A stretch of DNA of 56,598 nucleotides from Halochromatium roseum (GTDB taxonomy: Bacteria; Pseudomonadota; Gammaproteobacteria; Chromatiales; Chromatiaceae): positions 1-56,598 of the forward strand of contig NZ_NHSH01000086.1 in NCBI RefSeq assembly GCF_016653315.1, read 5' to 3'. Of this stretch, positions 1 through 56,598 are shown piece by piece; within the stretch, counting starts at the first letter, position 1, and each line of letters opens with the position of its first letter. Under the pieces are notes generated by a model that was not told the DNA's origin, made no database searches, and saw only the letters and a list, made by a program, of their open reading frames with translations. The position numbers and the translations under genes are program-made.

Positions 1-212
1 AGCTGGGGCTTCTGGTCGTGGCTGGAGACGCGGGCGTAGAGCACGGCACGTGTGCCGCCCGCCGGAGCCTCGTCAGTCACCTCGACCAGGATGGTGCCGG
101 TCTCGGTTTGGTGCGCCGGGGCCGGCAGTTTCCCCGCCTTGTACCAGTTCCACGCGGTGCGGTACGCAATCCCTTGCTGCTTGGCCCAGGCACTGAGTTT
201 GATGCGCTTCAT
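1..212 (-). CDS. IS607-family serine recombinase (TnpA), N-terminal part, cut by window edge
   Basis: About 70 N-terminal residues can be read. The protein opens with MKRIKLSAWAKQQG and continues with YRTAWNWYKAGKLP, the MerR-like winged-helix DNA-binding start typical of IS607 TnpA. It then enters VLYARVSSHDQKP, the first strand of a serine-recombinase catalytic domain, in which the first Ser of the YARVSS motif is the expected nucleophile. The gene runs off the left edge, so the rest of TnpA and any TnpB partner lie outside the window. The start is the ATG at 212; nothing upstream in frame fits the family better. In IS607 elements tnpA comes first, so the element boundary should lie in the short gap between 213 and 249. 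Family assignment is confident; whether the element is intact cannot be seen. Confidence 0.85.
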   Translation of the reverse strand, partial: MKRIKLSAWAKQQGIAYRTAWNWYKAGKLPAPAHQTETGTILVEVTDEAPAGGTRAVLYARVSSHDQKPQ

Positions 213-249
213 GCATAACAGAATAGCGCAAAAGGCTATGTCCGTCTAT

Positions 250-684
250 TTATTTGTTCAACGGATAGAACCCTTCATCACCATCGGCTGGCGCTGCTGG
301 CAGGGCAGCGACTGCCGCTGAACTATCCCGTTCTGCCGGGATCTCCCGCAGGCGCTCGACATCGAGACCGCGCGCCTGCAGATGTGCGATCAAGCTGTCG
401 AAACCGCTGTCCTTGGAGAGGATGCGATAGCGGGCCTGTCGATCAGCTGCCGCCAGCTCGCCGAGGTAGAAGGCCAGATGGAAGTCGAGCGCATTCTTGC
501 CGGCACGCTCGATCTTCACGTAGCGACCACGCCCGCCGAGTGCCTGCATCCGCATCACCAACTCGATCGGTAGCCGTTGCTGCTGGGGGCCGACGAACAG
601 GGTGATACTGGTTTCCTCGTCGAGCCAGCCCTCCAGTTGCTTAGGCTGGATGCTTTCATAGTCGATCAGGTAATGTGTACTCAT
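250..684 (-). CDS. PIN-like (NYN-type) domain protein
   Basis: A 144-residue protein. It opens with STHYLIDYESIQP, the first strand and acidic residue (Asp in LIDYE) of a PIN/NYN-like fold. A middle GKNALDFHLAFYLGEL block and an ILSKDSGFDSLIAHL block supply further conserved acidic positions (Asp in ALDF, Asp in SKDSGFD) of the presumed metal-dependent nuclease site. The ATG at 684 was chosen because the family starts right at this strand; the open frame upstream to 846 is Arg/Ser-rich and unlike a protein. A second ATG one codon upstream (687) is equally possible. It lies just inside the putative IS607 end. RNA is the likely substrate by family analogy, but no partner antitoxin is adjacent. 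Confidence 0.75.
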   Translation of the reverse strand: MSTHYLIDYESIQPKQLEGWLDEETSITLFVGPQQQRLPIELVMRMQALGGRGRYVKIERAGKNALDFHLAFYLGELAAADRQARYRILSKDSGFDSLIAHLQARGLDVERLREIPAERDSSAAVAALPAAPADGDEGFYPLNK

Positions 685-811
685 CATGGCTTCTGACTTC
701 AGACATCCTGGTCGATGCTTCTTCGCTATCAGTCTTTCAGGTCTGCTTTTGTGCAACCTGATGCTACCGCGTTTGGGCGTGACCCTTGAGTTCGATCGAC
801 CGGTGGATGGG

Positions 812-1048
812 TCACGGGAGCGCGAGCAGGTTCCAGTACTCGCCATTGATCTGTCGGCGCTTGATGCTCAGGGGCTTGTCGGGCCAACTGACGGCAAACG
901 CGCCCTCAGCTATGAGTTCTGCATCCCGGCTAACGAGGCTCGGGTCGCCGAGGTTCGCGGCATCGATCCGAGTGCTCAATTCTTCCCGGTCTCGCCGGGG
1001 CGCATCGGTTGTGGCGACCATCAACAATTGGTCATCGGTCATACCCAT
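812..1048 (-). CDS. Hypothetical protein, possibly a fragment
   Basis: A 78-residue frame that reads like real protein (SRDAELIAEGAFAVSWP, then QINGEYWNLLALP) but matches no family I recognise. The same frame stays open upstream of the ATG at 1048 to a stop near 1150, and that extension (containing ALLDPLDVEQIG) also looks protein-like but has no start codon. This suggests either a rare start or the C-terminal remnant of a longer gene. It lies upstream of the PIN-like gene on the same strand. An overlapping open frame on the plus strand (686-1129) looks less protein-like. Coding status is uncertain. Confidence 0.35.
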   Translation of the reverse strand: MGMTDDQLLMVATTDAPRRDREELSTRIDAANLGDPSLVSRDAELIAEGAFAVSWPDKPLSIKRRQINGEYWNLLALP

Positions 1049-1388
1049 CAGCCCGGCTTCGCTTCCATCCTCAGGCGCTTGGCCGATCTGCTCTACGTCG
1101 AGCGGATCGAGAAGAGCGACTTCGAGTGAGGCGACACGGCACGGCTTAAGACGCTGCTAGGCAAAGGCCTAAAAAGCTGCGTTTTGCCCGAAAACGGCAG
1201 AAAACGAGCAGATTTTGGTTGCTCGGGTTTGTTAGAGAAGTCAGCGCGTAGGATTGATTAACAAAATCAAGTGCTTACAGGGAAACATTATTTTGAGACC
1301 CTTGAGGATCTCGGTCTTCTGCAACCCGAAGGTGAGGACGACCACTCAGCTCGCTGATGCTGATCGGGCTGGGGCCATCTCGTCGGCC
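1049..1388. other. Gene-free stretch with two small hairpins
   Basis: No convincing gene. Two short dyads are visible: CGTTTT/AAAACG around a 5-base loop at 1180-1196, and CGAGCA/TGCTCG around a 9-base loop at 1205-1225. The second is followed by GGTTTGTT, weakly terminator-like on the plus strand. Near the right end, positions 1306-1325 carry a 20-base sequence that recurs at 3749-3768 with one mismatch. Confidence 0.4.
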
Positions 1389-2321
1389 TCACGGGTTTAA
1401 CTCATCGGGATCGAGTCCAAGCGCGCGCAAGCGCTCTGCTAAACGCTTGGCGCGGGTCTGTGCGGCATCGGCCCGCATCGCTTCTTGCTTGGCCCGTATC
1501 GCCTCCTGATCGGCACGTTGCGCCTCCTGATCGGCACGTTGCGTCGCCTGATCGGCACGTTGCGTCGCCTGCTCCGCCCGCTCAACAGCCTGCTCGGCGC
1601 GCCGAGCCAGCTCCACCGAGGTCAGGAACGGCTGGCCGTTGGGGTAGAACAGCAACAGCGTCTCGGGCGTCATCGCGAAACGCACCCCGAGCAATGGGCT
1701 GGTCCAGCCGTGGATGTGTGATTGGCGGATGAGCCTTGGACGCTGCTCCTGACGGCCTAGTACCGGCTTGAAGTTGGGCGCTGACTCCGCCGCTGAGGAT
1801 GAGGCTGTACCCAACGCTGACGCCAGTGCGGACTTGGACGCGGCAGCGGCCTCCGAAGCAGCCGCGGACACGGACACAGAGCGATCGCCGCCTTGGCGGG
1901 TCCAGATGCCGAGGGTGTGCCGATCCGGGTCGTAGACGTAGTATTCCTCGACACCGTAGCGATCATAGAAACCCAGCTTGTCGGCCATCTCCTTGACGCT
2001 GTTCGACGGGGAGAGGATCTCGAAGGCGACCTGTGGCGCGATGTCGTCCTCTTCCCACTGCCGATAGGAGCCCCGTCGCCCCTTGGGTCGACCGAAGACC
2101 ACGAACACATCGGGCGCGATCGGCCCGGTCTCGCGCCGATCGGGCACCGGATACCAGAGTAGGTCACCGGCGATGAAGACGTTCGGATCATCGGCGTACA
2201 GGATCTCCAGATTCTCCTTGATCTTCACCAGCCACTGATACTGCTCGGTGTTGTCGGCCATCGGCTGCCCGTCGCTCTCCGGATAGGGATCATCCGGATC
2301 GATGTGAGACAAGGGGTTCAT
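1389..2321 (-). CDS. Uma2-family (DUF820) PD-(D/E)XK-fold protein with heptad-repeat tail
   Basis: A 310-residue protein. The Uma2/DUF820 core lies in roughly residues 20-150. It contains PIAPDVFVVFG, the APDV(F/V) acidic signature, then QVAFEILSPSNSVKEMADKLGFYDRYGVEEYYVYDPD, which holds the catalytic-type Glu of VAFEILSPS. A low-complexity Ala/Ser stretch follows. The last 70 residues are seven-residue repeats of the form ATQRADQ (21-bp units near 1500-1580), predicted to form a coiled coil. The start is the ATG at 2321 (MNPLSHIDP); the open frame above it has no family similarity. These proteins are presumed restriction-like nucleases that often occur in many copies per genome, but their role is not established. 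Its downstream limit and the EndA-like gene upstream are bracketed by a pair of direct repeats. Confidence 0.85.
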   Translation of the reverse strand: MNPLSHIDPDDPYPESDGQPMADNTEQYQWLVKIKENLEILYADDPNVFIAGDLLWYPVPDRRETGPIAPDVFVVFGRPKGRRGSYRQWEEDDIAPQVAFEILSPSNSVKEMADKLGFYDRYGVEEYYVYDPDRHTLGIWTRQGGDRSVSVSAAASEAAAASKSALASALGTASSSAAESAPNFKPVLGRQEQRPRLIRQSHIHGWTSPLLGVRFAMTPETLLLFYPNGQPFLTSVELARRAEQAVERAEQATQRADQATQRADQEAQRADQEAIRAKQEAMRADAAQTRAKRLAERLRALGLDPDELNP

Positions 2322-2405
2322 CGCTCGGCTCCGGTAGGGGGTTGATTCACAAGACTGATCATTGAGACGTCTCGGATCATAAAGCAAAGGCGGCCAGCAT
2401 GCGCG

Positions 2406-3659
2406 TCACAACCCCTGCTCGCCCACCACATAGCGATTCTTCATCCCCTGCAAGCGGGCGATCCGCTGCTGGCGCTTCATCTCCCAGGCATCCACTGGAT
2501 CAAGCTCGTTCCAGGCCGCGTATAGCTGCTCATCCTGCCTTGACAGTCGCAATCCGTAGGTATCGCGCATGTACAGCATGATTCGGGCAATATCGCCACG
2601 CAGGGCATCTGGTGGCTGGGCTCGTCGTCCCGCGGCATCGATGCGGATACCGCAGCGGCCATAACGCTTGCCGCTCGGCGCCATGCCCCAGCTGTAGTCA
2701 CGCCGGTCGCCGTTGATCATCCCGACCGCCGGAATCAGGTTCTGCAGGTCGTTATGCGCAACGATAAAGGTCTCATCGACGCGCAGGCAGCATTCCCGAC
2801 CCGAGACCGGATCACCCTGCTTGTCGCGACAGGCGCGATAGGCCCGGGGCTGTCGCCAGCAGCGCCGGAAGTTGCCAAATTGCGCCGCCGGAAACACATG
2901 CTCGGCCTCGACCCATCGCGCGCGCGCCTTGTCCGCGAAACCCTCGAGCCCGCAACTCTCGAGGTCAATCTTGCGCTTGCTGTTATAGGTGCAGCCGCAG
3001 TAGGCGGTGAGCCGATGCCCACGGTAGACGCGCTGGTAGAGCAGCTCCTTGGCCTCGCTGAAACTGGCCGCCACCCGCGGCAGATCGCCGCCGCCGATGG
3101 GCAGGGAGGGCTGTGGCCACCAGTCCACCAGCAGACCGCCAAGGAGATCACCGAAGATCGCCTGTGGCGCCGGCAGCAGATCGCCGAGGCGGGGCAGTCG
3201 AACGCCAAGATCCAGCTCGCGCGCCTCGCGCAACGCATCGACCAGCATCACGCCACCCTCCTCGGCCAGCGCCTTGCCGTTCTCGCCGAGCCAGTCGGCG
3301 CCCTGCTCGATCACCAAGGCACCGACATCTAATAACAGCACGCGGATGTCACGGGTAATCGCCGCGGCGCGCTGAGCTAGCACGGGCCAGTCGGCGGTCA
3401 CCGATGGCGGCACCAACGAGATCGCCATGATCAGCCCGAGGCCGATGGCCAGACCACGCAGCTTGGCGCCAAGGCGTCGCAGCATCCCGAACAGCCTCGG
3501 TCGCTGCCGGGTCGACCTTGAGCGACTCGGCTTTGCCGCGTTGGCGCTGGGTTTGGCGGACGATGAGGCCGAGCCGCGAGCGCCACGGCGGCTCGCACGA
3601 GCGGGAGTGGATGCGGGTGCGGAGGAATCAGGAGAACGACGAGGCATCACGGACAACAT
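2406..3659 (-). CDS. EndA/Dns-like endonuclease I family protein with long N-terminal extension
   Basis: A 417-residue protein. Residues 1-60 are Ser/Arg/Ala-rich and basic. A hydrophobic segment at about 66-88 (LAIGLGLIMAISLVPP) could be a membrane anchor or late signal sequence. The endonuclease I domain occupies roughly 205-390, with RWVEAEHVFPAAQFG (His254) and HNDLQNLIPAVGMINGDR (His302 and the Asn/Asp residues), the metal and catalytic core of this nonspecific nuclease family. Several cysteines (CGCTYNSK, CGLEG, ECCLR) suggest disulfides and activity outside the cytoplasm. Classic EndA/Dns enzymes are about 230-250 residues, so the N-terminal half is an unusual addition. The start at 3659 is the first ATG; one at 3647 is possible. 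Confidence 0.8.
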   Translation of the reverse strand: MLSVMPRRSPDSSAPASTPARASRRGARGSASSSAKPSANAAKPSRSRSTRQRPRLFGMLRRLGAKLRGLAIGLGLIMAISLVPPSVTADWPVLAQRAAAITRDIRVLLLDVGALVIEQGADWLGENGKALAEEGGVMLVDALREARELDLGVRLPRLGDLLPAPQAIFGDLLGGLLVDWWPQPSLPIGGGDLPRVAASFSEAKELLYQRVYRGHRLTAYCGCTYNSKRKIDLESCGLEGFADKARARWVEAEHVFPAAQFGNFRRCWRQPRAYRACRDKQGDPVSGRECCLRVDETFIVAHNDLQNLIPAVGMINGDRRDYSWGMAPSGKRYGRCGIRIDAAGRRAQPPDALRGDIARIMLYMRDTYGLRLSRQDEQLYAAWNELDPVDAWEMKRQQRIARLQGMKNRYVVGEQGL

Positions 3660-4027
3660 CAGCGGACGATGCCGCGAGACTATCAGAGCTCGAGGCTCGG
3701 CAGGTCAACTGCTTATCTGAGGATCACCGAGACCCTCGCAACCTTGGCGGATCTCGGTCTTATGCAACGCAAAAACGAGCCCTATCGTTTAGCGCGCTAA
3801 AGGTCAAAAAGGCATCTCTTAGCCTCGCCTCGCCGCTAGCACCAAGGCCAAATGGCGCTATGAACTCGGCGACCCAGGGTCCAACCGCCAGCCCGCGGCA
3901 TCGTTCGGCAAACGGCCAAAGTCATCGATGACCTGGACCGAGCAAGGCGTCAGCGATCCGCCATGTCGGCCGCTGAAGGCCGCGACCCGACCCGCTTGGC
4001 AGGGTCACCCAATGGGCCTAAACTCAT
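3660..4027. other. Gene-free stretch upstream of vapBC
   Basis: No gene is supported. It contains the second copy (3749-3768) of the 20-base direct repeat seen at 1306-1325, and a dyad CCGAGA/TCTCGG inside 3727-3757. Short plus-strand frames here read as low-quality protein and are not called. Confidence 0.4.
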
Positions 4028-4051
4028 CTGTAAGACAGCTTTGTATTACAG
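4028..4051 (+). promoter_or_regulatory. Candidate vapBC operator: CTGTAA-N12-TTACAG dyad
   Basis: Perfect 6-base arms (4028-4033 and 4046-4051) sit 12 bases before the vapB start and abut the ribosome-binding stretch AGGGAG. RHH-type antitoxins commonly bind such dyads to repress their own operon, so this is the natural site for VapB/VapC autoregulation. Function is inferred from position and symmetry only. Confidence 0.5.
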
Positions 4052-4063
4052 GGAGACCCAGCG

Positions 4064-4318
4064 ATGGCTCTGTCACTCCGGCTCGATCAGGAAACCGAGG
4101 TCGCACTGCGCCAGCATCTGCAGCGCACCGGCCTCACCCAGTCTAGCTTCGTGCGCGAGGCGATTCGAGAAAAGCTCGCCCGTTCTTCACCCGAAGCATC
4201 AACCCCGTATCAGCTCGGCGAGTCCTTGTTCGGCCGCTGCGCCAGTGGCGATTCGGGCCGCAGTCAACACCGCAAGACCTTGAATCGGGAGCGTTTGGAT
4301 GCAAAGCATCGTCGTTGA
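4064..4318 (+). CDS. vapB: VapB-type ribbon-helix-helix antitoxin
   Basis: An 84-residue protein with a compact RHH (CopG/Arc-like) domain at residues 1-42: ALSLRLDQETEVAL forms the DNA-binding strand, followed by two helices containing TGLTQSSFVREAIREKL. The C-terminal half is polar and likely wraps the toxin. A good ribosome-binding site (AGGGAG) precedes the ATG at 4064. It overlaps the downstream PIN toxin gene by 20 nt, the usual antitoxin-first layout with translational coupling. Expected role: bind and neutralise VapC and, with it, repress the promoter through the dyad upstream. Confidence 0.8.
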   Translation: MALSLRLDQETEVALRQHLQRTGLTQSSFVREAIREKLARSSPEASTPYQLGESLFGRCASGDSGRSQHRKTLNRERLDAKHRR

Positions 4319-4715
4319 TAGCGGTCCCTTGATCGCGCTCTTCGACGGCTCCGATCGTTTCCATCAGGCGGCGCTGGCCTTTATCAAGGCGCAGCCCGGA
4401 CCACTGATCACCAACCTCCCGGTGATCACCGAGGTGGTCTACATGCTGGATTTCGCCGCCCAGGCACAGCGGGACTTTCTCTTCTGGGCGGAATCGGCAC
4501 TGCTGCTCGATACCGAGACCGCGAACGACCTGCCACGGATTCGCGCCCTGATGGAGCAATACCACGACCGACCCGCCGATTTCGCCGACGCCTCCCTGGT
4601 CGCCCTCTGCGAGCGGCGGCGGATCACGACGGTTGCCAGCGTCGATGCCGACTTCACCGTCTATCGCATGCAAGATCGGCGCGGTTTCCGCAACCTGTTC
4701 CAGACATTCAACTGA
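4299..4715 (+). CDS. vapC: VapC-type PIN-domain toxin
   Basis: A 138-residue PIN domain of normal family length. The acidic residues expected to hold the divalent metal are visible: Asp in IVVDSGPLIAL near residue 7, Glu in VITEVVYML near residue 45, Asp in PADFADASLVAL near residue 97, and Asp in VASVDADFTVY near residue 118. VapC toxins cleave structured RNA such as initiator tRNA or rRNA; the target here is unknown. The gene starts inside vapB, so the two are co-translated. The catalytic set looks complete, suggesting an active toxin. Confidence 0.85.
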   Translation: MQSIVVDSGPLIALFDGSDRFHQAALAFIKAQPGPLITNLPVITEVVYMLDFAAQAQRDFLFWAESALLLDTETANDLPRIRALMEQYHDRPADFADASLVALCERRRITTVASVDADFTVYRMQDRRGFRNLFQTFN

Positions 4716-4807
4716 ATCAGTCGGTCTTCCGAATCTGTGGCAAACAGGAATCCCAGGTTCTCCTTGCTGTCAAGCGCGCTCGCGAAAGCCGCCTCGGCAA
4801 ATCCGTT

Positions 4808-5398
4808 CTAGCCGACGGGAGCTGTTTGGGCAGCGCGGGGGTTGGATTTCGCTGTCATACGCAGGTCGTCGAAGACACGGCGGACCTTGCGGGCAAGCTT
4901 ATCAATGGTTGCCGAGACAGAATCATTGGATTTTGCCTGGATCAAACCGGTCGCGAACCGACGCAGGCGGGAAATGTTTTCTGGACCCTGGCCGGTGCGA
5001 ATCGTGCAGCGATCCTCGTCCCAGTTCCAGTCGAGCATCCAGTGATGGGCCTCGACGCCCCAATGCCCGCGGTTAAAGGAAAGCAGGCGCTCGGGATTCG
5101 CGCTATCAGGGATCGCCATTGACTCGACCGCGCTGCCCAGGCGCTTCAGCGCGCCAATGGTGGTGGCGTTCTGCTTGGCGGCGACCTCGGCCGCGGCGCC
5201 CTCGCAGGTGATGGTGACCTGCGTCACGCTCACAATCGGCGCGCGGGTGGTGTCGATCCGCTGCGCCTCGTCGCTGGTGGACAGGTGCGGCTCGGAAATC
5301 AGCGTACCGGTATCGGGCGCCGGGGCGCGCGTCAGGCGCTGATCCACCGGCAGGGTGAAGGACTGGCCATTGATCCGACAGGTTGTAATAACGCTCAA
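4808..5398 (-). pseudogene. ISAs1-type transposase remnant (C-terminal piece) in a chimeric frame
   Basis: The C-terminal ~100 residues carry the end of an ISAs1-type DDE transposase: NPERLLSFNRGHWGVE, then DEDRCTIRTGQGPENISRLRR and a VRRVFDDLRM stretch. The Glu of GHWGVE is the usual third catalytic residue. The N-terminal ~90 residues (starting MSVITTCRINGQSF) do not resemble the middle of such a transposase, and the first two catalytic acidic domains are absent. The frame therefore appears to join an IS remnant to unrelated sequence and cannot encode an active enzyme. Just upstream (on the minus strand, near 5440) a second small frame ends in ETFEFVVTF, perhaps another broken gene end. This is a decayed insertion between two TA loci. 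Confidence 0.6.
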
Positions 5399-5564
5399 GC
5401 ATGACAGGACTCTTAGAAGGTCACGACGAATTCGAAGGTTTCACGGGTGCTCGGCTGGCGCACGATGGGCACGCTGTACTGAAGCAGCAGCAGGATAGGA
5501 TGGCCATGGTGACATCATCTCCGTTGGGAATGGGACACTGAGCCACCTTGCCGGAAGCGCAGTC

Positions 5565-5574
5565 TGTATATACA
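5565..5574 (+). promoter_or_regulatory. Candidate brnTA operator/promoter palindrome TGTATATACA
   Basis: A perfect 10-base palindrome 10 bases before the brnT ATG and just ahead of the AAAGGA ribosome-binding stretch. BrnA antitoxins repress their own operon, so a palindrome overlapping the promoter is the expected target. The AT-rich core could also serve as a -10 element. Inferred from position and symmetry. Confidence 0.45.
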
Positions 5575-5584
5575 CTTAAAGGAC

Positions 5585-5854
5585 ATGAACATCGTCTTCG
5601 ATCCCGCTAAGGACCGCCGCAACCTCGCCAAGCACAGGGTGTCCTTGGCGCTGGCGGGTGATTTGGAATGGGAGTTCGCGCAGGTGCGTGAGGATCTCAG
5701 CGCGACCTATGACGAGCAGCGCTGGATCGGCTTTGCGCCGATCGGCCATCAGATCTACTGCGTGGTGTTCACCGAGGATCAGGACGTCTATCGCATCATC
5801 AGCTTGCGCATCGCAGAGAACCATGAAAAACGAACCTACATCGATCACCTCTAA
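5585..5854 (+). CDS. brnT: BrnT family toxin (RelE-fold ribonuclease)
   Basis: An 89-residue protein with the whole BrnT pattern: an opening FDPAKDRRNLAKHRVSL block (F-D-x-x-K...N-x-x-K-H), a central ARED-like region at DLEWEF, RWIGFAPIG, and a C-terminal RIISLRIAENHEKRTY where the family normally reads I-S-x-R-x-A...E-x-x-x-Y. BrnT toxins inhibit translation by RNA cleavage. The ATG at 5585 follows AAAGGA closely. The downstream antitoxin gene overlaps by 32 nt, giving the toxin-first order typical of brnTA. Every expected block is present, so activity is likely. Confidence 0.88.
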   Translation: MNIVFDPAKDRRNLAKHRVSLALAGDLEWEFAQVREDLSATYDEQRWIGFAPIGHQIYCVVFTEDQDVYRIISLRIAENHEKRTYIDHL

Positions 5855-6140
5855 ATCCGGCCGCGTCTTTCGGCTCAATACCGAAGAGGAAGACGCCCGC
5901 ATTCGCGAAGGCATCGCCGCCGATCCAGACGCCCGCGAGCTGAGCGACGAGGAACTCGCCGAACTGCGCCCGTGGCCTGAGGTGCGCGCCGAAGCCAAAC
6001 AGGCCCGGCAGGCCAAGCAGGCCATCTCGATCCGGCTCTCCCCGGAGGTGCTCGAGCACTTCAAGGCCGGTGGGCCGGGTTGGCAGACCCGCATCGATGC
6101 GGCGCTGCGCGAGTACGTCTCGGCACACTCGGCGCATTGA
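5823..6140 (+). CDS. brnA: BrnA family antitoxin
   Basis: A 105-residue protein. The N-terminal ~65 residues are charged and flexible (DEEDAR-type, ELSDEELAELRPWPEV) and should cover the toxin. The C-terminal QAISIRLSPEVLEHFKAGGPGW followed by TRIDAALREYV is the BrnA ribbon-helix-helix DNA-binding domain, here at the C-terminus as is normal for this family. The start at 5823 (MKNEPTSIT) lies inside brnT and was chosen because the frame upstream of it is shadow sequence. BrnA would neutralise BrnT and repress the shared promoter, plausibly at the palindrome at 5565-5574. Confidence 0.88.
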   Translation: MKNEPTSITSKSGRVFRLNTEEEDARIREGIAADPDARELSDEELAELRPWPEVRAEAKQARQAKQAISIRLSPEVLEHFKAGGPGWQTRIDAALREYVSAHSAH

Positions 6141-6197
6141 GTCCCTTTCCAGGGCGCGAACCGACAAGGATTCCTTCATCCTTCAAACCTTAACGCA

Positions 6198-7670
6198 ATG
6201 ACCCATACGTTCGACGCCTTCGATCTCGACGAGCCGCTGCAGCGCGCCATCGCCAACGCCGGCTGGCGGCAGCCGACGCCGGTACAGCAGCGGGTGATCC
6301 CCGCCGTGCTCGAGGGGCGCGACCTGCTCGCCTCGGCGGCCACCGGCTCCGGCAAGACCGGCGCCTTTCTGCTGCCAATCCTGCAGCGTCTCAGCGAGGA
6401 GCCGGCGCCGGATGGCGGCATCCGCGCCCTGGTGCTGGTGCCGACGCGCGAGCTGGCAAGCCAGACCCAGAGCGAATTCCTGAGCCTCGGCAGCCGCACC
6501 CGGCTGACCGCGGCGGTGATCGTCGGCGGCGAGGATCGCGGCCGCCAGGTCTCGGCGCTGCGCAAGAACCCGGACCTGGTCATCGCCACTCCCGGCCGGC
6601 TGCTCGAACATCTCGAGACCGGCGAGGCCGATCTGACCCAACTGCGCTTCCTGGTGCTTGACGAGGCCGACCGCATGCTCGACCTCGGCTTCGCCGCCGA
6701 TGTCATCACCCTGATTGGCGCCAGCAACCGAGCGCGCCAATCGCTGCTGTTCTCGGCCACGCTCAAGCACGGCGGACTGCGCCCGATCACCGATCATCTG
6801 CTGAACAACCCGCTGGTCATCGAGATCGACGCCATCCGCGCCGCGCATCCGGACATCAGCCATCAGATCATCCTCAGCGACGAGCTGCCGCATAAACAGG
6901 CCCTGCTACTCTGGCTGCTGCAACACGAGACCTATGAGAAGGCGCTGGTGTTCACCAACACCCGCGCCCGCGCCGAGGCCATCGGCGCCTTCCTGGTTGG
7001 CGAGCAGGTGCGCGCGGCGGCGCTGCATGGCGAGCTGGATCAGCGCGAGCGCAAACGGGTGATGGGCCTGCTCGAGCGCGGTCAGGTCTCGGTGCTGGTC
7101 GCCTCCGATGTCGCCGCGCGCGGACTGGATCTGACCGGCGTCGAGCGCGTGATCAATCTCGACATCCCGCGCAGTGGCGAGGACTATCTGCACCGCACCG
7201 GGCGCACCGGCCGCGCCGGCCGGGCCGGCATCGCCATCTCGCTGGTCTCGGCGCCGGAATGGAACAAGATGGCGTCGATCAGCCGCTGGCTTGGCCTCGA
7301 GGTCGCGCTGCGCCAGTTGCCGGGTCTCGAGGCCCATTTCAAAGGCCCCAACCCAAGGCGCAAGGCCGGCGGCAAGCTCGCGAGCAAGGCAGGCAAGGCA
7401 GTTAAAACCGGCAAGCAGGCGGACAAGACATCCAGCGGCAAGACCGGCAACAGCCGCACGAGCACGACCGGCAACAGCCGCACGCGCACGACCGCCAAAA
7501 GCGCCACCAAGACCGAAGCACCTAAGCCAAAGCAACGGCTCCGCGACCGTAAGAACATTGGCAAACGGCGCAAGCCCAGCTCCACAGAGGGCGCCGGCAC
7601 CGAACGCATCGACGCCGGCTTCGCGCCACCCAAGCGCCGACCTAACAGCGATGATCCGATGAAGCGATAA
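6198..7670 (+). CDS. DEAD-box ATP-dependent RNA helicase (SrmB/RhlE-like)
   Basis: A 490-residue protein. Two RecA-like domains occupy about 1-205 and 215-370. Visible motifs are the Q motif (F-D-A-F near residue 5, Gln at 30), Walker A ATGSGKTG near 48-55, PTRELA at 82-87, TPGR at 131-134, DEAD at 155-158, SAT at 186-188, and motif VI HRTGRTGRAGR near residue 335. All are intact, so it should unwind RNA with ATP, most likely in ribosome assembly or mRNA turnover. The last ~110 residues are a basic Lys/Arg/Thr/Ser tail with a repeated GNSRT element, likely for loose RNA binding. SrmB, RhlE or a related paralogue cannot be separated by eye. It is flanked by TA modules rather than an operon. 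Confidence 0.92.
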   Translation: MTHTFDAFDLDEPLQRAIANAGWRQPTPVQQRVIPAVLEGRDLLASAATGSGKTGAFLLPILQRLSEEPAPDGGIRALVLVPTRELASQTQSEFLSLGSRTRLTAAVIVGGEDRGRQVSALRKNPDLVIATPGRLLEHLETGEADLTQLRFLVLDEADRMLDLGFAADVITLIGASNRARQSLLFSATLKHGGLRPITDHLLNNPLVIEIDAIRAAHPDISHQIILSDELPHKQALLLWLLQHETYEKALVFTNTRARAEAIGAFLVGEQVRAAALHGELDQRERKRVMGLLERGQVSVLVASDVAARGLDLTGVERVINLDIPRSGEDYLHRTGRTGRAGRAGIAISLVSAPEWNKMASISRWLGLEVALRQLPGLEAHFKGPNPRRKAGGKLASKAGKAVKTGKQADKTSSGKTGNSRTSTTGNSRTRTTAKSATKTEAPKPKQRLRDRKNIGKRRKPSSTEGAGTERIDAGFAPPKRRPNSDDPMKR

Positions 7671-7693
7671 ACCGGCTCGAACGATTCGCCGCG

Positions 7694-8014
7694 TCATCCC
7701 TCGAACAATTCGGAGTGCGTGCCCGCGCGGACAAACAGGATGCTGTCGTCATCCGCTTGGTAGATCAACAAGAAGTCACCACCGATGTGGCATTCCCGGT
7801 GATCAGCCCAGTCACCCTTGAGCGGATGATCCAGCCACTCGGGTCCCAGCGGGGCATCGTCTGCGATCAGCAACAGCATCACCTGCTTCAGGCGCTGGAG
7901 ATCATAGCGGCCCGCGTGCGACAAACGCCTCCAGTCCTTAAGGAAGGTCTTGGTGTCATCGCATGCCCTCGGCGGCTTGGCCCGCTTATGACTGGCTGGC
8001 TTTTTCGAGGTCAT
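7694..8014 (-). CDS. yafQ: YafQ-type toxin (RelE superfamily)
   Basis: A 106-residue protein. Typical YafQ blocks are present: TFLKDWRRLSHAG, then LDHPLKGDWADHRECHIGGDFLLIYQ, then a terminal strand containing FVRAGTHSELF. The last His and the two His residues in DHRECH correspond to the catalytic histidine positions of YafQ ribonucleases, which cut mRNA in the ribosome at lysine codons in the E. coli enzyme. It starts 29 nt inside the dinJ-like antitoxin gene, giving antitoxin-first order. An extra basic N-terminus of about 20 residues (SKKPASHKRAKPPR) is longer than usual. Confidence 0.85.
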   Translation of the reverse strand: MTSKKPASHKRAKPPRACDDTKTFLKDWRRLSHAGRYDLQRLKQVMLLLIADDAPLGPEWLDHPLKGDWADHRECHIGGDFLLIYQADDDSILFVRAGTHSELFEG

Positions 8015-8264
8015 CGATCAAGGCATCAGCAGCCTGAAAACGCGCGCTTCGATGCTGACGCATCAGGCGCGCCTCCTCCATCGCCGCGCGGGTCTGCGCG
8101 TTGGGTACCTTCAGCTCCAAAGGGAACGCTTGGTCGTTGACCACGCGCTTGAGCAAGATGCGCACAGCGTCGGATACCGTCAGGCCCATGGCCGCCAGTG
8201 CCTCGCTAGCCTGCGCCTTGGTGTCCTCGTCCACCCGGACATGGAGCATGGTCGACTGAGCCAT
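7986..8264 (-). CDS. dinJ: DinJ/RelB-type antitoxin
   Basis: A 92-residue protein starting MAQSTMLHVRVDEDTK. Residues 1-45 form a ribbon-helix-helix domain ending in LTVSDAVRILLKRVV, the diagnostic DinJ/RelB helix. The C-terminus (KVPNAQTRAAMEEAR) is the toxin-binding part. The ATG at 8264 is preferred to an earlier start because GGGGGATCGGT precedes it as a ribosome-binding site. The antitoxin overlaps the yafQ-like gene by 29 nt. It probably represses its own promoter in the 8265-8573 region, where no clean operator dyad was found. Confidence 0.87.
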   Translation of the reverse strand: MAQSTMLHVRVDEDTKAQASEALAAMGLTVSDAVRILLKRVVNDQAFPLELKVPNAQTRAAMEEARLMRQHRSARFQAADALIDDLEKASQS

Positions 8265-8573
8265 ACCGATCCCCCAGATCGTCACTCGATCATCATCAAC
8301 GTGATCAGATTATGTATCGCTTTTGAGAGACAAAGAAGCGCGTTCGTGATTGCGATTGCCTGAGCGCCGCATCCCGTGCCGAAGTCACCGATCGCAAGCG
8401 GGAAAGGCTAAAATTGAGCAATGCCGCAACAAACGAATCCTGCCGTCTCTGGTATCGTTGATCAGCCTGGCCTGACTCAGGCAGCCGGTTGAGCGACCCC
8501 TGGAACAGACGCCTCCTCATCCGGGGCCGCGCTGTAAGATGTCAGGGTTTAGAGCAGAAGAAATGGGGATGCG

Positions 8574-9608
8574 ATGCATCAACAAACGATTCTCGTCGTC
8601 GACGATGAGCCCGCCAACATCGACCTCCTGGTCGAATGCCTGAAAGACGCGTACAACGTCAAGGCCGCCACCCGCGGCGAGCGCGCCTTGCGCATCGCCC
8701 GCTCCGGCGAACCGCCCGACATGATCCTGCTCGACATCATGATGCCCGGCATGGATGGCTTCGAGGTCTGCCAGCAGCTCAAGTCCGAACTCAGCACGCG
8801 CCATATCCCGGTCATCTTCATCACCGCCAAGATCGCGCTCGACGACGAGATCCGCGGCCTCGAGCTAGGCGCTGTCGACTACATCACCAAGCCGATCAGT
8901 CCACCGATCGTCCAAGCCCGGGTGCACACCCAGCTCGCGCTCTACGATCAGAACCGCATCCTCGACATCAAGGTCCGCGAGCAGACCGCGCAGCTGCACG
9001 AGACCCGGCTGGCGATCATCCGCCGGCTCGGACGCGCGGCGGAATACAAGGACAACGAGACCGGCCTACACGTCATCCGCATGAGCCATTATGCCGCCAT
9101 CATTGGCCGCGCTATCGGCATGGACGAGCGCAATGTCGACCTGCTGTTGAATGCCGCGCCCATGCACGATGTCGGCAAGATCGGCATCCCTGACAGCATC
9201 CTGCAGAAACCTGGCAAGCTCACACCCGAGGAATGGGACGTGATGCGCACCCACGCACAGATCGGCGCCGACATCATCGGCGATGCCAGCGACTCCGAAC
9301 TGCTCAAGATGGCGCGCGTGGTCGCCCTGACGCACCACGAGAAGTGGGACGGCAGCGGTTATCCGAACGGCCTCGCTGGCGAGCAGATCCCGCAGGTCGG
9401 GCGCATCGTCGCCATCGCCGATGTCTTCGATGCCCTGACCTCGGTGCGCCCCTACAAGCCGGCCTGGCCGGTCGAGCGCGCGCTCGAGCTGTTCCGCGAC
9501 AGCCAAGGCAGCCATTTTGATCCAGATCTGGTGCCGGTGTTCTTTGAGGCGATGCCAGAGATCCTGACGATTCGCAGCCGCTATGCGGAAGACGGCATGG
9601 TGACCTAG
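8574..9608 (+). CDS. RpfG-like response regulator with HD-GYP c-di-GMP phosphodiesterase domain
   Basis: A 344-residue protein. The receiver domain (residues 5-120) has the acidic pair Asp10/Asp11, the phosphoacceptor Asp54 in LLDIMMPGMDG and Lys106 in YITKP. The HD-GYP domain follows from about 150. It shows the HD pair at 198-199 (MHDVGKIG) and HHEKWDGSGYP at 254-264, a complete GYP motif. It should hydrolyse c-di-GMP when phosphorylated. This is the only receiver in the signalling island with an enzymatic output, so it is the obvious end point for the kinases that follow. A GGGGAT ribosome-binding stretch precedes the ATG. The receiver closely resembles the second receiver of the next gene. 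Confidence 0.93.
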   Translation: MHQQTILVVDDEPANIDLLVECLKDAYNVKAATRGERALRIARSGEPPDMILLDIMMPGMDGFEVCQQLKSELSTRHIPVIFITAKIALDDEIRGLELGAVDYITKPISPPIVQARVHTQLALYDQNRILDIKVREQTAQLHETRLAIIRRLGRAAEYKDNETGLHVIRMSHYAAIIGRAIGMDERNVDLLLNAAPMHDVGKIGIPDSILQKPGKLTPEEWDVMRTHAQIGADIIGDASDSELLKMARVVALTHHEKWDGSGYPNGLAGEQIPQVGRIVAIADVFDALTSVRPYKPAWPVERALELFRDSQGSHFDPDLVPVFFEAMPEILTIRSRYAEDGMVT

Positions 9609-9668
9609 ACCGCTCGCCACAGCCTATACACTCTCCAAGCCGTTCCAGCTTAAACAGGCGGATGCACC

Positions 9669-11226
<1,558 letters not shown>

Positions 11227-11237
<11 letters not shown>

Positions 11238-14200
11238 GCATCGCGGGGCCGGTTCTCCTCGCCGTTGGCCGGCGCATCGCCTCCACCGCCTGCTCGCCAC
11301 CTCAGCACTCGCCATCACCCCGCCTACAGCCGCGCTTGCCGATGCCGGCACTGGCGTCGGCGCACTCGCACCGGTCGCCTTCATCACCTGGGCCATCAGC
11401 ATTGGCGTCAGCATCGCGCTCGCTCTGGCGCTGCTGCGACGGCTGCGCCGCGGCAGCGAGGATCATCTGATCGAGCGGCGCGGCCTCATGCTGTTGGCAC
11501 TGACGCTGGCGGGCCTGTTCCTAGCGCTGGCACTGGCACTGGCGCAACAGGGATTGAGCCAGATCGATCAACGCCTGCGCGCCGACAAGGCCGAGACGCT
11601 CTGGGCGATGAATCGCGCCACAGAGCAGGCGATGCAGATGTGGGTCGATAGCCACCAGCGCGAAACCGAGCGCATCGCCCATGATCCACAGCTGCAGCCA
11701 CTGCTCGGGGCCTTGCTCGCGGCCGCCGAGGCGCCGACCCCGCTGCGCGACAGCCCAGCACTGACGCTGGCGCGCGAGCGCCTAGCCGAGCACCGCAACC
11801 TCAGCAACGCCGAGGATGTGTTTCTCCTCTCGCTCGAAGGCCGAGTGCTGGCCGCCGCCAAGCCGGGATCGCTCGGCGAGCTCCATCCGATAGCCCGCTG
11901 CAACCCGTTCGACTTCGCCCGGCTGTTGAGCGGCGAACGCCTGTTCATCCCGCCCAGCGCGCCGAATCAGGAGAAGACCGACGCTGACTGCCTGCCGCAA
12001 GCGCTGTTTCTGCTCGCACCGGTCAAGGATGCTCAGGGGATGCGCGCCTTGCTCGGCCTGCGCTTGGCCCCGGAACAAGCCCTGCGGCAGATTACCGCGT
12101 TCGGACAGCTCGGCCGCAGCGGCGAGACCTATCTGTTCGATACGCGCGGCCATCTGCTCACCCCCTCGCGCTTCGAGCAAGCGCCAGTAGCCGGATTCGA
12201 GGTCACCCCGGGCCTGCGCATTGCCGACCCAGGTGGCGATCTGTCCCGTGGCTTTCAGCCCAGCAACGCACCCGAGACCTGGCCGCTGACCCGGATGGCG
12301 CAGGCCGCGCTGCAGGCCGAGGATGGCATCGACGCCCAAGGTTACCGCGACTATCGCGGCGTGCTGGTGATCGGCGTCTGGAGCTGGTCCGAGACGCTCG
12401 GGCTCGGTATCGCCACCGAGATGGATCTGGATGAAGCCCTGGAACCCTATCGCGCCCTGCGCACTCCACTGCTCAGCGCCTTGGGCGGCGTGGTGCTGCT
12501 CGCTTTGGGGCTGATCGTCGCCCTGATCTGGCTCGGCGAGCGCGCCCGCGGCCGTCTCAACGAACTGGTCGAGGAGCGCACCCATGACCTGCGCAAATAC
12601 GTTCAGGCGGTCGAGCAGAACCCGCTCTGCATCATCGTCACCGACCACCAAGGCACGATCGAGCACATCAACCCGACCTTCAGCCAGATCACCGGCTACA
12701 GCGCCGAGGAAGCGCTCGGCGAGAATCCGCGCCTGCTCAAGAGCGACAACACCCCGACCGAGACCTATGAGCAGCTGTGGTCGACCATCCTCAGCGGCCA
12801 GACCTGGCATGGCGAGCTGTGCAACCGCAAGAAGAACGGCGAGCACTACTGGGTCTCGCTGTCGATCGCGCCGGTCGCCGACGAGACCGGGCAGATCACC
12901 CACTTCGTCGGCATCGCGCAGGATCTCACCGCGACCAAGCAGATCGCGCTGGCGCTGCGCGAGGCCGAGATCGCTCGCAACCTCGCGCTGGATGCCGCTG
13001 AAGTCGGTCTTTGGAGCGGTGATCTGCTGAGCAACCGCTGGAGTTGGGACATACGCGTCGCGCAGTTGCTCGGTCTGCCGGAAGACCAGCCGGCGACGCT
13101 CGAGGGCTGGATTGAGCGTATCCATCCCGAGGATCGCGCCTGGGTCCTCGCCGATTTCGACGCCAGCCTGCGTGGCGAGCGTCCGCTCGAGATCGAATAC
13201 CGGGTGTGCTGGCCCGATGGCAGCGAGCACGTCATCGCCGCCCGCGGCGGCACCAGCCTGGACCAGCAAGGCCGGCCAATCCGCATCGACGGCGCCGCCT
13301 TCGACCGCACTGCCCTGCGTCGCGCCGAGGCCGAGAGCGAGGCCGCGCGCGAGCGTAATGCGCTGATCCTCGACTCCGCCGGTGAGGGCATCATGGGCCT
13401 GGATCTGGAAGGCACCATCAGCTTCTGCAACCGCGCCGCCGGCGAGCTGCTCGGTTATGCACCGGAGGCGCTGATCGGCCTGCCACTGCATGCCACCCTG
13501 CACGATCGCGATGCCGACGGCCACCCGTTCCCAGAGGCCGACTGCCCGATGAATCGCACCCTTGCCGACGGTCAACGGCGCCGCATCGAGCAAGACCTGC
13601 TGTGGCGCCAAGACGGCTCGGCGCTGCTGGTCGAGTACGCGATGGTGCCGATGCGCAAGGCTGGGCAACAGATCGGTGCCGTGCTGGTGTTCAGGGACAT
13701 CGCCGAGCGCGTCAGTGCTCAAAACGCCTTGATCGCCGAGCGTCAGCAGCTGCAGAACATCCTCGACTCGAGTCCGTTGAGCGCGGCCATCACGGTTGGC
13801 GGCACCATCCGCCTGGCCAATCCGAGCTTCCAGCAGGCCTTTTCACTCTCGGTTGGCGACTCGGCCATCAACATCTACGCCGACCTCTCACAGCGCCGGC
13901 AGATGCTCGAGCGCCTGGAGCGCGACGGCCAAGTGACCAACTTCGAGGTCGAGATGCACCGCAACGACGGCAGCATCGGCTACATGCTGGCCAGCTTCGT
14001 CAAGCTCGACTACCACGGCGAGCCGGGCATCCTCGGCTGGCTGATGGACTTCACCGAGCGCAAGGCCGCACAGCAAGAGTTGGCGCAGGCACGCGATGCC
14101 GCCGAGGCCGCCACCCGCGCAAAATCCGAGTTCCTGGCCAACATGAGCCATGAGATCCGCACACCGATGAACGCCATCCTCGGCATGTCGCATCTGGCCC

Positions 14201-16629
14201 TGCAGACCGAGCTGAACCCGCGTCAGCGCAACTACATCGAGAAGGCGCATCGCTCGGCCGAGGCCCTGCTCGGCATCATCAACGACATCCTGGATTTCTC
14301 CAAGATCGAGGCTGGCAAGCTCGACATCGAGGTGCGTGACTTTCGGCTCGAGGACGTCATGGACAACCTCGCCAACCTGATCGGTCTCAAGGCCGAGGAG
14401 AAAGGCCTGGAGCTGTTGTTCGAGCTGCCGCCGGATCTGCCAACAGCGCTGGTGGGCGATGCACTGCGCCTCGGCCAGGTGCTGATCAATCTCAGCAACA
14501 ATGCGGTCAAGTTTACCGAGCCCGGCGGCGAGATCCTGATCCGGGTTGGCCTGGACCAGGAAGACGAGGCCCGCGTCTGGCTGCACTTCAGCGTCCGCGA
14601 CACCGGCATCGGCATGACCCCGGAGCAGCAGCAGCGGCTGTTCCAGTCCTTCACCCAGGCGGATAGCTCGACCACCCGCAAGTACGGCGGCAGCGGGCTG
14701 GGACTGGCGATCAGCAAACGGCTGACGGCGATGATGGGCGGCGAGATCTGGGTCGAAAGCAGCCCCGGCGTCGGCAGCTGCTTCCACTTCACCGCCTGCC
14801 TGGGCAAGCAGCGCGGGGTGCGCTCGCAGCGACGCCTAAAAGTCGACGATCTGGAGGCCTTGCGGGTGCTGGTGGTCGATGACAATCGCAGCGCGCGCGA
14901 GCTGCTGCAGTCGATGCTCAGTGCCTTCGGCTTCCAGGTCGAGCAGGCCGCCAGTGGCGCCGAGGCGATCGAGCGCCTCGAGCAGGCCAAGGGCCAGGGC
15001 GCCTTTGATCTGGTGCTGATGGATTGGAAGATGCCGGGCATGGACGGGCTGGATACCACGCGGGCGATCCAGGCCGATCAGCTCATCGCGCGCGCGCCAA
15101 CGGTGATCATGGTCACCGCCTACGGGCGCGATGAGGCGCAGCGCGCGGCCGATGGTCTGGAACTGGCCGGCTTCCTGACCAAGCCAGTGACCCCCTCAAG
15201 CCTGCTCGACGCCATCCTCAACGCCATGGGCCGCGAGGCGGTCTCCGATTCGCGCGCGGCCGATCAGCAGGAGGCGACCAGCGAGGCACTGGCGGCGCTG
15301 CGCGGCGCGCATCTGCTGCTGGTGGAGGATAATGCGATCAATCAGGAGCTGGCGTTAGAGCTGTTGATCACCAACGGCATGACCGCAGCAGTCGCGAACA
15401 ACGGACAGGAGGCGCTGGATCTGCTCGAGCAGGAGCGCTTCGACGGCGTCTTGATGGACTGCCAGATGCCGATCATGGATGGCTACGCAGCAACCCGAGC
15501 GATCCGCCAAGACCCACGTTACAAGAGGCTGCCGATCCTCGCGATGACCGCCAATGTGATGACAGGCGATCGCGAGAAGGCCCTCGCCGCAGGCATGAAC
15601 GATCACATCGGCAAGCCGGTGAAGGTGCGCGAGCTGCTCAGCACCATGGCGCGTTGGATCGAGGTCGAGAAGCGAGTTGAGAGGAGTGAGAAAGAGAGTA
15701 AGAAAGAGAGTGAGAAAGAGAGTAAAGAGAGAAGCGGGGAGAGGAGTGAAGAGAGCCTCATGAGCCCTGAGACGACGTCTGAGGGGACGAAGCCCATGGA
15801 CACGAAGCCCGTGGCGAGCCTGAATGCAAGCACTCAGCAAGCCGCCACGTCCCCACTCACACCTCACTCCTCTCAACTCACTCCTCGCTCTTCTCCACTC
15901 ACACCTCACTCCTCTCAACTCACTCCTCGCTCTTCTCCACTCACACCTCACTCTTCTCCACTCACTCCTCACTCCTCTCTACCAGGCATCAACATCGCCG
16001 CTGGCCTAGCGATCACGCAGCACAATCAGACGCTCTACCGACGCCTGCTGCGCCGCTTCGCCGAGACGCAAGCAGACTTTGCCGCGGACTTTGCCGCGGC
16101 GCAGGCGGCTCGGGCAGAGGACCCGGATGCCGCAACCCGCTGCGCGCATAGCCTCAAGGGCGTGGCGGCGAATATTGGTGCCGAGGGGGTGCGACGAGCC
16201 GCGGCGGCCTTAGAGGCGGCCTGTCAAGCGAGTGCCGATGATGGGCAGATCCAAGCGTTGGTCGCCGATACCCGCGCGGCGCTGCTGCCCGTGCTGGCGG
16301 GGCTCGAGGCGCTGACGCCTGCACCGAGCGCCAGGACTGGTTCCGAGACCTTTGGGGCCGGGATCGGGGCAGACTCCGCTGCGCTTGATGCGACGGCGCA
16401 GCCCGCTCTCGACCCTGCCACCTTGGTCAAAGAGCTCGCGCAGCTGCGCAGCCTGTTGGAGCAAGACGATACCGATGCCATCGGACTCGTGCGAAACCTC
16501 ACCGAGCAGCTCGGCGCCAGCCAGCTTGGTCAGGTCCTAAAACCGCTCGCCACCGCGCTCGAGGCCTATGATTTCGAGACAGCGCTGCAAGCGCTCGATG
16601 AGGTTGAGAATGCCATCCATGCCGCGTGA
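11227..16629 (+). CDS. Large membrane hybrid histidine kinase (Cache-like sensor, 4 PAS, HisKA, ATPase, 2 REC, HPt)
   Basis: An 1800-residue sensor kinase. Hydrophobic helices lie at about 20-36, 50-68 and 80-102, then an extracytoplasmic sensor to about 410 and a helix at 414-440. PAS domains follow near 456-575, 589-700, 710-830 and 842-950. HisKA carries His975 in [10 protein letters not shown], and the ATPase covers about 1078-1195. REC1 has Asp1266 ([11 protein letters not shown]), REC2 has Asp1411 ([11 protein letters not shown]), and HPt has His1641 (CAHSLKG). All phosphorelay residues are present, giving a full His-Asp-His chain. Between REC2 and HPt lies a ~105-residue Lys/Glu/Ser then Pro/His/Ser linker made of DNA repeats. 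It starts within the stop region of the upstream kinase and overlaps the next gene by 20 nt. The ligand is unknown. Confidence 0.92.
15674..15985 (+). repeat. In-gene inverted and tandem repeat: purine arm then amplified pyrimidine arm
   Basis: The 17-mer GAGTTGAGAGGAGTGAG at 15674-15690 starts a nearly pure purine tract to about 15750. Its exact reverse complement occurs at 15863-15879 and again at 15905-15921, inside a pyrimidine tract built on a 42-bp tandem unit. The arms could pair into a long stem. It is translated as the REC2-HPt linker. The second kinase carries the same structure at the same place, with shorter arms. Confidence 0.85.
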
Positions 16630-19600
16630 CAAGACCAGACAGCGTCAAGCGCAACGCGCTGGCGCCGATATGCACTGGGCGCCGCTGATCCTGCTGCCGT
16701 GGTCGTGCCGATTGCTGCCACGCTTGCTGCCGCGACGCCTGTTGCTGCAGCACCTATTGCCGCAACGCCGATTGCTGCCACACCTGCTGTCACCGCGACG
16801 CCTGACTTCACTCTGTCTGCTGCTACTCGCGTTCTCCACTGGCCCCGCGTTCGCGCAAGCGCGCGTCCTGCAAGTGGTCGGCGACGAGAATTACCCCCCC
16901 TATCTGTTCATCAACGCCGAGGGCGAGGCCGATGGCTACCTGGCCGACCTCTGGCAGCGCTGGTCACAGGCCACCGGCATCCCGGTGAACTTGCAGCCCT
17001 TGCAATGGGAACTGGCGCAGCAACGCCTGCTCGATGGCGAGGCCGATGTCATCGAGAACCTCTATAAGACCCCACAACGCCTGCCGCTCTATGCCTTTTC
17101 CGAGCCCTACGCCACCCTGCCGGTGGCCATCTATCGCGACCGTTCGATCGGCGGGCTGACCAAGCTCGAGACCCTGCGCGGTTTTCAGATTGGCGTCATG
17201 GAAGGCGATGCCTGCATCGACTGGCTGGCCAATCGCGGCATCCATAACCTAGTGCGCTACCAGGACTACCGGGCGGTGATCGAGGCCGCCAAGGCGCAGC
17301 GGATCAAGGTCTTCTGCATGGATGAGTACCCGGCCAACTTCTACCTCTATCAGCTCGATGCCCATCGCCAGTTGGTCAAGGCCTTCGCGCTCTACGAAGG
17401 GCAATTCCACCGCGCGACGCGCAAGGACGCCGCGGCCACCCTCGACCTGGTCGAACAGGGCATGGCGTCGATCCCCGCGGCCGAGATCGAGGCGCTGCGG
17501 CGGCAATGGCTGATGGAGCCGACCGACTATCGCCAGCATGCGGCACTGGCCCTGAAGGCGATCGCCGCGCTCAGCCTGACGCTGCTCCTGGTCGGCCTCT
17601 GGGTGATCTCGCTGCGTCGCGCGGTCGCCAAGCGCGGCGCCGAATCCGAACAGGCCAAGCAGGCCTTGCTCGAGCGCGAGGCGCAACTGCGCGCGCTCGG
17701 CGACAACCTGCCCAGTGGCTTTGTCTATCAATATCGGGTTGTCAACGGCCAGCCGGAGTTCTGTTACGCCAGCGCCGGTACCGAGCGCATCCTCGGCTTC
17801 AGTGCCGAGCAACTGCGGGCGGACGCGGATTGCGTGTTCGCGCGCATACCCGCGGAGGCGCGCGAGCGCAACGCCGCGGCCGGCGCCAAGAGCGCGGCGG
17901 AGATGAGCGATTTCTCCCAGCTGCTGCCGTTCGACCATCCGGATGGCCGACGACGTTGGCTGTTGATTCAATCTCGCCCGCGGCGCGGCGAAGACGGCAA
18001 CACCCTCTGGGACGGCATCACCCTGGATGTGACCAGCCAGCAAGAGGACAAGATCCGCTTCCGCGAGAGCGAGCAACATCACCGCCGCCAGCTCGAATCC
18101 CTGGTCGCCGAGCGCACCGCCGAGCTGCGGGCGAGTAACGACCAACTCGCCTATACCCAACGCGCGATGGATCGCGCCGGCATCGGCATCGCCTGGAACA
18201 ACGCCGATAACGGGCGCTTCATCTACGTGAATGATCAATGCTGCGCGCAGTTCGGCTACAGCCGCGAGGCGCTGCTGTCGCTGACCGTGAGCGACATCAA
18301 TCCCGAATTCACGCCAGATGATCTGCGTCAGATCGCCGAGCGCCTGCGTCAAACCCAGGACAGCCTGAAGATCGAAACGCTGCATCGGCGCCAGGACGGC
18401 TCCCTCTATCCGGCCTCGGTCACCATCTACCTGCAACGGGCAGGCGACGAGGAATGGTTCATCGCGTTCTTTGAGGATATCAGCCAGCGCAAGGCGCTCG
18501 AGGACCGACTCGCGCGCAGCGAGGAGCGGCTGCGCCTGGCGATCGAGGGCGCCAACATCGGCGTCTGGGAGTGGGAGATCAGCACCAATGAACTCTATTG
18601 GTCGGATTCCTTCAAGGCCCTGTTCGGCGTCGAGATCGAGGGGCTGGCCTCTTATGAGCTGTTCCTCGAGACCCTGCATCCGGAGGATCGTGCCGGCGTC
18701 GATGCAATGGTCCGCGCCTCGGTCGAGGCCGGCGCCCCCTATCAGGTCGAATACCGCATACAGCGCCCTGACGGCGAGCAGCGCTGGATCAGCGCGCTTG
18801 GCCAAACCTACCTCGGCGCGGATGGCAGCGCCCAGCGCATGGGCGGCATCGTGCAAGACATCACCGAGCGCAAGCTGGCCGAGGAGGCCTTGGCGCAGGC
18901 GCGCGATGCCGCCGAGGCGGCGACCCGCGCCAAGTCCGAGTTCCTCGCCAACATGAGCCATGAGATCCGCACGCCGATGAACGCCATCCTCGGCATGTCG
19001 CATCTGGCGCTGCAGACCGAGCTGAACCCTCGCCAGCGCAACTACATCGAGAAGGCGCATCGCTCGGCCGAGGCGCTGCTCGGGATCATCAACGACATCC
19101 TCGAATTCTCCAAGATCGAGGCCGGCAAGCTCGACATCGAGGCGACTGACTTCCGCCTGGAAGACGTGATGGACAACCTCGCCAACCTGGTCGGGATCAA
19201 GGCCGAGGAAAAGGGTCTGGAGTTGCTGTTCGAGCTGCCGCCCGATCTCCCCACGGCGCTGATCGGTGATGCGCTGCGCCTCGGGCAGATCTTGATCAAT
19301 CTCGGCAACAACGCGGTCAAGTTCACCGACCCCGGCGGCGAGATCCTGATCCGTGTCGGCCTGGAGCGAGAAGCGGCCGATCAAGTTTGGCTGCGCTTCA
19401 GCGTCCGTGACAGCGGCATCGGCATGACCGCGGAGCAGCAGCAGCGGCTGTTCCAGTCGTTCAGTCAGGCCGATAGCTCGACCACCCGTAAGTACGGCGG
19501 CAGCGGTCTCGGGCTGGCGATCAGCAAGCGGCTGACGCAGATGATGGGCGGCGAGATCTGGGTCGAGAGCACGCCGGGCGTCGGTAGCAGCTTCCACTTC

Positions 19601-21178
19601 ACCGTGCGCCTGGGCAAGCAACGAGGAATACGCTCGCAACGACGCCCGAAGATCGATGATCTCGAGACGCTGCGGGTGCTGGTGGTGGATGACAACAGTA
19701 CCTCGCGCATGGTGCTGCAGTCGATGCTCGGCGCCTTCGGCTTCCAGGTCGAGCAGGCCGCCAGTGGTGCCGAGGCCATCGCGCGCCTCGAGCAGGTCGA
19801 CGGCCAGAGCGCCTTTGACCTGGTGCTGATGGACTGGAAGATGCCCAACATGGATGGCCTCGACACCACCCGCGCGATCCAATCCGACCAGCTGATCGCG
19901 CATGCGCCGACGGTGATCATGGTCACCGCCTATGGCCGCGACGAGGCGCAGCACGCCGCCAATGGTCTGGAACTGGCCGGCTTCTTGACCAAGCCGGTGA
20001 CGCCTTCGAGCCTGCTCGATGCCATCCTCAACGCCATGGGCCGCGAGGCGGTGGCGGACTCACGCGGCACCGATCAGGAAGAGGCCACCAACGAGGCGCT
20101 GGCCAAGCTGCGCGGCGCCCATCTGCTGCTGGTCGAGGACAACGCCATCAATCAGGAGCTGGCCTTGGAACTGCTCAGCACCAACGGCATGAGCGCGGCA
20201 GTGGCCAACAACGGCCAAGAGGCGCTGGCGCTGCTCGAACAGCAGCGCTTCGATGGCGTGCTGATGGATTGCCAGATGCCGATCATGGACGGCTATGCCG
20301 CCACCCGCGCCATCCGCCAAGACCCGCGCTACCGCGACCTGCCGATCCTGGCGATGACCGCCAACGTGATGACCGGCGATCGCGAGAAGGCCCTCGCCGC
20401 CGGCATGAACGATCACATCGGCAAGCCGGTGAAGGTGCGCGAGCTGCTCGGCACCATGGCGCGCTGGATCAAGGTTGAGAAGCGAGTGGAGAGGAGTGAG
20501 AAAGCCACCTCTTCACTCACTCCTCACTCCTCTCCACTCACTCCTCACTCTTCTCTACCAGGCATTGATACCGCCGCCGGCCTCGCCATCACCCAACACA
20601 ATCAGGCGCTCTACCAGCGCCTGCTGCAGCGCTTCGCCGAGACCCAAGCTGATTTCGCCGGCGACTTCGCCGCCGCGCTGGCGGCCAGGGCGCAAGATCC
20701 AGAGGCGCACACCCGCTGCGCGCATACGCTCAAGGGGGTGGCTGCCAACATCGGCGCCCAAGGTGTGCGCGAGGCCGCCGCGGCGCTCGAACAGGCCTGT
20801 GCCAGCGGGCAGGACGAGGAGAGGATTCAGGCCTTGCTCAAACACACACTGGCGGCACTGGACCCGGTGATTGCAGGGCTGCGGGCGCTTGCGACGGCTG
20901 ACGCCTCCGCGGCCTCTTCCGCGGCTTCTTCCGCGGCTTCTTCCGCTGCCGTCAGCATCGATCGAGCCGCCCTCAACGCGTCACTCAAGCAGCTGCGAGG
21001 TCTCATGGAGACCGACGATATCCGCGCGCTCGAGGTGATCTCGGCGTTGCATGAGCAACTCTCGGCAACGCCCCATGCCAGCGCCTTCAAGCCCATCGCC
21101 AAGGCCGCGGAGGCTTACGACTTCGAGACGGCACTCAAGGCCCTCGATGAACTCGAGCGCCGTCTAGACCGCGCTTGA
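16610..21178 (+). CDS. BvgS/EvgS-like hybrid histidine kinase (periplasmic SBP_bac_3 sensor, 3 PAS, HisKA, ATPase, 2 REC, HPt)
   Basis: About 1522 residues from the ATG at 16610, which has GAGG 6 bases upstream and overlaps the previous gene by 20 nt. An odd N-terminus of Leu/Pro/Arg repeats ([10 protein letters not shown]-type) precedes a normal-looking signal segment ending AFA near residue 80. A periplasmic solute-binding (SBP_bac_3) domain spans about 85-300 ([24 protein letters not shown]), then a membrane helix at 311-338. PAS domains lie near 360-480, 514-630 and 640-755. HisKA has His784, REC1 Asp1075, REC2 Asp1220 and HPt His1372. The HisKA-to-REC2 part is collinear and near-identical with the preceding kinase, so the pair arose by duplication with replacement of the sensor. 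A small-molecule ligand is likely. Confidence 0.92.
20484..20539 (+). repeat. Short form of the purine/pyrimidine inverted repeat
   Basis: GAGTGGAGAGGAGTGAG at 20484-20500 is exactly complementary to the 17-mer at 20523-20539, separated by 22 bases. It sits 4810 bases from the matching point of the upstream kinase, just after REC2. The third-position difference from the first copy (GTT to GTG, matched by AAC to CAC in the other arm) is compensatory, so pairing is preserved in both genes. Confidence 0.85.
20905..20950 (+). repeat. 12-bp tandem repeat within the HPt region
   Basis: Units of TTCCGCGGCTTC recur about three times (two perfect, flanks imperfect), coding for an Ala/Ser repeat (AASSAASSA-type) between helices of the C-terminal HPt region of the second hybrid kinase. 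Confidence 0.8.
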
Positions 21179-21307
21179 AGGCCCTGATGACGACCAATCT
21201 GACCGGCTCGCGGCAACCAGACTCTCCCAGTCATCGGGCGGATTCCCACGTTCGAGCAGTCAGAAAAATCCTTACCCGGTCAACCTTTCGCTGAAGCGTC
21301 TCGTCGA

Positions 21308-24004
21308 TCAACAGCCTGCCACGGTCGAGGCCGGCTCCGGCTCAACCCCAACCCGGTTGCGCCCCTGCTGCTTGGCGCGGTACAGGGCTTGATCCGCACG
21401 GGCTTGCAATTGGCTCAGAGTGGCCTTGGCATGGCCATCATTGTGCGTCGCCACGCCGAGACTTAAGGTGACCACCTTGGCAAGGCTGGAGCCAGCATGG
21501 GGGATGGCTAAGGCCTCCACCGCCGCGCGCATCCGCTCGGCCAGATGGCGCGCGCCCTGGTGATCGGTTTCTGGCAACAGGGCGATGAATTCCTCGCCAC
21601 CATAGCGCGCCACCAGATCGAGCGGACGCTCGCAAGATGACTTCAGCACGCTCGCCACCTGTTTGAGACAGACGTCGCCAGCGGCATGACCATAACGGTC
21701 GTTGTATTGTTTGAAGTGATCGATATCGATCATGATCACCGATAGCGGCAAACCGACGCGTTGCGCCCGCTGCCATTCCATTTTAGCCCGCTCATTGAAA
21801 TGGCGACGATTGGGGATCTCGGTCAGACCATCCTGCCTAGAGAGCTTCTCGAGCAGATCCGTCTTGATCCTAAGCTCCTCGGTGACCAGCGTCCGTTTAA
21901 CAATCTCATTTTCCAACGCATTATTGGTCTCACGCAACACCGCTTCGGCTTCTTTGCGTTCGCTAATATCCTGTTGGATGCCAAACCAGCGACTATCGCC
22001 ATTATCAAAAAACAGTGGGCTCGATTCGATCAGCATATAGCGCACCTCACTGCCAACGATCACCCGTCCCTCCCAGCGAAACTGACTTTTTTGCTCGATC
22101 GCCTGCTGATTACAGCGTTTGAATGCCTCCAGATCATCGGCATGGATGACATCAATGGCAACCGTTTGATCAGCCAACACCGCCTCGCGGGAGAGTTGAT
22201 TCATCGCGCACCAGCCATCGCTGACATACTCGAAATCCGCGCCGCCATCGCCGCGATGCCAAAACACATAGACGCCGACCGAAACATGGTCGACGAGATC
22301 GTTGAAACGGCGCAAGCTTTCCGTCAAGGCCGCTTCGGCACGCTTGCGATCGGTGATATCGGCGAGGACACCTTCCCACACCGTGCTGCCATCGGCGAGG
22401 GCGCGGGGGAAGGATTCAGCGGTGATCCAGCGGATCTGCCCATCAATCAGTAGTCTGGTTTCGCCAAAAAAGGGCGCCTTCTCGGCAAAGGCCTTGGCAT
22501 TGAGCGCGACCCAGTCATCAAAGTCGTCGGGATGCACGCAGGCGAAGGCGCGCAACGGATCGGAAGACGCATCGGCGCGGCTGAGACCGGTCAACTCCAG
22601 GAACCGGCTGCTCATGAAGGCAAAATTGGCCATGCCACCCGCGGCCGGTTGCACCATGGTGTAAGTGCCGATCGGGATGTTTTCAGTCAAGTCGTAGGCG
22701 GTCTTCTCGAGCCGGGCCTCGGCCAGGCGGAGTGCCTCCTCGGCCGATTTTTGCGCGCTCTGATCATAGAGATAGCTGCGCATCGCGGTGACCCGACCGG
22801 CTTGATCACGCACCAGAATGGTAAAATCATATAGCCACAGAAACTGCCCCTTGCCGGTCCGCAGCCGATAGGCTGTCTCGAAACGATCCCTGCCCTGTTC
22901 AATGTTGTTTTGCAAATCAGCGAGTATCGAGGGCGAATCCTCCGGATGGATCAGGCTGCGGTAACTGAAATCCGCATCCAGCAGGTCCGCCGTCCGGTAA
23001 CCAAGGATCTGCTCGACGTTCGAGGACACATAAACCAGCGTCCATTGGCCTTTTGGTTCAGCCCGCCATTCGATCGTGAAGATGGGCCCCGCGGCAAACA
23101 GATCGCGCTCTTTTTTGAGCGTGTCCGTGGCCTTTCTGGTCTTGGCGAGCAAGAACACGATCAGCGCGACGAAGATCAGGATCGCCGACACGACGGCAAG
23201 ATAGAGCGACATCAGCGGGGCGCTCAGGACCGAGTAGCCGCTCCAGCCGTTTGCGGGGATGGCGCCCAACTGCCAACTACCGTCGGGCAGGTCGATGGTT
23301 TGGGTGACCGGCTCACGCTCGAACACCGAGGCATCACCAAAAAACACCTCACCCTCCGGCCCGCGCGCATCGCGACCTCTGAGGCTGATGCGCAGTTCGC
23401 CATCATTCGCCATGATCCCAGCGCCAGCAAGGATCGACTCCAGATCCATGACCACCGACGCAAACCCCCAAAATCGCTCCCGTCCCGATGCCGGATCAGG
23501 GACATGAATGGGAATGCGGGCAATCACGCCCTGGCCGCCCTGTACCAGCGAGAGGGGGCCGGCGAGCACGATCTTGTTGAGCGCTAGCGCGCGGCGCACG
23601 GCTGTAATCTGAGCAGGCTGCTTTCTGTAGTCCAAGCCCACCGCCGCTTCATTCCCCTGCAGCGGGTACACGAGGCGAATGACCATCTCCCTGGCAAGGC
23701 CGATATTGCGCAAATCCGGTTTTTCACGAAACGGCACCGCCATGGCGCGATTGAAATCCTCCTGCGTCAAGTCGGGATTCATCGCCACCAGTGATTTGAC
23801 GCCGGAGACGGCATAGATATTGGCGTAGATGCGCGCCTTGAGCGCCGCGGTGCGCCGTTCCAACTGCCGCTTGACCTGCTCGATCTCGCGTTGTCGATGG
23901 CCTTCGGCCTCAAACTGAAACAGCTGTGTGCCAATCAGCTCGAACAGGCTCAACAGCACCACGAACAGTACGATCGCCATGCTGGTGAGATTGATCGGTT
24001 TCAC
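21308..24004 (-). CDS. CHASE-PAS-PAS-PAS-GGDEF diguanylate cyclase
   Basis: About 898 residues from a GTG at 24004, chosen because GGAG lies 10 bases upstream and the first membrane helix (MAIVLFVVLLSLFEL) follows at once; the frame is open to 24121. A CHASE-type extracytoplasmic domain spans about 35-265, a second helix 277-300 (YLAVVSAILIFVALIVF), and three PAS domains about 320-430, 450-570 and 590-690. The GGDEF domain ends the protein. GGEEF at 802-806 is an active-site form, and RPLD at 793-796, exactly five residues before it, is an intact product-inhibition I-site. It should make c-di-GMP, opposing the HD-GYP regulator in the same island. It converges on the hybrid kinase genes. Confidence 0.92.
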   Translation of the reverse strand: MKPINLTSMAIVLFVVLLSLFELIGTQLFQFEAEGHRQREIEQVKRQLERRTAALKARIYANIYAVSGVKSLVAMNPDLTQEDFNRAMAVPFREKPDLRNIGLAREMVIRLVYPLQGNEAAVGLDYRKQPAQITAVRRALALNKIVLAGPLSLVQGGQGVIARIPIHVPDPASGRERFWGFASVVMDLESILAGAGIMANDGELRISLRGRDARGPEGEVFFGDASVFEREPVTQTIDLPDGSWQLGAIPANGWSGYSVLSAPLMSLYLAVVSAILIFVALIVFLLAKTRKATDTLKKERDLFAAGPIFTIEWRAEPKGQWTLVYVSSNVEQILGYRTADLLDADFSYRSLIHPEDSPSILADLQNNIEQGRDRFETAYRLRTGKGQFLWLYDFTILVRDQAGRVTAMRSYLYDQSAQKSAEEALRLAEARLEKTAYDLTENIPIGTYTMVQPAAGGMANFAFMSSRFLELTGLSRADASSDPLRAFACVHPDDFDDWVALNAKAFAEKAPFFGETRLLIDGQIRWITAESFPRALADGSTVWEGVLADITDRKRAEAALTESLRRFNDLVDHVSVGVYVFWHRGDGGADFEYVSDGWCAMNQLSREAVLADQTVAIDVIHADDLEAFKRCNQQAIEQKSQFRWEGRVIVGSEVRYMLIESSPLFFDNGDSRWFGIQQDISERKEAEAVLRETNNALENEIVKRTLVTEELRIKTDLLEKLSRQDGLTEIPNRRHFNERAKMEWQRAQRVGLPLSVIMIDIDHFKQYNDRYGHAAGDVCLKQVASVLKSSCERPLDLVARYGGEEFIALLPETDHQGARHLAERMRAAVEALAIPHAGSSLAKVVTLSLGVATHNDGHAKATLSQLQARADQALYRAKQQGRNRVGVEPEPASTVAGC

Positions 24005-24142
24005 AGGGTTATTGCTCCGCAGGCCCTGAGATTGCCGCGACTCATTCGTCGTGCACGGGCAATCCCAGCCTAACAGCTGGGGACTGGATAGCGACCAGGC
24101 AGGGCGGATGGATACCACCACGTTCAGTCAAACCGTCCATGT

Positions 24143-27100
24143 TCAGGGCCTGTCCGCCTGCCCATTTGCAGATGGGTCAAGCTCGGTTTGATCGGCCCGC
24201 TCGGCTCGGTCTGCCCGCTGTTGGGCACGCAACTCGCTCAGTAGGGCCAATGCCTGCTCGTAGTCGAAGTCGCCGATGTGCTGCTCTAATCGATGCAGTC
24301 GTTCACCGAAGGCCGCACTCAATAGCGGTCTCGCATCCGCAAACAGGCGATTGGCCTCGGTGTCGTCATTCGACAGCAGACAGGCTAGCCGATCAAGCTG
24401 AACAACGAGCTGCTGATATTGGTCATCAGCCACAGCCCCCGCGGCGACCGCACACGAGCCTTGTTCAGGAGACCGATCCAGGGGCACTCGATGGACAGCG
24501 GCACAGAAGGACTGCAGCGCCAATCCCAACTGCTCGATCGGCGCCCGCAACCGCTCCGGATTGAGCCCCATACGCGCGGCCTGCTCAATATCCGCGGCAT
24601 GGTAGCGAATGCGATCGGCCGCCAAGGTGGCAGCAACGCCCTTTAGCGCATGCGCTAAGGGTGTGATAGCCTCCCAATCACCCGTTTGCAAGCACTGACT
24701 CAGGCGCTCCGCATCCTGCCCGTGATCGTCAACAAAGCGATGCAACAGCCGACTGTAGTGGCGACTATCGCCACGCAGCCGGCGCAGTCCATGCTCGACA
24801 TTGAGTCCAGGCACCTCAGCCAGCATCCGTGCCACCGCACCGGCGGAGGCATCATTCACTGCAGGCGGGCGCTGGGACGCACTTGGCCATGCATTTGGCC
24901 ATGCATTTGGCCATGCATTTGGCCGCTCATGTGGCCTCATCGTTGACGCGGCGCCAGGCGAGGCGCCTAGCGGCGTCGCCGAGTGGCCTTGGGGCAACCA
25001 CTGCTGCAGGGTCGCGACCAGCACATCCGGCTCGATCGGTTTGCCGATGTGCGCATCCATACCGGCCTCTAGCGAGCGTTGCCGATCCGCCTCGAACACA
25101 TTCGCCGTCATGGCCACGATCGGCACCCGCTGACACCCGGGGAGGCGACGAATCTCCCGCGCCGCCATCAAGCCATCCATCACCGGCATCTGGATATCCA
25201 TCAGGATCAGATCAAAATTGTGCTCGCGCACCTGTGCAACCGCCTCGGCACCATCTGCGGCAATCCTGACGCGATGCCCGAGCGCCTCGATCAGCTCGCG
25301 CGTCACCTCTTGATTAATCGCATGATCCTCGACCACCAGGATGTCAGCGGAGATCGACTCGGCGGCGGGATGGGTCCGGGATGGATGGGCCCCGGATGTG
25401 CGCATCGCATCCGGCTGCGCCTTTGCATTCGCCTGGGCCTGAGCCTGGATCTGGTTCTGAGCCTCCTGCAGCGCGGATTGCAAGGTATCGCAGAGCTTGG
25501 AGGCGGTTACCGGCTTGGCTAACACCTGGGTGATCCCTGCTGAGGCCGCCAGATCCGTCGGCAGCTCATCGCCAAAGGCGGTCACCAGGATGCACCCCGG
25601 CACCTGCCGCAGTGGCAGCGCCTGGATACTCTGCGCGGTGTCGATGCCGTCCATCTCCGGCATGCGCCAATCGACCAGCACCAGATCGAACGGCTGCCCA
25701 AGGCGGTCGGCCTTGAGGACCGCGCTCAGCCCGAGCGCGCCGCTGGCCACCGCCTCCGCCCGCACCTGAAAGGTCTCGAGCAGTTGCACCAAGATCTCGC
25801 GATGCGCGGGATCATCATCGACCACCAGCAGGCGGCGCTCTTGCAGCCGCGCCAACAGAGACCCCTCTGATTGCGCTGAGGCAGCGGGCTGAAACGGGAT
25901 CTCGACGGCAAAACAACTGCCCTGCCCCGGCTCGCTGCGCACCCGGATCTGCCCGCCCATCAACTCGCACAGCCGCTTGCTGATCGCCAGCCCCAGGCCG
26001 GTGCCGCCATAGCGCCGCGTGGTGCTGGCATCGGCCTGCTCGAAGGCCTGGAACAGGCGCGAGCGCTGCTCCTCGCTCATGCCAATGCCCGTGTCGCAGA
26101 CCTCGAAGCCGAGCCGCAGCGCAGTCTGCGCGGTCTTTCCGCCCAGTCTGGGCGTTTCAGGCAGTCCGGGCTTTTCGGGCTTTTCGGGTCGTCTGGTCTG
26201 ATCGGTCTGGTCGGGTCTGGCCGTCTGTCCGGTTGGCGCGGTTGACGCAGTTGACCCGGTTGAATGAGTGCGCGCCGCCGGCTGCCCCGCATCGAGCAGG
26301 ACGCCTTGGATCGAGACCTCGCCCATCTCGGTAAACTTGGCCGCATTGCTGAGCAGATTCAGCATGATCTGCCCAAACCGGGTGCTGTCGCCGCGCACCC
26401 GCAACGGCAAGTGATCGAGATCGATGCGCAGCTCCAGGCCTTTGTTGATCAGGGTCGGCGTCACCAGGGCGCAGACATGGTCAATGATCCGTGCCGGTTC
26501 GAAGTCGTCTTCTTGGAGTTGGATCTTGTCGGCCTCGATCTTCGACAGATCCAGCACATCGTTGATGATATGTAACAGATGCTGCGCCGAGGCCGAGAGC
26601 TTCTCGAGCTGCTGCGACTGCCGAGGGGTGAGCGGATCACGACGCATGAGATGGGCATAGCCGATGATCGCGTTCATCGGCGTGCGGATCTCATGGCTCA
26701 TATTGGAGAGGAACGCCGACTTGGCGCGATTGGCGCTCTCCGCGGCGGTCTTGGCGGCCTGCAGATCGATGGTCCTTGAGGCGACCAGCTCTTCGAGATG
26801 CAGCCGGTATTCATCGAGTTCGCGCTCCCGGCGCTTGCGCTCGGTGATGTCCTGCCAGACCCCAGAGATCATCTGGCGGCCGTCATGCTCGACCAGCCGG
26901 AAGGTGAGATTGACATCCAGAAGCGAGCCGTCCTTGTGCCGCATCCGACTCTCGAAGCCACGGATCTCGCCGGCGAGGATGGCGCGGATATTGTCGGCGA
27001 TGGTCTCCGGATCATGCTCGGCCTCGAAGTCCCGGACCCTGAACCGGGCGAACTCGGCGCGACTGTAGCCCAACCCCTGGCAAGCGGCATCGTTGAATTC

Positions 27101-27529
27101 GAGGATGCGCCCGGTCTCGGGCTCGGCCAGCACGATGGCATCGGTGGTCTGCCCGAACATGGTTTCGAGCAACGACTCGCGCTCACGCAGACGCTGTTCG
27201 ACCGAGGCCTGCTGGGTGATATCGCGCACCGCCACCACATGGCGCCCAGAGGCGGCGAGCGCACCAAAGCGCGCCTCGAAACGATGCAGCCCCGCGGGCA
27301 TTGGCAGCTCGTACTGGAACGACACCCAACGCTCACCCTCGCGCGCGCGCCGAAGCGCGTCAGCAAACGCCGGGCCGATCTCCGCGGGCAGCACCGCCTG
27401 CGGCGTCTTGCCCAGGAAGACCTCTGGCGGCACGAACAACTCACCGGTCTCGGCCTGATAGAAGTCGACGATGGTGCCGTCGGCCTCGAGCACGAAGATC
27501 AGATCAGCCGGTGCCGCGTGTTCTGTCAT
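24143..27529 (-). CDS. Soluble hybrid histidine kinase (2 PAS, HisKA, ATPase, 2 REC, HPt)
   Basis: An 1128-residue protein without membrane helices. PAS domains lie near 8-105 and 120-230. HisKA has His279 in [10 protein letters not shown], followed by the ATPase to about 560. REC1 has Asp620 ([11 protein letters not shown]), REC2 Asp778 ([11 protein letters not shown]), and HPt His960 (LAHALKG). The relay set is complete. Two foreign-looking stretches stand out: a Thr/Pro/Gln/Lys-rich insert of about 45 residues inside the ATPase domain (around 26130-26265, PEKPEKP-type), and an Asn-Ala-Trp-Pro repeat before the HPt. It is divergent in sequence from the two tandem kinases and lies 138 nt upstream of the GGDEF gene on the same strand, possibly co-transcribed with it. 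The PAS domains suggest a cytoplasmic cue such as redox or a bound cofactor. Confidence 0.92.
24883..24930 (-). repeat. 12-bp tandem repeat in the REC2-HPt linker
   Basis: Three perfect TTGGCCATGCAT units and one imperfect unit (plus-strand notation). They encode an Asn-Ala-Trp-Pro repeat in the minus-strand hybrid kinase, at the same inter-domain position at which the two tandem kinases carry their repeats. Confidence 0.85.
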
Positions 27530-27646
27530 TGTTGTTGTTTTCCTGCCGGATCATTCAGCGGCCTGTATCAATGGCCAGGATCAACGCCACGGAGTGACCT
27601 GAAAGCACATCGGCGCTTGGTTATTAGCGTCCGCTGGTTTGCCAAA

Positions 27647-27916
27647 TCATATACCCTTTGCTTTGAGTGGAAAACGCTCGGGATGCTCAATGATCTCTTC
27701 CGTTAAATCAACATCGAGGTCCGGCCAGTAAAAATGACCTTGAGCAAGCTCTTCGACATTGAGGATCAGCTTCACGGCTCGATCCTTAAACCATGGAAAA
27801 TGGTCGTACGACAAAAAAAGCTCTTTGTCATGCGCAAGCAGCCAGAGACCATGGCCAGAAATATTCGTGACCTCAACCGCTGAAGTGTTGGCGCCATGCG
27901 CTAATGAGCTCACCAT
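27647..27916 (-). CDS. DUF2442 family protein
   Basis: An 89-residue protein. The central SGHGLWLLAHDKELFLSY and DHFPWFKDRAV segments, followed by a Trp-Pro-Asp-Leu-Asp-Val-Asp-Leu stretch near the end, are the DUF2442 pattern. Members bind DNA poorly characterised so far and are often paired with DUF4160 genes. The ATG at 27916 has GAGG six bases upstream, better than the TTG at 27928. It overlaps the preceding DUF4160 gene by 44 nt. The overlapping two-gene layout resembles a TA module, but the function is not established. Confidence 0.8.
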   Translation of the reverse strand: MVSSLAHGANTSAVEVTNISGHGLWLLAHDKELFLSYDHFPWFKDRAVKLILNVEELAQGHFYWPDLDVDLTEEIIEHPERFPLKAKGI

Positions 27917-28112
27917 GATGAACCTCAATCAATGACTCGATGTGTTTCAGCTGCTTTCTGGAATAGCGATGATTCTTCGCCAACTCTATTTCTGGCTCTA
28001 ACCAGAACTTTGCCTCACCCTCACCAGATATCACCTGGACATGCATGCGTTCCTCCTCCCTTGAGAAGAAGAAAAACCGATAGCCATCCTCTCTGAAGGC
28101 GGTCGGACTCAT
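27873..28112 (-). CDS. DUF4160 family protein
   Basis: A 79-residue protein. It opens with MSPTAFREDGYRFFFFSREE and contains MHVQVISGEGEAKFWLEP and HRYSRKQLKHIESLIEVH, the DUF4160 consensus from end to end, so it is full length. It is the first gene of a two-gene unit with DUF2442, the usual order. The pair is suspected to act as a toxin-antitoxin-like module because of its mobility and overlap; no catalytic residue can be named. Confidence 0.82.
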   Translation of the reverse strand: MSPTAFREDGYRFFFFSREEERMHVQVISGEGEAKFWLEPEIELAKNHRYSRKQLKHIESLIEVHHGELISAWRQHFSG

Positions 28113-28163
28113 CTTCTATCGCACTGCCCGGGATGATTGGTGATTCGTTTCTTGAGCTGCTGT

Positions 28164-31172
<3,009 letters not shown>

Positions 31173-31288
31173 TGCTTGAAAAACCCGTTGTACGCGCGGG
31201 TGCAGGCAAACAGCACCCGATCTGAATCAGTTGGGGGAGAGACTACCAGACTCGCCTCACTCTGGCGCTCGATGCACGAGACTCATGG

Positions 31289-31360
31289 CTCATGGCCTGG
31301 CTCATGGCTTGGCTCATGGCTTGGCTCATGGCCTGGCTCATGGCCTGGCTCATGGTCTGG
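31289..31360. repeat. 12-bp tandem repeat (CTCATGGCCTGG), six units, upstream of ileS
   Basis: Six contiguous units with only C/T variation at two positions, plus partial units on both flanks (31283-31372). It lies between the end of the AbiEii-like gene and the ileS start, so it is the likely 5' leader region of ileS. No gene is supported in this 206-bp gap. Confidence 0.9.
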
Positions 31361-31378
31361 CTCATGGCTCACTGAGCC

Positions 31379-32233
31379 TTATGGCGCCTCGGGAAAGAGC
31401 TTGCCAACTTTGCTGGCAAAGAACCGCTCGCTCCAGAGACTCAGGCTAGCCTGATCCGGCGCGCTGATAAAAGGGGCCACATCACGCGCCGCTTGGGGCC
31501 AGTCGATCTCGGCAATGCGCGCCATCAAGGCCGCTTTCAGCCATTGCCGATCGACGCGCGGAGGCTGCTGCGCCCAAGGGCCGACTTGGGCCAAGGCCGC
31601 CTCCAGATGCGGCAGATTCGGGGCAACTCGGCCCGCGACATACCAGGCAAAATCAAACCAATCCCGGCCCTTCACATACGGCCGGCACAGCAATGCGTGC
31701 AGCTTGAGCGCGAAGTTGCTCGGTAAATCCTGAGCGCAGAGCTCGAAGTCCAGCGGGAAATCCAGGTACTGAAAGTCGAAGCCCGATCCTGCCGGTGGTC
31801 GGGTATCCAGCTCCAACTTGACCCGCAGCTTCTTGCCGGAGCCTCCCCGGTAAAACGAGAGATCCAGTTGGCGGCCGAGGAAATCGTCCTTGATCATGGC
31901 CTCCCGCACGGCTCGCGTCATCCTGCTTCGGTCGCGCAGCTCACAGCGGATGCCGAAATCGGCCAGCACATCGGCCATGGTGGCGAGATAGGGCTCCCAG
32001 CGAAAGTCAGGGGCAGGCGTTCGCGAGATGAAAGCCAGATCTTCCGAAAAGCGCCTGAGGCCGTGCAGGATGCGCAAGGCCGTGCCTCCCTGAAAGGCCG
32101 CCTGCTCGAAGAAGCCTGCCCGCCAGAGTCCGTAGAGCGCAACCTCTTGCAGGATCTCCCGCAACGCTTGCTGCTCACGGTGCGCATCCGTCGCGGCATG
32201 GGACTGCAAGCGCTCACGCAGTAGGTCGATCAC
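31379..32233 (-). CDS. AbiEii-type nucleotidyltransferase toxin
   Basis: A 284-residue protein from the GTG at 32233, which shares the bases GTGA with the stop of the upstream antitoxin gene. The nucleotidyltransferase signature is present: FQGGTALRILHGL with Gly49-Gly50, followed by RFSEDLAF with Asp65 (the expected S-x-D(L/F) acidic motif). The later K-x-R-D-W-F-D block (KGRDWFDFAWY, near 199) is typical of AbiEii/AbiGii. AbiE toxins act as nucleotidyltransferases, reported to modify tRNA, and cause growth arrest, sometimes aborting phage infection. The longer open frame to 32413 is an Arg/Ser-rich shadow. Confidence 0.87.
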   Translation of the reverse strand: MIDLLRERLQSHAATDAHREQQALREILQEVALYGLWRAGFFEQAAFQGGTALRILHGLRRFSEDLAFISRTPAPDFRWEPYLATMADVLADFGIRCELRDRSRMTRAVREAMIKDDFLGRQLDLSFYRGGSGKKLRVKLELDTRPPAGSGFDFQYLDFPLDFELCAQDLPSNFALKLHALLCRPYVKGRDWFDFAWYVAGRVAPNLPHLEAALAQVGPWAQQPPRVDRQWLKAALMARIAEIDWPQAARDVAPFISAPDQASLSLWSERFFASKVGKLFPEAP

Positions 32234-32961
32234 TGACAACCGCCCTGGCTGAGCACCCGTCCATCTTCTGCTTCCCCTGACAGTCGATAGCGGCTGAGGC
32301 CATCGATGACCTGCTGCATCCGCCGATGCCGATAGACGCGGCGCAGTGCTTGCAGCCGCTCGACTTCTAATGCGGCCAATGGCTCCAGATCGATCCGCGC
32401 CCCGCCGAGCCATGCGCGCGCGCTACTCCAGTCCCAGCGATGCAGGCAGAAGAGATCAAGCAGCGCCCGCAGCGGTTGAGCAACCAGGGCGGCTTGGTCT
32501 TGAAGCACGACCCGGCCCACAGCCTCCAGCATGAACCCCTTGATCAACGGCAATGGAGCGAATTGGAACAGGCCGGCTTCATCGATCTGGTACTGACGAC
32601 TGCGCCGATCTGGAGTAACCGCTTGGACCAGCGTCACCGCCTCCGGAATCCAGCCATGAAAGGCCAGTGCCGACTCGAAAGAGACATAGGCACCAGGCAC
32701 CAAGCCTTGCACCAACACAAACGAATGCGCACCGCTACCAGGATAGGCACCGCCGCCAGGATACGAGCTGCCGTTAGCAACCCGACTCGCGAGACGATAG
32801 CGGCCACGCCGCAGGCGCAGCAATTCACCCCGGTGCAAAGCACGATTAACCAGATTGTAGCGACGTTGCGCGCTGCCCCCGAGCAGGCGCGCAAGCTGTG
32901 CCTCGGAGAGCGTTCGCTGTTGCAAGCCGGCGCTCAGGATGGTTTTGGTCAGCGTCTCCAT
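32230..32961 (-). CDS. AbiEi-type antitoxin/regulator
   Basis: A 243-residue protein. The N-terminal winged helix spans about 15-60 (LSEAQLARLLGGSAQRRYNLVNRAL, RGRYRLA). A body with FVLVQGLVPGAYVSFESALAFHGWIPE follows, the characteristic AbiEi block. It ends in an overlap with the toxin gene (GTGA). AbiEi proteins repress their operon and counteract AbiEii in what is classed as type IV TA. A short Gly/Ser/Tyr/Pro repeat (SYPGGGAYPGSGAHS) between wing and body looks like a local insertion. Confidence 0.82.
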   Translation of the reverse strand: METLTKTILSAGLQQRTLSEAQLARLLGGSAQRRYNLVNRALHRGELLRLRRGRYRLASRVANGSSYPGGGAYPGSGAHSFVLVQGLVPGAYVSFESALAFHGWIPEAVTLVQAVTPDRRSRQYQIDEAGLFQFAPLPLIKGFMLEAVGRVVLQDQAALVAQPLRALLDLFCLHRWDWSSARAWLGGARIDLEPLAALEVERLQALRRVYRHRRMQQVIDGLSRYRLSGEAEDGRVLSQGGCQ

Positions 32962-33042
32962 TCATGCAAGATACTTTCATTTTATGAAAGGATCAAACAT
33001 GACTTGGACAACCTCACAGCCCACCTCCGCCATCAACGATCT

Positions 33043-34632
33043 TCAGCGGATACGCCGCCAGTCGGCCTGGATCAGATTGCGCGCGGCGCTGCTGAAGACG
33101 AGGCCGACTTCAAAGAGACCCTTCCCTGGTGCATCCTGATACTTCTGGCTGTAACCGCGCGCCTGGATCTGCGCCAGGGCTGGGTTGATGGCAGGCGCTG
33201 CTTCCTGATCGTCTTTGCCGCGCGCATCACGCACCAACTTGATCTCGATGACGTAGATGTACCCGGCAAGCTTGAGGGTCAGATCGACCTGACCTTGATT
33301 GGTCAGATCCTCCGGGATGATCCCGGCATCCAGGCTGGCGAAGAAGGCATAGAGCACGCTGGCATAGTAGCCCTCGGCTTCGGGCAGATCGTTGCCGGTG
33401 AAGTTGCGCCAGGGGATGCTGGCGAACAGGCGTTTGATGGTGGCGACGAGGGCCGGCAGGTCGGCCTGCGCCAAGGCCTCGATGAGCCCCCGCTTATAGC
33501 TCAGGCGCGTGTCGCTGATGCCCGCATAGGCATCGATGAATTGGTTGTTCAGCGCGCGCCGCACCTCGCTGTTCGGGATGCGCAACCGAAAGGTCAGCTC
33601 ACCCCACTGCTGCGTGGTCGAAGCCACGGTCAAATACCCCGCCTGAAACAGCAGCGTCACGGGATTGATCCGCTCGACGTCGAAGGAATCCAGGATCTCT
33701 TCGCCCACCTCAAGCTGTTCCAGATCCGGCAGGAAGTAGCGTCGCTGCTGAAACAGCTTGATCAAGAAGCTCGGGCTGCCGGTCTCGAACCAGTAGTTGC
33801 GGTAGCTGTGGCCATCGCTGATGAACAGCAGGATGTCATAGGGGTTATAGACCGGCTCACCGAGAAAACCGTAGCCGTTGTACCAGCGACGCAGCTCGTC
33901 CCAATCGACACCGGCAAGATGCTCAGCGAAGGTGGTCTCGAGATCCTGCTGGGTGTAGCCGCAGATGGTCGCAAAGGGGGCGCTGAGCGTGATGTCGCGC
34001 AGTTGGTTGAGCCCCGAGAATAGGCTCACGCGGCTGAATTTGCTGACTCCGGTCAGAAACACGAAGCGCAGATGGGCATCCTGCGCCTTGAGCACCGAGT
34101 AGAGGTTCTTCAGCCCATCGCGCAGCTCGGCGGCGCGCTCCGGATGCTCGATGTTGTCAAGGATCGGCTTGTCGTATTCGTCGATCAGCACCACCGCGCG
34201 TTGGCCGCTTTGGACATGGGCCTGGCGGATCAGGTCAGCGAAGCAGCCCGGGATGTCAGTATCCTGCCCGTCGCCATCGATCCCGAGTCGCAGGGCATTG
34301 TCCTTGAGCAGTTTCCGGATGCGCCGATCCAGCTCGGCACGGTTCTGGAGCACACCGGCGGCAAAGTCGAGCAGGATCACCGGATGGCGCTGATGCCAAT
34401 CCCATTGGTCATGGATATGCAGGCCGCGAAACAACGCCTCGTTGCCCTCGAACAGCTCCTTCAGCGTATCGACGAACAGGCTCTTGCCGAAGCGGCGCGG
34501 GCGCGAGAGAAAATAGGCCTTGCCTTGTTGCGCCAGCGCCTGGGCCGCGGCGGTTTTGTCGACGTAGCAATAGTCACCCTCGCGGATCTCGCGGAAGGTC
34601 TGGATGCTGATGGGGAGTGGTTGTCTGGACAT
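33043..34632 (-). CDS. AAA-ATPase-like / PD-(D/E)XK nuclease family protein
   Basis: A 529-residue two-part protein. The N-terminal AAA-like half (about 1-300) has the divergent P-loop SRPRRFGKSLF near 43-53 and Walker B VVLIDEYDKPI. It contains FLTGVSKFSRVSLFSGLNQL-type sequence seen throughout this family (PF09820-like). The C-terminal half ends with a PD-(D/E)XK nuclease-like domain (PF08011-like): GYYASVLYAFFASL, then QGQVDLTLKLAGYIYVIEIKL, where the Asp and the Glu-x-Lys form the nuclease core. The ATG at 34632 (MSRQPLPISIQTF) is the family start. These proteins occur in many copies in some bacteria, and their role is unknown. It is divergently transcribed from oxyR with 194 bp between them. 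Confidence 0.85.
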   Translation of the reverse strand: MSRQPLPISIQTFREIREGDYCYVDKTAAAQALAQQGKAYFLSRPRRFGKSLFVDTLKELFEGNEALFRGLHIHDQWDWHQRHPVILLDFAAGVLQNRAELDRRIRKLLKDNALRLGIDGDGQDTDIPGCFADLIRQAHVQSGQRAVVLIDEYDKPILDNIEHPERAAELRDGLKNLYSVLKAQDAHLRFVFLTGVSKFSRVSLFSGLNQLRDITLSAPFATICGYTQQDLETTFAEHLAGVDWDELRRWYNGYGFLGEPVYNPYDILLFISDGHSYRNYWFETGSPSFLIKLFQQRRYFLPDLEQLEVGEEILDSFDVERINPVTLLFQAGYLTVASTTQQWGELTFRLRIPNSEVRRALNNQFIDAYAGISDTRLSYKRGLIEALAQADLPALVATIKRLFASIPWRNFTGNDLPEAEGYYASVLYAFFASLDAGIIPEDLTNQGQVDLTLKLAGYIYVIEIKLVRDARGKDDQEAAPAINPALAQIQARGYSQKYQDAPGKGLFEVGLVFSSAARNLIQADWRRIR

Positions 34633-34826
34633 AAGGCTAAAGTCGCAAGTCAGCAGTGGTCGAGTGCTGCAAATCCCTTCATTATCCCGCAGGGCGATCA
34701 ACTGATTGCATCGCAGCCGGCGTCCCCGAGGCAGCCGAGCAAGCTCATCGCATCAGGGATGCCGGGCTTCCACCGCCACAGGGTATCCTTGTCGCCTGCA
34801 GTCCAAGGCACCGCACTGTCCCGATT

Positions 34827-35840
34827 ATGAATCTCCGCGATATCAAGTACATCCTCGCCCTTGCCGAGACCCGCCACTTCGGCCGCGCCGCCGAGCGCTC
34901 GTTCGTCAGTCAACCGACGCTGAGCGGCCAGATCCGCAAGCTCGAGCATGAGCTAGGCGTGACCATCTTCGAGCGCACCAACCGCTCGGTGGAGATCACC
35001 CCCACCGGTCAGCTGATCCTGCAGCACGCACGCCTGCTGATGGAACAGGCCGATGCCATCGAGCAGGTCGCGCGCGCCCATCAGGACCCGCTCGCCGGGC
35101 CGCTGCGCATCGGCGCCATCCCAACCCTAAGCCCCTACCTGCTACCGCTGATCCTGTTGCCGCTGCGCGAGCGCCTGCCACAGATCAAGCTAGTGTTGAT
35201 CGAGGAGATCACCGAGACCTTGCTCAAGCGACTGGAACATCATGAGGTGGATGCGGCGCTGCTGGCGACCCCGGTCAGCGAGCCGGAGCTGGTCGCGCGG
35301 CCACTGTTCGAGGAGCCGTTCTGGCTCGCCTATCCGCAGCAGCATCCGCTCGGCGATCAGGCCGAGATCACCGAGGCCGATCTGGAAGAGACCGAACTGC
35401 TGCTGCTCAGCGATGGCCATTGCCTGACCCATCAGGTGATGGAGGTCTGCCGTCTGGCCGAGCGCCCACGCAATGGCGAGATGGCCGATCTGCGTGCCTC
35501 GAGTCTCGAGACCCTGCTGCAACTAGTCGGCGCCGGTTTCGGCTGCACGCTGCTGCCGGCACTGGCCTGCAGCGGCGAGAATCCACCGGACAGCCCAATC
35601 GTGCGGCGGCCGCTGCATCTGCCAGATGCCTATCGGCGCATCTCGCTAGTCTCGCGGCGCAGCTTCCCGCGCCAGCAGGCGCTGGATGCGTTTGCTGAGG
35701 TGCTGCTCTCACAGCTGCCAGACTCGGTGCGCCCGTTGCCAAGCACTTCAGCTGCTGCTGCAACCCCAACTGCAACGGCACCTCTCACAGCCAACGATAC
35801 GCCGCGTTCTTCGACACCTTCCGTAGCATCAGACACATGA
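34827..35840 (+). CDS. oxyR: OxyR-type LysR-family peroxide regulator
   Basis: A 337-residue protein. The LysR winged helix is at 1-60 (MNLRDIKYILALAETRHFG, SFVSQPTLSGQIRKLE). The effector domain has SDGHCLTHQVMEVC, which puts cysteines at residues 199 and 208, the positions that form the peroxide-sensing disulfide in E. coli OxyR. It should activate antioxidant genes on oxidation. The Thr/Ala/Ser/Pro tail of about 30 residues after the domain is extra; E. coli OxyR has 305 residues. The start at 34827 matches the family exactly, and the frame upstream is not protein-like. Its stop overlaps the rlmKL start (ATGA), so the two genes are coupled. Confidence 0.95.
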   Translation: MNLRDIKYILALAETRHFGRAAERSFVSQPTLSGQIRKLEHELGVTIFERTNRSVEITPTGQLILQHARLLMEQADAIEQVARAHQDPLAGPLRIGAIPTLSPYLLPLILLPLRERLPQIKLVLIEEITETLLKRLEHHEVDAALLATPVSEPELVARPLFEEPFWLAYPQQHPLGDQAEITEADLEETELLLLSDGHCLTHQVMEVCRLAERPRNGEMADLRASSLETLLQLVGAGFGCTLLPALACSGENPPDSPIVRRPLHLPDAYRRISLVSRRSFPRQQALDAFAEVLLSQLPDSVRPLPSTSAAAATPTATAPLTANDTPRSSTPSVASDT

Positions 35841-38329
35841 GCGAGCTTCGCTTCTTCGCCAGCGCCGCGCGCAATCTCGAGAGCCTGCTCGCCGACGAGC
35901 TACGCGGCCTCGGTATCGAGACCGCCGTCGAGACCCGCGCCGGGGTCCAGTTCTCCGGCAGCCTGGCCGATGCCTATCGGGTCTGCCTCTGGTCGCGGGT
36001 CGCCAGCCGCGTGCTGCTGCCGCTCAGCGACTTCGCCGCGCCAGACCCGGACGCCCTTTACGCCGGCATCCGCGAGATCGACTGGTCCGAGCACCTCGGC
36101 CCGGAGCAGACCCTCGCGGTCTCGGTCGACAGCGCCCGCTCGCAGATCGAGCACACCCAGTTCGCCGCCCAGCGCATCAAGGACGCCATCGTCGATCAGA
36201 TCCGCGAGCGCAGCGGCAGCCGTCCGAGCGTGCGTCCGATCCAGCCCGATCTGGCGCTGCGCTGCCGCCTGTTCCGCGACCAGGCGGTGCTCTTTCTCGA
36301 CCTCTCCGGCGAGGCCCTGCACCGGCGCGGCTGGCGTCTCCAAGGCGGTGCCGCGCCCTTGAAAGAGACCCTCGCCGCCGCGCTGCTGCTGCGCGCCGGC
36401 TGGCCCGAGATCGCCGCCGGCGGCGGTGAGCTGCTCGACCCACTCTGCGGCATCGGCACGCTAGTGATCGAAGGCGCGTTGATCGCTGCCGACATCGCCC
36501 CCGGGCTGCGGCGCACCTATTGGGGCTTCAGCGGCTGGCGCGGCCATGATCAGGCGGCCTGGAGTGCCTGGAGGACGCTCCTGGCCGAGGCCAAGGAGCG
36601 CCGCGCAACCGGCCTGCATCGACTCGCGCGCAGCAGCACCCGACTGTGCGGCAGCGATCTCGATCCGGCCGCAATCAAGGCCGCGCATGCCAACGCCTCG
36701 CATGCCGGGCTTGCCGGCCATGTGCAGTTCGAGCGACAGGCGCTTGAGGATTGCCGGCCCAGTGGCAGATCGCAGATGGCAAGCCTCAGCCTCGATCAAA
36801 GCCTGAATCCAAGCCCAGGCCTCAGTCCAGACTCAAGCTCCGATCCGCTGACCGGCACAGGCACCATTGCGGACACCAACGCCAGCAGCGCGAGTTCGAG
36901 CGCCAGCAGTGGCACCGACGTCGAGGCCGGCAACGGCGGCAGCGTGGAAACACGCGTTGGCACGGACACTGACATCGGTCTGAGACCCCCTGCGGGCAAC
37001 GCTCACAGGAGCCCCCAGCCGATCCCCTCTGCCGCCTCATCCGAGCGTGCATCAAATACCACGCCGATACCCGGCCTGCTGATCACCAACCCGCCCTATG
37101 GCGAACGCATCGGCGCCGAGGATCTCGCCGGCCTCTATCAGTCGCTCGGGGTGCTGCTACGCTCCCAGTTCGAGGGCTGGCGCACTGCCGTGCTGACCGG
37201 CAACCCGGAGCTCGGCAAGCGCATGGGGCTGCGCGCGCGCCGGTTCCATAGCCTCTACAACGGCCCCATCGAATGCCGCCTGCTGCACTTCGAGGTCCGC
37301 CCCGAGGCCCATGTCTCCGACCGCCCGCGCCCGCTGCCCGTCGCTGAGCGCGGACCCGGCGCCGAGATGTTGGCCAACCGGCTGCGCAAGAATCAAAAGG
37401 CGCTCAGGAAATGGCTAGAGCGCGAGGGCATCCATTGCTACCGACTCTATGATGCCGATCTACCCGAGTACGCGCTGGCGGTCGATCTTTACCAGAGTGC
37501 CGACCCGGCGACCCCGGAGCGGCGCTTCGTGCAGGTGCAGGAATACGCCGCCCCGTTCGGCATCGATCCCAAGGCCGCGCGGCGGCGGCTGCGCGAAGGC
37601 ATCGGTGTCATCGCCGAGGTGCTCGAGGTGCCGGAGCACGACCTGTTCTTCAAAGTCCGCCAGCCGCAGCGCGGCAAGGCCCAGTACGAGCGGCTGGCGC
37701 AGACTGGCCAATTCCACAAGGTTGCCGAAGATGGCCTGACCCTATTGATCAACTTCGAGGACTATCTGGATACCGGCCTGTTTCTTGATCACCGTGAGAC
37801 GCGGCGGTTGATCGGCCACCTGGCCGCTGATCGCAACATGCTTAATCTGTTCGGCTACACCGGCGTCGCCAGCTGCCATGCCGCGCGAGGTGGCGCCCGC
37901 TCGACCACCACGGTTGATCTCTCCAAGACCTACCTCGATTGGGCGCGGCGCAACCTGGCCCTGAACGGCTTCACCGGCCACGACCATCAGCTGATCCAGG
38001 CCAACTGTCTGGAATGGCTGGAGCAAGCCCGCGCCTACCGCGGTCACTTCGGGTTGATCTTCCTCGATCCACCGACCTTCTCCAGCTCCAAGCGCATGGA
38101 CGGCACCTTTGAGGTGGAGCGCGATCAAGTCAGACTGATCCGTTCCGCCATCGCCCTGCTCGCCCCCGATGGCGAGCTGATCTTCTCGACCAACAAGCGC
38201 CGCTTCAAGCTCGACGAGGAGGCGCTGAGCGATCTGGACATCAAGGACATCAGCGCCCAGACCATCCCCAAGGACTTCGCCCGCCATCCGCATATCCACC
38301 GCTGCTGGCGGATTCGGCGCCCACAATGA
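35837..38329 (+). CDS. rlmL: Fused 23S rRNA (guanine) methyltransferase RlmKL
   Basis: An 830-residue bifunctional enzyme. A ferredoxin-like/THUMP region lies at about 5-155. The RlmL (m2G2445) methyltransferase half has DPLCGIGTLVIEGA as motif I and NPPYGER at 418 as catalytic motif IV. The RlmK (m7G2069) half has LNLFGYTGVASCHAARGG as motif I and FLDPPTFSSSKRM as motif IV. The E. coli protein has 702 residues. The extra length is mainly a Ser/Ala/Thr/Gly-rich stretch of about 105 residues at 308-412, between the RlmL SAM-binding motifs and NPPYGER. Both active sites look intact. It overlaps oxyR by 4 nt, an unusual partnership. Confidence 0.95.
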   Translation: MSELRFFASAARNLESLLADELRGLGIETAVETRAGVQFSGSLADAYRVCLWSRVASRVLLPLSDFAAPDPDALYAGIREIDWSEHLGPEQTLAVSVDSARSQIEHTQFAAQRIKDAIVDQIRERSGSRPSVRPIQPDLALRCRLFRDQAVLFLDLSGEALHRRGWRLQGGAAPLKETLAAALLLRAGWPEIAAGGGELLDPLCGIGTLVIEGALIAADIAPGLRRTYWGFSGWRGHDQAAWSAWRTLLAEAKERRATGLHRLARSSTRLCGSDLDPAAIKAAHANASHAGLAGHVQFERQALEDCRPSGRSQMASLSLDQSLNPSPGLSPDSSSDPLTGTGTIADTNASSASSSASSGTDVEAGNGGSVETRVGTDTDIGLRPPAGNAHRSPQPIPSAASSERASNTTPIPGLLITNPPYGERIGAEDLAGLYQSLGVLLRSQFEGWRTAVLTGNPELGKRMGLRARRFHSLYNGPIECRLLHFEVRPEAHVSDRPRPLPVAERGPGAEMLANRLRKNQKALRKWLEREGIHCYRLYDADLPEYALAVDLYQSADPATPERRFVQVQEYAAPFGIDPKAARRRLREGIGVIAEVLEVPEHDLFFKVRQPQRGKAQYERLAQTGQFHKVAEDGLTLLINFEDYLDTGLFLDHRETRRLIGHLAADRNMLNLFGYTGVASCHAARGGARSTTTVDLSKTYLDWARRNLALNGFTGHDHQLIQANCLEWLEQARAYRGHFGLIFLDPPTFSSSKRMDGTFEVERDQVRLIRSAIALLAPDGELIFSTNKRRFKLDEEALSDLDIKDISAQTIPKDFARHPHIHRCWRIRRPQ

Positions 38330-38347
38330 CCATTCACTCGCTCCACC

Positions 38348-38743
38348 TCAGAGAGCAAAATGCTCGCGGATCGCGAACACAAATGCCTCAGCGGCTTCGA
38401 CGCTCTGAAGACCGATGGCGTCGTCGATGATGTCGCCGGTGTAATCCGCGACCAGTCGCGCCTCTTCCGCCCGTTTCAGCTGTCGGCCGAGTTCTTTGGG
38501 CAGGATGCCAGGTTTGATCAGGTGCAGGCTAAACGCATTGATGAGCCCTTGATGGGTCTTACCAATATGTGGTGGTAGGCCTGTATCGGCAGCCAGCAAG
38601 GCAGCTCGAGCGGCGTCGAACATGGCGTAGTAGGCCCTGTTGCAAGCGCCGTCGACATCACCAGACTCGAGAAGCAGGCGAGCTGAAGCAACGGCTTGCG
38701 CGGCCTTGCGCATCATGACTTCCGCCGTCAGCGCGGTCGTCAC
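38348..38743 (-). CDS. HEPN-domain protein (toxin-like partner of MNT)
   Basis: A 131-residue helical HEPN protein (PF05168-like). The core reads GACNRAYYAMFDAARAALL, where HEPN ribonucleases normally show R-x4-6-H; an Asp is found where many relatives carry His, so the catalytic motif may be altered. The KTHQGLINAFSLHLI and ARLVADY segments are typical of the later helices. It starts with GTG at 38743, overlapping the stop of the MNT gene by 4 nt, and is therefore the downstream gene of an MNT-HEPN pair. In such systems the HEPN protein is usually an RNase toxin and MNT adds AMP to silence it. Confidence 0.82.
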   Translation of the reverse strand: MTTALTAEVMMRKAAQAVASARLLLESGDVDGACNRAYYAMFDAARAALLAADTGLPPHIGKTHQGLINAFSLHLIKPGILPKELGRQLKRAEEARLVADYTGDIIDDAIGLQSVEAAEAFVFAIREHFAL

Positions 38744-39093
38744 AGCGGAATCCCCTCTCGGGCAATGGAATACAGCAAGGCCGGATTGGAAAATGTCTCA
38801 GGATGTTCCCATTGGTCGAGCCATACCGGCAGCGGCGAGATATTGATCTCGGTGTCCAGTAGTACGTCGAAGGCAAGATCCGCCATGTCCAGTTTGGTCG
38901 AAAGCAATCCCTGATGCGCGCCTCGCAACAGAATCATGAGATCGGCATCACTGTCTTCCCGCTGATCGCCACGCGCTCGACTCCCAAACAGGATCGCACC
39001 AGCGATCTCGTAGCGGACCGATGCCAAGCGCAAGAACGCTTGCACAGCGGTCTGAGTCCGTTCATCGATGGTCACCGTCGCGTCGCTACTCAT
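38740..39093 (-). CDS. Minimal nucleotidyltransferase (MNT) antitoxin-like protein
   Basis: A 117-residue protein with the MNT signature: AILFGSRARGDQREDSDADLMIL, i.e. G-S-x-A-R-G followed by S-D-x-D, which holds the metal-binding aspartates. A third acidic residue is expected at FDVLLDTEI. It is translated first and coupled to the HEPN gene (GTGA). By family precedent it AMPylates the HEPN toxin. The start codon at 39093 is the last ATG in a pentanucleotide repeat. Confidence 0.85.
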   Translation of the reverse strand: MSSDATVTIDERTQTAVQAFLRLASVRYEIAGAILFGSRARGDQREDSDADLMILLRGAHQGLLSTKLDMADLAFDVLLDTEINISPLPVWLDQWEHPETFSNPALLYSIAREGIPL

Positions 39094-39109
39094 CTCATCT
39101 CATCTCATC
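39089..39109 (-). repeat. Pentanucleotide repeat (ATGAG)n over the MNT start codon
   Basis: Four CTCAT units (plus-strand notation) end at the start codon of the MNT gene, so the mRNA reads ATGAG four times. Each unit carries an ATG. The three upstream ATGs run into TGA after one codon; only the last, ATG AGT AGC, opens the gene. Confidence 0.9.
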
Positions 39110-39157
39110 AGTGTATGTCGTTCTCGTCAGCCATCTTTGTTGTGAACCTTGCGTAAC

Positions 39158-40813
39158 TCATCCACGATACTCGCGCCGTGCGACCACCGCCAAGGCCTCC
39201 ACGGGCCGCTCGCCTTCATGGCGCAGCACCACCGTCTCGAGCTGGTCGATGACCAATCCCGCCGCATCGAGCACCTGGCGCAGATAGCGCCGGCTGTGTC
39301 GATAGCGTCCTGACGGCTGGAGTTCCCAGGCTTCAGCGTCGGCCTCCTCCGTGGTGGCGATGAACAGGCCTTCGGGCCGCAGCGCGGAGGCGACAGCGGC
39401 AACCAGCGGTTCCAATGCGCCCAGGTAGATCAGCACATCGGCGGCGATGATGACGTCCCAGTCCGCCTGCGCTGTGGCCAAGAAGCTCTCGGCATCGGCC
39501 TCATGCAAGCCGTCATAGAGATCGCGCTCGGCGGCGCGGGCGAGCATCTCGGGCGACAGGTCCAAGCCCTCCAGGCGCTGAGCCAGTGGGCGCACCACCG
39601 GCGCGACCAGCCCGGTGCCGCAGCCGAGGTCGAGCAGGCTGTCCACACCCTCGGGACGTGCCGCGCGCAGCAGGCGCTCGACCAGGGCCGGACCGGCATA
39701 GTCGAGGGCGCCGAGCCGGTCATCGAAGCTCTCGGCGAAGGCGTCGAAGGTGGCCCGCACATAGGGACTGCTGGCCCGCTCGGGCGGCGCGGCGTCCATC
39801 AGCGCCGGCGCCAGATGCTGAGCCGTCGGGCTGTCGGGGTAGGTGCTGAGCCAAGCGATGGCCTCTTGCCGGGCCTGCTCCAGGCTGCCAGCGGCACGCA
39901 GCGCATAGAGGGTTTGGCCATGGACCGTGTGCAGGGACTCTGCGTCGGGCTGCAACGCTAGCGCGCGGCGGCCTTCCTGCAACGCGGTCTCGAGTGCTCC
40001 AGCATCCTGAGCCGCCTCCGCCAAGCCCACACGCGGGGTCGGATCATCTGGCGCAACGTCCGTCGCGGCCCGAAACGCCGCCATCGCCTCTTGCGGCTGC
40101 TGCAGCCGGCGCAGGGCGTTGCCCAGCATCAGATGCGCCTGTGCCAATTGCGGGGCCTGCGCGATGGCCTGGCGCGCGGTCTGGGCCGCTTCGTCATCGC
40201 GCCCCTTGCGCCATAGCGTCGCCGAAAGCCCGGTCAGCGAAGGGACGTGCTCGGGGCGCTGCACCAGCGCGCGGCGGTGCAGCGCCTCAGCCTCATCCAG
40301 GCGACCTGCCTCGCGCTGCGCGTGTCCACAGGCGGTGAGAATCGGGGCCGAGTCGGGCGCCAGGTTGACCGCCCGCTCCAAGGCCTCGAGCGCCTCATCC
40401 TGCCGATCCTGCGCCTTGAGCACGGTGGCGAGATTGGCCAGGATCTCCGGGCTATTCGGCGCCACCGCTAGCGCATCGCGATAGGCGCCCTCGGCCGCGG
40501 CTGGCTGGCCGGTATCCTTCAGCGCCAACCCCAGATAACGATACACCTCGGGATTGTTCGGATCACCCTTCAACGAGGCGCGAAAATGGCGAATCGCCTC
40601 CTTGGGCCGACGGCGTTGGTGGACCGCGATCCCCAGATAATAGAGGGCGCGGGCATCAGTCGGACGCCGCCGCAGGATGCGACGGTAGGCCTTCTCGGCC
40701 TGTTCGAGCTGACCGGCACGATGGAGGCCGGCGGCCTCAGCGAGCGCCTTGTCCCCACTGCATGAAGGTCCCCGCATCGAACCGCGTGAAGCGGTGCGCC
40801 GCGACTGCACCAT
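39158..40813 (-). CDS. TPR-repeat protein fused to a class I SAM methyltransferase
   Basis: A 551-residue protein. Residues ~20-330 are about nine TPR units (for example YYLGIAVHQRRRPKEAIRHF and YRYLGLALKDTGQPAAAEGAY), a protein-binding scaffold. The C-terminal methyltransferase (about 345-545) shows motif I LLDLGCGTGLVAP near 392 and a later VIIAADVLIYLG. Such TPR-methyltransferases are sometimes linked to secondary metabolism or protein modification; the substrate cannot be deduced. GGGAG eight bases before the ATG at 40813 supports the start. It stands alone, with convergent and divergent neighbours. Confidence 0.88.
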   Translation of the reverse strand: MVQSRRTASRGSMRGPSCSGDKALAEAAGLHRAGQLEQAEKAYRRILRRRPTDARALYYLGIAVHQRRRPKEAIRHFRASLKGDPNNPEVYRYLGLALKDTGQPAAAEGAYRDALAVAPNSPEILANLATVLKAQDRQDEALEALERAVNLAPDSAPILTACGHAQREAGRLDEAEALHRRALVQRPEHVPSLTGLSATLWRKGRDDEAAQTARQAIAQAPQLAQAHLMLGNALRRLQQPQEAMAAFRAATDVAPDDPTPRVGLAEAAQDAGALETALQEGRRALALQPDAESLHTVHGQTLYALRAAGSLEQARQEAIAWLSTYPDSPTAQHLAPALMDAAPPERASSPYVRATFDAFAESFDDRLGALDYAGPALVERLLRAARPEGVDSLLDLGCGTGLVAPVVRPLAQRLEGLDLSPEMLARAAERDLYDGLHEADAESFLATAQADWDVIIAADVLIYLGALEPLVAAVASALRPEGLFIATTEEADAEAWELQPSGRYRHSRRYLRQVLDAAGLVIDQLETVVLRHEGERPVEALAVVARREYRG

Positions 40814-41130
40814 GATGTCTCTCCCGTTCGGTTTCGTCGGTTGCAGCGGCGAGATTGTGGTTCGCGCCGTCGCGCGAGGTCAATGATTGCGGCCCCCAAA
40901 TCAGGTTAGACTCCTGGCGTATCCTATGTTCTGTTTGACGCACTGACAGTGCCTCCATGGACCTCGCGCATGTGCTCAGCAGACAACGACCAGCGCGAGC
41001 CAGCCTCTGGCCCGACGATCCTGAACCAACCCCAGCGAAGCCGCTCGAATCGGCTGCTAACACAGATTCCATGCGCTTGCCGCCAGCGCGCGTGCGCAGA
41101 GACAGCCCTCGTCAGCGCCAACCACCCTCA
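40814..41130. other. Intergenic/leader region between two divergent genes
   Basis: Holds the promoter regions of the TPR-methyltransferase (minus) and the GGDEF gene (plus). The GGDEF reading frame stays open back to an ATG at 40957, but the intervening 58 codons are Pro/Arg/Ser-rich and lack any domain, so they are treated as leader sequence. No other gene is seen. Confidence 0.4.
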
Positions 41131-42726
41131 ATGAACATCAAACACCGCGGCCAGATCTACAACATCTATGTCGTTGTTGGCCTGAGCAGCCTGTTGCTGA
41201 TCGGCAGTTTCTACTTCTTCGGCCTGCGGCCGCTGATCGAGTATCTCCGAGCAACCCACACCCAGAGCCTGAATCTCGCGGTGCAGAACAGCGCCGGGCG
41301 CTTGCAGGGCATCCTGCGGCATCATGAAGATCTGGCGCGACAGACGGCAAGCCGTACCGCGATTCGCCTCAAACAGGCCGCCTATCTACGCGGCGAGATC
41401 AGCCGCCAGGCACTGGTCGACTTCAGTCAGCCGAAGCTCGCCGATGCCTTGCGCGCCAACGACCTCATGCTGGCCATCGCCCGTCATGGCCCTGATGGCG
41501 AACGCCTGTTCGGTGTCGGTAGACCGGTTCCCGTGGCACTGACGGCGGCCTGCATGGACGACGCGCTCGAGCAGGTGCAACGACTGTCGAACGACGCCGC
41601 CAAGCGCACCGGCGCGCTGGTCTATTGCTCGCCGCTGTTCGATGCCAGCGGTGAGCGCATCGGTTTCGACACCCTGATCATCAGCGATCAGGCGGTGCAG
41701 CAGTTCATCGACGAACAGAGCCATCCCGCCAACCTCTTGGCGCTGATCTCCGGCGAGCGTCAAATCACCTACTGGCCACGCCAAGCAACAACCGACCGGC
41801 CCGCTGATGACCAAGCTGTCACTGAACAGCCCACGACTGACCAGGCCGCTGCTGAGCAAACCCTGAATGACCAGGCTTCAAGGAATCATCAGGCTTCGAG
41901 GAATAATCAGGCTTCGAGGGATCAGACTCCGAATGATCAGGCTCAGAGGGATCAGGCTTCGACGGATCAGGCCCAGACAGCGCTGCGACAGTTTTTGGCA
42001 TCCGACCTGACCGACCCACGCTTCATCATCCGCCAACAACCGCTCGAGGGGGACCGCTGGAGCCTGGTCTCGATCGTTGACGCCGAGCAATTCCATGCCC
42101 CCATCGACCAGCAGATACAGGTGTTACTGGTGACCACGGCTGGCGCCACCCTGGTCATCTATCTGCTCACCGTGCTGGCGCTGCGGCCGATTGTCTCGAC
42201 CCTAGCGCGCGAGGAGCATCTGCTCTCGCTCTCGCGCACGGATGGACTCACCGGGCTCTACAATCACGCCTATATGCAGGAGTTGATCGATACCGAACTC
42301 GAGCGCGCCACGCGCTATCAACGCCCGTTGACACTGGTCCTCTTCGACATCGATCACTTCAAGGCGCTCAACGATCAATACGGTCACCAGGCCGGCGATC
42401 AGGTCTTGATACAGCTCGCTCGGCTGAGCCAGACACTGATCCGCGATTCCGACAAGATTGCCCGCTATGGCGGCGAGGAATTCCTCGTCATCTTGCCCGA
42501 GTCGGAGTCCGAGCAGAGTCAGTCATTCGCCGAGCGCCTGCGCCATGAGATCGAACAGGCCCGGTTCCACTTTGGCGAAACGCGGCTGCGGATCACCATC
42601 AGCATCGGCCTCGCGCATTGGCACGGAACAGGCCACCCGCCGACCAAGGTCGAATTGATCCGCGCCGCCGATCGCGCGCTCTACAAGAGCAAGGAGCAAG
42701 GGCGTAACCGGGTGACGCTGGGATGA
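41131..42726 (+). CDS. Membrane-bound GGDEF diguanylate cyclase with Asp/Gln/Asn-rich insert in its sensor
   Basis: A 531-residue protein from the ATG at 41131 (MNIKHRGQIYNIY), which places the first membrane helix (YVVVGLSSLLLIGSFYFF) at the usual position. A Cache-like periplasmic sensor spans about 40-330, and a second helix about 330-352 (VLLVTTAGATLVIYLLTV). The GGDEF domain has GGEEF at 447-451 and RDSD at 438-441, an intact I-site five residues ahead. It should make c-di-GMP with product feedback. The sensor contains about 70 residues (216-285) of Asp/Gln/Ala/Ser/Asn repeats inserted between a strand ending ISGERQITYWP and the strand FIIRQQPLEG. No ribosome-binding site is obvious. Confidence 0.9.
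   Translation: MNIKHRGQIYNIYVVVGLSSLLLIGSFYFFGLRPLIEYLRATHTQSLNLAVQNSAGRLQGILRHHEDLARQTASRTAIRLKQAAYLRGEISRQALVDFSQPKLADALRANDLMLAIARHGPDGERLFGVGRPVPVALTAACMDDALEQVQRLSNDAAKRTGALVYCSPLFDASGERIGFDTLIISDQAVQQFIDEQSHPANLLALISGERQITYWPRQATTDRPADDQAVTEQPTTDQAAAEQTLNDQASRNHQASRNNQASRDQTPNDQAQRDQASTDQAQTALRQFLASDLTDPRFIIRQQPLEGDRWSLVSIVDAEQFHAPIDQQIQVLLVTTAGATLVIYLLTVLALRPIVSTLAREEHLLSLSRTDGLTGLYNHAYMQELIDTELERATRYQRPLTLVLFDIDHFKALNDQYGHQAGDQVLIQLARLSQTLIRDSDKIARYGGEEFLVILPESESEQSQSFAERLRHEIEQARFHFGETRLRITISIGLAHWHGTGHPPTKVELIRAADRALYKSKEQGRNRVTLG
41800..41985 (+). repeat. Imperfect tandem repeat within the GGDEF sensor
   Basis: Recurring GATCAGGCTTCGAGG-type units (15 or 18 bp steps) encode NDQASR/RDQAS-like peptides. 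Units differ by substitutions and by multiples of three bases, so the frame is kept. Confidence 0.75.
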
Positions 42727-42751
42727 GCGGGCGCGGCCAGGTGCAGGCCGG

Positions 42752-45052
42752 CTAGGCTGCCCGAGTCAAGCGCGCGCGATCGGCAAGATCCTGCTCGCGC
42801 TGTCGCACACGGCGCTCATAGCTGGCCTGGTTCTTGGTACAGATCAGGGTATAGGGACGGCCCAGCTTGTTGGTGCGGCAATCCAGATCGCACTGATCGA
42901 GCTGGATTCTCTGCTCGACATGACTCCTCGCGTCTTGGACGGCCTTGAGCTGCCAGGTCGACTCGCTCGGCGAGGCCAGAAAGCGGCTGAGGTCTTGGCA
43001 ATACTGGCAACGACAACGCAGCTCGGCCTCACGCCGCCAATCGGCGGGCGGCTCCAGCGGCTCGGCGATGCGTCGCTCGAGATGCGCGAGCACCGCCTCG
43101 CGCAAACCGGCGGATGCGCTGCCTGCGGGCATCAGCGCCGCTGAGTCGGCCAGATTCAGGGCCGCCGCGAGCAGGATGGCGTCCATCGGATAGCGCTCGG
43201 GATCAGACAGACAGCGTGCTAGGGCCTGCTCGGCGAGACTCGGGTCGATCTGGTCCAAGGCCCGCAGCGTATCGGCGACCAGCCGTTGCGATGGCTTTGC
43301 GGCTCGCCACTGCGGGATGACCTCGGCCGCATCGCCATCATCAGCACCAACACCGGGCCGTGACCCGACGGTCTGTGCCGCTGCGGGCTGTGGCGCACCG
43401 GGCAAGCCGGCTAACAGGGCGGCAGCCGCCGGCCGCAGTTGCTCGGCATCCAGCAGGTTCTGCTCGACACAGCGCGCCAAGAGCGCGGCACAGGCCTCTG
43501 GTGCAACGCGGACATTCCCCTTGACCAGGATCGCCAGCAGTTCGCCGGCGCGAGCGGCGGGCACGCGACCAAGCAGTTCGACAAGCTGGGCATTGTCGGC
43601 CTGATCATAAGCACCGGCCGCCATCCGCTCGACCACGAACTCCGCCGCCGCGGACGCATCACCCAGCGCGCTCAAGGCGCTGAGCAAGGCCGCGCCGTAG
43701 CCGGCCTTGTTGGCATTCTGCGCCTGCCAACGCTCGCGCGGCCAATCGTCGCGAATCGCCAGCGCCAGCCCATGTGCCTGCTGCCAGGCCTCGTCGCCCG
43801 AGACCGCACCGGCCGCTCGCCAACGTTCGACCAGATCAGTCAGATAGGGCAGGCTGACGCTCAGTCCCGCATCAACCAGCACCAGCGACCGATGCGCGCG
43901 CGGCCAGAGCACCAGCGCCGCGCATTGGTAGCTGCGCTCGTAGGAGGCACCTTCGTTGCCGGTGGCCTCCTCGAAATCGGGCTCGATGTCCTCGAAGCCA
44001 TCAAAGGCATCCGGCGGGCTGACCTCATCGTCATCAAAATCCAGATGGCCCAGCTCCAGCGGCTCCCCATTGGCCGCGCGCCACTGATGGATATAGCGGC
44101 CTTCCTCGAAGACCTCACCCACCTCCATATCCACATCACCGCCGTACCAACCGCCGGTGTACTCGGCGCTGCCCTGCTCAAAGAGGGTGACCAGCCCAAG
44201 GTGCAGATCGCAGTCGGCCGCTTGCGCGGCATCCAGCACCAGGCTCGCGACCGCGGCATCGGCGCCCTTGAGGCTGTGAAAGCCCAGCTCCGCTGGGGTA
44301 TAGGCATGCTCCAGCGGCAGCACCAGTTTGTCTGGCTCGCCCTGCCAGCCGCGCAGCTGTTGCGTCAACTCCTCGCGCTGGCTGTCATGATCCGGCGGCT
44401 GCGGCAGCGGGCCACCATCGGTACGGATCAGGTTGTAGACCAGCGCGAGGCGATGGCCAGAGGCGATCGGCTGCACCTCATGCCGGCAGTCGGCGTAGAA
44501 GGCGGCGAAGGCGACCTCCGAGGGCTCATCGCGGCGCAGATCCAGGCGCACCTCTTGCGCCTTGTGGCGGATGATCAGCTCGCCGCCGGTGTAGAGCGAG
44601 GGCAGCACCATCACCAGGGTGGCAAACATGCCGGGCGCCTTCTCGGTATCGCGATGCGAGACAAAGAAGCTGCCGGCATCGTAGATCAGCAGCTTGTAGA
44701 GCGCGGCCTCGACCTGGCCATGCACGCCTAACCCGGTGGTGACCTGGCGCACCACCCGCTCGAGATCCTCGGCCCAGCGCCGGCCGCTGAGCTGCAGCTT
44801 GGCGGCATCGATCTGCCAGGTTCGGCGCACTTCGGTATCCACCAGCGTCTCCGTCCCGCGGCCGTAAGGTGCTTGCTCCGCCAGCGCAACCAGCTGCTCG
44901 GCCTGCGCTGGCAACAACGGCATGGCGACCGGGCCGAGTCCCTCGACCTGGAGCTGGAAGGGATGCATATCTAAGGTGCCGCTGGCATAGAACTCGCCAG
45001 GATGCTGGACCTCAGACAGGATGGCGGCGATCTGGTTGGCAAGATGGGGCAT
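42752..45052 (-). CDS. 2OG-Fe(II) oxygenase superfamily protein, long C-terminal extension
   Basis: A 766-residue protein. A prolyl-4-hydroxylase-like 2OG-Fe(II) dioxygenase domain occupies about 85-215: iron ligands His133 and Asp135 (SHRDTEK) and His191 (CRHEVQP), with Arg201 (GHRLALVYNL) for 2-oxoglutarate. The ATG at 45052 (MPHLANQIAAIL) was preferred over the longer frame. The remaining ~550 residues are helical and carry an acidic block and several Cys residues near the end (RCRCQYC), with no recognised domain. It may hydroxylate a protein or a small molecule. It is flanked by convergent and divergent genes and is not in an operon. Confidence 0.85.
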   Translation of the reverse strand: MPHLANQIAAILSEVQHPGEFYASGTLDMHPFQLQVEGLGPVAMPLLPAQAEQLVALAEQAPYGRGTETLVDTEVRRTWQIDAAKLQLSGRRWAEDLERVVRQVTTGLGVHGQVEAALYKLLIYDAGSFFVSHRDTEKAPGMFATLVMVLPSLYTGGELIIRHKAQEVRLDLRRDEPSEVAFAAFYADCRHEVQPIASGHRLALVYNLIRTDGGPLPQPPDHDSQREELTQQLRGWQGEPDKLVLPLEHAYTPAELGFHSLKGADAAVASLVLDAAQAADCDLHLGLVTLFEQGSAEYTGGWYGGDVDMEVGEVFEEGRYIHQWRAANGEPLELGHLDFDDDEVSPPDAFDGFEDIEPDFEEATGNEGASYERSYQCAALVLWPRAHRSLVLVDAGLSVSLPYLTDLVERWRAAGAVSGDEAWQQAHGLALAIRDDWPRERWQAQNANKAGYGAALLSALSALGDASAAAEFVVERMAAGAYDQADNAQLVELLGRVPAARAGELLAILVKGNVRVAPEACAALLARCVEQNLLDAEQLRPAAAALLAGLPGAPQPAAAQTVGSRPGVGADDGDAAEVIPQWRAAKPSQRLVADTLRALDQIDPSLAEQALARCLSDPERYPMDAILLAAALNLADSAALMPAGSASAGLREAVLAHLERRIAEPLEPPADWRREAELRCRCQYCQDLSRFLASPSESTWQLKAVQDARSHVEQRIQLDQCDLDCRTNKLGRPYTLICTKNQASYERRVRQREQDLADRARLTRAA

Positions 45053-45314
45053 CGGAAGCGCTTCGTTGTTGGTTGGATTGGGTTGCTTGCGTTGGCGCCT
45101 GAAAGGCCCTGGCAGTGTACTTGATCGGCCCGACGGTGGCAGGTCAGGCATGGATGAAGGCGATGAACGTCAAGCCATGGCGCTTGCGCGAACAGGCGCG
45201 ATAAACTGCTGTCTTAGACATCGAAACGACACTCAATAAATCCACGCCCTCTGTCTCGATTACAGACTGGAGACAACATGTGGTGTTGGCGCGCGTAAGC
45301 ACCTGGATACCAGC

Positions 45315-45515
45315 ATGAACAATACCCTCAAACGCTTCTTACGCGGCGTAGGCAGCGTCATCGATATTGCACCGGCACCCGATCCGCGGCGCTATTTGCC
45401 ACAACGCTCCGATGCCGAGCTGTTGCGCACGGACCTGGAGGCGATTGGTGCAGACATGCGCCAGATCATGGAGACTGAGCGCCATGTCCGCTCAACCGCT
45501 CGATCACAGCGCTGA
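45315..45515 (+). CDS. Small protein of unknown function upstream of a DUF2335-like fragment
   Basis: A 66-residue protein: NTLKRFLRGVGSVIDIAP at the start, then a charged helix (SDAELLRTDLEAIGADMRQIM). Small proteins with this kind of opening are, as far as I recall, often found just upstream of DUF2335 genes, which matches the next gene. Overlap with that gene is 32 nt. The function is unknown. A preceding 262-bp gap holds nothing recognisable. Confidence 0.6.
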   Translation: MNNTLKRFLRGVGSVIDIAPAPDPRRYLPQRSDAELLRTDLEAIGADMRQIMETERHVRSTARSQR

Positions 45516-45624
45516 CCCCACAGCCGAAGCCTCGGCAAACAACACCACGCTGACGCTAGAACGGCGCGAACTGTTCATCGGTCCTCTGCCACCTCCAGAT
45601 CATCATTGGCCGTCGCGCAGATAA
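45484..45624 (+). pseudogene. Truncated DUF2335-like gene
   Basis: A 46-residue frame, short enough to be missed by most gene callers. It reads LERRELFIGPLPPPDHHWPSRR and stops. F-x-G-P-L-P-P-P is the opening signature of DUF2335 membrane proteins, normally followed by about 80 residues with two membrane helices, which are missing here. Other frames downstream do not resume the domain, so this looks like a deletion rather than a simple frameshift. It is placed directly after the small gene that usually accompanies it. Confidence 0.5.
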
Positions 45625-45677
45625 GCAAGGATAGCTGTTGCCTGCGGGAGCTTCACTCGTTCAGCCACGATCGCTTG

Positions 45678-46475
45678 ATGACCCATCCGCATCCGTCACG
45701 ACTCGCATTTCGACCACCTAGCAGCATGCAGCAGCAAACCCCAGCACCCAAGATGCACTCAGCGCCGCTCCCCGAGCCGCCCGACATTCATGCCGATCTT
45801 GCACAACGGGTGATAGTCGACACCCGGCAGTTGGACTGGGAGCCGAGCCCGAGCGGCACCGTCTGGCGCAAACCGCTCTATCGGCAAGGTGGCGAATTCG
45901 GGCCGGTGACCAGCCTGGTCCGCTACGCGCCTGGCGGTGCCTTCGCCGAGCACAGTCATCCCGAGGGCGAAGAGATCCTGGTCTTGGACGGGGTCTTCTC
46001 CGACGAGCAGGGTGACTACCCCGCCGGCACCTTCTTGATGAATCCCGATGGCAGCCGGCATTCGCCGCGCTCCGAGCCCGGCTGCACGCTGTTGGTGCGC
46101 TTGCGCCAATATCCTGGCAGTGATCGCCCGCGCTTGGTGGAGGACACCCAGGCCGCCAGCAGCTGGCGACCCGGTCTGGTCGATGGCCTCAGCGTCCGGC
46201 CGCTGTACAGCCAGCCCGGCTACCCGGAGAGCGTGGCGCTGGTCCGCTGGGCGCCCGGCACCCAGTTTCAGCCGCACAGCCACTGGGGTGGGGAAGAGAT
46301 CTTCGTGCTCGAAGGCGAATTCGCCGATGAGCAGGGTCGCTACCCAGAGGGCACCTGGATACGCAGCCCCCATCTCAGCCGGCACCAGCCCTGTTCTGAC
46401 TGCGGCTGCCTGATCTATGTCCGCGTTGGCGGGCTCGACCACAGGAACGCCGATCAAATCGACCTGCGACCCTGA
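45678..46475 (+). CDS. Double-cupin (ChrR-like) protein
   Basis: Up to 265 residues. Two cupin barrels of the ChrR_Cupin type are visible, each with H-x-H...E: EHSHPEGEEILVLDG in the first and PHSHWGGEEIFVLEG in the second, each followed by a P-x-G-T segment (YPAGTFLMNPDGSRH and YPEGTWIRSPHLSRH) carrying the last His ligand. Both metal sites look complete. In ChrR a similar domain controls a sigma factor during singlet-oxygen stress, but no anti-sigma domain or sigma gene is present here, so an enzyme role is equally likely. The start is uncertain: ATGs at 45678, 45726 and 45753 lack a good ribosome-binding site. Confidence 0.8.
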   Translation: MTHPHPSRLAFRPPSSMQQQTPAPKMHSAPLPEPPDIHADLAQRVIVDTRQLDWEPSPSGTVWRKPLYRQGGEFGPVTSLVRYAPGGAFAEHSHPEGEEILVLDGVFSDEQGDYPAGTFLMNPDGSRHSPRSEPGCTLLVRLRQYPGSDRPRLVEDTQAASSWRPGLVDGLSVRPLYSQPGYPESVALVRWAPGTQFQPHSHWGGEEIFVLEGEFADEQGRYPEGTWIRSPHLSRHQPCSDCGCLIYVRVGGLDHRNADQIDLRP

Positions 46476-46522
46476 TGATCAAGCTCATGGCCGACCATCA
46501 TCACCGACGTTCGTAAGCGCGC

Positions 46523-46591
46523 ATGAACCTGCATGACGCGTTGCCGCGTGTCAGCCCCCGCAAGTCTCCGATCACCAGGGGCCTCCGTTGA
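46523..46591 (+). CDS. Possible 22-codon leader ORF coupled to the antiporter-like operon
   Basis: ATG at 46523 to TGA at 46589-46591; the stop overlaps the TTG start of the next gene (TTGA). The peptide is short and basic near its end (PRKSPITRGLR). It could couple translation to the weak TTG start that follows. No family match, and no ribosome-binding site is seen. Confidence 0.3.
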   Translation: MNLHDALPRVSPRKSPITRGLR

Positions 46592-47292
46592 TCGTCACTC
46601 CAGCGGCAGCCTGGGTGCTGGCGTCTCTGTTGCTGCTACTGGCCGGTTTCTGCCTTCTACAAAGGAACCTATGGCGCGCTTGCCAAGGCTTCGTAGCCTT
46701 CGCGCTGCTCATGTCACTGGCCTGGCTGGTGCTCGGCTCGCCTTGGCTGGCACTGGCCGAGGCGCTGCTCGGCGCGCTGCTAACCGGTGGCACATTGCTC
46801 TGGACGCTGCGTGGTCGCGGAGCCCTGCCACGCTTGGAGCCAGTCGATAAAACCCCGCGGCGAGCGCGCCTCAGCGCACCCGTGCGCTGGCTGCTGATCT
46901 TGGGCTGGCTGGGTCTGAGCAGCATCGCGCTGCTGATGCTGCTCGGCCTCGACGCGCTGAGACTGCCAACATCGATCAGCACGCTATTGGCCGCCACCGG
47001 CGTGCTGATCATGGGCCTGGGGCTCTGGGCCTTCAGCGCTCAACGCCACCTGCTGCGCCGGCTGCTGGCCTTCAACCTGCTTGGCTCCGGGGTGTTCCTG
47101 CTGTTAGCCGGGCTTGCTGCGCCGGCGCCTGTTCCAATCGCCGAGGTCCGGGCGTTGATCTTCATCGGCTTGGTGGTGGCACTGCTCGGCTCGGTGCTCG
47201 GCGCGGCGTTGTTGCTGCGCCTGCATGCACAGGCTAGTCAGGTCACGCTGAATGCCGTCCTCGGCTCCGGTCTATCAACCTCAACGCAATGA
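46588..47292 (+). CDS. Fused DUF4040 (MbhD/MnhB-like) and MnhC/NuoK-like membrane subunit
   Basis: A 234-residue protein with about six membrane helices, starting at TTG 46588 (no in-frame ATG or GTG upstream). Residues ~10-72 look like DUF4040, with VLGSPWLALAEALLGALLTGG carrying the conserved helix-Glu. Residues ~130-222 look like MnhC/NuoK, with RRLLAFNLLGSGVFLLLAG and PAPVPIAEVRALIFIGLVVAL. In Mrp antiporters and membrane-bound hydrogenases these are separate small subunits; here they are one chain. Its stop overlaps the next gene by ATGA. Probable role: part of an ion-translocating membrane complex. Confidence 0.75.
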   Translation: MIVTPAAAWVLASLLLLLAGFCLLQRNLWRACQGFVAFALLMSLAWLVLGSPWLALAEALLGALLTGGTLLWTLRGRGALPRLEPVDKTPRRARLSAPVRWLLILGWLGLSSIALLMLLGLDALRLPTSISTLLAATGVLIMGLGLWAFSAQRHLLRRLLAFNLLGSGVFLLLAGLAAPAPVPIAEVRALIFIGLVVALLGSVLGAALLLRLHAQASQVTLNAVLGSGLSTSTQ

Positions 47293-48743
47293 GCCCGACG
47301 CCGTTCCATCTGCTCTGGCTACTCTTCGCGCCGCTGGCCCTTGGTCTGCTGGCTTGGGTGCGCCCGCCGCGCCATAGCGGATGGGTCTTGCTCGTCGCCC
47401 TGCCGCTGCCTCTTTTGGCACTCTGGCTGCTGCTCGGGCTCAATGACAGGCCGATGACGGGACAGCTGGCACTCGGGCCGCTGACACTGCACTGGCGCCT
47501 GGACGGACTGGCGGCGTTGTTGTGGCTGCTGACGCAGCTGTTGCTGCTGGCCAGCGCCCTCTATGCCGCAGGTTATGTCCGCACCACCACACTCGGCCAG
47601 CGCGCCTATGCCTGGCTCTGGCCACTGATGGGCGGTCTGGCGCTGGGACTCGGGCTGATCTGGATCGCGGCCGATCTGCTGCTGCTCTACGCCGGCCTGG
47701 AGCTGATGGGGCTCTGCGCCGTTGGCATGATGCTGCTTCCCGGCAGTGTCGAGGCGCTCACTGCCGGCCTGCGCTACCTGCTATTCGCGCTGGTCGGCTC
47801 GCTGACCTGGCTGCTCGGCGTCGCACTGCTGCTCGGCGCTTGGGGCCGACTCGACCTGGCGGGGATGGCGGGGCTGGCAGCGGTCACCCAACCCGATCCG
47901 GTGACGCAGATCGCCGTCGCGCTGTTAGCCAGCGGGCTGTTGCTGAAGGCGGCGATCTTTCCGCTGCATAGTTGGCTAGCGCCCGTGCATGGCAGCGCCT
48001 GGACCCCGGTCAGCGCGATCCACGGCGCGCTGGTGGTCAAGGCCTCGTTCTTCATCCTGCTGCTGCTCTGGCGCGCGCTGCTGCCGGAGGCCATCGCCGG
48101 CGCCTGGGCGCTTGGCCTGCTCGGCAGCCTGGCGGTGCTCTGGGGCGGGATACAGGCCTGGCGCGCCGTCGGGCTTAAGCAGCTGGTGGCCTGGTCTACC
48201 GTCGGCCAATTGGGCTATCTGATGCTGGCCTTCCCGCTGCTAGCCGGGACCAGTGCCGCGGTCGCGATGATGGCCTGGCAGGCGACCTGGCTGCAGTTGG
48301 CCGGGCATGCCTTGGCGAAGGCAGCGATGTTCATGGCCGCCGGCAACCTGCTGCTCTCCACCGGAGCGCATCGGCTCGAGGGCCTGACCGGGACCAGCCG
48401 CCGGCTGCCGCTCTCGCTGATGACCTTTGGACTCGCGGCGGTGACCCTGATGGGGCTGCCGCCCAGCGCCGGCTTCACCGCCAAGTGGCTGTGGCTGCAG
48501 GCCTCGTTGGCATCGGGCCAATGGCTCTGGGTGGTCGTGCTCGCGCTGGGCAGCCTGCTCAGCGCCATCTATGTGTTCCGGGTGCTGCGCTGTTCCTTCG
48601 TCGAGGACGCCCCTGAACAGGCGTTCCGCAGCCTGCCGTTGGGGATGGAGCTGATCGCCTTGGTGCTGGCGCTGGCCGCCATCGGACTGGGCCTAGCGGC
48701 CGGCTGGCCGCTGTCGTTTCTGGGGCCAGCGGGGGTGTCATGA
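47289..48743 (+). CDS. Proton-conducting transporter subunit (NuoM/MrpD-like), first of three
   Basis: A 484-residue protein with about 14 helices (PF00361 type). Conserved channel residues are visible: Glu in LLLYAGLELMGL (helix 5), Lys in LLKAAIFPLHSW (helix 7), and the TPVSAIHGALVVKA segment with a His and Lys. ATGA overlaps at both ends imply strict co-translation. Such subunits move protons or sodium in complex I, Mrp antiporters and related complexes. Which ion and which partner cannot be told from sequence. Confidence 0.88.
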   Translation: MSPTPFHLLWLLFAPLALGLLAWVRPPRHSGWVLLVALPLPLLALWLLLGLNDRPMTGQLALGPLTLHWRLDGLAALLWLLTQLLLLASALYAAGYVRTTTLGQRAYAWLWPLMGGLALGLGLIWIAADLLLLYAGLELMGLCAVGMMLLPGSVEALTAGLRYLLFALVGSLTWLLGVALLLGAWGRLDLAGMAGLAAVTQPDPVTQIAVALLASGLLLKAAIFPLHSWLAPVHGSAWTPVSAIHGALVVKASFFILLLLWRALLPEAIAGAWALGLLGSLAVLWGGIQAWRAVGLKQLVAWSTVGQLGYLMLAFPLLAGTSAAVAMMAWQATWLQLAGHALAKAAMFMAAGNLLLSTGAHRLEGLTGTSRRLPLSLMTFGLAAVTLMGLPPSAGFTAKWLWLQASLASGQWLWVVVLALGSLLSAIYVFRVLRCSFVEDAPEQAFRSLPLGMELIALVLALAAIGLGLAAGWPLSFLGPAGVS

Positions 48744-50263
48744 GTGCCGCGAGTGCCATGAGCGCCGTGCTGCCGCTGGCGACCCTGGCCAGCTCGCTGC
48801 TCACCGCAGCGGTGATCTTCATGCTGCCGGAACAGGCCGTGCGCACCCGCACCGCGCTCAACCTCGCCGCCGCGCTGATCAAGCTGGTGCTGGTGATCTG
48901 GATGGCGCGGGGCCTGGTCGCGGGCGAGGTCTACGCGGTCGAGTTTCCGGTGGTCGAGGGCCTGAGCTTTGTCCTGCAGGTGGACGAACTCGGACTCACC
49001 TTCGCCGGGCTGTCCTCGCTGCTGTGGCTATTTACCACCATCTATGCCATCGGCTACCTCGAGGACTCGCCCAATCGTCGGCGCTTCTTCGGCTTCTTCA
49101 GCCTTTGCGTTGCCAGCACCCTGGGCATCAGCCTGGCCGGCAACCTGTTTACCCTGCTGATCTTCTATGAGCTGCTGACGCTCTCGACCTATCCGCTGGT
49201 GGCGCATCGCGGCACGCCTCAGGCATTGGCCGCAGCCACCGTCTACCTGCGCTATACACTCAGCGCCGGTCTAGTGTTGATGATCGGTATGGTCGCCTTG
49301 CAGGTCTTGGCTGGGGATCTGCGCTTCGGTCAGCGCGAGCTCCTAGCCGCACTGGGTCCTGAGGCTCGCCCCTGGCTGATCGGCCTGTTCTGGCTACTGA
49401 CTCTCGGCTTCGGCGTCAAGGCGGCGCTGGTGCCGCTGCATGGCTGGCTACCGCGGGCGATGGTAGCCCCGGCGCCGGTCAGCGCCCTGCTGCATGCGGT
49501 GGCCGTGGTCAAGGCTGGCGCCTTCGGCATCGTGCGGCTGGTCTACGATGTCTACGGGATCGGTTTCAGCGCGTCCTTAGGCGTGCTCGATGGACTGGTG
49601 GTGATCGCCTCGGTCACCATCGTCTACGGCTCGCTGCGCGCGCTGGCCCAGCAGGAGCTGAAACCGCGCCTCGCCTACTCCACGGTCAGCCAGGTCTCCT
49701 ACATTGTGCTCGGGATCGGGCTGTTCGGGCCGCTCGGGACCATCGCCGCGCTCGCGCATCTGCTGCATCAGGGGCTGATGAAGGTCACGCTGTTCTTCTG
49801 CGCCGGCAACTATGCCGAGGAGTTAGGGATTCACCGTATCGATGAGCTCGATGGCGTCGGTCGGCGCATGCCGCTGAGCAGCTTGGCCTTCACCATCGGC
49901 GCGCTCGGCATGATCGGCATGCCGCCGCTGGTCGGCTTCATCAGCAAATGGATGCTGGGCATGGGTGCGGTGCAGGCCGAGATGCCCTGGGTCATCGCGG
50001 TGCTGGTGGCCAGCACCCTGCTCAACGCGGCCTATTTCCTGCCCATCTTGAATCGCCTCTGGTTCCGCCCTGGACCAGCCCATGGGATTGGGACCTGGCC
50101 GGCTGAGCGTGCGCCGAGTCGGCTCGAGACCAGCGCCTGGTTGCTGCTGCCGGCACTGGCGACGGCGTTGCTGAGCCTGCTGGCCGGGATGCTGGCGGGA
50201 CTGCCGTTCAGCCCCTTGCAGTGGGCCACCCGCGTGGTCGAGCAGACCTATCTGATGCCATGA
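48740..50263 (+). CDS. Proton-conducting transporter subunit (MrpD/MnhD-like), second of three
   Basis: A 507-residue, ~14-helix protein. It has the helix-5 Glu (IFYELLTLSTYPL), helix-7 Lys and LH pair (GVKAALVPLHGWLPRAM) and the helix-8 APVSALLHAVAVVKAG block with His and Lys. It is the most canonical of the three channel subunits and the closest to MnhD. Starts and stops overlap its neighbours by four bases (ATGA). Confidence 0.9.
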   Translation: MSAASAMSAVLPLATLASSLLTAAVIFMLPEQAVRTRTALNLAAALIKLVLVIWMARGLVAGEVYAVEFPVVEGLSFVLQVDELGLTFAGLSSLLWLFTTIYAIGYLEDSPNRRRFFGFFSLCVASTLGISLAGNLFTLLIFYELLTLSTYPLVAHRGTPQALAAATVYLRYTLSAGLVLMIGMVALQVLAGDLRFGQRELLAALGPEARPWLIGLFWLLTLGFGVKAALVPLHGWLPRAMVAPAPVSALLHAVAVVKAGAFGIVRLVYDVYGIGFSASLGVLDGLVVIASVTIVYGSLRALAQQELKPRLAYSTVSQVSYIVLGIGLFGPLGTIAALAHLLHQGLMKVTLFFCAGNYAEELGIHRIDELDGVGRRMPLSSLAFTIGALGMIGMPPLVGFISKWMLGMGAVQAEMPWVIAVLVASTLLNAAYFLPILNRLWFRPGPAHGIGTWPAERAPSRLETSAWLLLPALATALLSLLAGMLAGLPFSPLQWATRVVEQTYLMP

Positions 50264-52269
50264 CCGAGCTGAGCCTTGCACCCTTCCCTCTCCTGCGCCT
50301 GCCGCTCGCGCCTTTGCTCTTCGCAGCATTGCTGTGGCCGCTGCTGCTGAGCCTGCGCGCCGCACTCGGGGCGACGATCAGCCTTGGCCAGCTGCGCCCT
50401 CACCTGAGCCGCCCCCTAAACCAGCCCCTAAACCAGCCCCTAAACCAGCCACTAAACCAGCCACTAAACCAGCCACTAAGCCAGCCCTCGAGCCGATCCC
50501 TGCATCGGCCACTGGACTGGCTCTGGATCAGCGCGCCCTTGCCAGCGCTCGCGCTCGCCGTGCTGGGTCCAGACGGCAGCCTCTGGCTGGAGGCCTGGCT
50601 GCTGGGAGGCTACTGGGAGCTTGATGACCAACGCCGCTTGCTGCTGGCCTTCAGCGCCCTGCTGTGGGGACTGGCGGGCTGGTACGCACGCGGCTACTTC
50701 GCCGCCGAGCAGGCCCAGGCCGCGGCCGGCGACCGGGACAGCCGCTCGCGCCTGCTGCGCTTCGCGCTGTTCTGGCCGCTGACCCTCTGCGGCAATCTGC
50801 TGCTGCTCGTCGCCGAGGATATTGCCAGTTTCTACCTCGGCTTTGCGCTGATGACCTTCTCGGCCTACCCGCTGGTGATCCACAACGGCAGCCGCGAGGC
50901 GCGCACCGGCGGCTTGGCCTATCTGGTCATGGCTGTGCTCGGGGAAGGGATGATCCTGGCTGGCCTGCTGTGGGGCGCCGGCACCGGCTCGGCGCTGACC
51001 CTGTCGGAGCTGCGCGCGACCCTGGCGACGGCGGACATGGGCCTCTGGATGGGGCTGCTGCTCTGGCTCGGCTTCGGCGTCAAGGCCGGGGTGATCGGTC
51101 TGCACCTGTGGCTGCCATTGGCGCATCCGGTCGCACCGACGCCCGCCAGCGCCGTGCTCAGTGGCGTGATGATCAAGGCCGGACTGGTCGGCTGGCTGAG
51201 CACGCTGCCACTGGGTATGGCCGGTGTCGATCAATCCTTTCACGGGTTGGGACTGGCGATGCTGGTGGCTGGTCTAGTCGGCGCCTTTGCTGCAGCCTTG
51301 TGGGGCGTCGCGCAACGCCACCCAAAGGCGGTGCTGGCCTATTCCAGCGTCAGCCAGATGGGCATGCTTGCGGCCCTGGTCGCGATCGGCCTGCTAAAGC
51401 CTGACAGCTGGCCCGCGCTCAGCGTGCTGCTGCTGTTCTTCGCCGCTCACCACGGCTTGAGCAAGGGCGCGCTGTTCCTCGGCGTCGGCATCAGCGAGCA
51501 GCCGCCGCGCTTACCTGCCTGGCTGCTCTGGACGCTGCTGATCCTGCCAGCGCTATCGCTCGCCGGCGCCCTGGGCTCCGGCCTGATCGCCAAATGGGGT
51601 ACCAAGAAGGCGCTCGAGGCTGCTGGGGAAGAGACTCTGGCCTTCTGGCTGAGTCTAGCGACCGTCGGCACAACGCTATTGATGGCGCAGACGCTGTGGC
51701 GGCAATGGAGGCAAGGGCTGCAGCATGCACCGACCGCAACCGATGATCGACGTCTTCTCGCATCCATGCCGCTGGCCTGGTTGATCAGCGTCCTCGCCGC
51801 ACTCAGCCTGCCACTCTGGTTCAGCTGGCTCGCGGGCGGGATCGAAGGCGTGCTCTCAGGCCGACTCGCGGGCAGATTCGCCTGGCCTCCGCTCAGCGCG
51901 CTCCCGGCCCTGCTCTGGCCGCTGGGGCTCGGGCTGCTGTTATCGCTCGCGCTCGGCTGGAGCCTGCGCCGAGTCGCGCCGCGGCTGAGCGACTGGCTTC
52001 CCGCCGGCGATCTCTGGTGGCCATTGGCCTTCTGCGGCCGTTGGCTGTGGCGTCTCGCCCGTAGACTGCTGCAAGGGCTAGCGAGTCTGCAAGCGGCCTG
52101 GGTCGCTTGGTGGGTTGCGCGCGAGGGCGATGGCTTGGCCGGCTTGGATACGCTGACGCGCGCCGAGGACTGGCTGCGCCGCCAGTTGGCGCTGTTACTG
52201 CTGGCCGTCGCCCTAATGTTGGCCGCTGTGCTGTTGCTCAGCGCCAAGAGCAGGCTGCTGTGGCCCTGA
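50260..52269 (+). CDS. Proton-conducting transporter subunit (HyfB/NuoL-like), third of three
   Basis: A 669-residue membrane protein. Near the N-terminus, residues ~51-76 are a Asn-Gln-Pro-Leu repeat encoded by 12-bp units, followed by the channel domain. The helix-7 block GVKAGVIGLHLWLPLAHP has the Lys and His, and VMIKAG follows. In the helix-5 block FYLGFALMTFSAYPL an Ala stands where the other two subunits have Glu, so this half-channel may differ mechanistically. Extra helices and a basic linker at the C-terminus recall the NuoL/HyfB extension. The start ATG at 50260 overlaps the previous stop. No gene follows for 165 bp. Confidence 0.85.
   Translation: MTELSLAPFPLLRLPLAPLLFAALLWPLLLSLRAALGATISLGQLRPHLSRPLNQPLNQPLNQPLNQPLNQPLSQPSSRSLHRPLDWLWISAPLPALALAVLGPDGSLWLEAWLLGGYWELDDQRRLLLAFSALLWGLAGWYARGYFAAEQAQAAAGDRDSRSRLLRFALFWPLTLCGNLLLLVAEDIASFYLGFALMTFSAYPLVIHNGSREARTGGLAYLVMAVLGEGMILAGLLWGAGTGSALTLSELRATLATADMGLWMGLLLWLGFGVKAGVIGLHLWLPLAHPVAPTPASAVLSGVMIKAGLVGWLSTLPLGMAGVDQSFHGLGLAMLVAGLVGAFAAALWGVAQRHPKAVLAYSSVSQMGMLAALVAIGLLKPDSWPALSVLLLFFAAHHGLSKGALFLGVGISEQPPRLPAWLLWTLLILPALSLAGALGSGLIAKWGTKKALEAAGEETLAFWLSLATVGTTLLMAQTLWRQWRQGLQHAPTATDDRRLLASMPLAWLISVLAALSLPLWFSWLAGGIEGVLSGRLAGRFAWPPLSALPALLWPLGLGLLLSLALGWSLRRVAPRLSDWLPAGDLWWPLAFCGRWLWRLARRLLQGLASLQAAWVAWWVAREGDGLAGLDTLTRAEDWLRRQLALLLLAVALMLAAVLLLSAKSRLLWP
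50414..50485 (+). repeat. 12-bp tandem repeat (CCCTAAACCAGC), six units
   Basis: Six contiguous units, the last three with C-to-A or A-to-G changes, coding for the NQPL repeat of the third channel subunit between its first helix and the channel domain. Confidence 0.9.
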
Positions 52270-52434
52270 ACGCTGAATGGCCTGCACTCGCTGACTCAAC
52301 TTGCGAGCATTTGTCCCCGGTGATTGGTCAGCTTCGCAACCGAAAAGCCGGACGCCAACGGTGTTGCTCGATTGGTCAGGCTTGGCTGGCGCGTAACGGC
52401 GTGAGGACGACTTCTCTAACGACTTCCTTGATGA

Positions 52435-54405
52435 CTAACGCCGCACCAACGCCCGCAGCGCGCGTCCGAAAAAGCCCTCGCGCTTGGCTTTAACGCGCTT
52501 GACCAAGCGCCGAACCTCCTCGAGTCGGTCCGCCTCATGGTCATCCTCGATGAAGGATTCGACCAGCTTGAGCTGTGATTCGGCCACCTCGTCCTCGCCG
52601 CGGGCGCTCTCGAGCATCGCCAGTACGCCATGAAGCTGGATCAGATCCAGGATATGGATACGATGCTGCTCGCGGTGTCCCTCGAGCAGGTCACTGGCGG
52701 CCTCGAGCTCGCCCCGCATGATCAACGCACGCGCTAGATTGCAGCGGGCTAACAGATAATCCGGATTGGCCTCGATGGCCTGCCGCAACAACTGTTCCGC
52801 CTCGGTGCGCCGACGCGCCATGTGGCGCATCGCGGCGAGCATCAGCAACGTCTGCGGATGATTGGGAAACGACGCCAGAATCGACTGCAGCTTGGACTCG
52901 CAGGCCTCGAATTGAAAATCGTTATAGTCATCACGCGCCTCATCGAGCAGGTCGTCGAGCGCGTCCGGCAAGCCACTGTCGGTCGGCTCGCGATGCACCT
53001 GCATCTCGAAGAGCTTGATCGCCCTCAGCGTGTCACCGTCCCAGAACTCGATCAATTCATCCTCGCCGAGCTGGCCGGCCTCGCGCAGCACCCTGAGCAT
53101 CTTAAATCGATCGTTTGAGGTCCCGATCGGCAAGCGTACCAGCTCACGCAGCACCTCGGCGACCGCGTTGTCGCGCTGCTGCAACCGATACATCAGGACC
53201 ACACTCACGGCTTGGCGCAGCGGCTCACTACCATTGATATAAAGCGCCCGAAGATAGGCATTGGAGGCGCTCAGACCGATGAGGGTTTTTTCGGCTTGAC
53301 TGGTCCGCTGCGCCTGCATCTGGTTTCGCATGGCGTTGAAGCGGCCAGCAGGTATCGCGTTGTGCATCTCGATCGCGGCGGGAAGCAGGGTCTCGACATC
53401 GGCGGCAGCCAAGCGATTTTCCGCCGCCAGCGCAAACCCGGGCGATGCCTGTTCGATCTCCTGCCACAAGCGTCGCGCCGGTTTGAGCTCACCGCAACGG
53501 GCCGCGGCGCAAGCGCCCAGATGGGTCATGAGGGCCGTCGTCAGGTCTTGAATCCCTTCCCACCAGGGTGCGTCAACCGTGCGCTCGTAAGCCGCCCAAG
53601 CAGCCTCGGGCTGATCCAGCAGGAGCAGCGCGATCAACTGGGGCAAGGCCTCGTCAGCCCGTCGTGCCGTCATCATCGCCAAGCGGGTGCAGAGACCGCT
53701 GGCGCCTTCGACATCCCCCAGGTACAGCCGCAGGCTCGCAGCCCAGCCGAGCGCGAACAGATTCTCGTCATCCCGACGCCAGCCCTCTAGGGCGAGGGCG
53801 AGCGCCTCGTCGATGCGCTCGAGATGAAACAAGCAGGTGATCCGATTATTGCGCGCGCTGGTCAGCTCCAGGTCTTCCAGATACCGCAACGCCTTGCTGA
53901 AGGCAAAGCCGTTCATGCAGAGCCGGGCGCGATCGAATTGGACCATCGCCGCTTCGTCTGCGCGAGTGCCGTCAACCAGGGTGCAAAGCGCCGTCTTGAT
54001 CTCATCGGAGAGCGGAAAACTGGAGGGCACCTCGCCCCCGAGGGCGCGAACCTGCTCGGCAACGCGTTCAGCCAGCATCAGGCAATGGCCCTCGGTGGCA
54101 TAGACCAGCAGTTGCTCTTGCGCGAACAGACTCTGGGGATGGCGCTCGGCCCAGTCGTGCACGACAACGGCAGCAAATTGTGCCCCCTGCCCGCGACGCA
54201 AGGCCTCGATCAAGAGGCCTTGCGCGCCACCATGATCAGGAAAACGCTGCACCAACTGCCGCGCGCGCTCAATGGCCTTGGCAAAGTCCTCGGCCTCCAG
54301 CAGACGCTCGATGGCGCGCAGCTGTGCGGGCTCAGGCCGCAGATGCGGACTCGTCTTGCGCTTGCTAGAGCGCTTGGGTTTGTTTTTAGGTGTCTTTTTG
54401 GACAT
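52435..54405 (-). CDS. TPR-rich protein of unknown function
   Basis: A 656-residue protein. The first ~35 residues are Lys/Ser-rich (SKKTPKNKPKRSSKRK). The remainder is helical TPR-like repeats, for example LLEAEDFAKAIERARQLVQRF near 55 and FPNHPQTLLMLAAMRHMARRRTEAEQLLRQAI near 550, ending in a basic KRVKAKREGFFGRALRALVRR tail. No enzyme domain or signal peptide is seen. It is probably a cytoplasmic scaffold or adaptor. The ATG at 54405 is preferred to the open frame up to 54474, which lacks TPR character. Confidence 0.82.
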   Translation of the reverse strand: MSKKTPKNKPKRSSKRKTSPHLRPEPAQLRAIERLLEAEDFAKAIERARQLVQRFPDHGGAQGLLIEALRRGQGAQFAAVVVHDWAERHPQSLFAQEQLLVYATEGHCLMLAERVAEQVRALGGEVPSSFPLSDEIKTALCTLVDGTRADEAAMVQFDRARLCMNGFAFSKALRYLEDLELTSARNNRITCLFHLERIDEALALALEGWRRDDENLFALGWAASLRLYLGDVEGASGLCTRLAMMTARRADEALPQLIALLLLDQPEAAWAAYERTVDAPWWEGIQDLTTALMTHLGACAAARCGELKPARRLWQEIEQASPGFALAAENRLAAADVETLLPAAIEMHNAIPAGRFNAMRNQMQAQRTSQAEKTLIGLSASNAYLRALYINGSEPLRQAVSVVLMYRLQQRDNAVAEVLRELVRLPIGTSNDRFKMLRVLREAGQLGEDELIEFWDGDTLRAIKLFEMQVHREPTDSGLPDALDDLLDEARDDYNDFQFEACESKLQSILASFPNHPQTLLMLAAMRHMARRRTEAEQLLRQAIEANPDYLLARCNLARALIMRGELEAASDLLEGHREQHRIHILDLIQLHGVLAMLESARGEDEVAESQLKLVESFIEDDHEADRLEEVRRLVKRVKAKREGFFGRALRALVRR

Positions 54406-54488
54406 GCTGTGTCTTTGCGAATGGATCACGGCGTCGCGGTCCAGCCCGACTGGCGCGCAGCGGCGTTCATCCAACAGATGAGGTGATT

Positions 54489-54794
54489 ATGACAGCCGAC
54501 ATCATCGGCCATTGCTGGCACTGCGGCACTGATCTGACGCGCGCCGACTACGGGCGTGAGAATCACTGCTTGAGCTGCGGCAAGGCGACGCGCGCTTGCC
54601 GCAATTGTCGTCTCTATCAACGCGGGCGTCCCAATGATTGCCTCGAGCCGCTGGCCGAGCCGATCGCCGATCAGGTCCGCGCCAACTTTTGCGAGCATTT
54701 CGATCCCGCACCGCACCCTGCGGCGTCTCCTGTCCCGAACAGTACGCAGGATGAAGACCCCCTACGTCAAGCCGCCGAATCCTTGTTCAAGTAG
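54489..54794 (+). CDS. Small zinc-ribbon protein
   Basis: A 101-residue protein with three C-x2-C pairs: CWHC (9-12), CLSC (27-30) and CRNC (37-40), plus CLEP and CEHF. They suggest one or two zinc knuckles in the first 45 residues. The rest is acidic and disordered. A strong GAGGTGATT stretch precedes the ATG at 54489. Its tail overlaps the end of the broken Fic gene on the other strand by 33 nt. Function unknown; possible nucleic-acid or protein binding. Confidence 0.75.
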   Translation: MTADIIGHCWHCGTDLTRADYGRENHCLSCGKATRACRNCRLYQRGRPNDCLEPLAEPIADQVRANFCEHFDPAPHPAASPVPNSTQDEDPLRQAAESLFK

Positions 54795-55610
54795 CCACTG
54801 ACGTCCCCGATCGGTCAGCCGATCGGGCTGAAGCCGGCTCTTGGGCTTGTTTGGAATCGCCATCTCGATCAAGCCGGCGCCTAGCGCAGGCTGCAGGTAG
54901 CGCTCGCGGAAGGATTTACGATCTTGTCGTCGGAGCGCGACTTGCAACCCCTCTCGGCTCATCTCGCCTTCGATGACCTGTAGCAGCTTGCCGACTTGGG
55001 GGGTGACTTGGGGGGTCGCGGTCGTCATCGCCGCCAAGATCATCCGCAACATGAAGACGATGAACGGCGCCGAATCGGTTTGCTCGGTGCTCTCTTGCAG
55101 GGCTTGGTCATACTCGCCCTGATGCTCGAAGATCAGGCTTTCCACCGGCAGATCGGCAAACAGCGGATTCCAGCACGCCAGGATCAGGCTCTGCCACAGC
55201 CTTCCCATGCGCCTGTTGCCGTCGGCGAAGGGGTGGATAAACTCGAAATCGTAGTGAAACACAGCGCTGGCAATGAGAGGATGAGCATCCGTCGCAGCCA
55301 GTCAACGTAACAGCTCGGCTGTCAGCCCAGGCACTCGAGCCGCTGGGGGCGCCAGATGGATCACTTCGTCGTCTGCCATGACGCCAACGCCCCCGCGCCG
55401 GTAGACACCCGCCTCATCGATCAGCCCTGCTATCAAGATGCAATGCGCGTCGAGCAGGTCTGCCTCCATCTCCGGTCGCCAGGACGGAAATCGGTCATAG
55501 GCCGCCAGCGCGTTGCGCACCTCAAGGATCTCGCGCGGCGGGGCGTCGCCGAGCGGGTTCATCGCTTGCACCCAACGCTCGGCTGCCTTGGGCTTTAGCC
55601 TCAGGCGCAA
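54762..55610 (-). pseudogene. Fic-family AMPylase-like gene interrupted by one in-frame TGA
   Basis: Two minus-strand frames lie in the same phase (55610-55302 and 55301-54762) and are separated only by the TGA at 55302-55304. Read through, they give a Fic domain: REILEVRNALAAYDR, AGVYRRGGVGV, VPGLTAELLR, stop, LAATDAHPLIASAVFHYDFE, then the active-site loop HPFADGNRRMGR (canonical H-P-F-x-x-G-N-G-R) and a C-terminal winged-helix-like region. TGA is one base from TGG, and Trp is common at this place in relatives. The usual N-terminal ~90 residues with the inhibitory-type motif are missing; only a TTG start at 55610 is available. The Gly to Arg change in the loop is a second sign of decay. Confidence 0.8.
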
Positions 55611-55656
55611 AGCCGTGATTCGGACCGTCGCCCCCAGTCATCAAAGTCAGCTTGAA

Positions 55657-55899
55657 TCAAGCAGCCTCTTCAAGAGAATTCTTGACCGCCAACGGAACCT
55701 GAATCGGAACAAAGCGCGTTGCGGAATAAAGGTAATCTTCGCCGCTCTCATCAATCACTCGTATGTCACCATCTGCCGCCGCTTCTTCATCGGGAAGGAC
55801 TTTGTAGATCTTGTGACGTTCGAGGGAGGCAGGATAGTCAGCGTTGTCCAAGCAAACGACGTAAGCTGCCAGAGTGTTAGGATCTTGAGTCATGGTCAT
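55657..55899 (-). CDS. Small hypothetical protein, second gene of a coupled pair
   Basis: An 80-residue acidic protein (SLERHKIYKVLPDEEAAADGD, DYLYSATRFVPIQVP). It appears to be a compact beta-rich fold and looks like a real, conserved-style protein, but I cannot name a family. It starts inside the end of the preceding gene (ATGA at 55896-55899), so the two are translationally coupled. Confidence 0.6.
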   Translation of the reverse strand: MTMTQDPNTLAAYVVCLDNADYPASLERHKIYKVLPDEEAAADGDIRVIDESGEDYLYSATRFVPIQVPLAVKNSLEEAA

Positions 55900-56132
55900 T
55901 CTATGTAGCCTTTGCGTTTCATCTCTCGTCTACCAATACCATGCGCCTCATACCAATGAAGCTCAGCCATTCGTTCGCGGCCATTCTGCAGACGAACCAG
56001 CGCATAGCCTTTCAACTTGCGCCACTTTCCTTTGCCGTATTGACGGTTTAGCCTGGGCAGGTCACGAATACCAGGACCACGCGCGATCACATCAATGCCA
56101 ACAAGCTCACCAATAACCTCAAATTCGGCCAT
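55896..56132 (-). CDS. Small hypothetical protein, first gene of a coupled pair
   Basis: A 78-residue protein from the ATG at 56132 (MAEFEVIGELVGIDVIARG); an in-frame TTG at 56147 is an alternative. It has a basic centre (RLNRQYGKGKWRKLKGYALVRL) and ends in ELHWYEAHGIGRREMKRKGY, which suggests a small basic nucleic-acid- or ribosome-binding fold. With its acidic, overlapping partner it has the size and layout of a TA module, though neither protein belongs to a family I can name. Confidence 0.6.
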   Translation of the reverse strand: MAEFEVIGELVGIDVIARGPGIRDLPRLNRQYGKGKWRKLKGYALVRLQNGRERMAELHWYEAHGIGRREMKRKGYIE

Positions 56133-56233
56133 ACCAAGACTGGTCAAGCATTATTCACGATGCGTTACTTGCCGAGCGGCAACCAATGTCTCAAGGTTGC
56201 GGGGCCACCTCAGAGTCAAATCCCTGTTGTCTC

Positions 56234-56598
56234 TCAGCGCGCATCCAGGATGGCAGCAACCAGTGCGCGGTCGAGATCAAGCGCTTCGGCGATCTGTACC
56301 GGCTCGAGACCCAGCGCCTGCAGCTTGGTGACGGCGGCGATGCGGGTGGCGTCGCGCTCCGCCTCAGCCTGCTGTCGGGCCTGTTCTTCCCGCCGCCTGG
56401 CCTGTTCTTCCTGCTGCCACTGCGGATAGACGAAGGCCTGGTAGAGAGGGTCGTGGCGCAGCGCCTCCAACGGGGTGCGCCCGAGCAGGTCGCGAATGTG
56501 GAATTGAAAGCCGGGCAGGGTTCGGGAGCGGACAATGCCGTCAGCGCCGAGTATGGACTCGAAGCCGCCGTCGCCACCCCGCGACAGAAAGGTCAGAC
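56234..56598 (-). CDS. Uma2-family-like protein, C-terminal part, cut by window edge
   Basis: The last ~120 residues of a gene entering from the right edge. GIVRSRTLPGFQFHIRDLL is the strand pair that ends many Uma2/DUF820 domains. It is followed by LEALRHDPLYQAFVYPQW, a Glu/Arg/Gln coiled coil (QEEQARRREEQARQQAEAE) and a final helical ALGLEPVQIAEALDLDRALV. The tail type also occurs in Rpn/PD-(D/E)XK transposase-like proteins, so the family call is tentative. A 5' end is not visible. Confidence 0.6.
   Translation of the reverse strand, partial: LTFLSRGGDGGFESILGADGIVRSRTLPGFQFHIRDLLGRTPLEALRHDPLYQAFVYPQWQQEEQARRREEQARQQAEAERDATRIAAVTKLQALGLEPVQIAEALDLDRALVAAILDAR

Follow-up and report, generated by a model that had tools for sequence, protein, structure and literature searches.

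Two hybrid sensor kinases lie in tandem in the window, which is the whole 56,598-nucleotide stretch of DNA analysed here from the purple sulfur bacterium Halochromatium roseum, and both carry a self-complementary repeat in the linker between the second receiver (REC2) and the HPt domain. The locus raises the question of where this repeat came from and why it is longer in one kinase than in the other. A preliminary description of the same DNA had proposed either a structure under selection or a hairpin-forming element that copies itself.

The tandem kinases and their linkers

From HisKA to REC2 the two kinases were confirmed to be collinear at a constant offset of 4810 bp, with the His codons at 14149 and 18959 (CAT in both), the REC1 Asp codons at 15022 and 19832 (GAT and GAC) and the REC2 Asp codons at 15457 and 20267 (GAC and GAT). 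The linkers then differ by 234 bp (78 codons) as described earlier, and the sequence CTACCAGGC, which is common to both genes, follows the linker at 15979 and 20555 respectively. Kinase 2 is 1536 residues long when taken as the longest open reading frame, and its true start may lie further in. The features of both genes are collected in Table 1.

Table 1. Kinase genes, linker arms and HPt domains in the window
Feature	Position	Strand	Remarks
Hybrid sensor kinase 1	11227..16629	+	PAS domains, HisKA, HATPase_c, two receivers, long linker, HPt; 1800 aa
Hybrid sensor kinase 2	16568..21178	+	SBP_bac_3, PAS domains, HisKA, HATPase_c, two receivers, short linker, HPt
Kinase 1 purine-rich 5' arm	15667..15755	+	29 residues; 12-nt register at 15684-15755
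Kinase 1 17-mer GAGTTGAGAGGAGTGAG	15674..15690	+	exact match also in the C29 IVP element and the HmaA array
Kinase 1 non-repeat loop	15756..15852	+	
Kinase 1 pyrimidine-rich 3' arm	15853..15979	+	six 21-nt (3 x 7) units; 14-residue peptide repeated
HPt of kinase 1	16045..16248	+	residues 1607-1674; downstream of the linker
Kinase 2 purine-rich 5' arm	20477..20503	+	contains the 17-mer GAGTGGAGAGGAGTGAG at 20484-20500
Kinase 2 pyrimidine-rich 3' arm	20508..20555	+	2.3 units of 21 nt; complement of GAGTGGAGAGGAGTGAG at 20523-20539
HPt of kinase 2	20618..20860	+	residues 1351-1431; downstream of the linker

In each linker a purine arm is accompanied by its exact 17-base complement. A single complement per linker had been described. 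This is correct for kinase 2, but in kinase 1 the 17-mer is complemented exactly at two places (15863-15879 and 15905-15921), since the 3' arm there consists of a tandem array of 21/42 nt. As 21 nt equals three units of 7 nt, the kinase arms are themselves tandem heptamer arrays. As read directly from the sequence, the array sets the distance between REC2 and HPt, as had been claimed. In a structure model of the kinase linker, a helix is predicted at 126-151 and residues 152-224 have a pLDDT below 50.

The complementarity was found to exceed codon-shuffled chance. In each linker the longest perfect stem measures 17 bp, a length that none of 200 codon shuffles per linker reached (shuffled maximum 10 for kinase 1 and 11 for kinase 2). 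In a variant of the test that allows self-overlapping matches, the shuffled maxima were 16 in kinase 1 (n=60) and 18 in kinase 2 (n=200). The predicted RNA folds gave z-scores of -3.49 (kinase 1) and -5.30 (kinase 2) relative to dinucleotide shuffles. Under a stricter control, where codons were shuffled inside each arm, kinase 2 remained at z -5.52 (0/200 as low) and kinase 1 was at z -1.92 (6/200 as low).

At least one arm was observed in all four kinases of two orthologous pairs, those of this genome and those of Lamprobacter, and the array length differs both between paralogues and between species. The whole linker of Lamprobacter kinase A folds end to end (z -2.69, 1/200 shuffles as good); with arm-internal codon shuffles this becomes z -1.67 (12/200), which is weakly beyond the effect of purine- and pyrimidine-rich codons, and its arm-pair score is 12 versus 19 in the window genes. 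Lamprobacter kinase B is without a 3' arm (fold z -1.34). The preliminary description had taken unrelated linkers in related genomes as evidence against a shared paired element, and such linkers were found in all homologues read apart from the two tandem pairs: six homologues of other genera and four within the genus (L003, L011, L017 and L025), one in this genome, are free of arms. Selection at the protein level, where repeats are kept since a longer linker alters the access of HPt to the receivers, would fit the in-frame registers kept in all four kinases and the position of the linker exactly between the last receiver and HPt. However, lengths vary widely and one Lamprobacter copy has lost the 3' arm, so that no particular linker length has been kept, and we consider this explanation highly improbable.

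Copies of the arms elsewhere in the genome

The 17-mers are not private to the kinases. In the same genome, both arms occur around a four-helix-bundle (23S-rRNA-IVP/S23) gene, and the 17-mers are also found in the HmaA helicase gene, in frame in a DEAD/DEAH helicase and at the end of a hydrogenase-protease gene. The C29 IVP element, the ORF of which matches the 23S_rRNA_IVP profile at 115 bits and the RNA of which folds at z -5.79, has an exact match to the 17-mer of kinase 1 in each of its arms (C29:6708 and 7096). Two further exact matches to this 17-mer lie in the HmaA array (C29:3032 and 3077). The 17-mer of kinase 2 is exact at C36 and, as the complement, at C83. Each linker thus contains a purine arm and a reverse complement of a repeat family that is dispersed in this genome, and one copy of this family encloses an IVP gene. 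The proposal of a hairpin-forming element that copies itself is supported by these occurrences with and without an enclosed gene.

A second in-frame two-arm copy was found at C36 in an unrelated helicase gene, in the same register as in the kinases (KQRVERSEKKVELTPLIPSS), and two homologues show a 17-residue gap at its place. No relative of the C36 stretch was found in viral contigs. The HmaA array was rejected as a two-arm copy as it has the pyrimidine arm only (arm-pair score 7, shuffled maximum 10); single arms therefore spread or persist as well, and simple slippage could account for this. Such single-arm arrays are in frame in HmaA and in a type IIG-like methylase (G007). The pattern GGAGTGAG-N6-36-CTCACTCC occurs at 3 places in this genome and at none when reversed, but over all 96 genomes the counts are 5 and 2 (both reversed cases in G057), so the pattern does not establish polarity outside this genome.

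The arms in the kinases enclose no ORF, and these copies are in frame. No trace of an IVP gene was seen in the loop of the kinase linker, and such a gene may thus never have been there. When 15740-15862 was searched against 8 genomes of the genus, the only matches besides itself were the two orthologous Lamprobacter linkers, giving no sign of a separate mobile unit, and the loop was rejected as mobile cargo.

The arm versions of kinases 1 and 2 are two genome-wide variants. The difference between GTT..AAC and GTG..CAC, earlier described as a compensatory change, is present but can stem from two source copies, and compensatory evolution in place is not the leading reading since both variants are found elsewhere in the genome. 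This bears on the suggestion that the linker mRNA forms a hairpin under selection, tuning translation, RNase III cleavage or co-translational folding of REC2-HPt, with arms that co-vary to keep the hairpin. The strong folds of both window genes and of Lamprobacter kinase A, the pairing beyond arm composition (clear in kinase 2, weak in kinase 1 and Lamprobacter A) and the matched GTT..AAC and GTG..CAC pairing are all consistent with it. We nevertheless regard it as unlikely, given the variants elsewhere, the arm-free homologues and the 3' arm dropped in Lamprobacter B. As to the earlier claim of a structure under selection, the end-to-end fold of Lamprobacter A goes only weakly beyond what codon composition gives. 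With the hairpin partly retained in one Lamprobacter orthologue and an arm gone from the other, the pair speaks neither clearly for nor clearly against selection on the hairpin.

Ordinary slippage would instead have the charged low-complexity and Ser/Thr/Pro linkers growing independently, with complementarity being a by-product of purine- and pyrimidine-biased tracts. The 12- and 21-nt tandem registers of kinase 1, the variable array length among paralogues and species, and the large part of the fold energy already obtained by arm-internal codon shuffles in kinase 1 and Lamprobacter A would agree with this, as would the disordered in-frame repeats produced by Borg tandem repeats in the available text of PMC9879509. 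Slippage on its own is very unlikely, however, to account for exact 17-mers common to the IVP element, HmaA, C36 and C83, for a stem that codon shuffles did not reach or for the same two-arm insert in an unrelated helicase.

Elements enclosing IVP genes and the pglZ-brxL junction

IVP genes were observed between complementary, mostly heptamer arms in 60 of 79 scored loci at a score of at least 12 (40/55 in the first set, 12/16 held-out and 8/8 plasmid loci), and the remaining 19 are without arms at this threshold. Among the controls, this score was reached at 7 of 480 random positions, at 6 of 209 positions taken from the same loci and at 0 of 30 ParE loci. The loci are best profile matches and not a random draw, with some close relatives among them (L212 and L037 are the same Lamprobacter element), and the plasmid set consists of 8 scored loci from 23 plasmid records with a match. 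Five of the 31 loci from two fetches were left out of the 55-locus set as partial, fused or below the cut-off (L122, L141, L142, L143 and L150, scoring 11, 8, 7, 8 and 10); together with these and the plasmid locus L303, which scored 17, the count becomes 61 of 85. Among the 16 held-out loci, 8/9 outside the family of the window and 4/7 inside it reached the threshold, although L217 did so with a 6-nt repeat and not with heptamers.

The armed elements belong to PF05635 and have a median length of 460 nt. Identity at lag 7 of at least 0.8 was found on at least one side in 21 of 55 loci and on both sides in 8, compared with 0 of 480 random positions. The 5' arm is richer in G than in C in 52 of the 60 armed loci and poorer in 7. 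No rRNA was detected at Rfam gathering scores in the 79 loci (about 1.5 kb on either side) or in the window. A frame other than that of IVP is kept open in only 2 of the 60 full elements (control: two or more open frames in 114/800 random stretches); read-through in the host frame was therefore rejected as a rule and in-frame capture is the exception.

The presence or absence of such elements could be compared at the BREX pglZ-brxL junction, which in 13 genomes contains a short spacer only (5), an IVP element (5) or a GxxExxY element (3). For example, the L233 junction, measured to pglZ, has an IVP element, whereas at L239 and L240 the interval is about 1.1 kb and includes a GxxExxY gene along with additional hairpins. 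In two of the three GxxExxY junctions, 3-4 arms-only hairpins lie beside the element. No target-site duplication was seen by eye at these junctions. The comparison of empty and occupied sites points to mobility of the element.

Template switching, where an old imperfect inverted repeat copies one arm onto the other, could give concerted changes through quasipalindrome correction with neither selection nor mobility. Among the 26 elements that have three or more distinct units, 23 score higher than the shuffled mean for mirrored order of their irregular units, and an element tends to carry its own variant in both arms (same-element mean 17.4, cross-locus 8.6); the arms of L231 at the BREX junction, for example, score 63 with each other and at most 9 with the other four. 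On the other hand, the L234 left arm fits the L230 right arm (34) better than its own (20), and the process leaves the same arms at unrelated genes and the empty and occupied junctions unexplained. As the full account it is somewhat unlikely, but it can act together with the reading preferred below as a means of arm upkeep.

Origin of the linkers and comparison with known systems

Taken as a whole, the kinase linkers are probably arms-only, in-frame copies of an IVS-like hairpin element that were later reshaped by slippage. The starting event would have been the insertion of an arms-only copy into the ancestral kinase, between REC2 and HPt and in a register where the TGA of GAGTGAG is not read as a stop; the flexibility of the interdomain linker at this position may be why it was tolerated. 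Translation of the purine arm would then give a charged, predicted helical stretch and that of the pyrimidine arm a putatively disordered Ser/Thr/Pro stretch. During the tandem duplication or later, the copies would have drifted apart through slippage that preserved the frame (in steps of 12 nt in the purine arm and 21 nt in the pyrimidine arm) and through exchange with other family copies, which together may have produced the two arm variants and the 78-codon difference. By their anatomy, the full elements appear to be relatives of the 23S rRNA intervening sequence outside rRNA, and in operon mRNA their hairpin would probably serve as a processing site of the RNase III type. No earlier description of the element was found in the open literature searched.

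As in the 23S rRNA intervening sequences with an S23p/IVP ORF, for example that of Coxiella in the available part of PMC4990558, complementary ends surround the IVP ORF in the armed loci. Unlike those sequences, none of the 79 loci lies in rRNA; the sites are between or inside protein genes, and the kinase copies have the arms in frame without the ORF. Rickettsia palindromic elements, according to the accessible text of PMC10969869, are dispersed palindromic repeats of about 150 bp that lie in frame in unrelated protein genes, are tolerated in the protein and encode a conserved peptide. Compared by this description, a palindromic repeat is likewise in frame in several unrelated protein genes here (the kinases and the C36 helicase), but the arms are simple, heptamer-type, variable in length and related in sequence to those of a gene-bearing element.

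Direct repeats of the heptamer TAACTGA occur in Beggiatoaceae, Thiocystis, cyanobacteria and Bacteroidetes, mostly between genes and in some cases in frame in ORFs, with suspected mobility; the portion of PMC4679880 consulted describes one inverted case and no IVP link, whereas complementary arm pairs surround IVP genes here. Borg tandem repeats also create disordered protein regions in frame, but neither a hairpin partner arm nor an associated gene is described in the same available text of PMC9879509. In addition, PF05635 resembles the Avd accessory protein of diversity-generating retroelements in the excerpt seen of PMC10053308; the C29 protein gave weak matches below the curated cut-offs to bAvd (22 bits, cut-off 40) and Avd (22.8 bits, cut-off 80).

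A broader reading, which we consider about as likely as not, is that these elements belong to a widespread bacterial group of small hairpin elements. Each would consist of a single small gene flanked by complementary arrays of 7-10-nt repeats, either a four-helix-bundle IVP with heptamer arms or a GxxExxY nuclease-like gene with arms of roughly 8-10 nt. They would be sited in operon junctions, perhaps above all those of defence systems, and would also give rise to arms-only copies and to in-frame capture as new linkers in proteins. On this view, the 23S rRNA intervening sequence would be the special case in rRNA and many unexplained heptamer arrays would be their arms. Such a reading links rRNA intervening sequences, unexplained heptamer arrays and in-frame protein palindromes, which stand apart in the literature compared, and offers a testable source for the heptamer arrays. 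It also gives the IVP family outside rRNA a candidate role in hairpin maintenance, RNA processing or mobility. For the kinases, the linkers suggest that a mobile hairpin can become protein sequence, and they would thereby mark a route from a mobile hairpin to the interdomain linker of a signalling protein.

Paired arms in the kinase linkers

Both tandem kinases were confirmed to share an offset of 4810 at the three phosphorylation residues named in the preliminary description. Their linkers lie between the second receiver and HPt and differ in length by 234 bp, and the exact 17-base complementary arms reported there were recovered from both. The resulting stem, 17 bp in each kinase, is longer than codon usage would give by chance: none of 200 codon shuffles of each linker reached it, and the arm-pair score is 19 in each kinase, with codon-shuffled maxima of 10 and 8. 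The RNA folds of the linkers also beat every dinucleotide shuffle (0/100 and 0/200 as strong). A shuffle of codons confined to each arm, so that its purine or pyrimidine bias stays, still left kinase 2 far outside the shuffled range (0/200) and kinase 1 less so (6/200). Kinase 1 is set apart from kinase 2 by a purine arm that is longer and follows a 12-nt register, by a loop spanning 97 nt and by a pyrimidine arm built of six 21-nt units. Neither register breaks the frame, and a 21-nt unit equals three heptamers. In the AlphaFold model of the kinase 1 REC2-linker-HPt region (mean pLDDT 72.3), the helix at residues 126-151 covers the purine arm and residues 152-224 are of very low confidence.

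The same tandem pair was observed in Lamprobacter modestohalophilus, where kinase A has a purine arm plus a diverged pyrimidine arm and kinase B a purine arm only, with arm-pair scores of 12 and 9 (codon-shuffled maxima 10 and 9). The RNA fold of kinase A gave a z of -2.69 (1/200 as low) and that of kinase B -1.34, and kinase A was the least exceptional of the three kinases in the within-arm codon shuffle (12/200). Since arms are present in this pair too, the insertion probably predates the split of the window species and Lamprobacter. Unrelated linkers in related genomes would speak against a shared paired element. The Lamprobacter orthologous pair carries arms; ten homologues outside the tandem pairs have arm-free linkers, six by alignment from other genera and four within the genus (L003, L011, L017 and L025), one of them from the window genome.

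Coordinates of the kinases, their arms and other features
Feature	Location	Remarks
Kinase 1	window 11227-16629	17-mer at 15674-15690
Kinase 2	window 16568-21178	17-mer at 20484-20500
Third hybrid kinase	window 24143-27529	two receivers, HPt; adjoins tandem kinases, opposite strand
CHASE-PAS-GGDEF protein	window 21308-24121	adjoins tandem kinases, opposite strand
Tandem array GCATTTGGCCAT x4	window 24879-24936	12-nt unit, unlike heptamer arms
Tandem array TGGCTCATGGCC x7	window 31286-31368	12-nt unit, unlike heptamer arms
Tandem array CCCCTAAACCAG x6	window 50413-50487	12-nt unit, unlike heptamer arms
HmaB-like frame	L030:5714-6727 (window genome, contig C29)	345 codons between stops, open through entire IVP element; frame differs from that of IVP gene
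GAGTGAG/GTGAGTG array, first locus	L031:1900-2050	single array between two genes, near-identical in the window genome and genome G007
GAGTGAG/GTGAGTG array, second locus	L033:2000-2110	counterpart of L031 array
AAGGCTG heptamer array	L038, around 2000-2200 (Lamprobacter, contig C52)	long; near a CTCACTC array

Copies of the arms in the window genome

When the kinase-1 linker was searched against the window genome (5.17 Mb in 88 contigs), arm-like matches beyond the kinases appeared at several places on contig C29 and on C83, and a longer query added C33. The kinase-1 17-mer occurs exactly in both arms of an element on C29 and twice within the array of the HmaA helicase gene, while that of kinase 2 is exact at C36 and C83; the C83 array starts where a HycI-type protease gene ends. 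Judged by these sequence matches, the kinase arms are members of a dispersed repeat family. Of the two readings proposed earlier, a hairpin element that is copied is supported by this dispersal of the same arms. The other, selection on the kinase hairpin, is neither favoured nor disfavoured; the hairpin is still present in three of the four kinase copies of the two pairs.

The C29 element encloses a small ORF, flanked by GAGTGAG-type and CTCACTC-type arms, inside a DUF1156/HmaB-type methylase frame. This ORF is a 23S_rRNA_IVP gene (PF05635, TIGR02436; solved relative 2gsc). Residues 3-163 of the HmaB-like frame match the 973-position HmaB model, plus a second stretch whose place is not given. 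A second IVP element, with TTAGTGG arms, separates the pglZ and brxL genes of a BREX system, and a third IVP match (C62) is partial and, scoring 11, lacks arms by the score used.

Copies within reading frames were also observed. At C36 a DEAD/DEAH helicase has a two-arm copy inside its long open frame, and the register matches that of the kinases (KQRVERSEK, against EKRVERSEK in the kinases); two helicase homologues have a 17-residue gap at this position. Single in-frame arms occur as well, a pyrimidine arm in HmaA and a purine arm in a type IIG-like methylase from genome G007. The TGA inside GAGTGAG closes one of three registers, and as read from the sequence, both two-arm coding copies (kinases, C36) use the AGT GAG register and so escape it. 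Hosts of elements or arms include defence genes or operons (HmaA/HmaB, BREX, the type IIG-like methylase, cas6-cas4 twice and cmr2-cmr3) as well as the DEAD helicase, at loci L030 and L120 (window genome, C29 and C28), L198, L203, L204, L221 and L035.

IVP and GxxExxY elements as a class

Flanks were compared by a fixed local-alignment score at 55 IVP loci; searches within the window's family supplied 26 of these, and searches of its phylum the other 29. Scores of at least 12 were found in 40/55 and of at least 14 in 33/55. The corresponding counts were 7/480 and 0/480 for random positions in 80 other loci, 6/209 and 3/209 for random positions within IVP loci, and 29/550 and 18/550 for mismatched flanks of different loci. 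At unchanged thresholds, a later set of 16 loci gave 12 and 10, its nine members outside the window's family accounting for 8/9 and 6/9. All eight plasmid loci, of which seven are cyanobacterial and one is from Gemmatimonadota, scored at least 14. Arms were found at 0/30 ParE genes of family genomes, used as a control, and no rRNA match was found near any of 79 IVP loci. The two arms of one element agree down to irregular unit order (23/26 above the shuffled mean), which says that they are made or maintained together, by selection or by copying.

A second, unrelated protein family, GxxExxY (PF13366), occupies the same kind of hairpin. Complementary arms reached at least 12 in 25 and at least 14 in 24 of 30 loci (L243-L272), compared with 11/240 at the higher threshold for cross-locus flanks. 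The arm units include ACACAGATG and CGCAAATGAA; a lag of 8-10 nt fits best in 21/30, a figure without a control, and at L244 a long inverted repeat of differing look accounts for the score of 89. A GxxExxY gene adjoining a reverse transcriptase appears in the available part of PMC8934634.

Probable insertion sites and known systems

Thirteen genomes (L230-L242) were compared at the pglZ-brxL junction; pglZ lies upstream in all, though only 31% identical in L242. Five junctions are nearly empty (spacers of 7-76 nt; L232, L235, L236, L237 and L241), five are occupied by an IVP element roughly 440-600 nt long (L230, L231, L233, L234 and L238) and three a GxxExxY gene, assigned by PF13366 in L242 and by frame resemblance in L239 and L240. 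These three genes are flanked by ACACAGATG-type arms (scores 22-28), and L239 and L240, with about 1.1 kb at the junction, carry four and three separate hairpins beside the gene, each arms-only and 67-95 nt long. The five IVP proteins share 59-80% pairwise identity. The two L231 arms match each other with a score of 63 and the other four elements with 9 or less; the arms of those four resemble one another, and the L234 left arm scores 34 with the L230 right arm and 20 with its own. This pattern would follow either from elements having inserted independently into a favoured spot or from joint replacement of both arms over time.

Element anatomy, shared sequences and presence or absence at a site are direct observations. 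The hairpin probably forms in RNA and is then cut as in rRNA intervening sequences (IVS), and arms-only copies probably arise or move with the aid of full elements. The closest described case, as far as the available part of PMC4990558 goes, is the Coxiella IVS, which has complementary ends, an S23p ORF, tandem heptamers and RNase III excision, as reported there from experiments. MacGregor 2015 described TAACTGA heptamers, some in frame, which the available part of PMC4679880 does not tie to IVP genes. In titles, abstracts and passages of the open PMC literature, no paper was found to connect IVP genes located outside rRNA with heptamer arms. The elements are best described as IVS-like hairpins outside rRNA, with capture in protein genes in the manner of Rickettsia palindromic elements. 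Because the DNA in the kinases is translated, the repeat can persist only if the protein tolerates it.
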